Assembly (NCBI RefSeq): GCF_035918015.1 | Contig: NZ_CP109132.1 | Span: 2,790,001 to 2,854,000 of the forward strand | DNA length: 64,000 nucleotides | From: Streptomyces sp. NBC_01754 | Lineage (GTDB): Bacteria > Actinomycetota > Actinomycetes > Streptomycetales > Streptomycetaceae | Reading direction: 5' to 3' | Shown: in pieces, positions 1-64,000 of the stretch | How positions within the stretch are numbered: the first letter of the stretch is position 1 | Layout of the letters: each line of letters opens with the position of its first letter | The notes under the pieces: generated by a model | Told to the model about the DNA's origin: nothing | Seen by the model: the letters and a program-made list of their open reading frames with translations, nothing else | The model's database searches: none | Position numbers and translations under genes: made by a program

Positions 1-1030
1 GCAGCGCGGCCGCGCCTCCCGCGGTGGCGGACCACAGCGCCTCGTCGGGAGTCATGCCCATGTCCCGTACGGCGAGGGCGACGCAGAACGGCATGGACGA
101 GGTGAACGAGGAGCCGGGGTTGCAGTCCGTCGACAGGGCGACGGTGGCACCGGCGTCGAGCATCCGCCGGGCGTCGGGCCAGTCGGCACGCGTGGAGAAC
201 TCGGCGCCCGGGAGCAGGGTCGCGACGGTGTCGCCCTGGCCGAGGGCGTCGAGGTCCGCGTCGCTGAGGTGGGTGCAGTGGTCGGCGGACGCGGCACCGA
301 GCTCGACGGCGAGCTGGACGCCGGGGCCGGGCCCGAGCTGGTTGGCGTGCACCCGGGCACCCAGGCCCCTGGCCAGCCCCGCCGTGAGGACGGCGCGCGC
401 CTGGTCGCCGTCGAAGGCGCCCCGCTCGCAGAAGACGTCGACCCAACGGGCGTACGGGGCACAGGCGTCCAGCATCGGGCCGGTGACCAGGTCCACGTAA
501 CCGGCGGGGTCGTCCGCGTATTCGGGGGCGACGACATGGGCGCCCAGGTAGGTGACCTCGTCGGTGTGCGCGGATGCGATCCGCAGCGCGCGGGCCTCCT
601 CCTCGACACTCAGGCCGTAGCCCGACTTGGTCTCCAGGGTGGTGGTGCCCTGGCGGAGCGCCTCGGCCAGATAGCGGGCGACCTGGGCGGACAGCTCCTC
701 GTCGGAGGCGGCGCGGGTGGCGGCCACGGTGGTGCGGATGCCGCCCGCGGAATACGGGCGGCCGGACATACGGGCGTTGAACTCCTGGGTGCGGTCGCCC
801 GCGAAGACCAGGTGCGAATGGGAGTCCACGAAGCCCGGGATCATCGCCCGGCCGCCCGCGTCCACGGCGTTGTCAGTGGCGGGTGCTTTGCTTGATTCAC
901 CGGTCCAGACGACGCGGTCGCCGTCGATGACGACGGCCGCGTCCGGGATCAGGCCCAGGGGGGTCCCGTTTCCGAGGGAGGGGTCGTTGGTGACCAGACT
1001 GGCGATGTGGGTGATGGCGGTCGTCGTCAT
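1..1030 (-). CDS. hutI: Imidazolonepropionase, 3' end cut by window edge
   Basis: Hydrolyses 4-imidazolone-5-propionate to N-formimino-L-glutamate, the third step of histidine catabolism, in the cytosol. About 343 codons are visible from an ATG at 1030, and the frame stays open to base 1, so the C-terminus lies outside; the family is usually near 390-400 aa. The amidohydrolase metal site is seen as [15 protein letters not shown] near residue 75, and the late metal-binding Asp lies in [10 protein letters not shown]. It is the last gene of the minus-strand hut cluster, 152 bp downstream of the formimidoylglutamate deiminase stop. No strong ribosome binding site precedes the ATG. The assignment is confident from motifs plus neighbours. 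Confidence 0.93.
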
Positions 1031-1182
1031 CCGGGGACAGCTTTCGTCGAGTGCGTCGGTGTCGAGTGCGTCGGTGCGGGGTGCGTGCGGCCGTACGGTC
1101 CGTGCGGGCCGCGCGATCCGTGGGCTCCCTGGGCTTCGGGGGGTGATGCGCGGGCTCGGCCTTGGAGCCGACCCGGTGCGGG

Positions 1183-2553
1183 TCAGCGGTACACGGCGGC
1201 GATGGCCTCGGCCAGCGCCCGGGGCACGTCCTCGACCGTGGTGTGCCGTCCGTCCCGCACCAGGTGACGGCCGGCCACGACCGTGTGCCGCACATCGGCC
1301 GCGGAGGCGGCGAATACGGCCACCTGGGCTGCCATCCGGGGTACCGGCCCCGCCGTTCTGACGGAGTCCAGCGCGATCGTGGTCAGATCGGCCGACGCCC
1401 CCGCCTCCAGCCTGCCCAGGTCCGGGCGGCCGAGCGCGGCGTGGCCGTCCGCGGACGCGGCCCGCAGCAGGGCGGCGGCCGTCCAGTGGCCGCGCACATG
1501 GGTGCGCAGCCGCTCGTCGAGCTCCATGGCGCGGGCCTCCTCGAAGAGGTCGATCACCGCGTGGCTGTCGCTGCCCAGCGACAGCGGGGAGCCGGCGCGT
1601 TGCAGGGCGGCGGCCGGGCCGATGCCGTCCGCGAGGTCGCGTTCGGTCGTGGGACACATGCAAGTGCCGGTCCCCGAGGTGCCGAGCAGGTCGATGTCCT
1701 CGGCGGTCAGATGGGTGCTGTGGATCGCCGTGGTGCGCGGGCCGAGCACTCCGTGGTCGGCGAGGAGGCGCGTGGGCGTGCAGCCGTGCGCGGCGGCGCA
1801 GGCGTCGTTCTCCGCGGTCTGCTCGGACAGGTGGACGTGGAGCGGGGCACCCCGCTCCTCGGCCCAGGCGGCGACGGTCGCCAGCTGCTCCGCCGGGACG
1901 GCGCGTACGGAGTGCACGGCGGCGCCGATCAGGGCGTGGCCGCCGCCCCGGAGGAGCGAGGCGCGTTCGGCCCAGGCGTCGGCGGTGGTGTCGGAGAAGC
2001 GGAGCTGGTGCCGGTTCGGCCTCTCGCCGAACCCGGCGGCGAGGTAGGCGGTGTCCAGCAGGGTGATGCGGATGCCCGCCTCTCCGGCCGCCGCGACGAG
2101 CGCCTCACCCATCGCGTTCGGGTTGTCGTAGGGCCTGCCCCCGGGCGCGTGGTGCACGTAGTGGAATTCGCCGACGGAGGTGATGCCGGCCAGGGCCATC
2201 TCGGCGTACGTGGCGCGGGCCAGGTCGTAGTAGGTGTCGGGGGTGAGCAGGGAGGCCACCCGGTACATCAGCTCGCGCCAGGTCCAGAAGGTGCCCGCGC
2301 CCACCTGGGTGGTGGAGCGCAGGGCGCGGTGGAAGGCGTGCGAGTGCGTGTTGGCCAGCCCCGGGAGGGTCAGTCCGTACAGGGCGGTCGCGCCGGGCGG
2401 CGGCGCGGTGACGCCCGTACGGACGGCGGTGATGCGGCCGTCCGCGACGTCCAGGGCGACATCCGGTTCGACGTGGGCGCCGAGCCAGGCGTGGGAGGCC
2501 CAGTAGGTGGCGGTGGCCGGTGGGCCGCCCGCCGGTTGCGTTGTCAGCTGCAC
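1183..2553 (-). CDS. hutF: Formimidoylglutamate deiminase
   Basis: Predicted to deaminate N-formimino-L-glutamate to N-formyl-L-glutamate plus ammonia (the HutF branch of histidine degradation). It has 456 aa and an amidohydrolase fold. The HxH metal pair is in [15 protein letters not shown] near residue 75, a further metal His in [10 protein letters not shown] and the catalytic Asp in [10 protein letters not shown]. The start is GTG at 2553, with GGAAGG six bases upstream, inside the end of the preceding gene; the two genes overlap by 10 bp, which implies translational coupling. Chlorohydrolase-type relatives are similar in sequence, but the hut context makes HutF the natural reading. Confidence 0.9.
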
Positions 2554-3821
2554 GCGAGACCTTCCAGTACGTCGGCGAGTGCGAGCACCCCTGCCACGCA
2601 GTCGTCCTCGTCGGCGTGCTCGGCCGGCGAGTGCGAGACACCGGTGGGGTTCCGTACGAACAGCATGGCCGTGGGCACCGAGGCGGACAAAATACCCGCG
2701 TCGTGGCCCGCTCCGGTGGAGAGCACGGGCACAGGGCGGGCCGTGTCGTGCGGGCCCCGGCCGTCCAGCACCCGGCGGATCTCGTCCCGCAGGGCGTGCC
2801 GGAACTCCACGACGGGCGTGAAGGACTCCCGTACGACGTCCAGGGCGATCCCGGCCTTCTCCGCGTACTCCCGGGCGGCCAGCTCGACGGCGCCCACCAG
2901 GGTGTCGAGGGTGTCCTGGTCGGCGGCCCGCGAGTCGAGCCAGCCCCGTACGAGGGAGGGGATCGCGTTGACGCCGTTCGGCTCGACGGCGATCTTCCCG
3001 AACGTCGCGAGGCCGCCGGCGAGTTCCGCCTCCCGGCGGGCCGCCAGCACCGTCTCGGCGTACGTGAGCATCGGGTCCCGCCGGTCGGCGAGACGCGTGG
3101 TGCCCGCGTGGTTGGCCTCGCCCCGGAAGTCGAACCGCCAGCGGCCGTGCGGCCAGATCGCGGAGGCGACGCCGACCGGGTCCCCGCCGATGTCGAGGGC
3201 GCGCCCCTGCTCCACGTGGAGCTCGACGAACGCGCCGACGCGGGCGAGCCGTTCGGGGTCGGGCCCGATGGTGTCGGGATCGTGTCCCGCCGCCTCCATG
3301 GCCTCGGGCAGCGAGACGCCGTCCTGGTCGTGGAGCAGCCTCGCCTTCCCGGGTGTCAGCTGCCCGGCGGTGAGCCGGGAACCCACACAGGCGAGCCCGA
3401 AACGAGCCCCCTCCTCGTCACCGAAGTTGGTGACGGCGAAGGGTCTGGTGAACTCCGCTCCTCTGCGGCGGAGTTCGTCGAACGCGGCGAAGGCGGACAC
3501 CACGCCGAGCGGCCCGTCGAAGGCACCGCCGTCCGGCACGGAGTCCAGGTGGGATCCCGTGACGACGGCGTCCCCGGCGGACGGATCGCCGTACCAGGCC
3601 CACTGGTTGCCGTTCCGGTCGGTCTCGTGGCCGAGCCCGCGTGCCTCGGCCTGCTCCCGGAACCACGCCCGGCACTCGACGTCGGCCGCGGTCCAGGCGT
3701 ACCGGCGGTATCCACCGCTGCCGGCATGGCGGCCGATCGGGGCGAGATCGCGCCACATCTCCTGGAACGAGGCCGCCGGGGCCCCCTCCCCGGTCCGCGG
3801 TGGGCGCGGCGGGGGTGTCAC
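2544..3821 (-). CDS. M20-family amidohydrolase (allantoate amidohydrolase / N-carbamoylase type)
   Basis: A 425-aa zinc-dependent M20 hydrolase of the allantoate amidohydrolase / beta-ureidopropionase type. Metal ligands are visible in [18 protein letters not shown] (His, Asp), GDEEGARFG (Glu pair), VELHVEQG (His) and STGAGHDA (His). ANHAGTTRL sits in the lid/dimerisation domain. The GTG start at 3821 overlaps the hutU stop as GTGA, and the 3' end overlaps hutF by 10 bp, so all three are one translation unit. No canonical HutG is visible here. Because HutF produces N-formylglutamate, I infer that this enzyme may release glutamate from it. That substrate is not shown by the sequence; ordinary allantoate or carbamoyl substrates remain possible. 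Confidence 0.85.
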
Positions 3822-5482
3822 GGCTGGTCCCCCTCGGTCATCGGCACCCGCACGCCCTTGTCCGCGGCGACGGTCTCCGCGAGGTCGTATCCGGCGTCGA
3901 CGTGCCGGACGACGCCCATGCCGGGGTCGTTGGTGAGCACCCGGCGGATCTTCTCACCGGCCAGTGGCGTGCCGTCGGCGACCGTGACCTGCCCCGCGTG
4001 GATGGAACGCCCCATGCCGACCCCGCCGCCGTGGTGCAGGGACACCCAGGACGCCCCCGACGCCACGTTGACCATGGCGTTCAGCAGTGGCCAGTCCGCG
4101 ATGGCGTCGGAGCCGTCGAGCATCGCCTCGGTCTCGCGGTACGGAGAGGCGACCGAGCCGCAGTCCAGGTGGTCACGTCCGATGGCCAGGGGGGCGGCCA
4201 GTTCCCCGCTCGCCACCATGTCGTTGAAGCGCTCGCCCGCCCGGTCGCGTTCCCCGTAGCCGAGCCAGCAGATACGCGCCGGCAGCCCCTGGAAGTGGAC
4301 CCGTTCCCCGGCCATCTTGATCCAGCGGTGCAGGGACTCGTTCTCCGGGAAGAGGTCCAGGATCGCCCGGTCCGTCTTGTGGATGTCCGAGGCCTCACCC
4401 GAGAGCGCCGCCCAGCGGAACGGCCCCTTCCCCTCACAGAAGAGCGGCCGGATGTACGCCGGCACGAAGCCGGGGAAGTCGAACGCCCGCGCGTACCCGG
4501 CGAGCTGGGCCTCGCCCCGGATCGAGTTGCCGTAGTCGAAGACCTCGGCCCCCGCGTCCATGAAGCCCACCATCGCCTCGACGTGCGCGGCCATCGACTC
4601 ACGGGCCCGCCGGGTGAAGTCGGTCGGCTTCTCGGCCGCGTACGCCGCCATGTCGTCGAGGTCGACCCCCACCGGCAGATAGGCCAGCGGGTCGTGGGCG
4701 CTGGTCTGGTCGGTGACGATGTCGACCGGCGCGCCCTCCGCGAGCATCCGGGGCAGCAGCTCCGCCGCGTTGCCCAGCAGTCCGATGGAGAGCGGCCGCC
4801 GCGCGTCACGCGCCTCGACCGCCAGCTGGAGCGCGTGTTCGAGCGAGTCGGCCCGGACGTCCAGGAAGCGGTGCTCGATGCGGCGCTCGATGGCGCGCGG
4901 GTCGCAGTCGACGCACAGGGCCACGCCGTCGTTCATGGTCACGGCCAGCGGCTGCGCCCCGCCCATGCCGCCCAGCCCCGCCGTCAGCGTGATGGTCCCC
5001 GCCAGTGTCCCGCCGAACCGCTTGGCGGCGACGGCGGCGAAGGTCTCGTAGGTGCCCTGGAGGATGCCCTGGGTTCCGATGTAGATCCAGGAACCGGCGG
5101 TCATCTGCCCGTACATGGTCAGCCCGAGCGCCTCCAGCCGGCGGAACTCCTCCCAGTTGGCCCAGTCGCCGACCAGGTTGGAGTTGGCGATCAGGACACG
5201 CGGCGCCCACTCGTGGGTCTGCATCACGCCGACCGGCCGCCCCGACTGGACGAGCATCGTCTCGTCCTGCTTGAGCGTCCGCAGGGTACGGACCATGGCG
5301 TCGAAGGAGCGCCAGTCGCGGGCCGCCTTGCCCGTGCCGCCGTACACGACCAGCTTGTCGGGGTGCTCGGCGACCTCGGGGTCGAGGTTGTTCTGGAGCA
5401 TGCGGAGGGCGGCCTCCTGCTGCCAGCCCAGGGCGCTCAGTTCCGTACCGCGCGGTGCCCGTACGGGGCGGGGTCCTGACAT
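3818..5482 (-). CDS. hutU: Urocanate hydratase (urocanase)
   Basis: Converts urocanate to 4-imidazolone-5-propionate using tightly bound NAD+. It has 554 aa, the normal family length. Recognisable segments are [11 protein letters not shown] near the N-terminus, the glycine-rich NAD-binding stretch [28 protein letters not shown] and the C-terminal [15 protein letters not shown]. An in-frame ATG exists at 5518, but the ATG at 5482 is preceded by a perfect AGGAGG six bases upstream, so I chose 5482. It is the first gene of the hut operon, and the next gene starts inside its stop codon. Histidine ammonia-lyase (hutH) is not in the window. Confidence 0.96.
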
Positions 5483-5511
5483 GGGATGCCTCCTCGCGAC
5501 TGTGACTGGAC

Positions 5512-5547
5512 TATTCACATCCTGGTGCTCTGAATACTCCTAGTCAA
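5512..5547 (-). promoter_or_regulatory. hutU promoter with overlapping inverted repeat
   Basis: On the minus strand TTGACT (5547-5542) and CAGGAT (5524-5519) are separated by 17 bases, a good match to the housekeeping sigma consensus of Streptomyces. An inverted repeat TATTCA (5536-5531) / TGAATA (5517-5512) with a 13-base spacer places one arm between -35 and -10 and the other just downstream of -10. This is where a repressor would act. The regulator is unknown. Confidence 0.6.
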
Positions 5548-5722
5548 CAAGGTGGCCGTCCCCTCGGGGTCGGCCACCGGAGGTCCGTCACCCCTCCGCC
5601 CTCTACCACGAGCGCCCGCATGTACCTGTGGAAAATGCCAGAAGTACCTCCCAGGCACGAGCACGATGCGTAGCCTCTCCAACACAGCCAGCCGTGTACG
5701 CCACGTCGGGAGGGGAACAGCG

Positions 5723-6130
5723 GTGCCCGGAATCGACGAGTGCCTGCTCGAAGTCATGAGGCTGCCCGGTGCCCGGGGCGCCGCGGTCGTCGACTGGACG
5801 AGCGGCCTCGCCCTCGGCACCATCGGCGAATCCCCCAACGGCGACCACGAGGCGACGGCCGCCGAGACCGCCGAGGTGGCGCGTATGGCCGCCGAACAGC
5901 CGGTGTTCACCCAGGCGCAGGCCGCCTCCCCCGACATGTCCACGGTCCCCGCATCCGCGGTCGAGGACGTCATCGTCACCACGGCTCCCGGCTACCACAT
6001 CCTGCGTTTCGTGGAGACGGCGTTCGACAGCAGCGTCTTCATCCACCTCTGGCTGGACCGCTCGGAGGGAAACCTCGCCCTCGCCCGGATCAAGCTCGGC
6101 GAGATGGCGCAACGGCTGGTCCTCGCATGA
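5723..6130 (+). CDS. Roadblock/LC7 domain protein (first of three)
   Basis: A 135-aa protein that is essentially one roadblock/LC7 (MglB/CvnB-like) domain. GAAVVDWTSGLALGTIGE near residue 17 is the characteristic first strand-turn-strand, and FIHLWLDRSEGNLALARIKL is the C-terminal strand/helix. In other systems such proteins dimerise and act on Ras-like GTPases. The GTG at 5723 is chosen because GGGAGGGG lies about 10 bases upstream; an upstream in-frame ATG would add about 57 atypical residues. The stop overlaps the next start as ATGA. No GTPase, DUF742 or histidine kinase of the conservon type is visible, so the partner is unknown. Confidence 0.82.
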   Translation: MPGIDECLLEVMRLPGARGAAVVDWTSGLALGTIGESPNGDHEATAAETAEVARMAAEQPVFTQAQAASPDMSTVPASAVEDVIVTTAPGYHILRFVETAFDSSVFIHLWLDRSEGNLALARIKLGEMAQRLVLA

Positions 6131-6927
6131 GACCCACCGCGGCCGTCCGGCCCCCGGCGTCCGCCCCGGCCGTGCTCTCCCCGATGCTCCAGCGGCTCGC
6201 GGCGGAACGCGCCACCGGAGCCCTGATACGCGACCACGGCACCCTCTACCTCGCCGACGGGCAGGTCGTGCACGCCGAGAGCCCCGCCACCCCGGGCATC
6301 GACGTCCTGCTCACCACCGGCGGCGCGTTACGCAGCGAGGGCTGGTGGGACGCGATCGCCCAGGCGGGCGCCGGACAACGCGTCGGCCGCTACCTCGTGG
6401 ACAGCGGACGGGTGCCCGGCGGAGCGCTGGAACTCTGCCATCTGGGCGCGCTGTACGACGCGGCCTTCTTCGCCCTCGCCCCGACCGGCACCCCGGCCCG
6501 CTTCCGGTACGGGGTGTCCCACTGGATCGGCTCCGTCCGCCCCGTCCCCGTGGCCGCCGTACAGCGCGAGACGCTCCGGCGCCGGGAACTGCTGGACCAC
6601 GTCTGGCCCGACGCCCGCACCGACAGCGCCCCGCTCACCCTTACGGCCCGGCCCCTCGACACGCCGGTGCCCGCGCGCCGGCGCCGCGTCCTGGACCTGG
6701 TGGACGGCGTGCGTACGGCCACGGACATCGCCCAGGAGCTGGGCCGCTCGGCCTTCCACACCCTGGTCGACCTGCGGCGGCTCGCTGCGGCCGGGCTCGT
6801 CGAAACGGTTCACCCCGCCTCCTCCGGGCCGGACCACGCGGCCGGCCGGATCGCCTTCCCCGAGGTCACGGCCGATCCCGACGTCGCCCTGCTGCGCCGG
6901 CTCCGAGACGCGTTGGAGGCCCTGTGA
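6127..6927 (+). CDS. DUF4388 (PatA N-terminal-like) protein with C-terminal winged helix; contains a TTA codon
   Basis: A 266-aa protein. Residues about 15-80 look like a DUF4388 domain (GTLYLADGQVVHAESPATPG). Residues about 200-245 (DLVDGVRTATDIAQELGRS, then LVDLRRLAAAGLVE) resemble a small winged helix. The start ATG overlaps the upstream roadblock stop. Codon 68 (6328-6330) is TTA, the rare leucine codon read only by the bldA tRNA in Streptomyces, so full-length translation should depend on bldA. The protein lies between roadblock genes and is probably their partner; DNA binding is only inferred. Its biochemical role is unknown. Confidence 0.7.
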   Translation: MRPTAAVRPPASAPAVLSPMLQRLAAERATGALIRDHGTLYLADGQVVHAESPATPGIDVLLTTGGALRSEGWWDAIAQAGAGQRVGRYLVDSGRVPGGALELCHLGALYDAAFFALAPTGTPARFRYGVSHWIGSVRPVPVAAVQRETLRRRELLDHVWPDARTDSAPLTLTARPLDTPVPARRRRVLDLVDGVRTATDIAQELGRSAFHTLVDLRRLAAAGLVETVHPASSGPDHAAGRIAFPEVTADPDVALLRRLRDALEAL

Positions 6928-6965
6928 TACGCGCGCTCAGACAGCGTGCCGGGAGGAGACAGCTG

Positions 6966-7430
6966 ATGGTGCCAGAGGCCGAAGCGCAGGACGTCCTCGA
7001 CGAGCTCCGGCGGTTACGGGCCCGGGTACCGCTCCTGACCGGTGCGCTGGCCGCCGGCACCGACGGACTGGTCGTCGCCCAGGACACCCCGGGCATCGAG
7101 GCCGAGGGCGTCGCCGCCCTCACCGCGGCCGCCCTCGGGGTGGCGGTCCGCATGACGGACGCCACCGGGCGCGGCGGCTTCCGCGAACTGCTGGTCCGCG
7201 GCGGCAGCGGCTACATCGCCACCTACGCGGCGGGCTCCTCCGCCGTCCTGACCCTGCTCGCCGAGGACCGCATCAACGTCGGCCGACTCCATCTGGAGGG
7301 CCGCCGCTCCGGCTCCCGGATCGGCGCGGTCGTCGACGCCGTCCTGGAGCGCGCCGAACGCCCCGCTCCCCCGCAGGGCCCCGCCCGGACCGGGGCCCTG
7401 CCCCGGCGCCCCGCACCGGACACCCGCTGA
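6966..7430 (+). CDS. Roadblock/LC7 domain protein (second); contains a TTA codon
   Basis: A 154-aa roadblock/LC7 protein. VPLLTGALAAGTDGLVVAQD (about residues 21-40) is the first beta-hairpin of the fold, followed by AALTAAALGVAVRM and a C-terminal RIGAVVDAVLERAE helix, then a Pro/Arg-rich tail. The ATG at 6966 has GGAGGA 8 bases upstream. An alternative GTG at 6924 overlaps the previous stop but lacks that spacing. Codon 17 (7014-7016) is TTA, so translation should require bldA tRNA very early in the protein. It is the third gene of the four-gene roadblock operon. Confidence 0.8.
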   Translation: MVPEAEAQDVLDELRRLRARVPLLTGALAAGTDGLVVAQDTPGIEAEGVAALTAAALGVAVRMTDATGRGGFRELLVRGGSGYIATYAAGSSAVLTLLAEDRINVGRLHLEGRRSGSRIGAVVDAVLERAERPAPPQGPARTGALPRRPAPDTR

Positions 7431-7519
7431 TGACGCCCTCCGGCGCACGTCGCCGGACCGGCACCCCAGCCAGAAACGGACCGGCCACCCGGCCGGCCAG
7501 GGAAAGGAAACGAGTACTC

Positions 7520-7894
7520 ATGGCCAACACCGAAACGGCACTGAAGGACGCGATGACGTCGATCGAGGGCGCCACCGGTGTCGCCCTCGTCGACTACACC
7601 AGCGGCATGGCCCTGGGCACCCTCGGCGGCAGCAAGGACTTCAACCTGGAAGTCGCCGCGGCGGGCAACACCGACGTGGTCCGCGCCAAGCTGCGCACCA
7701 TGGAACACCTGGGGCTCAAGGACGAGATCGAGGACATACTGATCACCCTGGGCACCCAGTACCACCTGATCCGGCTCCTCAAGGCGCGGGGCGGCAACGG
7801 CCTGTTCCTCTACCTGGTCCTGGACTCCGGCCGGGCCAACCTCGCGATGGCCCGCCACCAGCTGAAGAAGATCGAGAGCGAGCTGGAGGTCTGA
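7520..7894 (+). CDS. Roadblock/LC7 domain protein (third)
   Basis: A 124-aa single-domain roadblock/LC7 protein. GATGVALVDYTSGMALGTLG closely parallels the first gene of the operon, and NGLFLYLVLDSGRANLAMAR is the terminal strand and helix. The start ATG at 7520 is preceded by GGGAAAGGAAA. It has no TTA codon, unlike the two genes before it, and sits 89 bp after the second roadblock gene. Three paralogues in one operon suggest hetero-dimers or a layered scaffold. No GTPase lies downstream; the next gene is on the other strand. Confidence 0.85.
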   Translation: MANTETALKDAMTSIEGATGVALVDYTSGMALGTLGGSKDFNLEVAAAGNTDVVRAKLRTMEHLGLKDEIEDILITLGTQYHLIRLLKARGGNGLFLYLVLDSGRANLAMARHQLKKIESELEV

Positions 7895-7903
7895 GACCGG
7901 TCC

Positions 7904-8473
7904 TCACCGGCGGCGGCGCCGCGCCCCACCCGGCGCGGCGTCCCCCGCCATCGGCCCGGTCGCCCGGTAGGCCTCCACCTGTCGGCCGGCGGGCCGCCCC
8001 CGCTCCACCCGGTCGGTACCTACCCAGTACAGGACGTCGTCCCGGGCCTCCCGCCGCCCGATGCGCGCCGCCTTCAGCCACAGCCCGGCCCCCGCCCCGG
8101 CCAGCAGCAGCCCTCCGGCGGCAGGCAGCACCGGCGCGGCGCCCACGGCCACCACGAACGCCCCGAGCAGCCACCACCGGTGCCTCCGCCGCCACCGGCG
8201 TACGGTCACGTCCCGGTCCTGGAGGAAGTCACCGCGCCCGGCCCGCGTCGCCGATCCGGCGAGCAGTTCGTACCGCCGCATGCGGACCGACGCCACCACC
8301 GCGGCCGTCACCAGGAACAGCGCCGCCCCGGCCAGCAGCCCGATCCGGCGGCCGGTCAGCCCCGGTACGAAGGCCCCCACGGCCGCCGCCAGTACCCCCG
8401 CCCACCACATCGGGGCAGCCCCGGCCCGTACGATCACGGCCACCCTCGCCAACGACTGCGCTCCGCGCCCCAC
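7904..8473 (-). CDS. Predicted four-helix membrane protein
   Basis: A 189-aa protein I do not recognise. Two hydrophobic hairpins are visible: about residues 22-62 (MWWAGVLAAAVGAFVPG, then GLLAGAALFLVTAAVVA) and about 95-135 (WWLLGAFVVAVGAAP, then GGLLLAGAGAGLWL), joined by a basic loop. The C-terminus is arginine-rich and cytosolic-looking. The GTG at 8473 is chosen because GAAGAGGGG lies 8 bases upstream; the open frame further upstream looks non-coding. It converges with the roadblock operon, only 9 bp between stops. Function unknown. Confidence 0.6.
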   Translation of the reverse strand: MGRGAQSLARVAVIVRAGAAPMWWAGVLAAAVGAFVPGLTGRRIGLLAGAALFLVTAAVVASVRMRRYELLAGSATRAGRGDFLQDRDVTVRRWRRRHRWWLLGAFVVAVGAAPVLPAAGGLLLAGAGAGLWLKAARIGRREARDDVLYWVGTDRVERGRPAGRQVEAYRATGPMAGDAAPGGARRRRR

Positions 8474-8580
8474 GTCCCTTACCCCTCTTCCCAGCTGTCC
8501 GTGGACCCTCTGGGCGCGGAGGTTAACGGGCTCAGATGAGCGCTGTCTGAGAATCCCGAAAGGCCGGGGCCGCAGCCACC

Positions 8581-8636
8581 CGGTCACTCGGTCACTCGGT
8601 CACTCGGTCACTCGGTCACTCGGTCACTCGGTCACT
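8581..8636. repeat. Seven exact tandem copies of the octamer CGGTCACT
   Basis: Seven uninterrupted copies of CGGTCACT (GAGTGACC-type on the minus strand) lie between the RpiR gene and the membrane-protein gene. The array includes the RpiR stop codon (TGA at 8634-8632). Because 8 is not a multiple of 3, gain or loss of a unit would change sequence after the stop rather than the protein itself. Slippage-prone; the copy number may vary between strains. Confidence 0.9.
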
Positions 8637-9477
8637 CGGCGAAGAGTGCCCGTGCCGCCGCCCTCGCGTCGAACTCCTCCAGCCGCGCCTGGGCCTCGGG
8701 CAGCCCGTCGCACATCGCCTCCAGCAGCACCCGCCCGAGCAGCATCGGGGCGCACGCGGTGTCGAAGGCGAGGCCCGTCCCCACGGCGGCCGGGATCAGC
8801 AGGTCGCTGTGCTCGGCGACCGGGGCGAACGCCGAGTCCGCCACCGTCACCACCGTCAGGCCCTGTTCCCGCGCGTAGCCGAGGGCGTCCACGACCTCGC
8901 GGGGATGGCGGGGCAGCGCGAAGCAGATCAGCGCGTCCGCCCCCGCCCGCCGGGCGGCGTCGATGCGGTCGTGCAGCATGCTGCCGCCCTCGTCGAGCAC
9001 CCGTACGTCGGGGTGCACCTTGGCGGCGAAGTACCCGAAACCCCGTGCCTGCGAGGACGCGGCCCGCAGCCCGAGCACCGGCAACGGACGGGACCCTGCC
9101 AGCAGCCGTCCGGCACGCCCCACGGGCCCGGTGTCGGCGAGCAGCCCCACCAGCTGCCGCAGATTCTCGATCTCGGCCAGAACGGCCTGCTGGTACTCGT
9201 TGTACGCGGGGGCCTCCGCCTCTCCCTCCCCCTCGGCGGGCGCCACCTCGCGCAGCTGCTTGCGCAGCGCGGGATAGCCGTCGAAGCCGAGCGCCACGGC
9301 GAACCGGGTGACCGAGGGCTGACTCACCCCGGCCAGCTCGGCCAGTTCCACGCTGGACAGGAAGGGGGCGTCGGCCGCCCTGCGCACCATGGAGTGCGCG
9401 ATCCGCCGCTGGGTGGGCGTGAGCCTGCGCCCCTCGAAGAGCGCCTGCAACCGTGCGGCCGGGCTGCTCCCGCTCAT
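8632..9477 (-). CDS. MurR/RpiR-family transcriptional regulator
   Basis: A 281-aa regulator. The N-terminal RpiR-type HTH spans about residues 10-80 (LTPTQRRIAHSMVRRAADAP, then ELAELAGVSQPSVTRFAVAL). A C-terminal SIS sugar-phosphate-binding domain follows (LPVLGLRAASSQARGFGYFA, DALICFALPRHPREV, LTVVTVADS). The ATG at 9477 has GGAGGGG five bases upstream; the frame upstream is not family-like. It is divergent from the DsbA-like gene across 136 bp, so it could regulate that gene or itself. The ligand, probably a phosphosugar, is not predictable here. Its 3' end lies within the octamer array. Confidence 0.9.
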   Translation of the reverse strand: MSGSSPAARLQALFEGRRLTPTQRRIAHSMVRRAADAPFLSSVELAELAGVSQPSVTRFAVALGFDGYPALRKQLREVAPAEGEGEAEAPAYNEYQQAVLAEIENLRQLVGLLADTGPVGRAGRLLAGSRPLPVLGLRAASSQARGFGYFAAKVHPDVRVLDEGGSMLHDRIDAARRAGADALICFALPRHPREVVDALGYAREQGLTVVTVADSAFAPVAEHSDLLIPAAVGTGLAFDTACAPMLLGRVLLEAMCDGLPEAQARLEEFDARAAARALFAE

Positions 9478-9613
9478 CGCGTCCCCTCCGGATGTTCCCT
9501 CGCACCCCACCGGTGCCGACCGTTCCCATTCAGCCAGCGCACGGCCTGCATGTCCATATACAGCGGGCCCGTCTCGCATTGCGCTCCGGACCTCCCCTAC
9601 CGACCCTGGGACC

Positions 9614-10195
9614 ATGATCCCAGCCAACACGACAGGCCCGGGCGGCGTCATCATCCGCTACGGGGACGAGAACGCCACGCACGTCCTGAGCGTCTACGCC
9701 GATCTGCGCTGCCCGTACTGCAAGCGCATGGAGCTCGACCTCGGCGCCGTGATGGAGCAGGCCGCGGACGAGGGCCGGTTCGCGGTGGACCACCATTTCG
9801 GCACGTTCCTCGACGCCTCGGCCGGGGGCAGCGGCTCCCTGGAGGCGCTGGCCGCGCTGGGAGCCGCCGTCGAAGTGGGCCGACGGCCCTTCATGCACTA
9901 CCTGCGTGCCCTGTACGCCGATCAGCCCAGCGAGGACGAGGACTCCTTCGCGGACCGGAACAACCTGCTGCGCCTGGCCGAGGGGGTCGAGGCGTTGCGG
10001 TCGGGCGACTTCCAGCAGCACGTGCTGGAGGGGAAATACCTCCCGTGGGCGGCCCAGGTCTCGCTGGCGTTCGAGAACAGCGGAGTCCGGTCCACCCCCA
10101 CGGTCCTCCTCGATCGCACCCCGGTGGCGGTCATCAACGCCATGGGCTACGCGATCACCCCGGAGGCGTTCCTGGCAGAGGCGGCCCCGGCCTGA
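9614..10195 (+). CDS. DsbA-family thioredoxin-fold oxidoreductase
   Basis: A 193-aa protein with the CPYC redox motif early (VYADLRCPYCKRMELDLGAV, Cys near residues 33 and 36), followed by the helical insertion typical of DsbA-like proteins. A cis-Pro segment sits near the end (SGVRSTPTVLLDRTPV). No signal peptide is seen, so it is probably cytosolic; family members include thiol oxidoreductases and 2-hydroxychromene isomerase-like enzymes. The start ATG at 9614 gives the canonical beta-strand VIIRYGDENATHVLSVYADL near the N-terminus. Divergent from the RpiR regulator. Confidence 0.85.
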   Translation: MIPANTTGPGGVIIRYGDENATHVLSVYADLRCPYCKRMELDLGAVMEQAADEGRFAVDHHFGTFLDASAGGSGSLEALAALGAAVEVGRRPFMHYLRALYADQPSEDEDSFADRNNLLRLAEGVEALRSGDFQQHVLEGKYLPWAAQVSLAFENSGVRSTPTVLLDRTPVAVINAMGYAITPEAFLAEAAPA

Positions 10196-10555
10196 TCCTC
10201 AGGGTGGGCCGACCGGCACAGCCGCTCGGTGGCGCGGTTCTCTTCGCCGGATCAGCCCCGGTGGCTCTGTCTGTCGCCACTCCCGCCTGTCGCGCCTCGC
10301 CCGTCGGGCGGGCGTCAATCCGACCGTTGACTATTCACCCTGAATAGTGGATTCCCCCCTCATAGGCGTCTGACCAGCAGTAATTCACCGAAGATGTGAA
10401 GGAGACGTGCCCGTCCCGCGAACAGGCCGATCTCGGCCTGCCCGGACCGAATGGCCGTTGCTCCAGTAACCCGTCTCATCCGTCGTCCGCCCAGGCGGAC
10501 CGGCTCTTGTCCCCACGCAATCGCGTCGGACCCATATACCGTCAGGAAGCACCCC
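10196..10555. other. Intergenic stretch with a perfect 8-bp-arm palindrome
   Basis: No convincing gene. The only clear element is ACTATTCA / TGAATAGT (10330-10348, 3-base spacer). It shares GACTATTCAC with the hutU promoter region. TTGACT begins at 10327, but no good -10 box follows at the usual spacing, so I do not call a promoter. Confidence 0.6.
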
Positions 10556-11059
10556 ATGTCTGAGCAGAACCCGCAGCAGCCAGAGCCGAAGAAGTCCTGG
10601 TTCGCCCGCCACAAGATCCTTACGGCGCTCGGCGGCGTTTTCGCGCTCGTCCTTTTCTTCAGCATCACCAGCGGAGACGGGGACGGCACGGCCGACAAGA
10701 CCTCCGACACGGTCGCCGCCCAGGACAAGCAGACGGACGGCAAACCTCCTGCGGAGAAGGCGGAGTTGAAGAAGGAACTCTCGCAGGCCGACCAGTTCAA
10801 GGCCTTCATCGGCGAGAACGGAACCGACGCCGAGAAAGCCGCAGCCGAGCATGTCATCAAGGTCCAGGGCGCGGACGAGTCGAACGGAATCCTGGATGCC
10901 GCAGAGGTCTACACCGACTTCACCGGCGGCATGATGGGACCGCACCAGGGGGAGGGCAAGCTGCTCGCCTCCGCCTTCGCCGACTGGAAGGACTCCAAGA
11001 ACGGGCTCGTCACCATCTACGACGAGGCCGGCGAGATCCTGTCCAACGGACAGTACTGA
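10556..11059 (+). CDS. Small membrane-anchored protein of unknown function
   Basis: A 167-aa protein. After a charged N-terminus (EPKKSWFARHK) there is one hydrophobic segment at about residues 20-37 (ILTALGGVFALVLFFSI). A low-complexity Asp/Lys-rich linker follows, then a conserved-looking C-terminal domain (DQFKAFIGENGTDAEKAAAE ... LLASAFADWKDSKNGLVTIY). This suggests a type II membrane protein with an extracytoplasmic domain. The ATG at 10556 has GGAAG 6-10 bases upstream. Similar small proteins occur in streptomycetes, but I cannot name a function. Confidence 0.75.
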   Translation: MSEQNPQQPEPKKSWFARHKILTALGGVFALVLFFSITSGDGDGTADKTSDTVAAQDKQTDGKPPAEKAELKKELSQADQFKAFIGENGTDAEKAAAEHVIKVQGADESNGILDAAEVYTDFTGGMMGPHQGEGKLLASAFADWKDSKNGLVTIYDEAGEILSNGQY

Positions 11060-11146
11060 CCGAACCCGGCCGGTCACGGCAGCACCCCGGACCATTGCCG
11101 GGGCCGCTCGCCCCGGACGGGCGCTGCCGTGCTCGCGGCCCGGCCC

Positions 11147-11998
11147 TCAGGGCTTGCGCCCGACCCCGCTGAACATGGCCACCTCGTCGGGGAGGCCGTC
11201 CGTGCCCTCGTCGGGGCGCCACCGGTTGCAGGACACCAGACCCGGGTCGAGGAGCTCCAGGCCGTCGAAGAACCGCACGACCTGCTCGGGGGTCCGCTGG
11301 GTGAGCCTCGGGGTGCCGTTCTCGTTCCAGAACGCCACCGCCGCGTCCACGTCGGGCATGGACGGGTCCGTGATGGTATGGGACAGGACCAGATGGCTTC
11401 CCGGTGCCAGCGCGTCCATCAGCCTCCGGACGAGGCCGTACGCCTCGTCGTCCTCCTCGACGAAGATGACGACGCCCAGCAGGACGAGCGCCACCGGCTC
11501 GGAGAAGTCCAGGGTCTTCGCCGCGTGTTCCAGGATCCGGTCGACGTTGCGCAGGTCCTCGTCGAGGTAGTCGGTCCTGCCCTCGGGGCTGCTGGTCAGC
11601 AGGGCTCGTGCGTGGGTCAGTACCAACGGGTCGTTGTCCACGTAGACGATGCGGGATTCCGGGGCCAGCCGCTGGGCGACCTCGTGGGTGTTGTCCGCCG
11701 TCGGCAGGCCGGTGCCGATGTCCAGGAACTGCCGGATACCGCAATCGTCGACCAGGTGCCGCACCGCCCGCCCGAGGAACAGCCGGTCGGCCTGGGCGTA
11801 GTCACCGATGCCGGGGTGCAGCTCGCGTATCCGTGCCCCGGCCTCCTGGTCGACCGGGTAGTTGTCCTTCCCGCCCAGCCAGTAGTTCCAGATCCGGGCG
11901 GTGTGAGGTTGCGTGGTGTTGATCCTGCTCGACTGCTCGGACGGGCTGGACGGGCTGGACGGGCTGGACGGGCTGGACGGTAACTGCTCGGCCGGCAT
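11147..11998 (-). CDS. SAM-dependent methyltransferase, DUF574 / PF04672 type
   Basis: A 283-aa protein of the actinobacterial SAM-methyltransferase family formerly DUF574. Landmarks are IWNYWLGGKDNYPVDQEAG after the variable N-terminus, the SAM-binding strand FLDIGTGLPTADNTHEVAQ, YVDNDPLVLTHARALL and a C-terminal PGLVSCNRWRPD. The substrate is unknown. The ATG at 11998 has AGGAGG six bases upstream. Residues about 8-20 consist of repeated Ser-Ser-Pro encoded by an exact 9-bp tandem repeat. These methyltransferases often sit near XRE/DUF397 gene pairs in streptomycetes, as here. Confidence 0.87.
   Translation of the reverse strand: MPAEQLPSSPSSPSSPSSPSEQSSRINTTQPHTARIWNYWLGGKDNYPVDQEAGARIRELHPGIGDYAQADRLFLGRAVRHLVDDCGIRQFLDIGTGLPTADNTHEVAQRLAPESRIVYVDNDPLVLTHARALLTSSPEGRTDYLDEDLRNVDRILEHAAKTLDFSEPVALVLLGVVIFVEEDDEAYGLVRRLMDALAPGSHLVLSHTITDPSMPDVDAAVAFWNENGTPRLTQRTPEQVVRFFDGLELLDPGLVSCNRWRPDEGTDGLPDEVAMFSGVGRKP
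11941..11980 (-). repeat. In-frame 9-bp tandem repeat in the methyltransferase gene
   Basis: ACGGGCTGG repeats exactly four times (11941-11976) plus a partial copy. Nine bases equal three codons, so each unit adds Ser-Ser-Pro to the disordered N-terminus without changing frame. Copy-number variation would be tolerated. Confidence 0.85.
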
Positions 11999-12070
11999 CG
12001 ACGCCTCCTGGTGCTCGGTCACACGGTCGACGCGCAGCCTATACACCGGTGTTGCGACGGCCCCCGCTGC

Positions 12071-12277
12071 TCATTCCCCGGAGGCGTACGCCACGAACTC
12101 CGCCCAGGCACCGGGAGCGAACCCGAGCCGGACACCGGTGACATCCTTCGAGTCACGCACGTGCACCGCACGAAGGCCGGCTGCGACCTCAACACATTCC
12201 GGTCCGTCGTTACTGCTGTAACTGCTCTTGACCCACTCCAGTACGGAGCGGTCTCCACCCGACGTCATAAGGCTCAT
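12071..12277 (-). CDS. DUF397 small protein
   Basis: A 68-aa DUF397 protein. The family hallmark is EWVKSSYSSNDGPECVEVA near residues 14-32, followed by VHVRDSKD and a C-terminal Trp/Phe segment (GAWAEFVAY). It is encoded directly after an XRE regulator, with start and stop overlapping as ATGA. DUF397 proteins are typical partners of WhiJ-like XRE regulators in Streptomyces; comparative work has proposed antagonist or antitoxin-like roles. The overlap implies fixed stoichiometry. Confident as family; the function of this pair is inferred. Confidence 0.93.
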   Translation of the reverse strand: MSLMTSGGDRSVLEWVKSSYSSNDGPECVEVAAGLRAVHVRDSKDVTGVRLGFAPGAWAEFVAYASGE

Positions 12278-13146
12278 GTCTCTCCCAGCACTTTCTCGAT
12301 GAAGGCCAGCGACTCCCGTGGAGTGAGCGCCTGAGCCCGAAGCATGCCGTATCGCAACTCGACGATCCGGATCTCCTTGGGATCGGAGATCAGACGGTTG
12401 TACAGCTGGCCCTCCCAGTGTCCCACCGCTGTACCGTCTTCGAACTTCAGCAGTTGCAACTGGCCGCCCATGCCCGCGTGGTCCTCCCGGTCGGTCGGCA
12501 TCACCTGGATCTCGACGTTCCTCAACCGGCCGACCCGCAACAGTTGTTCGAGCTGGCCGCAAGCCACCTTCGAGCCGCCCAGGGGCCGTCTGATCGTCAC
12601 CTCCTCCTGGACGAAGGAGAGCATGGTCAGCGGCTGGCGCTCGAAGATCTCCTGACGCGCCATCCGCGCCGCGACGTACCGCTCGATCTGGTCGGGCGTG
12701 AAGGACGGGCGGCGCATCTCGTACAACGCGCGGGCATACGCCTCGGTCTGCAACAGACCATGCATGTTGTGATTACCGTAGGCGCCGAGCTCGACCGCTT
12801 CGGCCTCCAGCTTCGCCAGGTCCCGCACCTTCTTGGGGTACCTGGCCTCCGCCACGTCCTTCTTCATCGCCGAGAGCTTTCCGCCCGCCCCCAGGACCTC
12901 GTCCGCCTTGTCCAGGAACTCCGGCTTCGGGATGCGCTTCCCGGTCTCGACCTTGTAGACGTGGTTCTCCCCGTACCCGATGGCCACGCCCAGCTCACTC
13001 GCACGCATCCCCGCGGATTCGCGCCAAAGGCGGACCTGCCGGCCGACCGCCGCGATCACCGCCCCCGAGTCGTCGTCCGGATCGATGTCCCGGTCCGGTT
13101 CATCGGCACCCGCCGCCATACGGCCCTTGGCACCCTCTTCAGCCAT
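12274..13146 (-). CDS. XRE-family (WhiJ-like) regulator with DUF5753 domain
   Basis: A 290-aa protein. The N-terminal HTH is at about residues 30-85 (LWRESAGMRASELGVAIGYG, ENHVYKVETGKRIPKPEFLD). The C-terminal half is DUF5753 (LGAYGNHNMHGLLQTEAYAR, RQEIFERQPLTMLSFVQEEV, LQLLKFEDGTAVGHWEGQLY). The ATG at 13146 is chosen over an upstream frame extension that is atypical of the family; GGCGGGG precedes it. It is coupled to the DUF397 gene and divergent from an anti-sigma-like ATPase, the usual three-part WhiJ-like arrangement. Likely autoregulates the divergent promoter; target genes unknown. Confidence 0.93.
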   Translation of the reverse strand: MAEEGAKGRMAAGADEPDRDIDPDDDSGAVIAAVGRQVRLWRESAGMRASELGVAIGYGENHVYKVETGKRIPKPEFLDKADEVLGAGGKLSAMKKDVAEARYPKKVRDLAKLEAEAVELGAYGNHNMHGLLQTEAYARALYEMRRPSFTPDQIERYVAARMARQEIFERQPLTMLSFVQEEVTIRRPLGGSKVACGQLEQLLRVGRLRNVEIQVMPTDREDHAGMGGQLQLLKFEDGTAVGHWEGQLYNRLISDPKEIRIVELRYGMLRAQALTPRESLAFIEKVLGET

Positions 13147-13283
13147 GCGAACCCCGCCTCTCAGCCGCACCGATGCACTCGACGCCGTACCCGGTGGACA
13201 GGCCGGGCCCTCCCATGGACAGTCACTTTCCGTACACGCGTCGATGCTTTTCACAGTACCTCCGTCCGGCCACGCTGAGTGAT

Positions 13284-13709
13284 GTGAGCTCAGAAATCAC
13301 CCGAACCGAAAATTCCGCTCCCGTCCGGGAGTTCACCGTGCTGCTCTCCCCCACCAGGCGCGGAGCGCGACTCGCCCGCCTGCTGGCCGCAGCCCATCTG
13401 GCCGATTGGGGCATCACCTCGGAGACCGCCGCACAGATCGTCGCCGAACTCGCCGCCAACGCCGCGCTCCACGCCCGGGTGCCGGGACGGGACTTCCGAC
13501 TGAGCGTGACCGTCCGCGACGACACATGCCTACGTATCGAGGTCACCGACACCCTGAGTGAACGGCTGCCGCACCCGGCCACGCCTGCCGACGAGGCGGA
13601 GGTCGGAAGGGGGTTGCTGATCGTCGAAGCCCTCGCCGACCGGTGGGGCGTCGACCAGGGGCCCACGCCGCGGAAGACCGTCTGGGCCGAGTGCGGCCTC
13701 CTGCCGTGA
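13284..13709 (+). CDS. ATP-binding protein, anti-sigma-factor (RsbW/HATPase_c_2) type
   Basis: A 141-aa single-domain GHKL ATPase. The N-box is seen in IVAELAANAALHARVPGRDF and a degenerate G1/G2 region in IEVTDTLSERLP ... VGRGLLIVEALADRWGV. Proteins of this type bind sigma factors or anti-anti-sigma proteins and may act as kinases. The GTG at 13284 fits the family N-terminus, but no clear ribosome binding site is present. An in-frame ATG at 13215 would add 23 residues, so the start is uncertain. It is divergent from the XRE/DUF397 pair and belongs to the same WhiJ-like locus. Confidence 0.85.
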   Translation: MSSEITRTENSAPVREFTVLLSPTRRGARLARLLAAAHLADWGITSETAAQIVAELAANAALHARVPGRDFRLSVTVRDDTCLRIEVTDTLSERLPHPATPADEAEVGRGLLIVEALADRWGVDQGPTPRKTVWAECGLLP

Positions 13710-13992
13710 CCGGTGGCGGCACCGGGTCGCGGGAGCCCGCGACCCGGTGGACCGCGTCCTGGAGACCCCCGACGTCCAAAGCTTTTGAGAACGTGGGGAA
13801 AACACCCTCCCCACCCCAACCCACCCCAATCCGGCCTCATCACTCACTCGGGTGACATAGGGCAACTCAGCTGGGTTCGGACCGGGTTGCCGTGCATATG
13901 CTCGCCCCGACAACCAGAGACATGAGACGGCCCCCGACTGGGACAGCAATCCCGGCCGAGGGCCTGACCACCGAGGAAGTAAGGGCTTCCCG

Positions 13993-15054
13993 ATGGATAC
14001 CCAGCAGGTTAGCGCGCCCCCGCGCGCCCCGTCCGCCGCCTCCACCGCGTCCGCCGCCTCCACCCCGTCCGCCGAGCCCCCTGCGTCCACCGCACCCGAG
14101 GCCGTCACACCGACGTCCGGCGTCATCCACGTCAACGTCCGGCACGTGGCGGGCTTCACCGTCATCGGCAATCACCTCACCCAGCACCGGACGCTGTCAC
14201 TCATCGCCATCGGGATCGCCGTCCATATCCAGTCGCTGCCCACCGGCGCCAAGATCGGCATCAAACACCTCGGCGCCCGCTTCCCCGAAAGCGAAGCCCG
14301 CATCGCCGCCGCCCTCCGCGAACTGGAAGCCACCGGCTATCTCCACCGCGACCGCGTACGCCTCCCCAACGGCCGCATCATCACCCGCACCACCTCCCAC
14401 AACCAGCCCGGCACCAAAGCGTCCACCGCCACCACCACCCGGATCCCTCAACCACGGACCGGGCGCCCCAGCACAAGCCAGAAGCCGATCACGGCACGTC
14501 AGCCGCACAGGCCCCTGCCTGCCCCGGTCGCCGCACCCGCACCTCCTTCGGCGCCGTCGCCCGTTCCCCTCCCGACGCCGCAGCCCACGCCCGCCCACAG
14601 CCCGGCACCCACCGCGCGCACCGCGCCCCCGCCGCCGCCGCTTCCCCGGCCCAGCTCCGGCACCCCCGAGCTGCACCGGGCCGCCACCGCACTCCTCGCC
14701 GACCTCCGCCGCCACGCACCACAACTCGTCCTGTCCGAGCGGGACATCGAGACACTGACCCCAGGCGTCAGCACCTGGCTCGAACGGGACGCGCACCCCG
14801 ACACCGTCCGCCACGTCCTCACCGCCGACCTGCCGGTCCCGCTGAAACACCCGGCCAAACTCCTGCGGCACCGGATCACGGCTCTCCTGCCGCCTCCGCT
14901 GCCCGGAGCCCAGGACCTCGCCGCGCCCACACGCCCCCGGGCGATCGTCATCCCCCTCCAGAACTGCGACCACTGCGACCGCACCTTCCGCTCCCGCCGT
15001 CCCGGCCACTGCCGCGACTGCCGGGAGAGCGGGCCCGCGCCGACGGCCGCCTGA
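13993..15054 (+). CDS. Winged-helix protein with Pro-rich linker and C-terminal zinc ribbon
   Basis: A 353-aa protein. After an Ala/Ser/Pro-rich leader, residues about 45-135 form a winged-helix-like domain (ARFPESEARIAAALRELEAT, GYLHRDRVRLPNGRII). A long proline-rich linker follows, then a helical region (ELHRAATALLADLRRHAPQL). The C-terminal CDHCDRTFRSRRPGHCRDCR has the CxxC...CxxC spacing of a zinc ribbon. The ATG at 13993 follows GAGGAAGTAAGGG. This architecture recurs as HTH proteins in streptomycetes; DNA binding is inferred. No operon partner: 283 bp separates it from the ATPase and 93 bp from the next gene. Confidence 0.78.
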   Translation: MDTQQVSAPPRAPSAASTASAASTPSAEPPASTAPEAVTPTSGVIHVNVRHVAGFTVIGNHLTQHRTLSLIAIGIAVHIQSLPTGAKIGIKHLGARFPESEARIAAALRELEATGYLHRDRVRLPNGRIITRTTSHNQPGTKASTATTTRIPQPRTGRPSTSQKPITARQPHRPLPAPVAAPAPPSAPSPVPLPTPQPTPAHSPAPTARTAPPPPPLPRPSSGTPELHRAATALLADLRRHAPQLVLSERDIETLTPGVSTWLERDAHPDTVRHVLTADLPVPLKHPAKLLRHRITALLPPPLPGAQDLAAPTRPRAIVIPLQNCDHCDRTFRSRRPGHCRDCRESGPAPTAA

Positions 15055-15147
15055 TTCGCCACCGACCACCGGCCCCGGTCGCCGGGCAGGCCGAACAGGG
15101 GGGCTAACCCCACTGACCCGGACACGTCCGCTCCGTACCGTGAAGGC

Positions 15148-15573
15148 ATGGAAGCCCGTGACCCCGAGCTCAGACGAGAGCTGGACGCCACCCTGAAGGC
15201 CCGCGCCGAACTGGGGCCGGACTACGAGAGCGCGCTCGTCGACTCGTTCCTGGAGAAGGTCGAACAACGGCTCGACGGCACGCTGGACCGTCGCATGCGG
15301 CGGCATCTCGCCGAGCAGCAGGTGGTCGTCGCGCGGGGTGGTGCCGCCCAGCCGGCCGCCGCGTCCGCCGGGGCCTTCGTCGAGCGGTTCGGCTTCGCGG
15401 CCGTCTCCCTGGTGTTGGCCGTCCCGCTCTCCGCCATCGGCGTCGCCAACGCGGGGATCGAGGGGCTGGTGGTTTCCTGGCTGGGCATCTTCGGGGTGAA
15501 CGCCGTGTACGCCGCGCGGACATGGCCGTGGCAGCGCGCCAAGCGCGGCGGTGACACGGACTGGCGCGACTGA
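15148..15573 (+). CDS. Small integral membrane protein
   Basis: A 141-aa protein. Residues 1-60 are charged and helical (RRELDATLKARAELGPDYES, FLEKVEQRLDGTLDRRMRRH), and two transmembrane helices follow at about 80-125 (FGFAAVSLVLAVPLSAIGVA, LVVSWLGIFGVNAVYAA). This resembles conserved actinobacterial integral membrane proteins with a cytosolic N-terminal helix. The ATG at 15148 matches the domain boundary. Function not known. It is followed by a strong hairpin terminator. Confidence 0.75.
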   Translation: MEARDPELRRELDATLKARAELGPDYESALVDSFLEKVEQRLDGTLDRRMRRHLAEQQVVVARGGAAQPAAASAGAFVERFGFAAVSLVLAVPLSAIGVANAGIEGLVVSWLGIFGVNAVYAARTWPWQRAKRGGDTDWRD

Positions 15574-15701
15574 GACCGGCGGCCCCGGCCCGGAGTCCGT
15601 ACGGAGCCGGTACCGGATTCCGGCAGACACCCAACGCCTCGACGCGTCGGGCGCCACACCGGGGCGACAGACAGGCGGAGTGCCTGGGTGTGGGCGTATG
15701 T

Positions 15702-15759
15702 CGCGGGGACCGCCGCTCCCCCGGTGTCCCGGGGGAGCGGGACGACGGCGGTCCCCGCG
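15702..15759. terminator. Long bipartite hairpin, bidirectional terminator
   Basis: An outer stem of 14 bp (15702-15715 with 15746-15759) encloses an inner 10-bp stem (15715-15724 with 15729-15738). It lies between convergent genes (membrane protein and cystathionine beta-synthase). There is no T-tract, as is common for Streptomyces terminators. The rest of 15574-15960 shows no gene. Confidence 0.75.
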
Positions 15760-15960
15760 AGGGCGCGGTCCGGGTCAAGGGCCCCAGGCCGCGTCCGGGC
15801 GACGGCGGAGGTCCGGGAGCCGCTCCGTAGTCCGTGTCGCCGTATCGGGTGCCGGCGGGTTCCCCCGCCGACACCCCTCACTGTGCCGGAGCCGTGTTAA
15901 CCCGGTGCTGCGTGTACGTGTCGTCCTCGTACCGTTTCCACGTCGCCCGGACGACCCGGC

Positions 15961-17364
15961 TCACTGCTTGGGCGCGGCGCCCTTCGCCAGGAAGGCCAGC
16001 AGGTCCTGCCTGCTCACCACGCCCTTCGGCTTCCCCTCGACCAGGACGATCGCCGCGTCCGCGCCGTCCGTCCCGCTGAGCACGGCCATCAGGTCCTCGA
16101 CGGGTTCACCGGACCCGACCTGCGGCAGCGGGGGCGACATGTGCTTCTCCAGCGGGTCGGAGAGCGAGGCCCGCTGGGTGAACAGCGCGTCCAGGAGCTG
16201 CCGCTCGACGACGGAGCCGATGACCTCGGCGGCCATCACGTCGGGGTGTCCGGCACCCGGCTTCACGATCGGCATCTGCGAGACGCCGTACTCACGGAGT
16301 ACGTCGATGGCCTCGCCGACCGTCTCCTCCGGGTGCATGTGGACGAGCGAGGGCAGCGGCCCCTCCTTGAAGTCGAGGACGGCACCGACCCGCGCGGAGG
16401 CGCCGGCGTCCTCCAGGAAGCCGTAGTCGGCCATCCACTCGTCGTTGAAGATCTTGCTGAGGTATCCGCGGCCGCTGTCCGGCAGCAGGACGACCACCAC
16501 GTCGTCGGGCCCCAGCCGCCGCGCGACCTCCAGGGCGCCTACGACCGCCATCCCGCAGGAACCACCGACGAGCAGCCCCTCCTCCTTGGCCAGGCGGCGG
16601 GTCATCTGGAAGGAGTCCTTGTCCGAGACCGCCACGATCTCGTCCGTGACCGTGCTGTCGTAGGCGGTCGGCCAGAAGTCCTCGCCGACGCCCTCGACCA
16701 GGTACGGACGGCCGGAACCGCCGGAGTAGACGGAGCCCTCCGGGTCGGCGCCGATGACCTGGACCCGGTTCCCGCTGGCCTCCTTGAGGTAGCGGCCGGT
16801 GCCGCTGATCGTGCCGCCGGTGCCGACGCCCGCGACGAAGTGGGTGATCTTCCCCTCCGTCTGCTCCCAGAGCTCCGGGCCCGTCGTCTCGTAGTGCGAC
16901 CGGGGGTTGTTGGGGTTGGAGTACTGGTCGGGCTTCCAGGCTCCCGGTGTCTCACGGACGAGCCGGTCGGAGACGTTGTAGTAGGAGTCCGGGTGCTCCG
17001 GGTCCACGGCCGTCGGGCAGACCACGACCTCCGCGCCGTACGCGCGCAGCACGTTGATCTTGTCGGTGGACACCTTGTCGGGGCAGACGAAGACACACCG
17101 GTATCCCTTCTGCTGGGCCACGATGGCCAGGCCCACGCCGGTGTTGCCGCTGGTCGGCTCGACGATCGTGCCGCCGGGCTTCAGGTCGCCGCTCTGTTCG
17201 GCCGCCTCGATCATGCGCAGGGCGATGCGGTCCTTCACCGACCCGCCCGGGTTGAAGTACTCGACCTTGGCCAGGACCGTCGCCTGAATGCCTGCCGACA
17301 CATTGCGCAGCCTCACCAGCGGGGTGTTACCGACCAGGCTGATCATCGAATCGTGGAATTGCAC
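15961..17364 (-). CDS. Cystathionine beta-synthase (PLP enzyme with C-terminal CBS pair)
   Basis: A 467-aa fold-type II PLP enzyme condensing serine (or O-acetylserine) with homocysteine in transsulfuration. The Schiff-base lysine is in FNPGGSVKDRIALRM near residue 42. PTSGNTGVGLAIVA binds the cofactor ring, and VGTGGTISGTGRYLKE is the phosphate loop. The last ~130 residues form two CBS repeats (MHPEETVGEAIDVL and MSPPLPQVGSGEPVEDLM), giving the length of bacterial CBS rather than the shorter cysteine synthase. The ATG at 17364 fits the family N-terminus (FHDSMISLVGNTPLVRLRNV). Single-gene unit, divergent from the SGNH hydrolase. Confidence 0.93.
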   Translation of the reverse strand: MQFHDSMISLVGNTPLVRLRNVSAGIQATVLAKVEYFNPGGSVKDRIALRMIEAAEQSGDLKPGGTIVEPTSGNTGVGLAIVAQQKGYRCVFVCPDKVSTDKINVLRAYGAEVVVCPTAVDPEHPDSYYNVSDRLVRETPGAWKPDQYSNPNNPRSHYETTGPELWEQTEGKITHFVAGVGTGGTISGTGRYLKEASGNRVQVIGADPEGSVYSGGSGRPYLVEGVGEDFWPTAYDSTVTDEIVAVSDKDSFQMTRRLAKEEGLLVGGSCGMAVVGALEVARRLGPDDVVVVLLPDSGRGYLSKIFNDEWMADYGFLEDAGASARVGAVLDFKEGPLPSLVHMHPEETVGEAIDVLREYGVSQMPIVKPGAGHPDVMAAEVIGSVVERQLLDALFTQRASLSDPLEKHMSPPLPQVGSGEPVEDLMAVLSGTDGADAAIVLVEGKPKGVVSRQDLLAFLAKGAAPKQ

Positions 17365-17559
17365 CGTGTACTCCGGGGTCTCCGAGATGGACAGCCAAGA
17401 CTATGCGGAAGAGGGGATCCGCGGTCGGGGACGTCTGTACCGGGGGATCACGCCCCTCCCCAGGACGCCCCGGGGCCGGACGGTGCGATTGGGCCGGGGG
17501 CCTTACGGGGCAGGTAGTGCTGTGTACGGCTGTACGGCGAGGAGGAGGTGGACCGGACT

Positions 17560-18606
17560 GTGTCGAGAGCGAGGGTGGCACGGCGGATCGCGGCGGGAGC
17601 GGCCTACGGCGGCGGCGGCGTCGGGCTGGTGGGGGCGGCGACGGTGGGCCTGGTGCTGGCCGAGGTGCAGCTGGCGAAGCGGCGTGTGGGCGGGGGCACG
17701 GCACCGGTCCCACCGAGCGCGGACGGCCGGTACGGGGTGGCGTTCGCCGGTCCCTCCGACCCGTTGCGCTTCGTGATGCTCGGTGACTCGACGGCGGCGG
17801 GCCAGGGGGTGCGCCGGGCCGGCCAGACACCGGGCGCACTGCTGGCGTCCGGGCTGGCGGCGGTGGCGGAGCGGCCGGTGGACCTGCGGAACGTGGCACT
17901 GCCGGGTGCCCGCTCCGACGACCTGGAGCGCCAGGTCTCGCTGGTGCTGGCGGACCCCACGGGCATGCCGGACGTCTGCGCGATCATGATCGGGGCGAAC
18001 GACGTGACCCACCGGATCCCGGCCACGCAGTCGGTGCGCTGCCTGGGTACGGCGGTCCGCAGGCTGCGTACCGCCGGTGCGGAGGTGGTCGTGGGTACCT
18101 GCCCGGACCTGGGCACGATCGAGCCGGTGTACCAGCCGCTGCGGTGGCTGGCCCGCCGGGTGAGCCGCCAGCTGGCGGCCGCGCAGACGATCGGCGCGGT
18201 CGACCAGGGCGCCCGGACCGTGTCGCTGGGCGACCTGCTGGGGCCCGAGTTCGAGGCGAACCCGCGGGAGCTGTTCGGTCCGGACAACTACCACCCCTCG
18301 GCCGAGGGCTACGCGACCGCGTCGATGGCGATGCTGCCGACGCTGTGCGCCGCGCTGGAGCTGTGGCCGGAGTCGGATCACCTGGACGGGTCGCGGCGCG
18401 AGGACATGCTGCCGGTCGCGAAGGCGGCGTCCCAGGCGGCGCGCGAGGCGGGTACGGAGGTCACCGGGGCCCGCGCCCCGTGGGCCCTGCTCAAGCACCG
18501 GCGCAGGCGGAGGCTGCCCGCGCACACGGAGCCGGCACGTCACGAGGAGGCGGGCGAGGACCCGCCGCGTCCGCCCGCGTCGGGCGCGACGTGGCGGCCG
18601 GCCTGA
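17560..18606 (+). CDS. SGNH/GDSL-family hydrolase
   Basis: A 348-aa serine esterase/lipase-like hydrolase. Block I is RFVMLGDSTAAGQGV (catalytic Ser near residue 79), block III is IMIGANDVTHRIP, and the Asp/His dyad lies in GPDNYHPSAEGYATAS. An N-terminal hydrophobic stretch (GLVGAATVGLVLAEVQLA) suggests membrane anchoring or export. The C-terminus is basic and Pro-rich. The GTG at 17560 has GGAGG about 11 bases upstream; GTG at 17548 is the alternative. Substrate unknown. It is followed directly by a strong hairpin terminator. Confidence 0.87.
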   Translation: MSRARVARRIAAGAAYGGGGVGLVGAATVGLVLAEVQLAKRRVGGGTAPVPPSADGRYGVAFAGPSDPLRFVMLGDSTAAGQGVRRAGQTPGALLASGLAAVAERPVDLRNVALPGARSDDLERQVSLVLADPTGMPDVCAIMIGANDVTHRIPATQSVRCLGTAVRRLRTAGAEVVVGTCPDLGTIEPVYQPLRWLARRVSRQLAAAQTIGAVDQGARTVSLGDLLGPEFEANPRELFGPDNYHPSAEGYATASMAMLPTLCAALELWPESDHLDGSRREDMLPVAKAASQAAREAGTEVTGARAPWALLKHRRRRRLPAHTEPARHEEAGEDPPRPPASGATWRPA

Positions 18607-18611
18607 GGGCT

Positions 18612-18641
18612 CCGGGCACCCGGGTACGCCCGGGTGCCCGG
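18612..18641 (+). terminator. Hairpin terminator after the SGNH hydrolase
   Basis: Perfect 13-bp stem (18612-18624 with 18629-18641) and a TACG loop, starting 5 bases after the stop codon. No T-tract. Confidence 0.8.
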
Positions 18642-18767
18642 CGCGTCCGCGACCGTCCCGGCGGGCACCCTCATCAAGCGACTGAGCGGTTGCTTAGAAA
18701 AGAGGTCGGCATCACATGGCTTGCCGGGTGACCTGAGCGATACGTGCGGGTAACTTCCAAGTCAGCC

Positions 18768-18817
18768 CCAGCCTTCCAGCCTTCATTCAGCCCCCAGCCT
18801 TCCAGCCTTCCAGCCTT
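18768..18817 (+). repeat. CCAGCCTT octamer clusters in the thiolase leader
   Basis: CCAGCCTT occurs twice in tandem (18768-18783) and three times in tandem (18794-18817). The last cluster ends four bases before the GGAG ribosome binding site. The 19-base block CCAGCCTTCCAGCCTTCAT is present twice (18768-18786, 18802-18820), so the cluster probably arose by duplication. Confidence 0.85.
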
Positions 18818-18831
18818 CATGGAGCCGTGTG

Positions 18832-20052
18832 ATGCCCGAAGCCGTGATCGTCTCTACAGCCCGTTCGCCGATCGGCCGGGCCTTCAAGGGGTCCCTCAAG
18901 GACCTGCGCGCGGACGACCTGACCGCGACCGTCATCAAGACCGCCCTGGCCAAGGTCCCCGAGCTGGACCCCAAGGACATCGACGACCTGATGCTCGGCT
19001 GCGGCCTGCCCGGCGGCGAGCAGGGCAACAACCTGGGCCGCGTCATCGCCGTGCAGATGGGGATGGACCACCTTCCCGGCTGTACGGTCACGCGCTACTG
19101 TTCCTCCTCGCTCCAGACCAGCCGCATGGCGCTGCACGCGATCAAGGCCGGTGAGGGCGACGTCTTCATCTCCGCCGGGGTCGAGATGGTCTCCCGCTTC
19201 ACCAAGGGCAACTCCGACAGCCTGCCGGACACGCACAACCCGTTCTTCGCCGAGGCCGAGGCCCGCACGGCGGCCCGCGCCGAGGAGTCCGGCACCACCT
19301 GGAGCGACCCCCGCGGGGAGGGCCTGGTCCCGGACGCGTACATCGCGATGGGGCAGACGGCGGAGAACCTGGCCCGGCTGAAGGGCGTGACCCGCCAGGA
19401 GATGGACGAGTTCGGCGTACGGTCGCAGAACCTCGCCGAGGAAGCCCTCAAGAACGGCTTCTGGGAGCGTGAGATCACCCCGGTCACGACCCCGGACGGC
19501 ACGGTCGTCGCCAAGGACGACGGCCCGCGCGCCGGCGTCACCATGGAGGGCGTACAGGGGCTGAAGCCGGTGTTCCGCCCCGACGGACGCGTCACCGCCG
19601 CCAACTGCTGCCCGCTCAACGACGGCGCCGCGGCCCTCGTGATCATGTCCGACACCAAGGCGCGGGAGCTGGGCCTGACCCCGCTGGCCCGGATCGTGTC
19701 GACCGGCGTCTCCGGCCTGTCCCCCGAGATCATGGGCTACGGCCCGGTCGAGGCCAGCAAGCAGGCGCTGAAGCGCGCCGGCCTCACCATCGGCGACATC
19801 GACCTGGCCGAGATCAACGAGGCGTTCGCCGCCCAGGTCATCCCGTCCTACCGGGACCTCGGACTGCCGTTGGAGAAGGTCAACGTCAACGGCGGCGCCA
19901 TCGCCGTGGGCCATCCCTTCGGCATGACCGGCGCCCGGATCACCGGCACGCTGATCAACGGCCTCCAGTTCCACGACAAGCAGTTCGGCCTGGAGACCAT
20001 GTGCGTGGGCGGCGGCCAGGGCATGGCCATGGTCGTCGAGCGGCTGAGCTGA
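18832..20052 (+). CDS. Thiolase (acetyl-CoA C-acetyltransferase)
   Basis: A 406-aa thiolase for beta-oxidation or acetoacetyl-CoA formation. The nucleophilic Cys lies in [20 protein letters not shown] (near residue 88). The C-terminal catalytic set is [27 protein letters not shown] (His) and [14 protein letters not shown] (second Cys). The length and motifs are those of a full degradative or biosynthetic thiolase; chain-length preference cannot be told. The ATG at 18832 has GGAG with a 7-base spacer; a GTG one codon earlier is possible. The leader contains repeated octamers. Confidence 0.94.
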
Positions 20053-20129
20053 CCCCGGCCGGGCGGATCGAAGGCCCCGGCCTTTCCTCGTGGAGGGCGC
20101 CTTGAACCGGCTCGATCCCCGAACGTGAC

Positions 20130-20185
20130 CGAATCTCCCCCAGGATGTGACCTGCACCCCGGGGGAGATTCGTTTGTGCAGGTCA
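20130..20185 (+). other. Interlocked hairpins able to form an H-type pseudoknot
   Basis: Stem 1 is a perfect 12-bp pairing of 20130-20141 with 20161-20172. Stem 2 is a perfect 10-bp pairing of 20148-20157 (inside the loop of stem 1) with 20176-20185. The segments interlock, so they could form a pseudoknot or switch between two hairpins. It lies 78 bases after the thiolase stop and about 107 bases before the next start. It may be only a terminator; see findings. Confidence 0.6.
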
Positions 20186-20291
20186 GGCCGTTTCCGGGGG
20201 GCACCGGCGGGCCCAAAGGCCTGTCCATTTCGTGACGTAATGCACTGACAGTGGGCGTCAGCACAGGCCAAGCTGATGTAGGAAGTCGGGG

Positions 20292-21167
20292 GTGTCGATC
20301 AAAACCGGGAGTACGTCAGTGAGCGCCATGCCTTTTGCCCTGTTGCTGACCACCGCCGCCGCCACGGCCGTCGGCGCCGCCGCACTCCACGCCGCCCACG
20401 GTCTGCGGAAGCAGGTCGTCGCCCTGCGCACGGAGCTCGCGGAGGGCCGGGGTGCCCAGGCCCGCGTGCCCGAGCAGCTGAACCGCGACACCGCCGCCTC
20501 CGCCGAGGAGATACGCGCGGCGGTGGCCGACGCACTGGCCGAGGAGCGTGAGCGGGAGCTGGCCGAGGCCCGCGCGTTCTGGGCCGCCCAGGAAGCCCGT
20601 GACGCCGCCGACGCCCCGTCCCTGCTCGGCGGAATCACCGGCATCGGCGAGGACGCCCCCTTCTTCATGCCCCGGCAGACCGACTTCGCCGGCCTGGAGG
20701 CACTGGACCTCGAAGCGTCGGAGGCCATGGAGGAGCTGGTGGAGCTGACGGACCTGTCCGAGTCCGCCGGAACCGTCGAGTTCGCCGAGGACTCGCCCGA
20801 ACTGGCCGCGGCCCGTCGCCGCCACCCCTCGCACCCGGACTTCGTCCCCGTGCAGACCTCCGTGGTCGCCGACCACGAAGCCACCGTGGACCGCCTGGAA
20901 CAGCTCGCCGACACCGGCACCGAACTCACCGACGTGCGGCCCGGCCCGCTGGGCACGCTCGATGTGTACGTCTTCGCCGACGGCACCACGCTCTGCCTGA
21001 CACCGGGGCACCGCGAGACCGCCGAACGCCTCGCCGAATCGCTGCGGGCAGGGGAGCAGCCGGTCCTGCTGGGCGGCTCCGGTGTCTCCGGCGCCTACGC
21101 GCTGACCTTCTCGTGCGGCACGGAGAACGTGTACATCCTCGCCGACCGCGTCATCGCCTCGTTCTGA
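20292..21167 (+). CDS. Membrane-anchored protein of unknown function
   Basis: A 291-aa protein. A hydrophobic segment ([20 protein letters not shown]) near residues 14-33 is followed by a long charged helix likely to be coiled coil ([34 protein letters not shown]). A C-terminal compact domain follows ([40 protein letters not shown]). Starts are ambiguous: GTG 20292 has AGGAAG upstream, GTG 20319 has GGGAG, and ATG 20328 directly precedes the membrane segment. I do not recognise the family beyond similar streptomycete hypotheticals. Confidence 0.75.
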
Positions 21168-21253
21168 CCCGCGGTCATCGCACCGTCCCGGCCCGCGGCG
21201 CGACCCGCTCCGGCTGCCGGCAGGCAGGGCCTCGCTCCAGCCACCGGCGGGGC

Positions 21254-21574
21254 TCAGCGGGCGAAGGCCCGCCGGGCCGCCTCCTCGACACACCGCACGG
21301 CCTCGTCCAGATCCTGGGGCGAGGCCGTTTCCAGTGCCACGGCCAGGTCGCGTCCCGCGACGGCGAGCTGGTCGCCGACCGCGAACACCCCCGCGTCCGG
21401 CAGGACCCGCGGCTCCCGGTCCGGGGCCTCGATGCGCTGGGCGCGGGCGGCGAGCCGCCGGGCCGTCGTCAGGGCCTCGGCGGCGGCGCCGCGTTGCAGC
21501 CGGCTCTGCGGGGCGCTGCGCAGCCGGTCGGCGAACCGCTCCACCGCGGTGATCAGGGGGGTCGTATCGAGCAC
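21254..21574 (-). CDS. Small helical protein of unknown function
   Basis: A 106-aa, Ala/Arg-rich, entirely helical-looking protein (ITAVERFADRLRSAPQSRLQ, EALTTARRLAARAQRI, DLDEAVRCVEEAARRAFAR). GTG start at 21574. It has a central VLPDAGVFAVGDQLAVAGRD turn that looks conserved rather than random. No recognised domain, and no close operon partner: the BI-1 terminator lies just upstream. Codon use fits its neighbours, supporting it as real. Confidence 0.6.
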   Translation of the reverse strand: MLDTTPLITAVERFADRLRSAPQSRLQRGAAAEALTTARRLAARAQRIEAPDREPRVLPDAGVFAVGDQLAVAGRDLAVALETASPQDLDEAVRCVEEAARRAFAR

Positions 21575-21656
21575 CCCGCGACCCTACGCGCCGATACCGG
21601 GCGGCTTCCAGCCGGTACCGGGGGCCTGGGCATCCGGCACGCCCCCGGACACGCGG

Positions 21657-21687
21657 ACGGCCCGCAGGCTCGATGCCTGCGGGCCGT
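21657..21687 (-). terminator. Terminator of the Bax-inhibitor-1 gene
   Basis: Perfect 13-bp stem (21657-21669 with 21675-21687) and a five-base loop, 25 bases beyond the stop of the upstream minus-strand gene. Confidence 0.8.
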
Positions 21688-21711
21688 TCCCTGAGGTGCG
21701 TTCCCTACGGG

Positions 21712-22599
21712 TCAGTCGTCCCCGTTGAGGATGGAGAGCAGGCGCAGCATCTCCAGGTAGATCCAGACCAGGGTCATGGTGAGGCCGAAGGCCGCCAGCC
21801 ATGCCTCCTCGCGCGGTGCGCCGAAGTTGACGCCGTCCTCGACCTGCTTGAAGTCCAGGGCGAGGAAGCAGGCACCGAGGATGATGCCGATGACACCGAA
21901 CAGGATGCCGAGGCCGCCGCTGCGGAAGCCCAGGCCCTCGCCCCCGCCGAACACGCTGAACAGCAGGTTGACCATCATCAGGAGCATGAAGCCCATGGCC
22001 GCGGCCATCACGAAGCCGTAGAAGCGGCGGGTGACACGGATCCAGCGCATCTTGTACGCGATGAGGACACCGGCGAAGACACACATGGTGCCCATCACCG
22101 CCTGCATCACCGTGCCGGGGCCGATGTAGGTGCTGACCGCGCTGGAGATCACCCCGAGGAAGACACCCTCGAAGGCCGCGTACGCGAGGATGACCCCCGG
22201 AGACGCCTTGCGCTTGAAGGACTGGACCATCGCCAGGACGAAGGCCACGAGCGCGGCGCCGATGCCGATGCCGTACGACTTGCCGAGGTTGGCCGGGTCG
22301 ACCGGCAGCAACGCCCAGGCGAGCGCGGCGGTCAGCACCACGGTGCCCAGCGTCATCGCCGTGCGCGTGACGACGTCGTCGATCGTCATCGCACCGGACC
22401 GGGCCGGCGCCTGCGGGGCGCCGAACTGGGTGTCCGGCTGTGCGTAGGGGTTGGTCGCGTACGGGTTGGCGGCGCCCTGGGCGTACGGGTTGGCCCCAGC
22501 TGCGGCGGCGGCCCCGGCCTGCGGCGCCGCGTTGAAGCCCGCGTGGCCGTTGTCGCGGCTGAACCCCCGTCGCGAGAAGACCGGGTTGCTGCTCCTCAT
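21712..22599 (-). CDS. Bax inhibitor-1 / YccA family membrane protein
   Basis: A 295-aa protein. Residues about 1-75 are cytosolic and contain Asn-Pro-Tyr-Ala repeats (NPYAQGAANPYATNPYAQ). Seven transmembrane helices follow, including TLGTVVLTAALAWALL, IGIGAALVAFVLAMV, FYGFVMAAAMGFMLLMMVNL and LFGVIGIILGACFLALDFKQ. The C-terminal LALDFKQVEDGVNFGAP carries the conserved Asp region linked to pH-sensitive calcium leak in the family. The ATG at 22599 is preceded by GGAGGAG. Monocistronic, with its own terminator. Physiological role in actinobacteria not established. Confidence 0.93.
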   Translation of the reverse strand: MRSSNPVFSRRGFSRDNGHAGFNAAPQAGAAAAAGANPYAQGAANPYATNPYAQPDTQFGAPQAPARSGAMTIDDVVTRTAMTLGTVVLTAALAWALLPVDPANLGKSYGIGIGAALVAFVLAMVQSFKRKASPGVILAYAAFEGVFLGVISSAVSTYIGPGTVMQAVMGTMCVFAGVLIAYKMRWIRVTRRFYGFVMAAAMGFMLLMMVNLLFSVFGGGEGLGFRSGGLGILFGVIGIILGACFLALDFKQVEDGVNFGAPREEAWLAAFGLTMTLVWIYLEMLRLLSILNGDD

Positions 22600-22660
22600 C
22601 TCACTCCTCCATGGCCACCCTGCGTGGCCTTGCCACAAGGGTAATGGGTAGGCAAAACAA

Positions 22661-23904
22661 TCACTCTAGTGCCAGAGGAGGATCTTTGAGAGAAATGGGC
22701 GGCCGACCCACGGACACGTTTCCCCGCTCCCCTCTCACCCGTGACGCCGTGTCGCATCCCACACCCACGGCACGGCCAGGGTCCGAACCCTCACGACACG
22801 ACACTGCGGCACGGCAGACACGGCAGACACGGCCTCCGGGGCAGACCGGGCGGTCCGCCGTGATCGGCCACGACGCACTGCGCAGCCGGACCACGCCGTC
22901 GGCCGCCTCGTGGTCGCGCAGGTGGCCGGTCGGGGTGCGGCGCACGCGGGCCCGTGCCGTCGCGTCGGCGTGCTCCATGAGATGGCGGCCGGGGCCCGAG
23001 CGCCGCCTCCTCCACTCCACCGTCCCCCGAGGTGCGCTGAGGCAGGTGCTCAGCAGGTTCACGGTGTCCATGAGCCACAGAGCCATGACTTCACGCAGGT
23101 ACCGTGATCGCTCACGCGCAGGCAGCGCCGCGATCTGCCCGACGAGGGTCGAAGCGACCCCCCGGACGATCTGCCGTCCGTCACGCGACGACTGATGCCC
23201 GACGGCGAGGAGGAGCGTCCGGCCGGCGAGCTTGGCGACGTCGGGCTCGGGCCCAGCGGCCCGCTGCACGGCCGGGTCGATGAACTGGAGGCCGGAGCCG
23301 TGGACGTAGACGTGCTCCGGCTTGAGGTCCCCGTACACCACGGTGTCCCGGCGGGAGGATGCCGTACCGGCCGGCTGGAGCAGCCGCCGCACCGAGTGGC
23401 GAAGCAAACCCACGACTTCCTGGCGCTCGTGCTCCGAGAGCCCGGAGTCCCGGCCGAGCCTCCGCAGATAGCCCGGGTCACTCATCGCGCTGAACTTCCG
23501 GCGGAAGACTCCGTCGATGGACCGCTCACCGATCGGCGCGACGGCGCGCATGCGCCTCGCTCCGATCGGACCGTGCAGACGCTGACAGCCGTCAAGGCCG
23601 CTTCGAGAAGCGCGGCTGTCTCCGCCGGGCGGACCAATATCCCGTCTGCCACGGTCACCCCCTCCACCTTCTGCGTGAGAAGGACACCGCCGTGCAGGCC
23701 GAGCGTCTTGCACACCCGGGGGCTCCCGAGCACACCGAGGACGGCCAGGTGTCGCGCCTCCCTCGCGTTCAGCAGGTCGGTGCTACGGACGTAGGCGCGC
23801 TGCGCCTCCTGGACCTGCGCCCACGACCCGCCAGCTCCGCGCAGGATGGAGACGAGGGACATCCCCAGCCAGCTGTACTTGGCGATCATCTCCTCGCCGT
23901 CCAC
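22661..23904 (-). pseudogene. Frameshifted phosphotransferase (APH/kinase-fold)
   Basis: Two overlapping minus-strand frames together make one protein kinase-like phosphotransferase. The 5' part (23904 to about 23590) reads EMIAKYSWLGMSLVSILRGA and VCKTLGLHGGVLLTQKVEGV. The 3' part (about 23600 to 22661) reads PIGERSIDGVFRRKFSAM, then the catalytic loop VVYGDLKPEHVYVHGSGLQF with FIDPAVQRAAGPEPDVAKLA. The switch lies near 23585-23605 and needs a one-base indel. The open frame continues upstream of the GTG at 23904 (RRADPSYVCRVRV) to a TGA at 23947-23949, so the original start may also be lost. Either a true pseudogene or a sequencing error; the neighbouring gene is also broken. Confidence 0.7.
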
Positions 23905-23955
23905 CCTGACCCGGCAGACGTAGGAGGGATCGGCCCGTCGCGGCAGTCACACAGC

Positions 23956-24695
23956 ATGAGCACCCTCCGTCGACTGACTGCGCTGCTCGCCGAGCAGGCG
24001 CAGCAGGCCGGATGGGCGGCCTTCGACGGCGGCCGGACACGTGACGCAGTGGACCTCTACGACGAAAGCCGCGCCGCCGCGCAGGACGCGCAAGACCCCG
24101 ACCTCTACGGCAACAGCTTGGCGTTCCTCGCCTACAAGACCCTCGCGGATGATCGGCGTACCGCCGTCGCCTTCGCACAGGACTCCTGCGCGACCATCAC
24201 CACCCGGACGCCATCCACCGTTTGTGCCCTGCTCTACGAGCGGCTGGCCTGGGCCTGTGCTGTCGACGGCCGGCCAGCCGGTACAGAGCGAGCCCTCACC
24301 TCCGCCCGCCAGGCCCTTGAGGACGCGCAGGAAGGCGAGCCCCAACCGGACTGGTCCGTCTGGGTCGACCACACCGAACTCGACATCATGACCGGCCGCC
24401 GCTGGACCGAACTCCGCCGCCCCCTCCGTGCCGTCCCCGTACTCACCGAGGCACTCTGCCGTTTCTCCGACGGCCACGCCCGCGACAAGGCCCTCTACCT
24501 CTCCTGGCTCGCTGACGCCTACCGACCGCCGACGAGGTCGAGCAGGCGGCCGAGACGGCCGGCCGAGCACTCCAGCTCGCCACCGGTGTCGCGTCCGTCC
24601 GGCCCCGCCGGCGCATCGCGCCCCTGATCAACCGTCTGCGCCCCCATGCGGGCTCCGGCCCCGTACGCGACCTCATGGGGCAGGTGTACGGCTAG
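23956..24695 (+). pseudogene. Truncated, frameshifted regulator (C-terminal helical-repeat part)
   Basis: The frame from ATG 23956 encodes a helical-repeat region typical of the C-terminal half of streptomycete XRE regulators (LLAEQAQQAGWAAFDGGRTR, YGNSLAFLAYKTLADDRR, DKALYLSWLADAY). No helix-turn-helix part precedes it. After codon DAY at about 24522, the family-like continuation (ADEVEQAAETAGRALQLATG ... RDLMGQVYG, stop TAG 24693-24695) is in another frame, so an indel near 24523-24530 is required. The gene is therefore missing its front and broken near its end. It is divergent from the damaged phosphotransferase. Confidence 0.65.
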
Positions 24696-25030
24696 CCGGC
24701 CTCCCCCACCGAGTCCTTCACCGAGTCCCTGATCCACTTCAGACATCCGTCGGCGCCCGCGACGAGCGGCACGGCGCTCACCTCGGGGTTGTCCCAGGGG
24801 TGGTGCTCCAGGAGGTACGCCTCCAGCTCCGGGTACCGTTCGGCCGTCGTCTTCAGGAGGAGTTGCCACTCCACGCCGATGCCGTACGCGCCCAGGTGCC
24901 AGAACACGCTGGTGACCGGGCCGACGACCTGGGCGCCCGCAGCAAGCCGACGCTCAACTGCGGGGCCCGCGAGGGCAACCGCCTGCTGCTGCGCCTCCGT
25001 GGCCGTGGATACCTGCACGTATTCATTCAT
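24692..25030 (-). CDS. cutA: CutA1-like divalent-cation tolerance protein
   Basis: A 112-aa protein with the CutA1 fold pattern: N-terminal strand (YVQVSTATEAQQQAVALAG), RRLAAGAQVVGPVTSVFWHL, the core strand GVEWQLLLKTTAERYPELEA, and HHPWDNPEVSAVPLVAGADG before the last helix. CutA1 proteins form very stable trimers, and a role in metal tolerance is debated. The usual LAACVQI cysteine is replaced by glycine (LAAGAQV). The ATG at 25030 is chosen; an upstream GTG at 25099 would read through the hairpin at 25047-25070. Its stop TAG overlaps that of the convergent pseudogene on a CTAG palindrome. Confidence 0.85.
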   Translation of the reverse strand: MNEYVQVSTATEAQQQAVALAGPAVERRLAAGAQVVGPVTSVFWHLGAYGIGVEWQLLLKTTAERYPELEAYLLEHHPWDNPEVSAVPLVAGADGCLKWIRDSVKDSVGEAG

Positions 25031-25046
25031 GGCGAGAGCCTGAACA

Positions 25047-25070
25047 GACGGCCGCCCCGGGGCGGCCGTC
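25047..25070 (-). terminator. Palindromic hairpin between bldA and cutA
   Basis: Perfect 24-bp palindrome (25047-25058 with 25059-25070). On the minus strand it lies 139 bases downstream of the bldA 3' end and just upstream of the cutA start. It could end the bldA precursor transcript. Confidence 0.6.
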
Positions 25071-25208
25071 ACGTCCGCCCCGGGGTTCGCATCGCACACG
25101 CACTGTGACCGCGACCATTCACGCCGTGTTCACGTCATGCCTCACGCGGGACGGCACCCGCCGTACCGGCCGTGCCGGTCGTCCGGCCCCCACACCTGCA
25201 CGTGTGAG

Positions 25209-25292
25209 TGCCCGGAGCCGGACTCGAACCGGCACGCCCCCGAGGAGGCAGCGAGGTTTAAGCTCGCCGTGTCTGCATTCCACCACCCGGGC
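25209..25292 (-). tRNA. bldA: tRNA-Leu, anticodon UAA (bldA)
   Basis: The minus strand folds as an 84-base class II tRNA. The 7-bp acceptor stem pairs 25292-25286 with 25216-25210. The T-arm contains GGTTCGAGTCC. A long variable arm follows the anticodon stem GCGAG/CTCGC. The loop CTTAAAC (25262-25256) has anticodon TAA at 25260-25258. CCA is not encoded. In Streptomyces the only tRNA reading UUA is bldA, which governs sporulation and secondary metabolism by allowing translation of rare TTA-containing genes. The sequence matches my memory of bldA closely. It stands alone between cutA and the mannosidase gene. Confidence 0.97.
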
Positions 25293-25321
25293 GAGGGCGC
25301 GCGGCTCTGCTTTAGCACATG

Positions 25322-25369
25322 ACCCTATCCGGGGGCGCACCTCGAACATCGAGCCGTAGCCTCGATGTT
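25322..25369 (-). promoter_or_regulatory. bldA upstream region: -10-like box and inverted repeat
   Basis: On the minus strand TAGGGT (25327-25322) lies 30 bases upstream of the mature 5' end and fits a TAnnnT -10 box. Immediately upstream is a 9-bp inverted repeat (25345-25353 with 25361-25369, 7-base spacer) covering the expected -35 area. A regulator or an antisense signal could act here. No binding factor is known to me. Confidence 0.4.
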
Positions 25370-25539
25370 GTCTTGTTCTATGGGGCATTTGAGGGGGCGT
25401 CAGACGTCGCCGACCCCATCAGCACATGCCCTGACGGGTCGTTGGGAACGAACCACGCCAAACGGGAATGACGTAAAGTCGCCGCACCCGTACGGCGTCT
25501 TCGCCAGGTCCGGGCCACCGTTCGCCGGCCCCCGCCACC

Positions 25540-27951
25540 TCACCGTCCGGCGGAGTCGTTGACGCACCGCAGAACGGGTGCCGTTCCCAGCGCGTCCGGG
25601 TCCTCCAGAACCGCCCCCGTGACGTGGAGGACGGCACGCTCCCCGGGCAGCAGGGTGATGAGCATGTCGTCCACCTCCGCCGCCGGGTCCAGCCGGTCGG
25701 GGAAGAGCGCGAGGTCCCGGAGCAGGGTCCGGGCGGTCACCGTGACCTGGTATCCGGCCGCCGGATCGTCGCCCTGGGTGACCGTGACGTCGTACCGGGC
25801 CGGCGGCAGCGCGAGGCGGGTGTCCTCCTCGTAGAACTCCAGCGTCCGCAGGCCGTCCAGCTCCGCCACCAGCACCTCGCGGGTACCGTCCCCCGGGGTG
25901 GCGACGGAGGCGGGCAGGGGTACCCGGGTGACGTCGCGGGGCGCCGTGGAGACCACGGCCTCCTCCTCGGCCAGCACCGTGCCGTCCAGGCCGCGCCGGG
26001 TCAGCCGCAGGGTGCCCTCCCAGGTGCCGGGCGCGTCGTTGACGAGGTGCAGCGCGCCGTCGCGTACGGCCATCAGACGGTCCGCGTACACCTGACGCAG
26101 CGCGTACCACAGGGGCTTGCGGCGGCCGTCGCCATCCACGGCGGCCCAGGAGACGACCGGCCAGCAGTCGTTGAGCTGCCAGACGATCGCGCCCATGCAG
26201 TACGGGGTGTGCGAGCGGAAGTGGCGGATGCCGAAGGCCACGGCCCGGGCCTGGTTGAGCTGGGTGAGCCAGTGCCAGTCGTCGAAGGAGGATGCGTCGG
26301 GCAGCGGGAGGTGGTCGCCGAGGCCGCGCAGCAGTTTGGCGTCGCCGTCCTCGGCCTTCTGGTGGTGGGCGACCAGGGGGGCGTCCGGGGCGAGCGGACC
26401 GCTCACGGCGCGGCGCAGGGTGGCGTACGCGGGCGGGCCCTGGAAGCCGAACTCCGCGACGAAGCGGTGGGCGGTGTCGGCGTAGTGGCGGTAGTCCACG
26501 CGGTTCCACACGTCCCAGAGATGGACGGTGCCCCGGGCGGGGTCCTGCGGGGGCAGCTCGGGGGAACCGGAGTAGGGCGAGCCCGGCCAGTAGGGGCGGG
26601 TCGGGTCGGTCTCGGCGCACAGGGCGGGCAGCAGTTCGTGGTAGTAGCCGTACCCCCAGGTGCGGCCGTCCAGCTTCTCCTGCCAGCCCCAGTCGGCGTG
26701 GCCCTCCAGGTTCTCGTTGTTGCCGCACCAAAGGACCAGCGAGGGGTGCGGGGCGAGCCGGACCAGATTCTCCCGTACCTCGGCGGCCACCTCGTCGTAC
26801 AGCGGCTGCTCCTCCGGGTAGGCGGCACAGGCGAACGGGAAGTCCTGCCAGACCAGCAGCCCCTTCTCGTCGCAGAGTTCGTAGAAGTCGTCGCTCTCGT
26901 AGAGCCCGCCGCCCCAGACCCGGATCAGGTTGACGTTCGCCGCGAGGGCCTGGTCCAGGCGGTCGGAGACGCGCTGACGGGTGAGGCGGGCCGGGAAGCA
27001 GTCGTCGGGGATCCAGTTCACGCCGCGTACGAAGACCGGCTCGTCGTTGACGGAGATCCGGAACGCCTCACGGTCCAGGGTGACGCCCCGGAAGCCGGTC
27101 CTGCCGTTCCAGGTGTCCTCGCCGAGGCGGACGGTGACGTCGTACAACGGCTGTTCGCCGTGGCTGTGCGGCCACCAGGGCTCGGCGTCGGGGACCTGGA
27201 GGGTGACCGAGACGCGGTGCTCGTCCTGCGAGACGGTGAAGACGGCGCCCGAGCCGGCCACGGCGACCGAGCCCGACAGCTCCGCGAGGCCGTCGTGCTC
27301 CACGTCCAGGGTGACGGCCAGGCGCGGCACCCCGGCGTCGTCGAGGTCGCCCAGCACCTTGACGGCGGCGATGCGGTGGCCGGTCCAGGACTCCAGGGCG
27401 ACCGGGCGCCAGATGCCGGAGGTGACCAGCGTCGGGCCCCAGTCCCAGCCGAAGTTGCAGGCCATCTTGCGGATGAACGCGTACGGCTCGGCGTACGCGC
27501 CCGGCCGGTCGCCCAGCTTCTCGCGCAGCGCCTCGGCGTAGGTGTACGGGGCGGTGAAGCGGACCTGGAGCGTGTTGGTGCCCTCACGCAGCAGCGGGCG
27601 GACCGGGAAGCGGTAGCTCCGGTGCTGGTTGGCGGTGGAGCCGACCTCGGTGCCGTTGAGCAGGACGGTGGCGACGGTGTCGAGGCCGTCGAAGCACAGG
27701 TCGGTGGAGGTGTGCCCGTCCTCGGACCAGTCGAAGTCGGTGCGGTAGGTCCAGTCGGTGCGGCCGATCCAGCCGAGCCGCGTCTCGTTGTCGTCCAGGT
27801 AGGGGTCGTCGATCAGTCCGGCGGCCAGCAGGTCGGTGTGGACGCAGCCGGGCACGGTCGCCGGGACGCCCCCGGCCGGGAGCTCCACGGGGACGGGGCC
27901 GTCGGCGGTCAGGGTCCAGCCGTCGTGCAGGGGCAGGTGGCGAAGGCTCAC
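25540..27951 (-). CDS. Beta-mannosidase, glycoside hydrolase family 2
   Basis: An 803-aa GH2 enzyme predicted to release mannose from the non-reducing end of beta-mannosides. The N-terminal sugar-binding domain has VPGCVHTDLLAAGLIDDPYL. Next come the jelly-roll and Ig-like domains. In the TIM barrel GVNWIPDDCFPARL, NLIRVWGGGLYESDDFYELC and LWCGNNENLEGHADWGW (acid/base Glu in NNE) are beta-mannosidase signatures, and FVAEFGFQGPP carries the nucleophile Glu. No signal peptide, so it acts inside the cell on imported oligosaccharides. The GTG start overlaps the ATPase stop as GTGA. It is the last gene of the LacI-controlled transporter operon. Confidence 0.93.
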   Translation of the reverse strand: MSLRHLPLHDGWTLTADGPVPVELPAGGVPATVPGCVHTDLLAAGLIDDPYLDDNETRLGWIGRTDWTYRTDFDWSEDGHTSTDLCFDGLDTVATVLLNGTEVGSTANQHRSYRFPVRPLLREGTNTLQVRFTAPYTYAEALREKLGDRPGAYAEPYAFIRKMACNFGWDWGPTLVTSGIWRPVALESWTGHRIAAVKVLGDLDDAGVPRLAVTLDVEHDGLAELSGSVAVAGSGAVFTVSQDEHRVSVTLQVPDAEPWWPHSHGEQPLYDVTVRLGEDTWNGRTGFRGVTLDREAFRISVNDEPVFVRGVNWIPDDCFPARLTRQRVSDRLDQALAANVNLIRVWGGGLYESDDFYELCDEKGLLVWQDFPFACAAYPEEQPLYDEVAAEVRENLVRLAPHPSLVLWCGNNENLEGHADWGWQEKLDGRTWGYGYYHELLPALCAETDPTRPYWPGSPYSGSPELPPQDPARGTVHLWDVWNRVDYRHYADTAHRFVAEFGFQGPPAYATLRRAVSGPLAPDAPLVAHHQKAEDGDAKLLRGLGDHLPLPDASSFDDWHWLTQLNQARAVAFGIRHFRSHTPYCMGAIVWQLNDCWPVVSWAAVDGDGRRKPLWYALRQVYADRLMAVRDGALHLVNDAPGTWEGTLRLTRRGLDGTVLAEEEAVVSTAPRDVTRVPLPASVATPGDGTREVLVAELDGLRTLEFYEEDTRLALPPARYDVTVTQGDDPAAGYQVTVTARTLLRDLALFPDRLDPAAEVDDMLITLLPGERAVLHVTGAVLEDPDALGTAPVLRCVNDSAGR

Positions 27952-28847
27952 GTGAGGTTCCTTCCGCAGTCGGGGAGGTGGGCGCAGGCGACGAAGTGGT
28001 CCGGCTCGGTCTCGTACAGATCCACCCCGGATCCGGCCGCCCCGCCCGCGTGGTAGGCGCAGCTTTCCACCGGAGCGGCCTCGGTCCAGGGCTGGTTGAG
28101 CCGGGGCACGGCGGCCAGGAGCGTACGGGTGTAGGGGTGCAACGGGTTGCCGAACACCTTCTGGGTGTCTCCGCGTTCCACCACGCGGCCGCCGCGGAGC
28201 ACCACGGTCTTCTCGGCGAGGTAGGTGCCCAGCGAGAGGTCGTGGGTGATGTAGAGGACGCCCAGACCGCGTTCCTTGAGTCCCGCGAGGAGGTTCAGCA
28301 CGTCGATGCGGGTGGAGGCGTCGAGCATGCTGGTGATCTCGTCGGCGACCAGGAAGCGCAGGTCGAGCAGGAGCGCGCGGGCGATCAGCAGGCGCTGGAG
28401 CTGGCCGCCGCTGAGCTGGTGCGGGTAGCGGCCCAGCACCTGGCCGGGGTCCAGACGTACGTCCCGTACGGCCCGCTCCACGCGGTCGGCCCACTCCTTG
28501 TCGCCGACGCCCGGGTGGTAGGCGCGGCGGACGAGGGCGAAGACGCGGTCGGCCTTGAAGACCGGGTTGTAGCAGCTGAAGGGGTCCTGGAAGACGCCCT
28601 GGACCCGGCGGTAGAAGTCCTTGCCGGGCCGGACCCGCTCGCCGTCCAGGGTGAGGCTGCCGGAGCTGACCTGGGTGAGGCCGAGCACCATGCGGCCGAT
28701 GGTGGACTTGCCGCTGCCGCTCTCGCCGATGAGGGAGACGAGTTCGCCGGGGGCCGCCGTGAAGGACACCCGGTCGACGGCGGTGGTGGAGCCGCCGCCG
28801 AAGGCACCGGCCCGGAAGGTCTTGGTGACACGGTCGAGGGTGAGCAT
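27948..28847 (-). CDS. Oligopeptide/oligosaccharide ABC transporter ATPase (DppF-like)
   Basis: A 299-aa ATPase of the peptide/nickel/oligosaccharide importer class. Walker A is GESGSGKST, the Q-loop region is QGVFQDPFSCYNPVFKADRV, the signature is LSGGQLQR, Walker B is LVADEIT, and the switch His is in YITHDLS. The C-terminus has the oligopeptide-ATPase tail with cysteines (VACAHLPDCGRN). The ATG at 28847 has GGAAGG upstream, and the frame before it is not family-like. ATGA overlap with the preceding ATPase and GTGA overlap with the mannosidase place it firmly in the operon. Its partner is the second ATPase. Confidence 0.92.
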   Translation of the reverse strand: MLTLDRVTKTFRAGAFGGGSTTAVDRVSFTAAPGELVSLIGESGSGKSTIGRMVLGLTQVSSGSLTLDGERVRPGKDFYRRVQGVFQDPFSCYNPVFKADRVFALVRRAYHPGVGDKEWADRVERAVRDVRLDPGQVLGRYPHQLSGGQLQRLLIARALLLDLRFLVADEITSMLDASTRIDVLNLLAGLKERGLGVLYITHDLSLGTYLAEKTVVLRGGRVVERGDTQKVFGNPLHPYTRTLLAAVPRLNQPWTEAAPVESCAYHAGGAAGSGVDLYETEPDHFVACAHLPDCGRNLT

Positions 28848-29791
28848 CAGGCCGCCTTCCAGCATGCGACGGTGTGGCGGGGGGCGATCTCGACGGCGGG
28901 CGGGTCCTCGGCACACCGCGCGTCGGCGAGGGGGCAGCGGTCGCGGAAGCGGCATCCGGCCGGCGGGTTCAGCAGGGAGGGCGGGGAACCCTCGATGCCG
29001 CTGAGCGGCTTGTCCGTGTACCGGGCGCCCACCTGGGGCAGCGAGCCGATCAGCATCCTGGTGTACGGGTGGCGCGGCTCGGTGGTCAGGACCTTCGTGG
29101 GGGCCTTCTCGGCGAGCCTGCCCGCGTACATCACCATGATCGAGTCGGCGATGTGCGAGGTCAGCCCGAGGTCGTGGGTCACGAAGATCATGCTGGTGAC
29201 CAGGCCCTGGTCGCGCAGTCCGGTGAGGGCGCCGACGACGGCCTGCTGGTTGGAGACGTCCAGGGCCGAGGTGACCTCGTCGGCGACGAGGACGGAGGGG
29301 TCCAGGAGGGTGGAGATCACCATGACGGTGCGCTGTTTCATACCGCCGGACAGCTCGATCGGGTAGCGGTCCAGGACATCGGGCTCCAGGCCCACCAGGG
29401 CGAGCCTGCGGTGCAGTTCCTCCGTGTCCACGCCCACCCCGCGCGAGGCGAGGAGTTCGCGGATCATGCGGCCGATGCGGCGGGTCGGGTTGAGGGCGCT
29501 CATCGAGTACTGCGGGACGAGCGAGATCTTGTGGAAGCGGTAGGCGTTCATCGCGCGGTCGTCGGCGAGCGGCAGCTCGTCGCCGTCCAGGGTGACGGAG
29601 CCGCCCGCGTGCCGCATCCGGCCGTCGAGCCGGATCAGGGACTTGCCCAGCGTGGTCTTGCCGCAGCCGGACTCGCCCGCCAGGCCCAGGATCTCGCCGT
29701 CCGCGAGGCCGAAGCTGACGCCGTCCAGGGCCCGGACCTCGCCCCGCAGCGTGCGGTAGTGGACCCGCAGGTCGTCGACGGTCAGGGTCAT
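28847..29791 (-). CDS. Oligopeptide/oligosaccharide ABC transporter ATPase (DppD-like)
   Basis: A 314-aa ATPase. Walker A is GESGCGKTT, the signature is ELSGGMKQR, Walker B is LVADEVT, and the H-loop is FVTHDLGL. The C-terminal oligo_HPY region (TEPRHPYTRMLIGSLPQVGA) ends with the cysteine cluster CRFRDRCPLADARC, which in this family can bind a 4Fe-4S cluster. ATG start at 29791, four bases after the permease stop. It works as a heterodimer with the next ATPase to power import by the two permeases. Confidence 0.93.
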   Translation of the reverse strand: MTLTVDDLRVHYRTLRGEVRALDGVSFGLADGEILGLAGESGCGKTTLGKSLIRLDGRMRHAGGSVTLDGDELPLADDRAMNAYRFHKISLVPQYSMSALNPTRRIGRMIRELLASRGVGVDTEELHRRLALVGLEPDVLDRYPIELSGGMKQRTVMVISTLLDPSVLVADEVTSALDVSNQQAVVGALTGLRDQGLVTSMIFVTHDLGLTSHIADSIMVMYAGRLAEKAPTKVLTTEPRHPYTRMLIGSLPQVGARYTDKPLSGIEGSPPSLLNPPAGCRFRDRCPLADARCAEDPPAVEIAPRHTVACWKAA

Positions 29792-29795
29792 GGGT

Positions 29796-30713
29796 TCAGG
29801 ACTCCCTCAGCTTCGGGTTGAAGACCTCGTCGAGGCCGACGTTGGCGACGTAGAGCGCGCCGACGATCGCGGTGATCCCGGCGCCCGGCGGGATGAACCA
29901 CCACCACATGCCGAGTTGGAGCGCGCTCCACTGCTGGGCGCTCTGGAGCATCAGGCCGAGGGAGACGCCCTCGGTCGGGCCGAGCCCGATGAAGTCCAGC
30001 GAGGAGGCGATCAGGATGGATCCGCCGAAGAGCAGGATGAACATCATGAAGAGGTAGGAGCTCATGTTGGGCGCGATCTCGCGGAAGACGATCCGCCAGG
30101 TGCCGCTGCCGCTGAGCCGCGCCAGGTCCACGAACTCCCGGGTGCGCAGCGAGAAGGTCTGCGCCCGGATGGCGCGCGCCGCCCACGGCCAGGAGGTGAG
30201 CCCGATGAACAGGCCCTGCACGGCGACGCTGCGCACCCCCAGGTACGCGTTGATGATCAGCAGCACCGCGAGGGCGGGGATCACCAGCACGACGTTGGTG
30301 AGCATGTTGAGGACCTCGTCCACGAGGCCGCCCCGGTAGCCGGCCAGGAAGCCGACCAGCATGGCGATGACGGCGGCGATCGCCCCGCCGACGACACCGA
30401 CCAGGAAGGTGGCGCGCAGCCCGTGCACGAACTGCGCGTACACGTCCTGGCCGAAGGTGGTGGTGCCCATCCAGTACGTGCCGTCGGGCGGGGAGGCCTG
30501 CGGGCCGACGTACTCGTTGGGGTTGCCGTTGTCGAGCAGCATCGGGCCGACGAGGCCGATCGCGAGCAGGATCACGACGAGGGAGAAGCCGATGAGCAGC
30601 TTGGGGTTGCGTACGGCGTAGTGCAGCCACTCGCTGCCGGGCCGGGCCGCCGGGGACGAGGGGGCGGCGGCCGGGGCGGCGGTCTCCGGCGCCGGGTCGG
30701 ACGGTGTGCTCAT
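29796..30713 (-). CDS. ABC transporter permease (DppC/OppC-like)
   Basis: A 305-aa inner-membrane permease. A Pro/Ala-rich cytosolic N-terminus is followed by a first helix (LLIGFSLVVILLAIGLVGPM), an extracytoplasmic loop with GTTTFGQDVYAQFVHGLRAT, and further helices (FLVGVVGGAIAAVIAMLVGF, ALAVLLIINAYLGV). The EAA-type coupling motif region is seen in FVDLARLSGSGTWRIVFREI. ATG at 30713 overlaps the DppB-like stop as ATGA. It pairs with that gene to form the channel. Confidence 0.92.
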   Translation of the reverse strand: MSTPSDPAPETAAPAAAPSSPAARPGSEWLHYAVRNPKLLIGFSLVVILLAIGLVGPMLLDNGNPNEYVGPQASPPDGTYWMGTTTFGQDVYAQFVHGLRATFLVGVVGGAIAAVIAMLVGFLAGYRGGLVDEVLNMLTNVVLVIPALAVLLIINAYLGVRSVAVQGLFIGLTSWPWAARAIRAQTFSLRTREFVDLARLSGSGTWRIVFREIAPNMSSYLFMMFILLFGGSILIASSLDFIGLGPTEGVSLGLMLQSAQQWSALQLGMWWWFIPPGAGITAIVGALYVANVGLDEVFNPKLRES

Positions 30714-31705
30714 GACGTGCCTCCTGCCATGCCCGTACGGGTGCGGGGGTCGACGACGACGTACACGACGTCGATGAGGAAGTTGGCGATCAGCACGCCG
30801 ATGACGATGAACAGGAACGCGCCCTGGAGCAGGAAGAAGTCCTGGTTCTGGATCGCGGCCAGGATCAGCGAGCCGAGCCCCGGATAGGCGAAGACGATCT
30901 CGGTGACGAGCGCTCCGGCGACCAGCACGCCCAGTTGCAGCGCGAGACCGGTGACCTGGGGCAGGACGGCGTTGCGGAAGGCGTAGCGGCGGATGAGCCG
31001 CTGGGGTGCGCCGAGGGCCGACAGATAGGAGGAGTAGTCGGACTCCAGTTCGTAGATGATCATGTTGCGCATCCCGATCGCCCAGCCGCCGAGCGCGACC
31101 AGGAAGAGGGAGAGGAACGGCAGCACCCAGTGGTGGAGCGCGTCCAGCGCGAAGTCGGCGTTCCATCCGGGCTGGATGTCCAGGCTGTAGCCGCCCGACA
31201 GCGGGAACCAGCCGGCCTGCCCGCCGAGGGCCCAGGCGAGGATCACGGCGATCCACATGTACGGCATCGCGGTCAGCAGGTAGCCGACCGGCAGCACGGT
31301 GTTGTCCAGCACCTTGCGGCGGGCGGAGAGCGCGCCGATCCAGTTGCCGGCGAACCAGCTGAGCAGGACGGACGGGATCATCAGCCCCAGGGTGTACGGC
31401 AGCGCGTCCAGCAGGACGTCACCGACGGGCGTGGGGAAGACCCAGATGGAGATGCCGAAGTCGCCCTGGAGGAGTGCTCCCCAGAAGTGCAGGTACTGCT
31501 GCCACAGGGGTTCGTCGAAGCCGAACAGGTTGGTGTAGTAGGTACGCATCGCCTCGGCGGCCTCGGGCTGCGAGACGCGGGCCCGGGCCACCATCCCCGC
31601 CACCGGGTCGCCGGGCATGAAGCGCGGGATCATCCAGTTGACGGTGACGGCGACGACGAAGGTCAGTGCGTAGACGAATAGTTTGCGGGCGAAGTAGCGG
31701 CGCAC
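30710..31705 (-). CDS. ABC transporter permease (DppB/OppB-like)
   Basis: A 331-aa permease with the typical first helix (LFVYALTFVVAVTVNWMIPR) followed by FMPGDPVAGMV, the conserved GDP motif of OppB/DppB proteins. The coupling helix region is SYLSALGAPQRLIRRYAFRN. The C-terminal helices are FLFIVIGVLIANFLIDVVYV, ending near DPRTRTG. ATG start at 31705. It is 92 bp downstream of the binding-protein gene and translationally coupled to the second permease. Confidence 0.92.
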   Translation of the reverse strand: MRRYFARKLFVYALTFVVAVTVNWMIPRFMPGDPVAGMVARARVSQPEAAEAMRTYYTNLFGFDEPLWQQYLHFWGALLQGDFGISIWVFPTPVGDVLLDALPYTLGLMIPSVLLSWFAGNWIGALSARRKVLDNTVLPVGYLLTAMPYMWIAVILAWALGGQAGWFPLSGGYSLDIQPGWNADFALDALHHWVLPFLSLFLVALGGWAIGMRNMIIYELESDYSSYLSALGAPQRLIRRYAFRNAVLPQVTGLALQLGVLVAGALVTEIVFAYPGLGSLILAAIQNQDFFLLQGAFLFIVIGVLIANFLIDVVYVVVDPRTRTGMAGGTS

Positions 31706-31797
31706 GGGAGCCCCCGGGATGGAGAGCCCCGCCGTACACGCGCCGGTCAGGTCGGAGCGCGCACGGCGGGGCGGTCATGGAGTGGAGAACTGCGGGC

Positions 31798-33531
31798 TCA
31801 CTTGGCGGGCTTGATCTGGGTGAGCGTCTCGAAGCCGCCCATCTCCAGCCAGTTGCGCCACAGGGCCGGTGCGCTCCTGGGGGCTCCGTCGGCGTCCGAG
31901 GGCCAGTTCGTCCAGTTCCCGGTGGTGGACTGCGCCCACAGGCCGTTGTACCAGAGCGGGATGATGGGCATCTCGGTGAGCTGGATGTCCTGGATCTCGG
32001 AGATCACGCTCTTCATGCCCGCCGTGTCGTCGGTCTTGACCCCGCCGAGCTTCTGCACCAGCTTCCAGGCGTCCTCGTTCTCGTACCGCCCGAAGTTCAC
32101 CGTGTTCTGCTGCTTCTGGACGGGCATCTGGAACATGTACTCGTAGTACGTCCACGGGGTGTTGGACAGCTGGCGCTCGTTGTTGACGACGAGGTCGAAA
32201 TCGCCCTTGCCGCGCTGCTCGTTGAGGGCGTTCTGGTCGGGGAACTCCGTGGTGATCCTGATGCCCACGTCCTTGGCGCCGGCAGCGATGACCTTGGCGG
32301 CCTCCATCCAGTCGGTCCAGCCGGAGGGCACGGCCAGCTTCAGGCTGAGGGGCTCGCCGTCCTTGTTCTCGACGAAGCCGTCGCCGTCCTCGTCCTTGTA
32401 GCCGGCGTCGGCCAGCTCCTTCTTCGCGGCGGTGACATCGTGCTCGAAGCCCTTCTCGGCGATCAGGGCCTTGTCGTCGAACTGCTCCCACTGCGGCAGC
32501 AGGCCGGTCGGTGAAGCGGGCCTGACGAGGTCGCCGTACACGCCCTTGACGATCTTCCCGGTGTCGACGGAGGCCGCCAGCGCCCTGCGGAAGGCGGCGT
32601 CGTCCATCGGCTTCTTGGTGGTGTTGGGCACCAGCCAGGCGGTGTTGGCGGAGAGCATGTAGGGGGCCTCGTCGTAGTACGACACGACCTTCTTGCTCTT
32701 GATCAGCGAGGCGGCGCCCGGCAGGAAGTTGTTGCTGAGGTCGAGCTGACCCTGGCCCAGCTGTCCGATGACCACCTCGTTGCTCGGGTTGGAGACGTCC
32801 ACGACGTAACGGGGGGCGGGCGTCATGCTCAGCGCCTTCGTGCCCCACCAGTCGTCGCGCCGCTCCCACACGACCCGGTCCTGGGTCTTGCTCTTGAGCT
32901 GGTACGCCCCGGTTCCCACCGGCTTGTCGTTGACGCCGTTGAGGATCTCCTCCTCGGTGCGCGCACTCCAGATGTGCTCCGGCACGACCGGCTGGCCGAA
33001 GAGGGTGTAGTCCCACTCCTGGTAGCGGGCCTCCTGGAAGGTGAAGCGGACGGTCGTCTCGTCCACCGCCTCCGCGTCCGCCAGCCAGCTCCACAGCGAG
33101 TGGAAGGAGGAGGCCTCGATCTTGCCGAGCCCGTAGGAGTACGCGACGTCCTTCGCGGTCAGCGGCTTGCCGTCCGCCCAGGTGATGCCCGTGCGCAGCT
33201 TCACGTCATACGTCTTGTCCCCGGTCCAGCTGCCCGACTCCGCGAGCCAGGGCGTCAGCCTGCCCTCGTCCGGGTCGAAGTGGAACAGCGTCTCGTACAC
33301 CAGTCCCTTGGTGCCGGTCGCGTGGTCCCAGTTGCGCAGCGGGTTGTAGTTGGCCGGCGGACCCCACTGGGTGCCCGTCGTGTAGAGCGTCTCGTTGCGC
33401 GGGAGCGAACCGCCCTTGCCGCCGGCCCCGGTGGGACCGCTCGCCGACGAACCGCCCCCCGTGCACGCGGTCGCGGCCAGTCCGAACACGGCGAGCGCCG
33501 CGGTGATCCGCACCCGGGTACGCGTACCCAT
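31798..33531 (-). CDS. Family 5 solute-binding lipoprotein
   Basis: A 577-aa extracellular binding protein (SBP_bac_5). The lipoprotein signal is ITAALAVFGLAATACTGGG, with lipobox LAATAC and lipidated Cys near residue 23. GLVYETLFHFDPDEGRLTPW and WLAESGSWTGDKTYDVKLRT are family hallmarks near the N-terminus of the mature protein. The ATG at 33531 has AAAAGGAGGGG upstream. First gene of the five-gene transporter plus beta-mannosidase operon. Given the mannosidase and the LacI repressor, I infer manno-oligosaccharides rather than peptides as cargo; family 5 proteins for beta-mannobiose are known in Thermotoga. Confidence 0.92.
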   Translation of the reverse strand: MGTRTRVRITAALAVFGLAATACTGGGSSASGPTGAGGKGGSLPRNETLYTTGTQWGPPANYNPLRNWDHATGTKGLVYETLFHFDPDEGRLTPWLAESGSWTGDKTYDVKLRTGITWADGKPLTAKDVAYSYGLGKIEASSFHSLWSWLADAEAVDETTVRFTFQEARYQEWDYTLFGQPVVPEHIWSARTEEEILNGVNDKPVGTGAYQLKSKTQDRVVWERRDDWWGTKALSMTPAPRYVVDVSNPSNEVVIGQLGQGQLDLSNNFLPGAASLIKSKKVVSYYDEAPYMLSANTAWLVPNTTKKPMDDAAFRRALAASVDTGKIVKGVYGDLVRPASPTGLLPQWEQFDDKALIAEKGFEHDVTAAKKELADAGYKDEDGDGFVENKDGEPLSLKLAVPSGWTDWMEAAKVIAAGAKDVGIRITTEFPDQNALNEQRGKGDFDLVVNNERQLSNTPWTYYEYMFQMPVQKQQNTVNFGRYENEDAWKLVQKLGGVKTDDTAGMKSVISEIQDIQLTEMPIIPLWYNGLWAQSTTGNWTNWPSDADGAPRSAPALWRNWLEMGGFETLTQIKPAK

Positions 33532-33628
33532 AGCCCCTCCTTTTCCCCCGCCGTCCCTGCCGAGCGGAGTCACTGAACCGGGTAAGTGCCGTGAAGGTAT
33601 GGGCACCCCGAGGCCGTGTCAAGAGAAC

Positions 33629-33640
33629 GGGAGCGCTCCC
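33629..33640. promoter_or_regulatory. LacI-family operator in the divergent lacI / transporter promoter region
   Basis: GGGAGCGCTCCC is a perfect 12-bp palindrome with the central CG typical of LacI-family sites. With flanks it reads CGGGAGCGCTCCCA, one base off the CebR/CelR box TGGGAGCGCTCCCA. It is 98 bp upstream of the binding-protein start and 111 bp upstream of the repressor start. A second, smaller palindrome AACCGGTT lies at 33732-33739. Confidence 0.75.
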
Positions 33641-33751
33641 ATGAGACTTTCCCCGGGAGCCGGCAAGGGTCTGGACCAGCCAGCGGGAGAGGCGACCGGG
33701 CGGCCTGAAGCTAGGATGCGAAGGGAAGCCGAACCGGTTAAGCGAGGTCAC

Positions 33752-34771
33752 ATGCCCAAACACCGCCCCACGATCGCCGACATCGCGCGCCGCGCCGGGG
33801 TCTCCAAGGTCGCGGTGTCGTACGCGCTCAACGACCGGCCCGGAGTGTCCCCCGCGACCCGCGCCTCCATCAAGGCCATCGCGCAGGAGATCGGCTGGCG
33901 GCCCAACAGCGCCGCCCGCGCTCTCACCCGCGCCCGGGCCGACACCGTGGGCCTGACCCTGTGCCGGCCGGCCCGGATGCTCGGCGCCGAGCCGTTCTTC
34001 ATGGAGCTGATCAGCGGCATCGAGACCGAACTCGCCACCCGTGGCTGCGCCCTCCTCCTCCAGGTCGTCACCGACCCGGCCCAGGAGCTGGAGGTGTACC
34101 GCCGGTGGTGGGGGGAGGGGCGGGTCGACGGCGTCTTCCTCGCCGATGTGCGCTCCCGCGACCCGCGCGTCGAGGGCGTCGCCGGACTGGGCATGCCGGC
34201 CGTGGTGATCGGCCACCCCTCGGCCGCAGGCTCCCTCACGCCCGTGTGGTCCGACGACTCCGCGGCGCTGCGGGACACCCTGACGTACCTGGCGGCGCTC
34301 GGCCACCGCTCCGTGGCCCGGGTCGCGGGCCTTCCCGAGCTGATCCACACCCGGCTGCGCGACCGCGCCCAGTGCGAGATCAGCGCCGAACTGGGCCTGG
34401 ACGAACCGGTGGTCGTGCACACGGACTACTCCGGCGAGGAGGGCGCGCACGCCACCCGGCGGCTCATCAGCTCCCCCGCCCGGCCGACCGCCGTCCTCTA
34501 CGACAACGACATCATGGCCGTCGCGGGGCTCTCGGTCGCCCAGGAGATGGGCCTGGACGTGCCCGCCGACCTCTCGCTCGTCGCCTGGGACGACTCCCAG
34601 CTCTCCCGGGTCGTGCGGCCCGCGCTCACCGCGCTGAGCCGCGACATCCCGGCGTACGGCACCCACGCGGCCCGCACCCTGCTGGCCATGGTGGACGACG
34701 GATCCGCCCCCGGCTTCCAGGACGCCACGGCCCGGCTGGTGCCGCGCGGATCCACCGCGCCGCCCCGCTGA
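33752..34771 (+). CDS. LacI-family transcriptional repressor
   Basis: A 339-aa regulator. The N-terminal HTH is IADIARRAGVSKVAVSYAL with the hinge helix NSAARALTRARADTVGL. The periplasmic-binding-protein-like domain follows (EPFFMELISGIETELATRGC, PTAVLYDNDIMAVAGLSVAQ, DLSLVAWDDSQLSRVVRPAL). ATG at 33752 matches the family N-terminus. Transcribed away from the transporter/beta-mannosidase operon, with a LacI-type palindrome between them, so it very probably represses that operon and itself. The inducer is inferred to be a manno-oligosaccharide or mannobiose. Confidence 0.93.
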   Translation: MPKHRPTIADIARRAGVSKVAVSYALNDRPGVSPATRASIKAIAQEIGWRPNSAARALTRARADTVGLTLCRPARMLGAEPFFMELISGIETELATRGCALLLQVVTDPAQELEVYRRWWGEGRVDGVFLADVRSRDPRVEGVAGLGMPAVVIGHPSAAGSLTPVWSDDSAALRDTLTYLAALGHRSVARVAGLPELIHTRLRDRAQCEISAELGLDEPVVVHTDYSGEEGAHATRRLISSPARPTAVLYDNDIMAVAGLSVAQEMGLDVPADLSLVAWDDSQLSRVVRPALTALSRDIPAYGTHAARTLLAMVDDGSAPGFQDATARLVPRGSTAPPR

Positions 34772-34954
34772 GGACGGACCCCTCTCAGGGTCGGCCTCCT
34801 ACCCGAGGAGTACGCCGCACCCGGGACCGTGCGACTCAAGAGGGCCCCGGGAACGGGCACGGGGACTGACGACGGGGCGGGAAGCGGCCGGGAGGATGAA
34901 GGAGTCCCCGATCGGGCCCGCACCGCCCGAAGTCTTCCGACCCAGGAGAAACCC

Positions 34955-35722
34955 GTGACCACCACCACCGTCCGCCGCGCCACCGCGGTCGCCGCCCGCG
35001 CCACGGAGCTGTCGAAGGTCTACGGCCAGGGTGAGACCCAGGTGGTCGCCCTGGACCGGGTGACCGTGGACTTCCCCCAGGGCGAGTTCACCGCGATCAT
35101 GGGCCCGTCCGGCTCCGGCAAGTCCACGCTCATGCACTGTGTGGCCGGACTCGACAGCTTCAGCAGCGGCTCGGTCCGCATCGGCGAGACCGAGCTGGGG
35201 ACGCTCAAGGACAAGCAGCTCACACAGCTGCGCCGGGACAAGATCGGCTTCATCTTCCAGGCCTTCAACCTGCTGCCGACCCTGACGGCGCTGGAGAACA
35301 TCACGCTGCCCATGGACATCGCCGGCCGTAAGCCGGACGCCGCGTGGCTCCAGAAGGTCATCGACATGGTGGGCCTGTCCGAGCGCCTCAAGCACCGCCC
35401 CACCGAGCTCTCCGGCGGCCAGCAGCAGCGCGTCGCCGTGGCCCGCGCCCTGGCGTCACAGCCGGAGATCATCTTCGGTGACGAGCCGACCGGGAACCTC
35501 GACTCCCGCTCCGGCGCCGAGGTGCTCGGCTTCCTGCGCAACTCGGTGCGCGAGCTGGGCCAGACCGTCGTGATGGTGACCCACGACGCGACGGCCGCCT
35601 CCTACGCGGACCGCGTGATCTTCCTGGCGGACGGCGCGGTCGTCGACCAGATGATGAACCCCACCGCCGACGGGGTCCTCGACCGGATGAAGGCGTTCGA
35701 CGCGAAGGGCCGCACCAGCTGA
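34955..35722 (+). CDS. ABC transporter ATPase, MacB/LolD type
   Basis: A 255-aa ATPase. Walker A is GPSGSGKSTLMHCVAGLD, the Q-loop is FIFQAFNLLPTLTALENITL, the signature is ELSGGQQQRVAVARAL, Walker B is IIFGDEPTGNLDSRSG, and the switch is VTHDATAASYADR. The LDS and NLLPTLTA motifs are diagnostic of the MacB/LolD/FtsE-like group that partners FtsX-fold permeases. GTG at 34955 with AGGAGA upstream; the frame before it lacks family features. It lies 54 bp upstream of the permease gene, forming a two-gene operon. Substrate unknown; export of peptides, antibiotics or lipids are all possible. Confidence 0.93.
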   Translation: MTTTTVRRATAVAARATELSKVYGQGETQVVALDRVTVDFPQGEFTAIMGPSGSGKSTLMHCVAGLDSFSSGSVRIGETELGTLKDKQLTQLRRDKIGFIFQAFNLLPTLTALENITLPMDIAGRKPDAAWLQKVIDMVGLSERLKHRPTELSGGQQQRVAVARALASQPEIIFGDEPTGNLDSRSGAEVLGFLRNSVRELGQTVVMVTHDATAASYADRVIFLADGAVVDQMMNPTADGVLDRMKAFDAKGRTS

Positions 35723-35776
35723 CCCGCGCCGCTCGCCTCCGTCCGCCTGCCGTACATCTCCCAGGAATCGACCCAC

Positions 35777-38305
35777 ATGCTCCGTACCGCCGTGCGCAAC
35801 GTTCTCGCGCACAAGGCCAGACTGCTGATGACCGTGCTCGCCGTGATGCTCGGCGTCGCCTTCGTCTCCGGCACCCTGGTCTTCACCGACACCCTCGGCA
35901 ACGCCTTCCGTAACCAGTCCAAGAAGAGCTACGAGCAGGTCGCCGTCGCCGTCACGACCTGGGCCGAGCAGGGCGTCGAGGACGACAACGCCCTCGACGA
36001 GGCCACCCTGAAGAAGATCCGGGCCCTGGACGGCGTGGCGGAGGCCACCGGCCGGGTCTCCGGATTCGCCGGCGTCGCCGACCCCGACGGCAAGCTCATC
36101 GGTAACGGCTGGTCCAACACCGGCTCCAACTTCGCCCCCGGCGCCGACGGCAGGGACCGGCAGTACGCGTTCACCGACGGCACGGGCCCGGCGAAGGACG
36201 GTGCGGTGGCCCTCGACGAGGAGACCGCCAAGAAGGGTGAATACCGCGTCGGGGACCCGGTGCGGGTCGCCACCAACGGGCCGGTGAAGGAGTACACCCT
36301 CTCCGGCGTCTTCACCACCGAGGACGGCGCGGTCAACGCGGGCGGCAGCCTGGTCCTCTTCGACACCGAGACCGCCCAGCAGCTCTTCCTGCGCCCCGGC
36401 GCGTACCAGGACGTCACCGTCACCGCCGTGCCCGGCGCCTCCGACCAGAAGCTGCTGGACGCCGTGAAGCCCCTCCTGCCCGAGGACGCCGAGGCCCAGA
36501 CGGGCGCGGTGCTCGCGCAGCAGGAGGCCGAGCAGACCGAGCACGGACTCAAGAGCCTCAACACGATCCTGCTGGTGTTCGCCGGCATCGCGCTCTTCGT
36601 CGGCGTCTTCCTGATCGCCAACACCTTCACCATGCTGGTCGCCCAGCGCACCCGTGAACTCGCCCTGATGCGCGCCGTCGGAGCCTCCCGCCGGCAGGTC
36701 AAGTGGGCCGTCCTGGCAGAGGCCGGTGTGGTCGGCCTGCTCGCCTCGGTCATCGGCTTCACCCTCGGCGTCGCTCTCGCCGTCGGACTGCGCTCCGCGA
36801 TGGGCGCGTTCGGCGGCAAGATCCCGGCCGGCCCGCTGATCGTCTCCCCCACCGCGGTCGTCTCCGCGTTCGCCGTCGGCGTGCTGATCACCGTGCTCGC
36901 CGCATGGCTGCCGGCCCGCCGCGCCGCCAAGATCCCGCCGGTGGCGGCGATGAGCAGCGTCCACGCGGTGGCCACCACCAAGTCGCTGGTCGTACGGAAC
37001 TCGATCGGCGGGGTGCTCACCCTGGCCGGCGTCGCGGGGATCGTCACGGGTGCCGTGCAGGGCGGGGAGAGCGGCCGGACGCTGATCGGGATCGGCGCGT
37101 TCCTGGCGCTGATCGGTGTCATCGTGCTGATCCCGCTGCTCTCGCGGCCGGTGATCTCCCTGGTACGCCCGCTGCTGCGCAGGCTGTTCGGGGTCTCCGG
37201 CAAGCTGGCGGCGCAGAACGCGGTCCGCAATCCGCGGCGCACCGGTGCCACCGCCTCGGCGCTGGCGATCGGGCTCACCCTCGTCACCGGCATATCGGTG
37301 CTCGGCGTGACGCTGGGGCAGGCCATCGACAAGATGACGACGGACAACATCAAGGCCGACTACATGGTCTCGATGGCCAGCGGTCGCCCGCTCGACGAAT
37401 CGGCGCTGACGGCCCTGGAGAAGGCGCAGGGTGTCACCGCGGTCTCCCCGCAGAAGGCCGTCTGGCTCACGTTGGGCGACGGGGGTGTCATGGCCTCCGC
37501 GGTCGCCCCGCGCGACATCGAGAAGGTCTTCACGCTGAAGACGGTCTCCGGTTCGCTGTCGTCCCTGGAGGACGGTGCGATGGCCGTCGACCGGGAGATC
37601 GCGGAGTCGCGCGGCTGGAAGGCCGGGGACGGCGTCAAGGTCGAGTTCGATGACGAGAAGACGGAGACCCTGAAGATCGGCGCGGTCTACGAGGGCAACG
37701 AGCTGCTCTCCCCGGTCCTGATCTCCACGGCCGTCAACGACCCGCACGAGACCTTCCCCGGCATCCAGGACATCTGGCTGACCATGGACGGCGGCCAGAC
37801 GTCCGCCAACGAGCAGGCCCTGGTCGACGCCCTCGGCGACAACCCGGCGATGAGCATCATGGACCGCCAGGGCATCCGGGACATGTTCGGCGGCTTCGTG
37901 AACACGGCGCTGAACATCATGTACGCGCTGCTGGCGATGGCTCTGGTCATCGCGGTCCTCGGGGTCGTGAACACGCTGGCGATGTCGGTGTTCGAGCGCC
38001 AGCAGGAGATCGGCATGCTGCGGGCCATCGGCCTGGACCGGCGCCGGGTCAAGCGCATGATCCGGCTGGAGGCCGTCGTCATCTCGCTCTTCGGAGCGGT
38101 GATCGGTGTCGCCCTCGGTACGTTCCTGGGGTGGGCGATCGGGAAGACCCTCTCCGACGACGTGCCGGGGTACGCCCTGGTCGTCCCGTGGGAGCGGCTC
38201 GCCGTCTTCCTGGCCCTGGCGGGCCTGGTGGGTGTGCTGGCCTCGCTCTGGCCGGCCCGCAGCGGCGCCAGGCTGAACATGCTGACGGCCATCAAGACGG
38301 AGTAG
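35777..38305 (+). CDS. FtsX-like (MacB-type) ABC permease
   Basis: An 842-aa permease with two FtsX repeats, the long actinobacterial form. The first helix is LLMTVLAVMLGVAFVSGTLV. A large extracytoplasmic domain runs to about residue 250. Membrane clusters follow (LNTILLVFAGIALFVGVFLI, LALMRAVGASRRQVKWAVLA), then a second half with its own extracytoplasmic domain and final helices (ALLAMALVIAVLGVVNTLAM, EIGMLRAIGLDRRRVKRMIR). The two RAxGxxRRxV coupling segments contact the ATPase. ATG at 35777. Ends at a strong shared terminator. Confidence 0.93.
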   Translation: MLRTAVRNVLAHKARLLMTVLAVMLGVAFVSGTLVFTDTLGNAFRNQSKKSYEQVAVAVTTWAEQGVEDDNALDEATLKKIRALDGVAEATGRVSGFAGVADPDGKLIGNGWSNTGSNFAPGADGRDRQYAFTDGTGPAKDGAVALDEETAKKGEYRVGDPVRVATNGPVKEYTLSGVFTTEDGAVNAGGSLVLFDTETAQQLFLRPGAYQDVTVTAVPGASDQKLLDAVKPLLPEDAEAQTGAVLAQQEAEQTEHGLKSLNTILLVFAGIALFVGVFLIANTFTMLVAQRTRELALMRAVGASRRQVKWAVLAEAGVVGLLASVIGFTLGVALAVGLRSAMGAFGGKIPAGPLIVSPTAVVSAFAVGVLITVLAAWLPARRAAKIPPVAAMSSVHAVATTKSLVVRNSIGGVLTLAGVAGIVTGAVQGGESGRTLIGIGAFLALIGVIVLIPLLSRPVISLVRPLLRRLFGVSGKLAAQNAVRNPRRTGATASALAIGLTLVTGISVLGVTLGQAIDKMTTDNIKADYMVSMASGRPLDESALTALEKAQGVTAVSPQKAVWLTLGDGGVMASAVAPRDIEKVFTLKTVSGSLSSLEDGAMAVDREIAESRGWKAGDGVKVEFDDEKTETLKIGAVYEGNELLSPVLISTAVNDPHETFPGIQDIWLTMDGGQTSANEQALVDALGDNPAMSIMDRQGIRDMFGGFVNTALNIMYALLAMALVIAVLGVVNTLAMSVFERQQEIGMLRAIGLDRRRVKRMIRLEAVVISLFGAVIGVALGTFLGWAIGKTLSDDVPGYALVVPWERLAVFLALAGLVGVLASLWPARSGARLNMLTAIKTE

Positions 38306-38321
38306 CCGCGGCGGCGGGACG

Positions 38322-38352
38322 GAGGGCCGGTACCCCACGGGTACCGGCCCTC
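38322..38352. terminator. Bidirectional terminator between permease and cfa-like gene
   Basis: Perfect 14-bp stem (38322-38335 with 38339-38352) with a 3-base loop, between two convergent genes and 14 bases from the second stop. Confidence 0.82.
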
Positions 38353-38365
38353 GCTCGTTCCCGGG

Positions 38366-39670
38366 TCAGTCGGACGCCGAGGCCGTCCAGGCCCGGGAGC
38401 GCAGTGGCATACCGGTCCGGCCGCCGTCCTGCGGCCGGACCGCGAGGATCTGGTTGACCCCGATCCTGTTGTGCTCGAAGGAGAGCGCGGAGGCGGCCAT
38501 GTACAGCCGCCAGACCCGTGCGCGCCCGGGCGAAGTGGCCCGGACCGCTTCCCTCCAGTTCTTCTCCAGGTTGCTCACCCACCGCCGGAGCGTCAGGGCG
38601 TAGTGCTCGCGGATCGCCTCGACGTCCCGGGCCTCGAAACCGGCCTCCTCCAGGGTGGCCAGCGTCCGGCCCACCGGGGCGAGTTCCCCGTCGGGGAAGA
38701 CGTAGCCGTCGATGAACTCGTCGATCCGGTAGGCCGACTCGTCCTTCTCGGGGCGGCGGGCGATCTGGTGGTTGAGCAGCCGGCCGCCGGGCTTCAGGAG
38801 GGCGTAGAGGTCGTCGGCGTACTCACGGAAGCGGACCGAGCCGACGTGTTCGGCCATTCCGATGGAGGAGATCGCGTCGTACGGGCCGTCGCGCACGTCC
38901 CGGTAGTCCTGGACCCGGATCTCGATCCGGTCGGTCAGGCCCTCCTCGGCGATGCGCTTGCGGGCGAAGGCGGCCTGCTCGGTGGAGAGGGTGACCCCGG
39001 TGACCCTCGCGCCGTACTCGCGGGCGGCGTGGATGGCCATCGAGCCCCAGCCGCAGCCGACGTCCAGCAGGCGGTCGCCCTCCTTCAGGGCGAGCTTGCG
39101 GCACACCAGATCGAGCTTGTCGCGCTGGGCCTCCTCCAGGGTGGAACCCTCCTGCCAGTAGGCGCAGGAGTAGACCATGGACGGGCCGAGGACCATCGCG
39201 TAGAAGTCGTTGCCCACGTCGTAGTGGTGGCTGATGGCCTCCTTGTCCCGGCGCTTGGTGTGCAGGGGGCCGGAGCGGCGGCGCACCTCCTCGGCGGGCG
39301 GGGGCGGGGGCGGCCAGGGCCCGGCCAGCTGGACGAGACCGCGGGCGAACGCCCGTACCTTCGGGTCGCGGACCGGGTGGGACGTGCTCTTCGCGTCGGC
39401 ACCGCGCTCCCAGAGCAGCCCGGCCAGCGCGTCCAGGGCCGTGTACAGGTCACCCTCGATGTCGATCTCGCCGGCCACCCAGGCGCGGGCCAGGCCCAGT
39501 TCGCCCGGCTTCCAGAGCAGCCGGCGCAGGGCGCGGCGGTGGCGCAGGACGAGCACGGGAGCACCCGGGGGGCCTGATTCGCTGCCGTCCCAGGCCCGGA
39601 TCCGGACCGGCGGCGGGTCTCCCAGCAACTCCTCGGCGAGAGCGGTCAGCCGCGACGCGGCGTCTGCCAT
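38366..39670 (-). CDS. Cyclopropane-fatty-acid-phospholipid synthase family methyltransferase
   Basis: A 434-aa SAM-dependent enzyme of the CFA/mycolic-acid cyclopropane synthase family, acting on unsaturated phospholipid acyl chains. The N-terminal ~150 residues form the accessory domain (GELGLARAWVAGEIDIEGDL). The catalytic part has AISHHYDVGNDFYAMVLGPS, YWQEGSTLEEAQRDKLDLVC, SAM motif LLDVGCGWGSMAIHAA and SSIGMAEHVG with its conserved Glu. ATG at 39670 has GGAGG 8 bases upstream. Stand-alone gene. Confidence 0.92.
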   Translation of the reverse strand: MADAASRLTALAEELLGDPPPVRIRAWDGSESGPPGAPVLVLRHRRALRRLLWKPGELGLARAWVAGEIDIEGDLYTALDALAGLLWERGADAKSTSHPVRDPKVRAFARGLVQLAGPWPPPPPPAEEVRRRSGPLHTKRRDKEAISHHYDVGNDFYAMVLGPSMVYSCAYWQEGSTLEEAQRDKLDLVCRKLALKEGDRLLDVGCGWGSMAIHAAREYGARVTGVTLSTEQAAFARKRIAEEGLTDRIEIRVQDYRDVRDGPYDAISSIGMAEHVGSVRFREYADDLYALLKPGGRLLNHQIARRPEKDESAYRIDEFIDGYVFPDGELAPVGRTLATLEEAGFEARDVEAIREHYALTLRRWVSNLEKNWREAVRATSPGRARVWRLYMAASALSFEHNRIGVNQILAVRPQDGGRTGMPLRSRAWTASASD

Positions 39671-39854
39671 GGCGCACACCTCCGTGGTGGTGTTTCCCAA
39701 CGTGCCTAAATTCGCATAAACATGCCCAAACATCGCCGCGACACCTCGGTGTCCCGGCGAGCCGCACTCAGCACAACGCCATCCTGCCCACGGCCCATCC
39801 CTCTCGCACGCAACAGAACGGCAAAATACCTGCACTCACCACTTACTTCGGCAC

Positions 39855-39900
39855 GTCGAAGGGGCCGCCCGCACCACGGATGGCGGACGGCCCCTTCGAC
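39855..39900 (-). terminator. Terminator of the ndh gene
   Basis: 13-bp stem (39855-39867 with 39888-39900) with a 20-base loop containing a second short GC-rich pairing. It starts about 60 bases after the ndh stop. Confidence 0.75.
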
Positions 39901-39958
39901 GACGTACGGGCACTGCGAGTGGCCACCGGACCGGGGAGGACCGGTCCGGCGGCCCGGG

Positions 39959-41344
39959 TCAGGAGGCCTTGGCCTTCTCACCCTCGGGCTTGGCCGCGGC
40001 CGGCGCGGGGCTCGGCTTGGCGGCCTCGTAGAACTCCTCGCGGGGCGTCTCCATCGCGCCGAGCGAGACCACCTCGCGCTTGAGGAACATCGCCAGCGTC
40101 CAGTCCGCGAAGATCCGGATCTTGCGGTTCCAGGTCGGCATCGCCATGCCGTGGTAGCCACGGTGCATGTACCAGGCGAGACGGCCCTTGACCTTGATCT
40201 TCATCTTGCCGACGACGATCATCGCGACGCCCTTGTGCAGGCCGAGACCGGCCACCGCACCCTTGTTGGCGTGGCTGTACTCCTTCTGCGGGAAGCCCCG
40301 CATGCCGGAGATCACGTTGTCGCCGAGGACCTTGGCCTGGCGCAGCGCGTGCTGGGCGTTCGGCGGGCACCAGGCGTTGGGGTTGCCGGCCCGGCGGCCG
40401 ACCATGTCCGGGACCTGGGCGTTGTCGCCCGCGGCCCAGATGTAGTCGGTGCCCTGCACCTGGAGCTTCTCGGAGGTGTCCACGTGGCCGCGGGGGCCGA
40501 GCGGCAGACCGAAGCGCGCCAGTGCCGGGTTCGGCTTCACGCCGGCCGTCCACACGATGGTGTCGGAGTCGACCTCCAGGCCGTTCTTGAGCACCACGTG
40601 GCCGTCGACGCAGGAGTCCATGGAGGTGGAGAGGTAGACCTCCACGCCACGGCTCTCCAGGTGCTCCTTGCCGTAGGCGCCCAGCTTCGGGCCGACCTCG
40701 GGAAGGATCTTGTCGGCGGCGTCGACCAGGACGAAGCGCATGTCCTCGCGCTTCACACTGGAGTAGTACTTGGCCGCGTCGCGGGCCATGTCCTCGACCT
40801 CGCCGATCGTCTCGGCACCGGCGAACCCGCCACCCACGAAGACGAAGGTCAGCGCCTTGCGGCGGACTTCCTCGTCGGTCGTCGAGTCGGCCTTGTCCAA
40901 CTGCTCCAGCACGTGGTTGCGCAGCCCGATGGCCTCCTCGACGCCCTTCATACCGATGCCCTGCTCGGCGAGGCCGGGGATCGGGAAGGTGCGGGAGACC
41001 GCGCCCATCGAGATGATCAGGTAGTCGAAGGGCAGCTCGTACGCCTCGCCGACGAGCGGCGCGACGGTGGCGACCTTGCGGTCCTGGTCGATGGTCGTGA
41101 CGCGGCCGGTGAGGACCTCGGCCTTCGGCAGGACGCGTCGCAGCGGGACGACGACATGCCTGGGCGAGATGCTGCCGGCAGCAGCTTCGGGGAGGAAGGG
41201 CTGGTACGTCATGTACGAGCGCGGGTCGACGACCGTGACGGTCGCCTCCCCGTACCGCATCTTCTTCAGAATGCGACGAGCTGCGTACAGGCCTACGTAC
41301 CCACCGCCTACAACGAGGATCCTGGGACGCTCCGTGGTGCTCAT
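39959..41344 (-). CDS. ndh: Type II NADH dehydrogenase (NDH-2)
   Basis: A 461-aa FAD-dependent NADH:quinone oxidoreductase. The FAD dinucleotide fold is ILVVGGGYVGLYAARRILKK, the NAD fold is FVFVGGGFAGAETIGEVEDM, and the second FAD motif is YIWAAGDNAQVPD. The C-terminal part (LGLHKGVAMIVVGKMKIKVK, LAWYMHRGYHG, IFADWTLAMFLKREVV) is the amphipathic membrane-binding region of NDH-2. ATG at 41344; the ribosome binding site is weak. The start is 35 bp downstream of a Rex-like operator, so expression should follow the NADH/NAD+ ratio. Monocistronic, ending at a hairpin. Confidence 0.92.
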   Translation of the reverse strand: MSTTERPRILVVGGGYVGLYAARRILKKMRYGEATVTVVDPRSYMTYQPFLPEAAAGSISPRHVVVPLRRVLPKAEVLTGRVTTIDQDRKVATVAPLVGEAYELPFDYLIISMGAVSRTFPIPGLAEQGIGMKGVEEAIGLRNHVLEQLDKADSTTDEEVRRKALTFVFVGGGFAGAETIGEVEDMARDAAKYYSSVKREDMRFVLVDAADKILPEVGPKLGAYGKEHLESRGVEVYLSTSMDSCVDGHVVLKNGLEVDSDTIVWTAGVKPNPALARFGLPLGPRGHVDTSEKLQVQGTDYIWAAGDNAQVPDMVGRRAGNPNAWCPPNAQHALRQAKVLGDNVISGMRGFPQKEYSHANKGAVAGLGLHKGVAMIVVGKMKIKVKGRLAWYMHRGYHGMAMPTWNRKIRIFADWTLAMFLKREVVSLGAMETPREEFYEAAKPSPAPAAAKPEGEKAKAS

Positions 41345-41378
41345 GCCATCGAGTATCCACCCACTACGGGGGTAGGGC

Positions 41379-41396
41379 TCGTGAGCCCCTTCACAA
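41379..41396. promoter_or_regulatory. Candidate Rex operator proximal to ndh
   Basis: On the minus strand TTGTGAAGGGGCTCACGA. It matches the ROP consensus TTGTGAA-N4-TTCACAA at 12 of 14 defined positions; the left half is perfect. It ends 35 bp upstream of the ndh start codon, where a repressor would block the promoter. Confidence 0.65.
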
Positions 41397-41651
41397 GGTA
41401 TGGCCCACCCTCTGCTACACTTCGCCGCCCTCGTGACCCAGGTCATGCCCGTGCCGGGGAACCAGGGCTCCTCGGCGAACGTTGTTCACCGCTTGTGAGC
41501 TGGCCATCCACCCTCCGGGGCGGGTGGACCGAGCCTCCCGGACACCCCCGCGCCGCCCCCGTGGAACGTCTCCACCCCACCCTCGCACACCCTCCGGGAG
41601 GGCCTCCGCGGCCCCTTGGGAGCAGAACTTCGCCCGGAGGGGCCGAATCTC

Positions 41652-41669
41652 TTGTGAAGAAGTTCACGA
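41652..41669. promoter_or_regulatory. Candidate Rex operator distal to ndh
   Basis: TTGTGAAGAAGTTCACGA: matches TTGTGAA-N4-TTCACAA at 13 of 14 defined positions. It overlaps a second perfect palindrome AGAAGTTC/GAACTTCT (41658-41675). It is about 310 bp upstream of ndh and downstream of the ppx stop, in a 450-bp gap (41345-41794) where I see no gene. Confidence 0.6.
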
Positions 41670-41794
41670 ACTTCTCGGCGCCATCCCGCGAAAGCCCCCT
41701 CCGGAAGGCGTCCCAAAAGGCCTTCGAAGGCTCAAGGTGCAGGCGGGAGTGCGCATGAGCGTGCCCGCACCACCCTGCCGCGCGGCGGCGCGCA

Positions 41795-42736
41795 TCAGGC
41801 CAGGGACCAGGCGATCCCGTCCAGGATGTCGTGCTCGCTGACGACGACCTCGTGGGCGCCCGTCCGCTCCATCACCGAGAGCAGGACGAGCGCCCCCGAG
41901 GCGATCACGTCGACCCGTCCGGGGTGCATCGCGGGGATCGCCGCCCGCTCCTCGTGCGTCGAGGCGCACAGCCGCTCGGCGATCTCGCGGACCCGTTCCA
42001 GGGAGACCCGGGAGTGGTGGATCGCCTCGCTGTCGTACTCCTTCAGCCCGAGCGCCATGGCGGCGACCGTGGTGACCGTGCCCGCCAGGCCCACGAGCGT
42101 CGCCGCACCGGCGAGGGGCACCGTCTCCTCGGCCAGGTCCAGGGCCGCCGCGACGTCCGCGCGGATCGCGTCGATCCGGTCGGCGGTGGGCGGGTCGACC
42201 ACGGCCCCGTCCCGGACGAGATGACGTTCCGTCATACGTACGCAGCCGATGTCCACGGACCGGGCCGCGCGCACCTCGTCGTCGCCGACGACGAACTCGG
42301 TGGAGCCGCCGCCGATGTCCACGACGAGGAACGGCCGTGCCAGGTCGCCACGGCCCGACAGCTCCTTCGTGGCGCCGGAGAAGGAGAGCTGCGCCTCCTG
42401 GCCGCCGCTGACGACCTCGGGTTCGACGCCCAGGATGTCCCGGACGCCCTGGACGAAGACGCCGCTGTTCTCCGCGTCCCGGGAGGCCGAGGTGGCGACG
42501 AACCGTACCTTCTCGGCGCCCAGTTCCTCGATCGCGGCGGCGTACACCCGGCAGGCGGCGAAGGTGCGTTCCAGCGCCTCCGGGGCGAGCCGGCCCGTAC
42601 GGTCGACCCCCTGGCCGAGCCGGACGATCTCCATCCGACGGTCCAGGTCGGTGAGCCGCCCGGTGGCGGGGTCGGCGTCGGCGACGAGCAGGCGGATGGA
42701 ATTGGTACCGCAGTCGATGGCGGCGACGCGCGTCAT
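41795..42736 (-). CDS. ppx: Ppx/GppA family exopolyphosphatase
   Basis: A 313-aa ASKHA-fold phosphatase predicted to hydrolyse polyphosphate or pppGpp. The phosphate-binding motifs are AAIDCGTNSIRLLVADA at the N-terminus and FLVVDIGGGSTEFVVGDDEV near residue 140. Other conserved segments are FVATSASRDAENSGVF and LVGLAGTVTTVAAMALGL. Its ~310-aa length is the short actinobacterial form without the C-terminal HD domain. ATG at 42736, with AGGAG 10 bases upstream. Downstream of DUF501, divIC and eno in the same orientation, the usual actinobacterial order. Confidence 0.93.
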   Translation of the reverse strand: MTRVAAIDCGTNSIRLLVADADPATGRLTDLDRRMEIVRLGQGVDRTGRLAPEALERTFAACRVYAAAIEELGAEKVRFVATSASRDAENSGVFVQGVRDILGVEPEVVSGGQEAQLSFSGATKELSGRGDLARPFLVVDIGGGSTEFVVGDDEVRAARSVDIGCVRMTERHLVRDGAVVDPPTADRIDAIRADVAAALDLAEETVPLAGAATLVGLAGTVTTVAAMALGLKEYDSEAIHHSRVSLERVREIAERLCASTHEERAAIPAMHPGRVDVIASGALVLLSVMERTGAHEVVVSEHDILDGIAWSLA

Positions 42737-42840
42737 GGGGCTGGCTCCTGGGAGGGGAGGGACGCCGGACCCGTGGGGGCCGACGGCCGGCGGACGGGGT
42801 CCGGGGCCGGCCGGAGGACACCCGGCCGCCCCGGACCCGC

Positions 42841-43374
42841 TCAGGACGGTTCGTTCTCGCCGCACGGGGTGACGCAGGGGCCCTTCGCCCACCACTCGGG
42901 CAGCATCGCGATGGCCTCGTCACCCAGCGGGTTGACGCCGGGCCCGGCCGCCAGCGAGTGGCCGACCAGGACGTGCAGGCACTTGACCCGGTCCGGCATG
43001 CCGCCCGCGCTCGGGAAGCCCTCCAGCACCTCGATGGCGTCACGGCGCGCGAGGTAGTCCTCGTGCGCCGCCCGGTAGGCCGCCGCCAGCTCCGGGTCGG
43101 TGGCCAGACGCTCGGTCATCTCCTTCATGACACCGTTCGCCTCCAGCGTGCCGATCGCGGAGGCGGCTCGCGGACACGTCAGGTAGTACGTCGTCGGGAA
43201 CGGCGTGCCGTCCTCCAGACGGGGCTGTGTCTCGACCACGTCCGGGTTGCCGCAGGGGCAGCGGTGTGCGATGGCGCGCAGACCGCGCGGAGGCCGGCCG
43301 AGCTGCTGCTCGAACGCGGCGACGTCCGCAGCGGTGGGCGCGGTGGGTTCGGTCTGCGGAGGGGGCGTGTCCAT
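42841..43374 (-). CDS. DUF501 family protein
   Basis: A 177-aa DUF501 protein. Diagnostic segments are FEQQLGRPPRGLRAIAHRCP, CGNPDVVETQPRLEDGTPFP, TTYYLTCPRAASAIGTLEAN and DRVKCLHVLVGHSLAAGPGV, with conserved Cys and His residues that could bind metal. The family almost always sits between divIC and ppx in actinobacteria, as here, but its function is not known. ATG 43374 is preferred because AAGGCAGGC precedes it; an in-frame ATG at 43392 is possible. Confidence 0.93.
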   Translation of the reverse strand: MDTPPPQTEPTAPTAADVAAFEQQLGRPPRGLRAIAHRCPCGNPDVVETQPRLEDGTPFPTTYYLTCPRAASAIGTLEANGVMKEMTERLATDPELAAAYRAAHEDYLARRDAIEVLEGFPSAGGMPDRVKCLHVLVGHSLAAGPGVNPLGDEAIAMLPEWWAKGPCVTPCGENEPS

Positions 43375-43431
43375 GCCTGCCTTGAATATCATCGTTCGGT
43401 CGTCATATGCCGGTGTGTGGTCCGGGCCGGG

Positions 43432-43902
43432 TCACTCGCGGTCCGCGCTGTCGACGCCGTCCCAGAGGTTGGCGTGCCAGGGCTTGCCGTTCGCACCCGG
43501 TTCACCCCGGCGCGCGTCGGCCGCGTCCGGGTCGACCACCGTGTAAGCGGTCTCCCCGGGAACCACGTAGTGCAGGTGCTCCCGGGCGAGGCGGCGGACG
43601 TAGGCGTCGTCCTTGAGCCGTGCCTTCTCGTCACGCAGCTCCTCGGTCCGTTCCCGGGCCGCCTGGGCGCGCCTCTGCTGCTCGGCGATCTGGTCGCGCT
43701 GGGAGATGTACTGCCGCATCGGGTACGCCAGGGCGACCACCAGCGAGCAGACGATCAGCGCCAGGAACGCGGCCCGGCCGGTGAGCCGGGAGCGGCGGGC
43801 CTGACGGCGTGTCTGGGAACGGTAGACGCGGGCCGCGGTCTGCTCACCGAGCAACCGCAGCCTGGTCGTGGTGGAGAACCGGTCACGGTCCCTCCCGGCC
43901 AT
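43432..43902 (-). CDS. divIC: DivIC/FtsB septum formation initiator
   Basis: A 156-aa bitopic division protein. A basic cytosolic N-terminus is followed by one transmembrane helix (AAFLALIVCSLVVALAYPMR, about residues 44-63), then an extracellular coiled coil (QIAEQQRRAQAARERTEELR) and the FtsB-like YVRRLAREHLHYVVPGETAY. It works with FtsL and FtsQ in recruiting the septal synthase. ATG at 43902 has GGGGAGCGTGAG upstream. It sits between eno and DUF501, with a terminator after eno. Confidence 0.93.
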   Translation of the reverse strand: MAGRDRDRFSTTTRLRLLGEQTAARVYRSQTRRQARRSRLTGRAAFLALIVCSLVVALAYPMRQYISQRDQIAEQQRRAQAARERTEELRDEKARLKDDAYVRRLAREHLHYVVPGETAYTVVDPDAADARRGEPGANGKPWHANLWDGVDSADRE

Positions 43903-43924
43903 CTCTCACGCTCCCCGTTACGCA

Positions 43925-43969
43925 CGTCCGTCCCCGCACACGGTACGGGACCGAGTGCGGGGACGGACG
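43925..43969 (-). terminator. Terminator after enolase
   Basis: Perfect 15-bp stem (43925-43939 with 43955-43969) and a 15-base loop, 24 bases past the eno stop and 22 bases before the divIC start. It would separate or attenuate the two transcription units. Confidence 0.8.
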
Positions 43970-43993
43970 GAGGCTGAGGGCCCCGGGAGGCTG

Positions 43994-45448
<1,455 letters not shown>

Positions 45449-45536
45449 TCAGAAATTTACTGACGGGTAACCACAACTGTTGAACGCTCCGGCAGCCGGA
45501 GACCCGCGACGGGCGGCCCGGGGCCACCCCCGGACG

Positions 45537-45589
45537 CGCCCCGGCCCGGCGCACACGAGGTAGGGAAGGGGTGCACCGGGCCGGGGGCG
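45537..45589 (-). terminator. Terminator after the first rpf gene
   Basis: Thirteen pairs (45537-45549 with 45576-45589, one bulged G) about 40 bases beyond the rpf stop. The loop is long (26 bases), so strength is uncertain. Confidence 0.55.
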
Positions 45590-45630
45590 TCCTGGGCGAG
45601 GAGAGCCCGCCCTGAGGCGGAGAGCCAGGA

Positions 45631-46558
<928 letters not shown>

Positions 46559-46800
46559 CCGCGGTGCGAGCGGCTCTGACCGTAAACACACCCAACCCCG
46601 ACATTCAAAGATGGACATAACGCGCAATCAGCGCTTAGCGCGTTGGTGGGCGGGGTCGTTTCCGCAGGTCGGAGCCGATACAGGCGGACCGGACGGGCCG
46701 GGCGCGCCAGTTACAGCAAAGAGACCCATATCTCACTTACGCATAAGTGGACATAGGCCTCTGAACTGCCCCTGTTTTCGGGGTGTTTTCCCGCTTTTGA
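46559..46800. other. rpfA promoter region, relatively AT-rich intergenic DNA
   Basis: No gene. It is noticeably less GC-rich than its surroundings. CACTTA/TAAGTG (46733-46748) forms a short inverted repeat. CCCC-TGTTTTC-GGGG just before 46801 may be a weak terminator for the second rpf gene. The rpfA promoter should lie near 46560-46640 on the minus strand. Confidence 0.5.
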
Positions 46801-47850
46801 TCAGTTGACGGTGGTGGTCGCCCCGCCTTGCGCCAAGGCGCTCCCCGTGTCGGCCGGCTGCGTGAGGTCGAGGCTCTGGCCGGGCAGGATCAGGTCCGGG
46901 TCGGAGCCCACCTCGTCCTTGTTGGCCTCGTAGAGCCCGGTCCAGCCACCGGGCAGCGACTGCGCCTCGGCGATCGCCCAGAGGTTGTCGCCCTCCTGGA
47001 CGGTGTAGGTGCCGTCCGAGGCCGTCCCGGCGCCCTCGCGCGCGCCGGAGTCGCCACGGGAGGCGTGCCGGCCGGACTCACGTCCGTCCGCCTCCTCCGC
47101 TCCTGTGGCACCCGCCTCGGGGGCCGGCGCGCCGCGGTGCTTGCCGCCCGGGGTCCCCTGCGGGGCGCCGGGGGTCCCGGTGGCCCCGGGCGAGGGCGTG
47201 GCGGAGGGGGAGGCCGAGGGGCCGGCCCCGTCCCGCCCGGCGGATCCGCGGGCTTCGTCCGGCGTGTCCGAACCGCCGCCGCGTGAGCCCGTGTCCGGGG
47301 CGCCCGGGGCGTCGTCGGACGCCTTGTCCGCCGCCCTGCCCTTGTTCCCGTCCGCCGCCTCGCCCCTGCCGCCGTCCGCGGCCTCGCCGGAGGTACCGTC
47401 GACGGCCTCGGGCGAGGGGGTCGCCGTCGCGTCGGCCGCCGGGTCACCGCCCGGGTCGACGCCCGGCAGCGCGCCGTCCACCAGGAGCCCGGAGATGCCC
47501 GCGCAGCTGGGCCACGCCTGGGGGCCCTTGGCGTCCAGGACCTTCTCGGCGACCGCGATCTGCTGCGACCGGCTCGCCAGGTCGGCGCGGGGCGCGTACG
47601 CCGTGCCGCCGTACGCCTTCCAGGTGTCCTGCGAGAACTGGAGGCCGCCGTAGGAGCCGTTGCCGAGGTCGGCGCTCCACATGCCGCCGCTCTCGCACTC
47701 GGCGACCCGGTCCCAGGTCGAGGCGTCGGCGGCGTGCGCACCGGTCGCGCCGAGCAGCGGAATGGCGATGGCCGATCCCGTCACACCGGCGGTGACGACG
47801 ATGGCGGGTGCCTGGCGAGGGCGGCGGTGTCTGCCGTTCGCGGAGCCCAT
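46801..47850 (-). CDS. Second Rpf/LysM transglycosylase with long low-complexity linker
   Basis: A 349-aa secreted Rpf-family enzyme. After a signal peptide (IVVTAGVTGSAIAIPLLGAT, GAHA|AD) comes the Rpf domain ([39 protein letters not shown]). A ~150-residue Gly/Ala/Pro/Ser-rich linker with EAADG-type repeats precedes the C-terminal LysM (YTVQEGDNLWAIAEAQSLPG, DLILPGQSLDLTQ). The linker probably spans the wall. ATG at 47850 with GGAAGG upstream. It is a paralogue of the preceding gene but lacks an obvious ydaO-like leader in the 105 bp before it. Confidence 0.93.
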   Translation of the reverse strand: MGSANGRHRRPRQAPAIVVTAGVTGSAIAIPLLGATGAHAADASTWDRVAECESGGMWSADLGNGSYGGLQFSQDTWKAYGGTAYAPRADLASRSQQIAVAEKVLDAKGPQAWPSCAGISGLLVDGALPGVDPGGDPAADATATPSPEAVDGTSGEAADGGRGEAADGNKGRAADKASDDAPGAPDTGSRGGGSDTPDEARGSAGRDGAGPSASPSATPSPGATGTPGAPQGTPGGKHRGAPAPEAGATGAEEADGRESGRHASRGDSGAREGAGTASDGTYTVQEGDNLWAIAEAQSLPGGWTGLYEANKDEVGSDPDLILPGQSLDLTQPADTGSALAQGGATTTVN

Positions 47851-47955
47851 GGGATTGCCTTCCGTGTGACTGACATGTGACGGGTAGGTCGAACGGTGAA
47901 CCTAGCGGCACTCGAACGTGTGTCACAAGTCGATGCAGCGGAGATCACGCGAAAG

Positions 47956-49317
47956 TCACAGAGTTGACGGCCCGTCGCTTTCCCTGGCCGGCCGCCCGTC
48001 CCCTTCACCGGCCGGCCCCCCGTCGTCTCCGCCGGCCGGAGGCCCGGTACCCTCACCGGCCGGCCCGCCGGTACCGAACTCCACGGGCAGGGTGCGCAGT
48101 CCGCGCATGATGAGCCCGCCCCGCCAACGCAGTTCGCCGGGTTCCACGGCCAGGCGCAGGTCGGGCAGGCGGGTCAGCAGGGTCGCCAGCGCGGTCTGCC
48201 CCTCCAGCCGGGCGAGCGGCGCTCCCAGGCAGTAGTGGATGCCGTGTCCGTAGCCGAGGTGCTGGTTGTCACCGCGCCCGAGGTCCAGACGGTCGGGGTC
48301 GGGGAACCGCTCCGGGTCGCGGTCGGCGGCCGCCAGCACCACGAGGACGGGGTCCCCGGCGGCGATCCGCTGTCCGCCCAGCGTCAGGGAGGTGGTCGCG
48401 TAACGCCAGGTCGCGAGTTCCACCGGCCCGTCGTAGCGCAGCAGCTCCTCGATCCCGGTGGCCGCCAGCCCGCTCTCGCCGGCCGCCAGGGAGCGTTGCA
48501 GCCGCTCGCGCTGTTCCGGGTCGCGCAGCAGGGCGTACACACCGTTGCCGATGAGGTTGACCGTGGTCTCGAATCCGGCGAACAGCAGGATGAAGGCCAT
48601 CGCGGCGGCCTCGTTCTCGGTGAGGTGCTCGCCGTGGTCGCTCGCCCGGATCAGGTCGGAGATCAGGTCGTCGCCCGGGTTCTCCCGCTTGCGGTGGATG
48701 AGTTCGGCGAGGTAGCCGCGCATCTTCTTCACCGACCGGGCCACCCCTCCGCGCGGGCCGCCTCCGTGCCGGATCATCATCCCGGCCCAGTCCCGGAAGT
48801 CGTCCTGGTCCTCGGCCGGCACCCCGAGCAGGTCGCAGATGGCGTAGATGGGGAGGGGGAAGGCGAAGTCGTGGATGAGGTCGGCCTGCCCCCGGTCGGC
48901 GAAGGCGTCGATGAGGCGGTCCGTCAGCTCCTGCACCCGGGGCGCGAACGCGGCGACCCGGCGCGGGGTGAAGGCCTTCGCCACGAGCCGGCGCAGCCGG
49001 GTGTGGTCGGGCGGGTCGATGTTCAGCAGATGGGTCGTCAGCTCTGCCTTGCGCTCCCCCGGGATGCCCGTCTTCCCCTTGACGTTCGCCGGACCGGCGT
49101 GGTGCGCCGGGTTCTTGGAGAGCCTGCCGTCGGCGAGCGCCCGCCGGGCGTCCGCGTAACGGGTCACCAGCCAGGCCTCGACCCCGCTGGGCAGCGTGGT
49201 GCGGTGCACGGGACTGTGCTCGCGGAGCCAGGCGTACGCGGGGTACGGGTCGGTGGCGAACTCCCAGGTGAAGAGTTCGGGGGCGTCGGTGGCGGGGTGG
49301 GCGGGGCAGTCGTTCAC
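47956..49317 (-). CDS. Cytochrome P450
   Basis: A 453-aa bacterial class I P450 monooxygenase. The oxygen-binding I-helix has FILLFAGFETTVNLIGNGVY, the ExxR motif is IEELLRYDGPVELATWR, and the heme ligand Cys is in YGHGIHYCLGAPLARLEGQ. HLLNIDPPDHTRLRRLVAKA is the conserved C-helix region. Substrate unknown. The C-terminus after residue ~420 is a Gly/Pro/Glu-rich tail with repeated GGPAGEG units, not normal for P450s. The GTG start overlaps the mazG stop as GTGA. No ferredoxin gene adjoins it. Confidence 0.93.
   Translation of the reverse strand: MNDCPAHPATDAPELFTWEFATDPYPAYAWLREHSPVHRTTLPSGVEAWLVTRYADARRALADGRLSKNPAHHAGPANVKGKTGIPGERKAELTTHLLNIDPPDHTRLRRLVAKAFTPRRVAAFAPRVQELTDRLIDAFADRGQADLIHDFAFPLPIYAICDLLGVPAEDQDDFRDWAGMMIRHGGGPRGGVARSVKKMRGYLAELIHRKRENPGDDLISDLIRASDHGEHLTENEAAAMAFILLFAGFETTVNLIGNGVYALLRDPEQRERLQRSLAAGESGLAATGIEELLRYDGPVELATWRYATTSLTLGGQRIAAGDPVLVVLAAADRDPERFPDPDRLDLGRGDNQHLGYGHGIHYCLGAPLARLEGQTALATLLTRLPDLRLAVEPGELRWRGGLIMRGLRTLPVEFGTGGPAGEGTGPPAGGDDGGPAGEGDGRPARESDGPSTL
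47985..48070 (-). repeat. Imperfect repeats encoding the P450 tail
   Basis: Several imperfect copies of a CACCGGCCGGCC-type unit encode the repeated Gly-Pro-Ala-Gly-Glu-Gly tail of the P450. Likely a slippage-driven extension of the reading frame. Confidence 0.6.
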
Positions 49318-50300
49318 CCCTCGACGTTATCCGCAGGGCCGCCGAGGCCCTCCGCCGCCCGGATCGCGTCCCGATAGGTGCGGGCGGCGGCCCGCAGCGC
49401 GGCCTCGGGGTCGGTGCCGTCCGCCTCGGCGCGTACGGCCAGGGCGAGCAGCCGGTGGCCGACGGAGTCACCGGACGGCAGCGGGACATCGGCCCCGGCC
49501 TGGCGGGCCCGGCTGCCGAGCTTCGCCGCCAGGGCCAGCGCCGGCTGGCCCAGCGGTACCCCGTCGGTGGCCGAATCACGCTGCTTCTCGACGGCCTTGA
49601 CACGCAGCCAGTGGGCACGGACGTCCTCCGGGGTCTCGGCGCTCCCGTCGCCGAAGACATGGGGGTGTCGCCGGATCAGCTTGTCGACGACGGTGGCCGC
49701 CACGTCGTCGACGGCGAACGGCTCGTCCGGGTCCTCCTCGGCGATCCGGGCGTGGAAGACCACCTGGAGCAGGACGTCCCCGAGCTCTTCCCGCAGCTCT
49801 TCGCGGTCGCCGGTCTCGATGGCCTCCACCAGTTCGTAGACCTCCTCGATGGCGTACTTCGTGAGGTCTTCGTGCGTCCTGCGCGAGGTCCACGGGCATT
49901 CCAGCCGGACCCGGTCCATGACCTGGACGAGATCCAGGAACCGGGCGCCCGGCAGGTCGTACGAGCCGGGCAGCAACTCCAGGTCGGGCATCCGCACCCG
50001 GCCCGAGCCGCCGAGCCGGGCCAGCCCGTCGGTGAGTGGCCGGTTTCCCTCGCCGCCCACCAGCACCACCACGGTCCGGCCGCCCGCGCAGTCGTCCACC
50101 AGCTCCTCGGCCGTCGGCACCAGGTGCTCGACGACCACACCCGCCTCCCGCAGGTACGGCAGCTGCGGGTGGTCGCGTTCGGCGCACAGCACCCGGTCGG
50201 CGGCGTGCAGCGTCTGCCAGGCGGGCCAGGACAGCAGTCCGGGGGCGACCCGGTGGCTTGCGGTGAGCAGGACGACACGGCCGGGGGCTTCAGCGTTCAC
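49314..50300 (-). CDS. mazG: MazG-family nucleoside triphosphate pyrophosphohydrolase
   Basis: A 328-aa house-cleaning enzyme hydrolysing (d)NTPs to monophosphates. The MazG core is about residues 138-205: CPWTSRRTHEDLTKYAIEEV, ELVEAIETGDREELREELGD and VLLQVVFHARIAEE, with the ExxE...ExxD metal motif intact. The N-terminal ~120 residues resemble the SAM-methyltransferase-like domain of longer actinobacterial MazG proteins (VVLLTASHRVAPGLLSWPAW). GTG start at 50300. Lies between the SurA-like lipoprotein and the P450; the latter is translationally coupled to it. Confidence 0.92.
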   Translation of the reverse strand: MNAEAPGRVVLLTASHRVAPGLLSWPAWQTLHAADRVLCAERDHPQLPYLREAGVVVEHLVPTAEELVDDCAGGRTVVVLVGGEGNRPLTDGLARLGGSGRVRMPDLELLPGSYDLPGARFLDLVQVMDRVRLECPWTSRRTHEDLTKYAIEEVYELVEAIETGDREELREELGDVLLQVVFHARIAEEDPDEPFAVDDVAATVVDKLIRRHPHVFGDGSAETPEDVRAHWLRVKAVEKQRDSATDGVPLGQPALALAAKLGSRARQAGADVPLPSGDSVGHRLLALAVRAEADGTDPEAALRAAARTYRDAIRAAEGLGGPADNVEG

Positions 50301-50351
50301 ACGTCGAACCTACCGCGCCCGGGCCCCCGGGACGCCGGGCCTCCTCCCGGG

Positions 50352-51008
50352 TCAGGCGCCGACCTCGGCCTCCTGCGGCTGGAAGGTGGTGACCTGGGTG
50401 ATCCACGGGGCCTCGTAGGTGCTGAGCTGCACCTTGGCGTCGTCCCAGCTGCCGTAGCGCGGGTTGACATCGATGTGCAGGGCCTTCGACGCCTTGGTGA
50501 GCGCCTCCCCGACGACCTGCTGGCCGGCCGGGCTCTGGAGGTCCGCCCCGAGCGCCTGGGCCAGCTTGGGGATCTGGACCTCCTTGCGCAGGTCCTCGTC
50601 GATCTGGCCGGGGGCGACCCAGCGCTGCTCCAGCATCACCGTCCGCAGCCCCTCGTCACCGCCGGACTGCGCGGCGGCCGCCGCACGGACCTGCTGGACC
50701 TCCTTGCGGCTGACGTCCACTCCGGCGTCCTTCGCGGCACGGTCCAGGACGCGGCCGAAGATCACGCTGTGCAGCGTGGCCCGGGTGAGCTGCCCGGACC
50801 GGTTCACCAGCTGTTCGGACCGCTCGGAGGCCTCCTGGGCGCTCCGTACGTCGGCCGCCTGCGCCTGGACGGCCGAGATCTCGATCCGCTCCCCGCCGAC
50901 CACGGCGGCGGCCCCTGGATGCGCCTCACCACCACAGGCGGAGAGGAGCGGCGCCGCGACGAGCATGGCGGCGGATACGGCGATCGCGGTGCGACGTCGG
51001 CGGTGCAA
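50352..51008 (-). CDS. SurA N-terminal-domain lipoprotein, TTG start
   Basis: A 218-aa lipoprotein. Signal AIAVSAAMLVAAPLLSACGG has lipobox LLSAC. The mature part (AAAVVGGERIEISAVQAQAA, VNRSGQLTRATLHSVIFGRV, VDVSRKEVQQVRAAAAA) is a SurA N-terminal chaperone-like domain; no parvulin isomerase domain follows. The TTG at 51008 is chosen because GGGAGG lies six bases upstream and the signal peptide then begins properly (MHRRRRTAIAV). The in-frame GTG at 51044 would add 12 unlikely residues and lies inside a palindromic element. Probably assists folding of exported proteins. Just upstream of mazG in the same orientation. Confidence 0.88.
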   Translation of the reverse strand: MHRRRRTAIAVSAAMLVAAPLLSACGGEAHPGAAAVVGGERIEISAVQAQAADVRSAQEASERSEQLVNRSGQLTRATLHSVIFGRVLDRAAKDAGVDVSRKEVQQVRAAAAAQSGGDEGLRTVMLEQRWVAPGQIDEDLRKEVQIPKLAQALGADLQSPAGQQVVGEALTKASKALHIDVNPRYGSWDDAKVQLSTYEAPWITQVTTFQPQEAEVGA

Positions 51009-51028
51009 AGGAGCCTCCCGGGGAGAGA

Positions 51029-51046
51029 TTGTGCATCGGTGCACAA
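51029..51046. promoter_or_regulatory. Palindrome TTGTGCA-N4-TGCACAA upstream of the SurA-like gene
   Basis: Perfect 7-bp arms (51029-51035 and 51040-51046) with spacer TCGG, 21 bases upstream of the TTG start. A related TTGTGCACAA palindrome precedes the kinase operon at 53450. Confidence 0.6.
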
Positions 51047-51170
51047 GGCCTTGCGTTGATCGATGTTAGGCAGTGGACGTGGCTGGGGCCACCGATTCGA
51101 CCAACGATTCGGGAGGAGTTGGGGATGCGGTGCCCCGGGGCCGTGTCCGGACAGCCGCGCGGGCCCGGAT

Positions 51171-52739
51171 TCAGCCGCCCCGGACGACCTGTTGGTGGCT
51201 GAGCTGCCGGCGCAGCTCCGCCGGCAGCGGGTGGTGGGGCCCGTAGGCCCGCTCCGTGTCGTGGAGCAGCGCCTGCAACTGCGCGCGCCCCGCCCCGTGG
51301 TCGCCGACCGCGAGCAGCAGGTGGCCGATGCGGTGCCGGATGTCGAAGGCGCGGGCGGGGTCGGCCGCGGGTGCGGCGTAGGCGTTCTCGTAGTACGGGA
51401 GGACCGCGCGGTACTCGGCGAGCGCGGCGGCGGCCTCCCCCATCTGTTCCAGGCACTGGGCGGCGTCGTAACGGAACTGGAGGGTCTGGGTGTCGGCCGG
51501 CCCGGCCTCCGCGGCGCGGTCGTCGGCGAGGCGGCGCAGCTCGGGCAGGGCCCGGCGGTACTGCCCGTCGTCCAGCAGTGTGGCGGCGTACTGCTTGCGC
51601 AGGATCCGTACGACCGGGGAGCGCTCGCCGTGTTCGGCGGCGGCGGCCGGGAGGATGCCGCCCAGGATGTCGACGGCCTGGGTGATCCGTCCCTCGCTCA
51701 GCAGCCGCTTGACCTCGTCGACCGCCTTCGCGACGTCGGACTGTGCGGACGGCGTGGACGGCCGCTGTCCCGGGAGGCCCGCCGCCCCGCCCGGCACCGG
51801 GGGGACGCGGTGTGGTGCGGCGGCGCGGTCCGGCCAGGGCGCCTGCGGCCGCAGGAACGGACGGGTCGGGTCCAGCGGCCCGGCCGGGGCTCCCTGCGTG
51901 GGCAGCAGCGGGCGCAGCGCCTCGTAGACCTCCTGGGCGGAGTCCGGGCGGTGCTGCGGGTCCTTGGCGAGCAGCCGCAGCACGAGGGCTTCGAGCACCT
52001 CGGGAGTCTCGGGCCTGATCCGGCGGACGGGGACCGGCGGCTCGTAGAGGTGGCGGTGCAGGACGCCGAGGGCGGTGGACCCGGCGAACGGCACGTCTCC
52101 GCTGAGCAGTTCGTGCAGGAGCACCCCGAGCGCGTACAGGTCGGTGTACGGGCCGACAGCTCCGCCCATCGCCTGCTCCGGCGCCATGTACGCCGGGGAG
52201 CCGATCGGTGAACCGGTGTGCGTCAGCCGTGTGGTGTCACTGTCCAGGACGGAGGCGATGCCCAGGTCCAGCACGGTGACGGTGCCGTCGGGCCGGACCA
52301 TGGCGTTGCGCGGCTTCAGGTCGCGGTGGACGATCGGTACGGCGTGCACGGCCGAGAGCACCGCGCAGAGCTGGGCGGCGACCGCGACGGCCCAGGTCCA
52401 GGGGTAGGGCCCGTGTTCGGCGAAGTGGTCGGCGAGGTCGGCGCCCTCGACGTACTGCATGACGAGGTAGAGGTCGTCGCCGTCGTTGCCCGCGTCGTGG
52501 ACGGTGACCAGGCCCGGGTGGTCGACCTGGGCGGTGACCCGGCACTCCCGGACGAACCTGCGGCGCAGCTCGTCGGCGGCGTCGCTGCCGGACGGGCCCG
52601 TGACCCGGTCGGGCCGCAGGAGCTTCACCGCCACCCGCCGGTCCAGCCGCCGGTCGTACGCCGTCCACACCTGGCCCATGCCGCCCTGGCCGAGGATGGT
52701 GGCCAGCTCGTAGCGCTCGGCGATGACACGCCCGTTCAT
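51171..52739 (-). CDS. Serine/threonine protein kinase with C-terminal TPR-like region
   Basis: A 522-aa Hanks-type kinase. Gly-loop ILGQGGMGQVW, ATP-anchoring Lys in RVAVKLLRP, catalytic loop IVHRDLKPRNAMVRPDGT, metal-binding VLDLGIASVLD (DLG instead of DFG), and SPAYMAPEQAMGG. After a Pro-rich linker the last ~170 residues are helical repeats of TPR type (YRRALPELRRLADDRAAEAG, AALAEYRAVLPYYENAYAAP). No transmembrane helix, so it is cytosolic, unlike PknB with PASTA domains. ATG at 52739 overlaps the upstream membrane-protein stop as ATGA, suggesting that protein is its membrane partner. Confidence 0.94.
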   Translation of the reverse strand: MNGRVIAERYELATILGQGGMGQVWTAYDRRLDRRVAVKLLRPDRVTGPSGSDAADELRRRFVRECRVTAQVDHPGLVTVHDAGNDGDDLYLVMQYVEGADLADHFAEHGPYPWTWAVAVAAQLCAVLSAVHAVPIVHRDLKPRNAMVRPDGTVTVLDLGIASVLDSDTTRLTHTGSPIGSPAYMAPEQAMGGAVGPYTDLYALGVLLHELLSGDVPFAGSTALGVLHRHLYEPPVPVRRIRPETPEVLEALVLRLLAKDPQHRPDSAQEVYEALRPLLPTQGAPAGPLDPTRPFLRPQAPWPDRAAAPHRVPPVPGGAAGLPGQRPSTPSAQSDVAKAVDEVKRLLSEGRITQAVDILGGILPAAAAEHGERSPVVRILRKQYAATLLDDGQYRRALPELRRLADDRAAEAGPADTQTLQFRYDAAQCLEQMGEAAAALAEYRAVLPYYENAYAAPAADPARAFDIRHRIGHLLLAVGDHGAGRAQLQALLHDTERAYGPHHPLPAELRRQLSHQQVVRGG

Positions 52740-53374
52740 GGGTTGCCGCCCTCCTTGCGCAGGTAGTCGCTCAGCTCGTCCAGCTCGGCCTGCACCTGGT
52801 CCAGGCGCGGAGAGGTGGCGGGGTGCGGGGTCACGGGCGGGGGCACCGGCGCGGGGGCGGACCGGGGCGTGGGCACGGAGGCGGGCGGGGGCGCGGGGGC
52901 GGGGCCGGCCGTGTGCGGCGGTACGGGCCAGGGGGCCGGCGGGTAGCCCTGCCGGGGGCCGCTCGTCACGGTCCGCGCCAGCGGATCGACGTACGACGGC
53001 GGGCCGGCGCCCTGGGGCCCCTGGGCGTAGTGCCGGATCTCCGCGTAGAGGTAGTAGATGGTCGTGCCCAGCACCGAGCAGGCCATCCAGGCCATGAAGA
53101 CGATGGTCTGCACGGGCGTCAGCTCGGCTTCCGGGCCGTCCGGGGTACTGCCGATGTACACGAGTACGGCCACGTTGAGCACGACGGACACCGCCACCAG
53201 GACCCGGTCCAGCGCCCTGCGGGTGACGAGTGCCAGCCGCAGCATCGCGGCCCAGGAGAGGAACCCGCAACTCAGGAACGTCAGGGCCACGAAGAGCACA
53301 CGCAACCCGATCAGTGTCCCCGGGGACGAGCGGCGTGTCGGGGGCCGCTGCGGCGGATAGCCGTAGCCGTGCAT
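52736..53374 (-). CDS. Membrane protein coupled to the Ser/Thr kinase
   Basis: A 212-aa protein. Transmembrane segments are seen at about residues 20-50 (LIGLRVLFVALTFLSCGFLS), 60-80 (VLVAVSVVLNVAVLVYIG) and 90-110 (VQTIVFMAWMACSVLGTTIY). A long Pro/Ala-rich cytosolic tail ends in a charged helix (LDQVQAELDELSDYLRKEGG). The Pro-rich tail could dock signalling partners or be phosphorylated by the kinase whose start it overlaps. ATG at 53374 with AGGAG 7 bases upstream. No recognised family. Confidence 0.82.
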   Translation of the reverse strand: MHGYGYPPQRPPTRRSSPGTLIGLRVLFVALTFLSCGFLSWAAMLRLALVTRRALDRVLVAVSVVLNVAVLVYIGSTPDGPEAELTPVQTIVFMAWMACSVLGTTIYYLYAEIRHYAQGPQGAGPPSYVDPLARTVTSGPRQGYPPAPWPVPPHTAGPAPAPPPASVPTPRSAPAPVPPPVTPHPATSPRLDQVQAELDELSDYLRKEGGNP

Positions 53375-53448
53375 GTGCTGCTCCTGAGGAGGCGTGGGTC
53401 CGGACGTGTGCTGTGAGGGTATACACCCATGCCGACAAGCGGTCCCAC

Positions 53449-53470
53449 GTTGTGCACAACCGTTGTGCAA
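53449..53470. promoter_or_regulatory. TTGTGCACAA palindrome plus half-site upstream of the kinase operon
   Basis: GTTGTGCACAAC (53449-53460) is a perfect 12-bp palindrome, followed directly by CGTTGTGCAA. It is 75 bp upstream of the membrane-protein start and shares TTGTGCA with the site at 51029. Confidence 0.5.
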
Positions 53471-53474
53471 CCCG

Positions 53475-53830
53475 TCACTTCGGAGCGACGGTGCCGTCCG
53501 TGAGTCCGTCGTACATCCCCTGGGCCGGCTGCCCGCCGAGCCGCCCCACCGCACGCAGGGCGTCCTCGAAGGCGGCCGGCTCCCGGAACCGCTCACCGTA
53601 GCCGCGTTGTTCGGCCGGCGGCAGCCGGAGCGGCCGGAGCCGCCGGGCGTCCAGCCTGGTCGCCGTCGAGGCGTAGCTGCCGGCCTGCCGGTTGTTGGCG
53701 GTGCCGCGGAGGAACCCGGCGAGGAACCACGGGGCGAGGGCCGCCGGATCCGGGCGCAGCAGTCGGAGGTTGCGGCCGAGCACGGCACCGGCGGTGGCCT
53801 CGTCGACGACCCGGGTGACCGTCCCACGGC
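53475..53830 (-). pseudogene. C-terminal fragment of an N-6 DNA methyltransferase / specificity protein
   Basis: About 118 residues resemble the end of actinobacterial type I-like DNA methylases: VVDEATAGAVLGRNLRLLRP, PWFLAGFLRGTANNRQAGSY, STATRLDARRLRPLRLPPAE and a C-terminal helix through MYDGLTDGTVAP. The SAM-binding and catalytic parts are absent; upstream the sequence becomes a recombinase fragment. It cannot encode an active enzyme. The join lies near 53825. Family assignment is from the characteristic target-recognition-type C-terminus and memory. Confidence 0.65.
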
Positions 53831-54213
53831 CGCCGCTCGCAGGCGTCCAGGACGGCCTGGGCCTCGGCGGCGGCAAGGATGCGCGGGAGCTTCCTGTCCG
53901 TCTTCAGCGAGACAGCCCGCCGTTGCTGTGGCCGGCCCTTGCTCACATGGTGCAGGAACGGCTTCCACGCGGTGCTGCGGCGCCCGACCGGCTGTCAGGA
54001 CGTCAGCAACTCGCCCGGATCGACGCCATAGCGTGCGACGTGCCGACAAAAGGCGCTGACCGCCGAGAGTCTTCGGTTCACCGTCGTCTCGCCGCAGTGA
54101 TGCTCGACCGACGGCAGCACCGCGACCGCCCCAGTCCGGGCTGTCGGCGGTAGCCGCAGCCAGGCGACGAACTCGCCGACGTCCTCCAGTCGCGCCTCCC
54201 GCCAGTCCAAGCC
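53826..54213 (-). pseudogene. Tyrosine recombinase (integrase) N-terminal/core fragment with nonsense codon
   Basis: One frame reads GLDWREARLEDVGEFVAWLR, AVLPSVEHHCGETTVNRRLS and AFCRHVARYGVDPGELLTS, then a TGA (53997-53995) where a Trp is expected. It continues unchanged with QPVGRRSTAWKPFLHHVSKG and KTDRKLPRILAAAEAQAVLD up to about 53826. That is the SAM-like DNA-binding domain and start of the catalytic domain of a tyrosine recombinase. The catalytic Arg, His and Tyr part is gone, replaced by the methylase fragment. A clear relic of a mobile element. Confidence 0.7.
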
Positions 54214-54368
54214 CCGGACACCGAGGACGCCCTTCGGGCGGCTCAAGACAACGGTCGTTCGCCGACACTTCGAGGCGGAAAGGGCCCCGATCGACGCGGC
54301 GCGGATGCTGTCTCCTCCGCGCCGCCTGTCGCCCCCTGGCCTCTCTCCGTCCTCTGTCGTAGCACCGC

Positions 54369-55811
54369 CTACCGCGCGGCAGCCAGGACTTCCGTGCGAG
54401 GGTTGATCGGCGTGAGCACGCCGAGGCGGTCCTCGACCTCCTGGGCAGCGGCCAGGCACAGGTCTTCCCGGAACGCGCGCCCGATGATCTGTACGCCGGA
54501 CGGGAGTCCGTCGCTGACTCCGGTCGGTACGGCGACCGCGGGAACGCCCACAAAGCTGGTCACCGTGCACAGGCGCATGCTCTCGGTGACCCGTTCCCGT
54601 CCCGCTTCGTCGCGTGACTCCAGTCCCGGCTCGACGGGCGGCTCGGTGAACACCGGTCCGAGCAGCAGAGGGAACTCGTCGAGGAACTCCGCCCAGGAGC
54701 GGCGGATGCCGAGCCAGGTCCCCATCAGCTTCGTGAGCTCCGCGGCGTTCGCTGGAGGAGTCTTCTCCATGGCCATCTGGATGTAGCGGTCTCCGCCTTC
54801 GCCGAGCAGTTTGCGCACCACTGGCCAGGTCGGCGCGAATTCGGTCACGGTGATCCGGCCGTATGCGTCGAGTGCCTCGTCCAACCGCGGGACATCCGCC
54901 ATCTCCCGCACGTCGTACCCGGCGTCGCGCAACGCGTCGGCCGCGGCCGTGACAGCCGCGCGGACCGTGGGATGAACGCCGTGGCCGCCGGGGTCGGCCA
55001 CGACCGCGACCTTGACCGGTCCCGGTAGCGGAGTGCCGTAGAGGGGCACCGGCACGGCCCGCGGGTCCTGCGGGTCGGTCCCGGCCAGCGCCTCGTATGC
55101 CAGCCGCAGATCGGCGACCGTACGGGCCAGGGGGCCGTCGGTGACCAACATCTGTGAGGCTGGTCCCGGGTCGTCCGGGCCGAGGACGCGGTGGTCGGCG
55201 GGGAACCGCCCGGTGGTCGGCTTCAGCCCGGCCACGCCGCAGAACGAGGCAGGGATCCGTACTGATCCGCCGGAATCGTTGCCGAGTCCGAGCGCGGCCA
55301 TGCCGGTGGCGACGGCTACTCCGTCACCGCCACTGCTGCCGCCCGGGGTCCGGCTCCGGTTCCACGGGTTGACGGTGTCGCCGAACAACTCGCTGCGGGT
55401 GTGCATCCCGGCCAGGATCAGGGTGGGCATGTTGCTGTGGCCGATCGGTATGGCTCCCGCCGCGCGGAGCCGGGCCACCGGGGGTGCGTCGGCCGGAGCC
55501 ACCAAGTCGCGGAAGCGTGCCGTTCCGAGTGTGGTCGGCACGCCTTCGACAGCGGTTGACTCCTTCACCGTGAACGGCACGCCGGCCAGCGGCCCGAGTT
55601 CTTCGCCCGCTGCCCGCCGCTGGTCCGTGTGTGCCGCGGCCTCGCGGGCTCGCTCGGCCAACAGCTGCGTGACCGCGTTGACCTGTGGGTTGACCTCGGC
55701 GATGCGTTCCAGGTGGCTGTCGACCAGTTCGACCGCCGATGTCTCTCCGCCTCGGACCGCCTCCGCCTGGGCGGCGGCCGTCATTGCCCACAGGGCGTTC
55801 TGCCTGATCAT
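54369..55811 (-). CDS. Amidase-signature enzyme
   Basis: A 480-aa amidase. The Ser-cisSer-Lys triad is visible as VPFTVKESTAVEGVPTT (Lys near residue 83), RTPGGSSGGDGVAVATGMAA (cis-Ser) and LGLGNDSGGSVRIPASFCGV (nucleophile Ser). Related enzymes hydrolyse indole-3-acetamide, nicotinamide-like or other aryl amides; the specificity here is unknown. ATG at 55811 with GAGAGGAAG six bases upstream. Divergent from a TetR regulator with a perfect palindrome between them, so probably inducible by its substrate. Lies beside recombination relics in an accessory segment. Confidence 0.92.
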   Translation of the reverse strand: MIRQNALWAMTAAAQAEAVRGGETSAVELVDSHLERIAEVNPQVNAVTQLLAERAREAAAHTDQRRAAGEELGPLAGVPFTVKESTAVEGVPTTLGTARFRDLVAPADAPPVARLRAAGAIPIGHSNMPTLILAGMHTRSELFGDTVNPWNRSRTPGGSSGGDGVAVATGMAALGLGNDSGGSVRIPASFCGVAGLKPTTGRFPADHRVLGPDDPGPASQMLVTDGPLARTVADLRLAYEALAGTDPQDPRAVPVPLYGTPLPGPVKVAVVADPGGHGVHPTVRAAVTAAADALRDAGYDVREMADVPRLDEALDAYGRITVTEFAPTWPVVRKLLGEGGDRYIQMAMEKTPPANAAELTKLMGTWLGIRRSWAEFLDEFPLLLGPVFTEPPVEPGLESRDEAGRERVTESMRLCTVTSFVGVPAVAVPTGVSDGLPSGVQIIGRAFREDLCLAAAQEVEDRLGVLTPINPRTEVLAAAR

Positions 55812-55864
55812 CGCGCTTCCTCTCCACATACCGAAGTGCTTGAGTCCGAACCCTGGCCCGGAAG

Positions 55865-55880
55865 CGATACGATCGTATCG
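55865..55880. promoter_or_regulatory. TetR operator: perfect 16-bp palindrome
   Basis: CGATACGATCGTATCG is a perfect palindrome in the 89-bp gap between the divergent amidase and tetR genes, 20 bases upstream of the tetR ATG. Expected binding site of the adjacent TetR protein. Confidence 0.8.
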
Positions 55881-55900
55881 GAATAAGGAGCTGACCGAGC

Positions 55901-56536
55901 ATGCCCAAACAGGTGGACTACGAAAGCCGACGCCGCCGGATCGCCGAGGCCGTCTGCCTCCTTGCCGACGAACACGGACCGGAGGGAGTGAGCATGCGCG
56001 ACGTCGCCGCCCGCGCACAGGTCTCACTGGGCGCCGTTCAGCGCTGCTTCCGCAGCAAGGGGGAGATGCTCCTGTTCGCCGTCGACCACGTCGGCGACCG
56101 CATCACCGAACGTGTGAGGGCACGCCTGGCCGCAAGCCCGGCCCAGTCGGCCGCCACCGCCCTGGGCCACGCGACCAGCGAGATTGCCCTGCTCCGCGAA
56201 GAACACCGCGCCGAAGCACGGATTTGGCTCGCGTTCGTCGCTCAGGCCGCTGTCAGCGAGCCACTCTCCGGCCCGCTGAGAACCAGCTACGCGGTCCTCC
56301 AGAACCTCCTCGTCCGCCTCATCACGGAGGCCACCGAGAGCGGCTCGGCCGGCGAAGTCGCTACGCTGCCCAACCCGCAGCACGAGGCTTGCGCTCTGCT
56401 CGCCCTCGCCGACGGCCTCACCACCCATGTGCTCATAGGCCACTTGACCGCAGAGGAAGCCGAGGAAGTCCTGCACGCGCATCTGGTCGGCCTCTGGGAA
56501 CGCCTGCGCACCACCAGGCCCCGAAAGGCCGTCTGA
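55901..56536 (+). CDS. TetR/AcrR-family regulator of the amidase
   Basis: A 211-aa regulator. The N-terminal HTH spans about residues 10-55 (RRIAEAVCLLADEHGPEGVS, MRDVAARAQVSLGAVQRCFR, SKGEMLLFAVDHVGD). The C-terminal ligand domain is helical (RIWLAFVAQAAVSEPLSGPL, ACALLALADGLTTHVLIGHL), in the manner of the BetI/TetR_C_6 group. ATG at 55901 with AAGGAG upstream. Divergent from the amidase across a 16-bp operator; simple repression relieved by an amide ligand is the likely model. Confidence 0.92.
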   Translation: MPKQVDYESRRRRIAEAVCLLADEHGPEGVSMRDVAARAQVSLGAVQRCFRSKGEMLLFAVDHVGDRITERVRARLAASPAQSAATALGHATSEIALLREEHRAEARIWLAFVAQAAVSEPLSGPLRTSYAVLQNLLVRLITEATESGSAGEVATLPNPQHEACALLALADGLTTHVLIGHLTAEEAEEVLHAHLVGLWERLRTTRPRKAV

Positions 56537-56539
56537 CAC

Positions 56540-56818
56540 TCAGGGCGCTTGACGCCTCGCGCGTGCCCTGTCGGCTGCACCGAACTGCCAGGGGCAGGGA
56601 GCCACCACGGGCGCCAGGTCGAGCCGCTTGTCCATGTCGAGCCGGAAGGTCCCGTACGGGTTGACGTTCGACCAGAACAGTACGGTCAGGCCGCGCCGGT
56701 TTTCGTCTGCACCGGCGACGTGGACGCCGTCCCTACGGCGAAGCCGGTAGCTGTACCAGGCCGCCCCGTCCCTCCTGGGCGCTTCGCCGGTACCCGCGCC
56801 CGCCGTACGCCGGCGCCC
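56540..56818 (-). pseudogene. Unidentified gene remnant without a start codon
   Basis: A minus-strand frame between stops at 56821-56819 and 56542-56540 reads WYSYRLRRRDGVHVAGADEN followed by RRGLTVLFWSNVNPYGTFRL and DMDKRLDLAPVV. This looks like real protein, with aromatic and Asp-rich composition unlike a shadow frame, but no start codon or family match is available. The NPYGTFRLDMD stretch loosely recalls the C-termini of Tn3-type transposases; I am not confident. The rest of 56537-57225 shows no gene I can support. Confidence 0.35.
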
Positions 56819-57225
56819 CTACCGTCCAGCCCGAATGCTGACCACGGGGCGTGAGGAAGGGCCACGGGCGACACCCTGATGGTGTCATCGGCATGCCTGG
56901 CCCTCGGTGACTCGCTCATCGGGGTCTTCCTGCGGCACAGGGGACGCGGCCGCGTCCTCGAAGCCGCCGCGGCTCTGCGAGAGGGACACCGGGACGCGAC
57001 GCCGGAGTCCCTCCGTGATGCGGAAGTGACCGGGAAGAGGTGGGAATTCGTCCCCGCCGATCTCCGCCTTCTCAAGCTCCCACTGGCCGGGCTGCTCCCG
57101 CTGTCGGGCATCGCCCCCCGTAGCACCGGCGCCGCACCCGTACACCGGGCACCGGGCCCGGCACGCGCCGCACAGCCGGTGCCGGACCGAGAAGCACCCG
57201 GCACCGTCGCCCGTCGCCCGCCCGC

Positions 57226-57981
57226 TCAACGGGTGGGCGCCTCCGTCGGGTTGCCGCCCGTCGGCAGCTCCTCGCCCGGGCACCCCGCCAGCACCTCGGT
57301 CATCGCCTTCTGCTCGGCGCGCGTCACCCACAGCTCGTACTTCTTCTTGACGGCGACCTGGCCCGCCACGTACGTGCAGTGGTAGGACTCATTGGGCGGA
57401 AGCCAGGTCGAGGTGTCCCCGTCACCCTTGCGGCGATTGGCGGACGAGTCGGCCGCCACCAGGTTGAGCGGGTCGTTCGCGAAGGCCCGGCGCTTGCCGT
57501 CGCTCCACTTCTGGGCGCCCTTCTGCCAGGCGTCGGACAGGGCGACGAGGTGGTCTATGTCCACCTTGCTGCGGCCTCGTTCGAACGCTATGCGGGTCCC
57601 GGTGTACGGATCCGGGTCCAGCACCCCCTTGAGGACCTTGCAGCCGTCGGGGTCCCGGGAGACGGCGTCGAGCTGGGCAGCCAGTATGTCGTCGCGGGTG
57701 CCGCAGCCGTTGCGGTCGGTGTCTATCCAGGCCGACCCGAACGCCTTGCGCTCGTAACCGTCCTTCGACGCCGGCCGCTTCACGGCCAGCCCCTCGGCGG
57801 CCTGCAACGCCGAGCCCGACTCCACCCGGCTGTCCGGAGCCGGCGTGGACTTCAGCGGATTCCCCACCTGTCCGCACCCGGTCAGGGCGAGGGTGCCCGT
57901 GAGGGCGAGCGTCAGGATCGGAAGGGCGCGGTACCGGGGGCTCGACGGCCGGCGGTCACGTACGGCATGAGGAGGCGTCAC
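57226..57981 (-). CDS. HNH (GmrSD/DUF1524-like) endonuclease-family lipoprotein
   Basis: A 251-aa exported protein. The signal LPILTLALTGTLALTGCGQV has lipobox LTGC. The mature domain has the His-Asn-His-like core: VDIDHLVALSDAWQKGAQKW, NDPLNLVAADSSANRRKGDG and STWLPPNESYHCTYVAGQ. DRNGCGTRDDILAAQL and GCKVLKGVLDPDPYTGTRI are further family marks. These actinobacterial secreted HNH proteins are presumed extracellular nucleases. GTG at 57981; start not backed by a clear ribosome binding site. Stand-alone. Confidence 0.88.
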   Translation of the reverse strand: MTPPHAVRDRRPSSPRYRALPILTLALTGTLALTGCGQVGNPLKSTPAPDSRVESGSALQAAEGLAVKRPASKDGYERKAFGSAWIDTDRNGCGTRDDILAAQLDAVSRDPDGCKVLKGVLDPDPYTGTRIAFERGRSKVDIDHLVALSDAWQKGAQKWSDGKRRAFANDPLNLVAADSSANRRKGDGDTSTWLPPNESYHCTYVAGQVAVKKKYELWVTRAEQKAMTEVLAGCPGEELPTGGNPTEAPTR

Positions 57982-58232
57982 AGCCGATCAGCGTAAGCGA
58001 CCCGAAATCGCGCCGTACAGGGGGTGTTACCGGCGTACGCGGGGCAGGGCGGGCGCACCCTCCGGTGCGGGGCGTCACGGCGCACGGACCACTCGCCCGG
58101 CCACTCCGCCGCATCCGGCCACCCCGCCGTGACCGACAGCCCCCGCCGCGACCGGACGCCCCGCAGGGACGGGCCACCCCACCGGGCCGGAGACCCGCGG
58201 GGACGGCCCACCCGCCGGACGGACCGTCGCCC

Positions 58233-59099
58233 CTACACCTTGCCGATGCCCAGCGTCGTCTCGCCCGGCAGGAGCCCCGAGCTGATCGCCGCCACCCAGA
58301 GCGGGCCGAGCAACTCCGCGAGCCGCTCCCGGCCCTTCCCGCCCAGCGCCTCCCAGGGGCCCGCCGCGCTCTCGTCCGTACGCCGCTCCACCTCCGCGCG
58401 CAGCGCCCGTCCGGCGTCCGTGGCCGTCCCGTCCGCCGCCAGCAGCTCCCGCGCGGCGAGGCGTTCGCGGGCGGCACCCCACTCGGCCGCGCTCCACCCC
58501 CGGCTCGCGAACACCTCCGGGCGGGCCGCGCCGATCGACGCGAACGACACGAGGGATTCCACCGGGTCGAGTCCCGCCCCGGTCAGCGCCGCGATGTGGC
58601 CGTCGCCCCGATGCTCCCGCAGGACCGTGGCGGCCTGCCAGAGCACCAGATGCGGCGCCTCGGGCCACGGCGGGGCCGCGTTGGCCTCGGCGAGCGGGCG
58701 CCCGGTGACGTCGGCGGCCTCGGCGGCGCGCCGGGCGAGCGCGGCGGCCTCGGCCAGCTCCGGGCCGTCCACGCGGTCCCCGAACAACGCCCGGTAGGCC
58801 CGGTCGACCGCCCGCGTCCGGGCGTCGAGCACCGCCGGTGGCCCGGCCACCTCCCAGGCGGCCGGAATGTGCCGGCCGACCGTCGCGGGGCTGAAGCTGT
58901 GGAAGACGGCGGTCACCTCCTTTGCCCCCACCGGCCCGAGCGGCGCCGCGCGCCACGCGAAGTAGCTCGGCCACCGCTCGTCCGTGGCGTACCCCAGGGC
59001 GGCGGCCTCCTCGAACACCTCCGGCGCGTAGTAGAAGACGGCGTGCAGCGGCTCCAGCAGGTGCCACATCCGGCGCACCTGACCCAGTTCGTCGGACAT
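58233..59099 (-). CDS. SCO6745-family protein
   Basis: A 288-aa actinobacterial protein of the SCO6745 type. MWHLLEPLHAVFYYAPEVFE near the N-terminus, YFAWRAAPLGPVGAKEVTAV, FHSFSPATVGRHIPAAWEVA and the C-terminal winged-helix-like LAARELLAADGTATDAGRAL are characteristic; conserved residues suggest small-molecule or cofactor binding. Function unknown. ATG at 59099 with GAGGGAGA upstream. Divergent from a TetR regulator with two matching operators in the gap, so likely its target. Confidence 0.87.
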   Translation of the reverse strand: MSDELGQVRRMWHLLEPLHAVFYYAPEVFEEAAALGYATDERWPSYFAWRAAPLGPVGAKEVTAVFHSFSPATVGRHIPAAWEVAGPPAVLDARTRAVDRAYRALFGDRVDGPELAEAAALARRAAEAADVTGRPLAEANAAPPWPEAPHLVLWQAATVLREHRGDGHIAALTGAGLDPVESLVSFASIGAARPEVFASRGWSAAEWGAARERLAARELLAADGTATDAGRALRAEVERRTDESAAGPWEALGGKGRERLAELLGPLWVAAISSGLLPGETTLGIGKV

Positions 59100-59120
59100 C
59101 GCGGTCTCCCTCGTCGCACC

Positions 59121-59139
59121 ATCTTGACGCTGACTAGAT
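59121..59139. promoter_or_regulatory. TetR-type operator 1 (ATCTTG-N7-CTAGAT)
   Basis: Imperfect inverted repeat ATCTTG/CTAGAT with a 7-base spacer, 22 bp upstream of the SCO6745-like start. The same architecture recurs exactly 42 bp away. Confidence 0.65.
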
Positions 59140-59162
59140 CCCCAGGGTGCGCCTCACCCCGG

Positions 59163-59181
59163 ATCTTGTCAATGGCTAGAT
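59163..59181. promoter_or_regulatory. TetR-type operator 2 (ATCTTG-N7-CTAGAT)
   Basis: Second copy of the element, same outer hexamers and spacer length, different spacer sequence, 19 bp upstream of the tetR ATG. Centre-to-centre distance is 42 bp, four helical turns. Confidence 0.65.
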
Positions 59182-59200
59182 GCGGCGTACGGTGGGGTCC

Positions 59201-59782
59201 ATGACCAGCGAGCGCACCTACCACCACGGCGACCTGCGGCGGGCCCTGCTCACCGCCGCCCTCGACGTCGTCGCGGCGGAGGGCCCCGACGCCCTGTCCC
59301 TCCGCGACCTGGCCCGCCGCGCGGGCGTCTCGCACGCCGCACCGGCCCATCACTTCAAGGACCGTGCCGGCCTGCTCACCGCCGTCGCCGCCGAGGGGTA
59401 CGCGCTCTTCGCGGACGCCTTGGCCGACGCCCCCGACCTCCGCGAACGGGGCGTCGCCTACGTACGGTTCGCCACCCGGCACCCGGCGCACTTCCAGGTG
59501 ATGTTCCGCCCCGAGCTGTACCGCGCCGACGACCCCGCCCTGCTCACCGCCAAGGCCCGCGCCACCGAAACCCTCCGCGCCGGAATCAGCACCCTGCCCG
59601 ACGCGGCCCACGGCGAGGACCCCCGGCTCACGGGCATCGCCGCCTGGTCCCTCGCCCACGGCTTCGCCACCCTGCTCCTGACGGGCAACCTCTCGGACGC
59701 CCTGGAAGGCCGCGCCCCGGAAGACGCCTTCCGCGCACTCGCCGGGCTGGTCTTCGCCTCCAGGGACGGCGACAAGGGATGA
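59201..59782 (+). CDS. TetR/AcrR-family regulator
   Basis: A 193-aa regulator. HTH about residues 8-52: YHHGDLRRALLTAALDVVAA, LSLRDLARRAGVSHAAPAHH, FKDRAGLLTAVAAEGY. The C-terminal domain (FATRHPAHFQVMFRPELYRA, IAAWSLAHGFATLLLTGNLS) is the TetR_C_13/WHG type. ATG at 59201 with GGTGGGG upstream; the ATG at 59180 falls inside operator 2. Divergent from the SCO6745-like gene; two repeated palindromes in the gap indicate joint control of both promoters. Confidence 0.92.
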   Translation: MTSERTYHHGDLRRALLTAALDVVAAEGPDALSLRDLARRAGVSHAAPAHHFKDRAGLLTAVAAEGYALFADALADAPDLRERGVAYVRFATRHPAHFQVMFRPELYRADDPALLTAKARATETLRAGISTLPDAAHGEDPRLTGIAAWSLAHGFATLLLTGNLSDALEGRAPEDAFRALAGLVFASRDGDKG

Positions 59783-59821
59783 CCGGGCGGATCCAGCAGG
59801 CTGGCCGACAGGCAAGGGCCG

Positions 59822-60607
59822 TCAGCCGGAACCGGGCGTGAACTCGTACTGCACTTCGTAGAGATGACCGGCCTTGACCATCACCGTGGCCTCGATGGGC
59901 CGGTCATGGTCGCTGAAAACGACGCGCAGGGTACGCAGCACGGGCAGATCTCCCGGGAGTTCGAGCAGCCGGTACTGCTCCTGTGTGGCCACACGTGCGG
60001 AGACGCGGTCCACACTGAGCCGTGGCGGGTAACCGAGCGAGGCAAGGAGGGTCGGCGTGCCGCCGGGAATCCTGCGTCGCTCGGCAATCGCGGTTCCGCG
60101 AGCGATCTCCAGCGGGTAGTACGAGGCGACGAGTTCCGCCGGCTCGCCGTCGATGGACAGCACCTGGCGCCGGAGAGCCGCCGCCTCTCCCTTCCGCAAC
60201 CCCAGCGCGTCGGCCACGTCCGCCGGAGGCACCGCCTCGAACACGTCCACCAGTGTGCTGTGCGCGCGAGCACCCGAGCGCGCCGCCTCGGTCAGCCAGC
60301 GGTACGGGCGGCCGGAGCCCGCCGGTGCCATGTACGACGCTGGGCGCATCGTCCGTTGCCGGTGATCGCGCACAGTCACCGAGGCCCCGGCCCGGCCGAT
60401 CACCAGCCTCTCCTTCTTCAAGAGATGCAACGCCTTCTGGACCGTGGCGTTCGACGCCGCGAACCGATCCTTCAACTGTGCGGTGGACGGAAGACTGGCT
60501 CCAGGCGCCAAGTCGCCCGACATGATCTCGTCCCTCAGATCAGCCGCGATGCGCTCGTGGAGCGAACGGTGGTCCGCAGCTTCTCCCTCATGTCCAGGCA
60601 CGGTCAT
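59822..60607 (-). CDS. GntR-family regulator (HutC/UTRA type)
   Basis: A 261-aa regulator. The N-terminal GntR winged helix is about residues 15-80 (RIAADLRDEIMSGDLAPGAS, STAQLKDRFAASNATVQKAL, HLLKKERLVIGRAGASVTV). The UTRA effector domain follows (EAAALRRQVLSIDGEPAELV, ASYYPLEIARGTAIAE, VMVKAGHLYEVQYEF). ATG at 60607 overlaps the stop of the UTRA-only gene as ATGA. Effector unknown. The pair is the odd feature: one protein with DNA-binding plus UTRA, the other with UTRA only. Confidence 0.9.
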   Translation of the reverse strand: MTVPGHEGEAADHRSLHERIAADLRDEIMSGDLAPGASLPSTAQLKDRFAASNATVQKALHLLKKERLVIGRAGASVTVRDHRQRTMRPASYMAPAGSGRPYRWLTEAARSGARAHSTLVDVFEAVPPADVADALGLRKGEAAALRRQVLSIDGEPAELVASYYPLEIARGTAIAERRRIPGGTPTLLASLGYPPRLSVDRVSARVATQEQYRLLELPGDLPVLRTLRVVFSDHDRPIEATVMVKAGHLYEVQYEFTPGSG

Positions 60608-61143
60608 CCGATCCTGATCTCGTACCGCAGTCGCTGGCCTCTCGGCGGCATGACCATCACATCGACCTGGATCGGCTGGTCGTCCGCGTCCAGAGTGAGC
60701 CGGGCAAGTTCCAGGACCGGCGTACCCGGTTCCAGAGCCAGAGCGACCCGTTCGTCCTCCGTGGGCATCCGGGCGGCCACGTCCTCCTGGGCCCTGACAC
60801 CGACATGGCCGAGCTCGGCCATGAGCCTCACGGCTCCGCCGGGGATCTTGGCAGTCCCGGCGAGGGCCGTATCCCGCGCGATCTTCCACGGGTAGTAGGT
60901 GTCGGTCAACTCGCAGGGCACACCGTCGAGATACATGACCCTCCGTCGCTCGATGACCCTTCCAGCCCTCTCCAGACCGAGCAGTGCGGCTACTCGTTCG
61001 GGAGCGCCCGCCTCCCCGGCACGCACGATCTTCTGCGTCCCGTGGCCCCCGCCGGCCGCCGCCTCAGCCGCCCACGCGTCACTGACGCCGGTTCCGGGGG
61101 CCAAGTACCGGTCGGACGTGCTGAGCGGCTCTCCCTCGGCCAT
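60604..61143 (-). CDS. UTRA-domain protein without a DNA-binding domain
   Basis: A 179-aa protein consisting of a UTRA ligand-binding domain: APERVAALLGLERAGRVIER, RRVMYLDGVPCELTDTYYPW, KIARDTALAGTAKIPGGAVR, AARMPTEDERVALALEPGTP and VMVMPPRGQRLRYEI. It aligns by eye along its length with the UTRA domain of the downstream GntR regulator, but no winged helix precedes it. ATG at 61143 has GGAGG six bases upstream, so this is the true start and not a truncation artefact. Coupled to the GntR gene by ATGA. It may sense ligand and hetero-dimerise with the GntR protein; inference. Confidence 0.82.
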   Translation of the reverse strand: MAEGEPLSTSDRYLAPGTGVSDAWAAEAAAGGGHGTQKIVRAGEAGAPERVAALLGLERAGRVIERRRVMYLDGVPCELTDTYYPWKIARDTALAGTAKIPGGAVRLMAELGHVGVRAQEDVAARMPTEDERVALALEPGTPVLELARLTLDADDQPIQVDVMVMPPRGQRLRYEIRIG

Positions 61144-61323
61144 GGTTCCTCCTCGTAGCCGACGCCACGGATCCTGTCGAGCACACGGTAGGCGATAGCC
61201 GCCCGAGGCCTGTTCCTCGCCGAACAGCCAGCCACGGAGCTGGGCGTCGACCAGCACGTCGTCGGCAAGACGGTCTGGGTGGCGTTCCGGCGACCCGCCG
61301 TTCCGTAGCGCCCGCGCCGAAGA

Positions 61324-61363
61324 CGCGTCGGCCCCGTCCGGACGGACCGGCGGGGCCGACGCG
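61324..61363 (-). terminator. Terminator of mfd
   Basis: Perfect 13-bp stem (61324-61336 with 61351-61363) and a 14-base loop, 17 bases after the mfd stop. The rest of 61144-61379 shows no gene I can support. Confidence 0.8.
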
Positions 61364-61379
61364 CGTCGGGGTCCGGGAG

Positions 61380-64000
61380 CTACGACCCCAGGATCGTCGT
61401 CAGGAACTCCCCCGTCCACGCCAGCAGTTCCCGGCCCACCACCGGCTTGCCGCCGATGCGGCCCGTCGTCGGGCGGGGGACGAGGATCTGGTGGGCCGCC
61501 GGCTTGATCACCGTCTTCGGGTGCAGCCGCTTCAGCCGGAGCTCCTGCGACTCGCGCAGCTCCACCGGGGCGAACCGGATGTTCGGCCCCTGGAGCACGA
61601 TCTCGCCCACCCCGCACGCCCGGGCCAGCATCCGCAGGCCCGCCACCAGCAGCAGGTTCTCCACCGGCTCCGGCAGCTTGCCGTAGCGGTCGGTCAGCTC
61701 CTCGCGCACCGCCCGGATGTCGTCCTCCGTGTTCGCCGAGGCGATGGACCGGTACGCCTGGAGGCGCAGCCGCTCACCCGGGGCGTAGTCGTGCGGGACG
61801 TGCGCGTCGACCGGCAGCTCGATCTTGACCTCCAGCGGCGGTTCCTCCTCCACCCCGCCGTCCACGGCCGCCCGGTAGTCGGCGACCGCCTCACCGACCA
61901 TCCGGATGTACAGGTCGAAGCCGACGCCCGCGATGTGCCCGGACTGCTCGCCGCCGAGCAGGTTGCCCGCGCCGCGGATCTCCAGGTCCTTCATCGCCAC
62001 GTACATGCCCGCGCCCATCTCGGTGTGCTGGGCGATCGTGGCCAGGCGCTCGTGCGCGGTCTCGGTGAGCGGCTTCTCCGGCGGGTACAGGAAGTAGGCG
62101 TACCCCCGGTCCCGGCCACGGCCCACCCGGCCGCGCAGCTGGTGCAGCTGCGAGAGGCCGAAGTTGTCACCGCGCTCCACGATCAGCGTGTTGGCGTTGG
62201 AGATGTCGATGCCCGACTCCACGATCGTCGTGGAGACCAGCACGTCGAACTTCTTCTCCCAGAAGTCCACGACGACCTGCTCCAGCGCGCCCTCGCCCAT
62301 CTGGCCGTGCGCCGTCGCGATCCGCGCCTCCGGCACGATCTCCCGCAGCCGCGCCGCCGCCCGGTCGATCGACTCGACCCGGTTGTGGATGTAGAACACC
62401 TGGCCCTCACGCAGGAGTTCGCGCCGCACCGCCGCACCGATCTGCTTCTCCTCGTACGGCCCGACGAACGTCAGGACCGGGTGCCGCTCCTCCGGGGGCG
62501 TCGTGATCGTGGACATCTCGCGGATACCCGTGACCGCCATCTCCAGCGTGCGCGGGATCGGCGTCGCCGACATGGTCAGGACGTCCACGTTGGCCCGGAG
62601 CTTCTTCAGCTGCTCCTTGTGCTCGACGCCGAAGCGCTGCTCCTCGTCCACGATGACCAGACCGAGGTCCTTGAACTTCGTCTCCGAGGAGAACAGCCGG
62701 TGGGTACCGATGACCAGGTCCACGGAACCGTCCCGCAGCCCTTCCAGCGTCGCCTTCGACTCGGTGTCCGACTGGAAGCGGCTCAGCGCCCGTACGTTGA
62801 CGGGGAACTGGGCGTACCGCTCGGTGAACGTGCCGTGGTGCTGCTGCACCAGCAGGGTCGTCGGCACCAGGACGGCGACCTGCTTGCCGTCCTGGACCGC
62901 CTTGAAGGCGGCGCGCACCGCGATCTCCGTCTTGCCGTACCCCACGTCACCGCAGATCAGCCGGTCCATCGGGACGGACTTCTCCATGTCCTCCTTGACC
63001 TCGGCGATCGTGGACAACTGGTCGGGCGTCTCCGCGTACGGGAAGGCGTCCTCCAGCTCCCGCTGCCAGGGGGTGTCCGGGCCGAAGGTGTGCCCCGGGG
63101 CCGCCATCCGCGCCGAGTACAGCTTGATCAGGTCGGCGGCGATCTCCTTCACCGCCTTCTTGGCGCGCTGCTTCGTCTTCGTCCAGTCCGCGCCGCCCAG
63201 CCGGTGCAGGGTGGGCGCCTCGCCACCGACGTACTTGGTGACCTGCTCCAGCTGGTCGGTGGGGATGTACAGCCGGTCGCCGGGCTGGCCGCGCTTGGCG
63301 GGCGCGTACTCGACGAGGAGGTACTCGCGGGTCGCGCCCTGCACCGTGCGCTGCACCATCTCGATGTACCGGCCCACCCCGTGCTGCTCGTGCACGATGT
63401 AGTCGCCGGCCTGGAGGGTCAGCGGGTCGATCGACTTGCGGCGGCGGGCCGGCATCCGCCCCAGGTCCTTGCTGGCGGTGCGCTGGCCGGTCAGGTCCGT
63501 CTCGGTCAGCACGGCCAGCTTCAGGCCCGGGTCCACGAAGCCGTGGTCCACCGCCCCGCACGCCACGTGCACGAGCGACGGCCCGATCTCCGTCAGCTCC
63601 GTCTCGACCCGGGCGGCGATGCCCTCCCCGCCCAGCACCCCGGCGATCCGGGACGCCGTGCCGTGGCCCTCCGTGACGTACACCGTGCGCCAGCCGTCGG
63701 CCAGCCAGCCCTTGGTGTCCGCCAGGGCCCGGGCGGTGTCGCCCCGGTACGCCTCCGGGGCGCGCATCCCGAGCGTCAGGGTGTCCTCGTCCACCTCCTC
63801 GTCGGCGGTGAACGGCGACGTGGACCACCACATCATGCCCAGCTCACCGGCCCGGTCCCGGACGTCCGCGATGCCCCGGAGCGAGGCCGCGCCGACGTCG
63901 ATCGGGGCGTCGCCGCCGCCCGCCGTGGCCGCCCAGGACGCCTGGAGGAACTCCTGGCTGGTGGCGACCAGGTCGGCCGCCCGGGTCCGCACCCGCTCCG
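61380..64000 (-). CDS. mfd: Transcription-repair coupling factor Mfd, 5' end cut by window edge
   Basis: The C-terminal ~870 residues of an ATP-dependent translocase that removes stalled RNA polymerase and recruits UvrA; the full protein is ~1,150-1,200 aa, so the N-terminal UvrB-like part lies beyond 64000. Visible in order: the CarD-like polymerase-interaction domain (LQAGDYIVHEQHGVGRYIEM), the helicase motor with Walker A CGDVGYGKTEIAVRAAF, DEEQ box VIVDEEQRFGVEHKEQ, SATPIPRTLEMAVTGIRE, motif VI LHQLRGRVGRGRDRGYAYFL, and the C-terminal TRCF domain. The frame is open to the window edge. Confidence 0.96.
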   Translation of the reverse strand, partial: ERVRTRAADLVATSQEFLQASWAATAGGGDAPIDVGAASLRGIADVRDRAGELGMMWWSTSPFTADEEVDEDTLTLGMRAPEAYRGDTARALADTKGWLADGWRTVYVTEGHGTASRIAGVLGGEGIAARVETELTEIGPSLVHVACGAVDHGFVDPGLKLAVLTETDLTGQRTASKDLGRMPARRRKSIDPLTLQAGDYIVHEQHGVGRYIEMVQRTVQGATREYLLVEYAPAKRGQPGDRLYIPTDQLEQVTKYVGGEAPTLHRLGGADWTKTKQRAKKAVKEIAADLIKLYSARMAAPGHTFGPDTPWQRELEDAFPYAETPDQLSTIAEVKEDMEKSVPMDRLICGDVGYGKTEIAVRAAFKAVQDGKQVAVLVPTTLLVQQHHGTFTERYAQFPVNVRALSRFQSDTESKATLEGLRDGSVDLVIGTHRLFSSETKFKDLGLVIVDEEQRFGVEHKEQLKKLRANVDVLTMSATPIPRTLEMAVTGIREMSTITTPPEERHPVLTFVGPYEEKQIGAAVRRELLREGQVFYIHNRVESIDRAAARLREIVPEARIATAHGQMGEGALEQVVVDFWEKKFDVLVSTTIVESGIDISNANTLIVERGDNFGLSQLHQLRGRVGRGRDRGYAYFLYPPEKPLTETAHERLATIAQHTEMGAGMYVAMKDLEIRGAGNLLGGEQSGHIAGVGFDLYIRMVGEAVADYRAAVDGGVEEEPPLEVKIELPVDAHVPHDYAPGERLRLQAYRSIASANTEDDIRAVREELTDRYGKLPEPVENLLLVAGLRMLARACGVGEIVLQGPNIRFAPVELRESQELRLKRLHPKTVIKPAAHQILVPRPTTGRIGGKPVVGRELLAWTGEFLTTILGS

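What the first reader, a model, noticed from the sequence alone, without database searches (positions are those of the whole stretch)
5723..7894. Orphan roadblock operon with two TTA codons, predicted bldA-dependent
Three roadblock/LC7 genes and one DUF4388/winged-helix gene form an operon with no Ras-like GTPase, DUF742 or histidine kinase, unlike conservons. The DUF4388 gene has TTA at codon 68 (6328-6330) and the next roadblock gene has TTA at codon 17 (7014-7016). By eye I found no other in-frame TTA in the intact genes of the window. In Streptomyces such codons are read only by the bldA tRNA, which is itself in this window. The flanking roadblock genes lack TTA, so bldA would set the ratio of subunits, switching the complex on during development.
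Basis: partly seen in the sequence, partly recalled or inferred. Interest (0 to 1): 0.72.

Follow-up and report, generated by a model that had tools for sequence, protein, structure and literature searches.

The report
Roadblock operon with wandering TTA codons
A four-gene operon of small scaffold proteins and a DNA-binding protein, found across Streptomyces, has gained the rare, development-linked TTA codon many times at shifting places in its first three genes and, in the copies examined, never in its last, which suggests that the operon as a whole is tied to the developmental clock.

Summary
The operon and both TTA codons are real: g1 5723-6130, g2 6127-6927 (DUF4388-like plus winged helix), g3 6966-7430, g4 7520-7894. 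g2 matches in 343 of 392 same-genus genomes; 47 of 47 loci read in context keep the order g1-g4. No GTPase was found nearby (60 loci), and 13 of 13 own PF03029 GTPases have another roadblock partner.

g3 codon 17 is TTA in 31 of 35 cassettes of the window's clade, g2 codon 68 in 2. The stronger signal is operon-wide: in 210 distinct cassettes TTA arose about 70 times at 43 positions in g1-g3, never in g4. With starts cut alike, TTA is the most enriched codon (19-fold; next ATA, 7-fold) and the excess is in frame only. But 81 of 210 operons have no TTA.

A palindrome upstream (201 of 210) is almost the only such site in 22 genomes.

Best reading: a GTPase-free, probably autoregulated, bldA-gated operon. 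The ratio idea is partly supported: g4 never has TTA, g1 often does elsewhere. bldA dependence is untested. The published TTA cluster SCO0683-0685 may be this one (unverified).

The parts
5618..5639 (+). Near-palindromic operator candidate GCATGTACC-TGT-GGAAAATGCC, starting 105 nt upstream of g1
   Evidence: 201 of 210 cassettes have a site with 4 mismatches or fewer to GCATGTTCCNNNGGAAAATGCC, 137 exact; shuffled upstream regions have at least 5. Own genome, up to 3 mismatches: this site, its reverse reading and one 3-mismatch site, against 10 hits for the reversed control pattern. Up to 2 mismatches: 22 of 25 same-genus genomes, 0 of 16 others; reversed control 1 hit in the 41.
5667..5676 (+). 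-10-like element TGCGTAGCCT (TAnnnT), no recognisable -35
   Evidence: Gap from operator end to this element 27 nt in 182 of 201 sites, 28 in 5, other or none in the rest (28 in the window by direct reading of the sequence printed there). No consensus sigma-70 promoter found.
5723..6130 (+). g1: divergent roadblock protein, 135 aa, with a low-complexity linker of variable length in relatives
   Evidence: Robl_LC7 E=1e-3, below cut-off; homologous to g4; linker holds TTA in 22 of 210 cassettes
6127..6927 (+). g2: DUF4388/PATAN-like domain plus C-terminal winged helix, 266 aa
   Evidence: DUF4388 E=8.5e-4 and HTH_20 E=5e-3, both below cut-off; some homologues carry PF14332; AF2 model of low confidence (mean pLDDT 51.7), better at about 161-230, winged-helix matches there
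6328..6330 (+). TTA, codon 68 of g2
   Evidence: 2 of 35 cassettes of the clade, window included
6966..7430 (+). g3: MglB/CvnB-type roadblock, 154 aa
   Evidence: Robl_LC7 E=2.6e-15; PDB 7f8m E=2.3e-12, cvnB5 3leq E=1.4e-5
7014..7016 (+). TTA, codon 17 of g3
   Evidence: 31 of 35 cassettes of the clade, window included
7520..7894 (+). g4: most conserved roadblock subunit, 124 aa, no TTA in any cassette examined
   Evidence: AF2 pLDDT 88.8, roadblock fold; TTA in 0 of 210 distinct cassettes
25208..25292 (-). bldA: tRNA-Leu(UAA)

Best explanation
A stand-alone regulatory operon of Streptomyces. Three roadblock proteins (g1, g3, g4) and a DUF4388/PATAN-winged-helix protein (g2) form a complex without a dedicated Ras-like GTPase. 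g2 (or the complex) probably binds the palindrome upstream of g1 and regulates mainly its own operon; the site lies about 55 bp upstream of the presumed start, where an activator would sit. One or more UUA codons in g1-g3 make translation wait for the bldA tRNA. Which gene carries the UUA seems not to matter, so it moves between genes over time; this suggests that stalling anywhere upstream lowers output of the operon. Shown here: gene content, conservation, the palindrome, no GTPase found nearby, operon-level TTA excess and turnover. Inferred: complex formation, who binds the palindrome, activation rather than repression, bldA dependence, polarity, developmental role.
For: Order g1-g4 in 47 of 47 same-genus loci read in context (46 genomes). 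g2 match in 343 of 392 same-genus genomes. No GTPase in 60 loci; 13 of 13 own PF03029 GTPases have a roadblock gene about 1 kb away. Parsimony on 210 cassettes: TTA gains g1 31, g2 31, g3 8, g4 0. With the first 40 codons cut on both sides, TTA is 19-fold over control ORFs, next ATA 6.6-fold; TTA trinucleotides by frame 0/1/2 are 102/3/45 in g1-g3 (92,342 codons) against 7/13/68 in controls (145,164 codons); uncut 167/4/45 against 18/22/80. g4 uncut 0/0/6. Linker of g1: 24 of 101 Leu codons TTA, 0 CTA, about 17 gains at 14 columns. By one and the same low-complexity rule: g1 16 TTA of 228 Leu, g2+g3 3 of 588, controls 0 of 581. In the window's clade 34 of 35 operons have at least one TTA, and 3 of the 4 that lack the g3 TTA have one in g1 or g2. 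Palindrome. In paralogous loci g4 is followed by an ArsR-type gene (L310, L324, L327, L329-L332), again pairing this roadblock type with a winged helix.
Against: 81 of 210 operons have no TTA, mainly in one broad group (57 of 132 with TTA, against 33 of 34 and 39 of 44 in the other two), so the gate is not universal. Other A-ending rare codons are raised too (after the cut ATA 6.6-fold, AGA and AAA 5-fold), so part of the excess may be relaxed codon choice; CTA gains in g1-g3 number 58 against 70 for TTA. All 41 TTA copies of g3 lie in its first 25 codons and 53 of 79 of g2 in its last 25, where codon use is often odd; within the first 25 codons the excess over control ORFs is only about twofold (64 of 2312 Leu against 10 of 787), though control starts are uncertain. 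The g1 linker columns were chosen after seeing the TTAs. The C that follows most TTAs also follows CTA, so it is no extra support. The g2 model is poor outside the winged helix. Binding of g2 to the palindrome is a guess from proximity and uniqueness. 9 of 210 cassettes lack a recognisable palindrome.
Confidence: 0.55

Rival explanations
1. Permissive drift: the operon is transcribed only late, when bldA tRNA is plentiful, so UUA codons are tolerated and come and go without regulatory effect.
For: Positions turn over; 81 of 210 operons lack TTA; ATA, AAA, AGA and CTA are also raised; g4, the most conserved, has the highest GC3 (0.945) and no TTA. Published work finds most TTA codons poorly conserved (PMC10327506, passages).
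Against: TTA is the most enriched codon, although mutation should give CTA more readily than TTA in a GC-rich genome (inference). In the g1 linker 24 of 101 Leu codons are TTA and none CTA; out-of-frame TTA stays near background. 34 of 35 cassettes of the window's clade keep at least one.
Confidence: 0.3
2. The roadblock proteins serve one or more of the 13 conservon GTPases in trans, as spare GAP or scaffold subunits; the operon is a detached conservon accessory.
For: g3 matches archaeal roadblock, CvnB5 and MglB chains in the PDB. Two g4 paralogues stand upstream of conservon genes (L330: kinase-like, roadblock and GTPase genes; L331: roadblock and GTPase genes).
Against: Each own PF03029 GTPase has a roadblock gene of its own nearby; no GTPase near the cassette in 60 loci.
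Confidence: 0.2
3. One reading: bldA changes the stoichiometry between TTA-bearing g2 and g3 and the TTA-free g1 and g4.
For: g4 has no TTA in 210 cassettes; the split is true as stated in this one genome.
Against: g1 has TTA in 41 of 175 cassettes and g2 or g3 often lack it, so no fixed split among subunits is conserved.
Confidence: 0.12

Closest known systems
Conservons (cvnABCD) of Streptomyces (PMC8510531 and PMC4316618, passages)
   Same: Contain a roadblock protein (CvnB) and a helix-turn-helix-like protein; two are linked to aerial mycelium formation
   Different: No histidine-kinase-like CvnA, DUF742 CvnC or GTPase CvnD found; three roadblock genes instead of one; own palindrome upstream
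Orphan actinobacterial MglB clade (Wuichet and Sogaard-Andersen 2014, PMC4316618, passages)
   Same: That paper reports a small actinobacterial MglB clade that is exclusively orphan and outside conservons, none characterised at that time, and PATAN-domain genes near some MglA or MglB genes
   Different: The passages read do not describe this four-gene operon, its TTA codons or its palindrome; whether g3 belongs to that clade was not tested
SCO0683-0685, an 'Unknown' cluster frequently containing TTA (Chater and Chandra 2013 Table 2, PMC4255298, passages)
   Same: Three neighbouring genes, TTA in one or another gene (2/12, 4/13, 2/13 orthologues), as in g1-g3 here; SCO0682-0684 are strongly up in differentiating mycelium (PMC3610822 Table 3, passages)
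   Different: Identity with this operon is my suspicion only; I could not reach the S. coelicolor sequences to test it
adpA and other bldA targets
   Same: In-frame TTA in a regulatory gene
   Different: adpA is reported as the only gene with TTA in all streptomycetes analysed (PMC4255298, passage); here presence is kept loosely across an operon while position moves

Membership tests
Conservon | Roadblock gene (cvnB) | tested here: met
   g3 Robl_LC7 E=2.6e-15
Conservon | Ras-like GTPase gene (cvnD) in the operon | tested here: not met
   No hit below E=1e-5 with 13 own GTPases in the window or 60 loci
Conservon | DUF742 gene (cvnC) and histidine-kinase-like gene (cvnA) | tested here: not met
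   Pfam scans of the four proteins and of six neighbouring genes show neither; done in the window only
Roadblock/LC7 proteins (g1, g3, g4) | Roadblock fold or domain | tested here: met
   g3 by Pfam; g4 by model and Foldseek, e.g. MglB 6hjm, 3kye; g1 by homology to g4 and a sub-threshold Pfam match
DUF4388/PATAN (g2) | PF14332 over its cut-off | tested here: inconclusive
   19.8 bits, cut-off 25; several homologues carry PF14332
ArsR-type winged helix (g2 C-terminus) | Winged helix of ArsR type | tested here: inconclusive
   [not shown]
bldA targets | In-frame TTA and a bldA tRNA in the genome | tested here: met
bldA targets | TTA kept in relatives | tested here: met
   At operon level 34 of 35 in the window's clade but 129 of 210 overall; of the window's two positions only g3 codon 17 is kept
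bldA targets | Expression falls without bldA | not testable with these tools
   needs a mutant

The most novel reading that the evidence does not exclude
The UUA codon itself is the selected trait of this operon. It is repeatedly re-created anywhere in the first three genes, even as the odd leucine in a low-complexity linker that serves as a landing place, so that a self-regulating roadblock/PATAN-winged-helix switch without a GTPase, working from what is nearly a single palindromic site per genome, stays locked to the bldA developmental gate.
Probability: 0.4. Interest if true: 0.75.

Novelty: new variant of a known kind. Interest (0 to 1): 0.58.

Why it matters
Whether UUA codons are a true regulatory device or only wiring of other networks is an open question (PMC3814723 speaks of an 'ongoing debate', passage). 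Counting fixed positions gene by gene misses a codon that moves within an operon. This operon gives many independent gains, a TTA-free internal control (g4) and an in-frame/out-of-frame control, so the question can be tested directly. It also gives a defined roadblock system without a GTPase gene and with a candidate DNA target; PMC4316618 (2014) stated that no orphan MglB had been characterised (passage).

Tried and rejected
Position conservation of g2 codon 68: rejected (2 of 35, window included). Relaxed AT-rich codon use as sole cause: not enough, since T-ending rare codons fall (TTT, ATT 0.4-fold) and out-of-frame TTA is near background. A DNA motif containing TTA: rejected by the frame test. 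A 3' C context as a sign of bldA reading: dropped, because CTA shows the same bias. A partner GTPase left over in the genome: none of PF03029, and PF00025 gave only one sub-threshold fragment; other GTPase families were not tried. Naming the S. coelicolor orthologue: paper searches for SCO3074-3077 found none and for SCO0682-0686 one; the named-genome scan returned 44 loci, none titled S. coelicolor. Papers holding roadblock, DUF4388 and Streptomyces together: 0. Rfam: no match at 5400-8200. Terminator and sigma-70 scan of 5480-8100: nothing. Foldseek of the g2 model: no match below E=0.001. The first GTPase test used some queries in the wrong frame and was replaced.

Limits of the counts: control ORFs come from a simple GC3-based caller with uncertain starts; the frame test cut the first 40 codons of controls only, and repeats it with both cut or neither. 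Cassettes are those whose coordinates the searches listed: 178 loci (five repeats of genomes already in, L222, L224, L225, L241 and L242, left out first), 175 complete; with 44, 219 complete and 210 distinct. They favour relatives of the window's and L060's g2; the weaker matches among the 343 genomes, and the other-genus loci, are not in the counts. L078 is from outside the genus. Parsimony ran on a tree built from the same genes, and gains at tips may be overcounted. Fisher and binomial values ignore relatedness and are not used.
Full report
What is there. The four genes and the two TTA codons are at the stated places, and the bldA tRNA is at 25208-25292 (-). g3 is a clear roadblock protein; g1 matches the same domain weakly; g4 has no Pfam match but is homologous to g1 (E=4e-21), and its AlphaFold2 model (pLDDT 88.8) matches MglB, an S. 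avermitilis roadblock structure and LAMTOR subunits. g2 has a DUF4388-like N-terminal part and a winged helix, both below Pfam cut-offs. Its model has low confidence (mean pLDDT 51.7) except around the winged helix (about residues 161-230), where the matches are winged helices.

A conserved cassette. g2 has a match in 343 of 392 sampled same-genus genomes (341 with a second query). In 47 of 47 same-genus loci read with context (46 genomes), g1-g2-g3-g4 stand in this order on one strand. In 26 of these 47 the urocanase gene lies upstream, as in the window; in the others it was not found there (counted by me). Median gaps are -4, 38 and 69.5 nt.

No GTPase found. With 13 own GTPases as queries there is no hit below E=1e-5 in the window or in 60 loci of mostly 16-17 kb. 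The own genome has 13 PF03029 GTPases, and each has a roadblock gene about 1 kb away (paired by me from coordinates). Exceptions outside those 60 loci: L323, from another genus, has a GTPase about 6.8 kb from its cassette; in L330 a g4 paralogue lies upstream of a kinase-like, a roadblock and a GTPase gene, and in L331 upstream of a roadblock and a GTPase gene (DUF742 was not tested there).

TTA codons. In the 35 cassettes of the window's clade, window included, g3 codon 17 is TTA in 31 and g2 codon 68 in 2. Of the four without the g3 TTA, three have a TTA in g1 or g2 and one has none. In 175 complete cassettes TTA is in g1 41, g2 43, g3 41, g4 0, and in at least one gene in 101; 17 of 411 neighbouring ORFs carry it. 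In 210 distinct cassettes 129 have at least one: 33 of 34 griseus-type, 39 of 44 lavendulae-type, 57 of 132 others (group names are mine, from organism names). Parsimony gives 31, 31, 8 and 0 TTA gains in g1-g4 at 43 positions, against 17, 18, 23 and 5 CTA gains.

Is it the codon? TTA is the most enriched codon: 10-fold (next ATA 6-fold) with whole genes, 19-fold (next ATA 6.6-fold) with the first 40 codons cut on both sides. By frame 0/1/2 the cut genes g1-g3 have 102/3/45 TTA in 92,342 codons, control ORFs 7/13/68 in 145,164; uncut 167/4/45 in 117,542 against 18/22/80 in 161,604. So only the in-frame count is raised. In the Pro/Gly/Ala-rich linker of g1, 24 of 101 leucine codons are TTA and none CTA, in about 17 gains at 14 columns, with 24, 1 and 0 by frame; these columns were picked after seeing the data. 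By one common low-complexity rule, TTA is 16 of 228 leucines in g1, 3 of 588 in g2+g3 and 0 of 581 in control ORFs. Against this: ATA, AAA, AGA and CTA are also raised; 81 of 210 operons have no TTA; all 41 TTAs of g3 lie in its first 25 codons and 53 of 79 of g2 in its last 25, and in the first 25 codons controls are high too (10 of 787 leucines against 64 of 2312). The C after TTA is shared by CTA. Operons with exactly one TTA (95) exceed a Poisson expectation (75.4), but relatedness is ignored there.

A palindrome upstream. Before g1 is GCATGTTCC-NNN-GGAAAATGCC, with 4 mismatches or fewer in 201 of 210 cassettes (137 exact); shuffled sequences do not get below 5. One of its nine base pairs is mismatched in nearly all copies (complementary in 3 of 201). 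The gap to a -10-like GTA element is 27 nt in 182 of 201. In the own genome, at up to 3 mismatches, only this site and one 3-mismatch site match; the reversed control gives 10. Of 41 genomes searched at up to 2 mismatches, 22 of 25 same-genus and 0 of 16 others match; each of the 22 has the site 0.48-0.65 kb upstream of its g2 match (compared by me), and there is one additional site, in G003; the reversed control gives 1. A nearly single target beside its own winged-helix gene points to autoregulation. The spacing suggests an activator, which is inference.

A second setting for g4. The g4 family has a match in 56 of 61 sampled genomes of the family, often in several copies. Of 13 g4 genes outside a g1-g3 cassette in the loci, six have an ArsR-type winged-helix gene directly downstream (L324, L327, L329-L332), as has one more in L310; in L328 such a gene is about 1.6 kb away (counted by me). 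So this roadblock type is found with a DNA-binding partner in two forms.

Mechanism. I think the complex is a DNA-binding regulator that uses roadblock proteins as scaffold, controls mainly its own operon, and is held back until bldA tRNA is available. g4 alone is free of TTA. Either g4 is needed before bldA acts, or its strong conservation leaves no room; I cannot tell which.

What is known. Orphan actinobacterial MglB proteins, and PATAN genes near MglA or MglB, are on record (PMC4316618, passages). Clusters in which TTA occurs in one gene or another are on record (PMC4255298 Table 2, passages); its SCO0683-0685 entry may be this operon, and SCO0682-0684 rise strongly in differentiating mycelium (PMC3610822, passages), but I could not verify the identity (my estimate 0.6). 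A survey of 213 species reports on average 177 TTA-bearing ORFs per genome, and 18 orthogroups with TTA in at least half of the species (PMC10327506, passages); the passages I read count by orthogroup and by position, not by operon. Conservon definitions are from PMC8510531 (passages).

Noticed in passing
   Followed up: partly
L310, L324, L327, L329-L332: g4-type roadblock genes directly followed by an ArsR-type winged-helix gene; in L330 and L331 conservon-type genes (roadblock, GTPase; kinase-like in L330) follow further downstream.
   Followed up: partly
own genome G000:C1:7302265-7302540 (L335): Another roadblock gene (Robl_LC7 E=2.5e-23) with no PF03029 GTPase listed near it.
   Followed up: no
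[not shown]
   Followed up: no
P0151 (437 aa): A protein from a 2.3-kb contig joining a g2-like part to a Robl_LC7 domain; may be a real fusion or a frameshift.
   Followed up: no
window about 7476-7519: The last 45 nt or so before g4 are conserved in the clade (ribosome-binding stretch and, by eye, a GC-rich inverted repeat); no conserved promoter block shows further upstream.
   Followed up: no
g1-g3 of 210 cassettes: A-ending codons TTA and CTA are both followed mostly by C (156 of 167; 85% of 67).
   Followed up: partly
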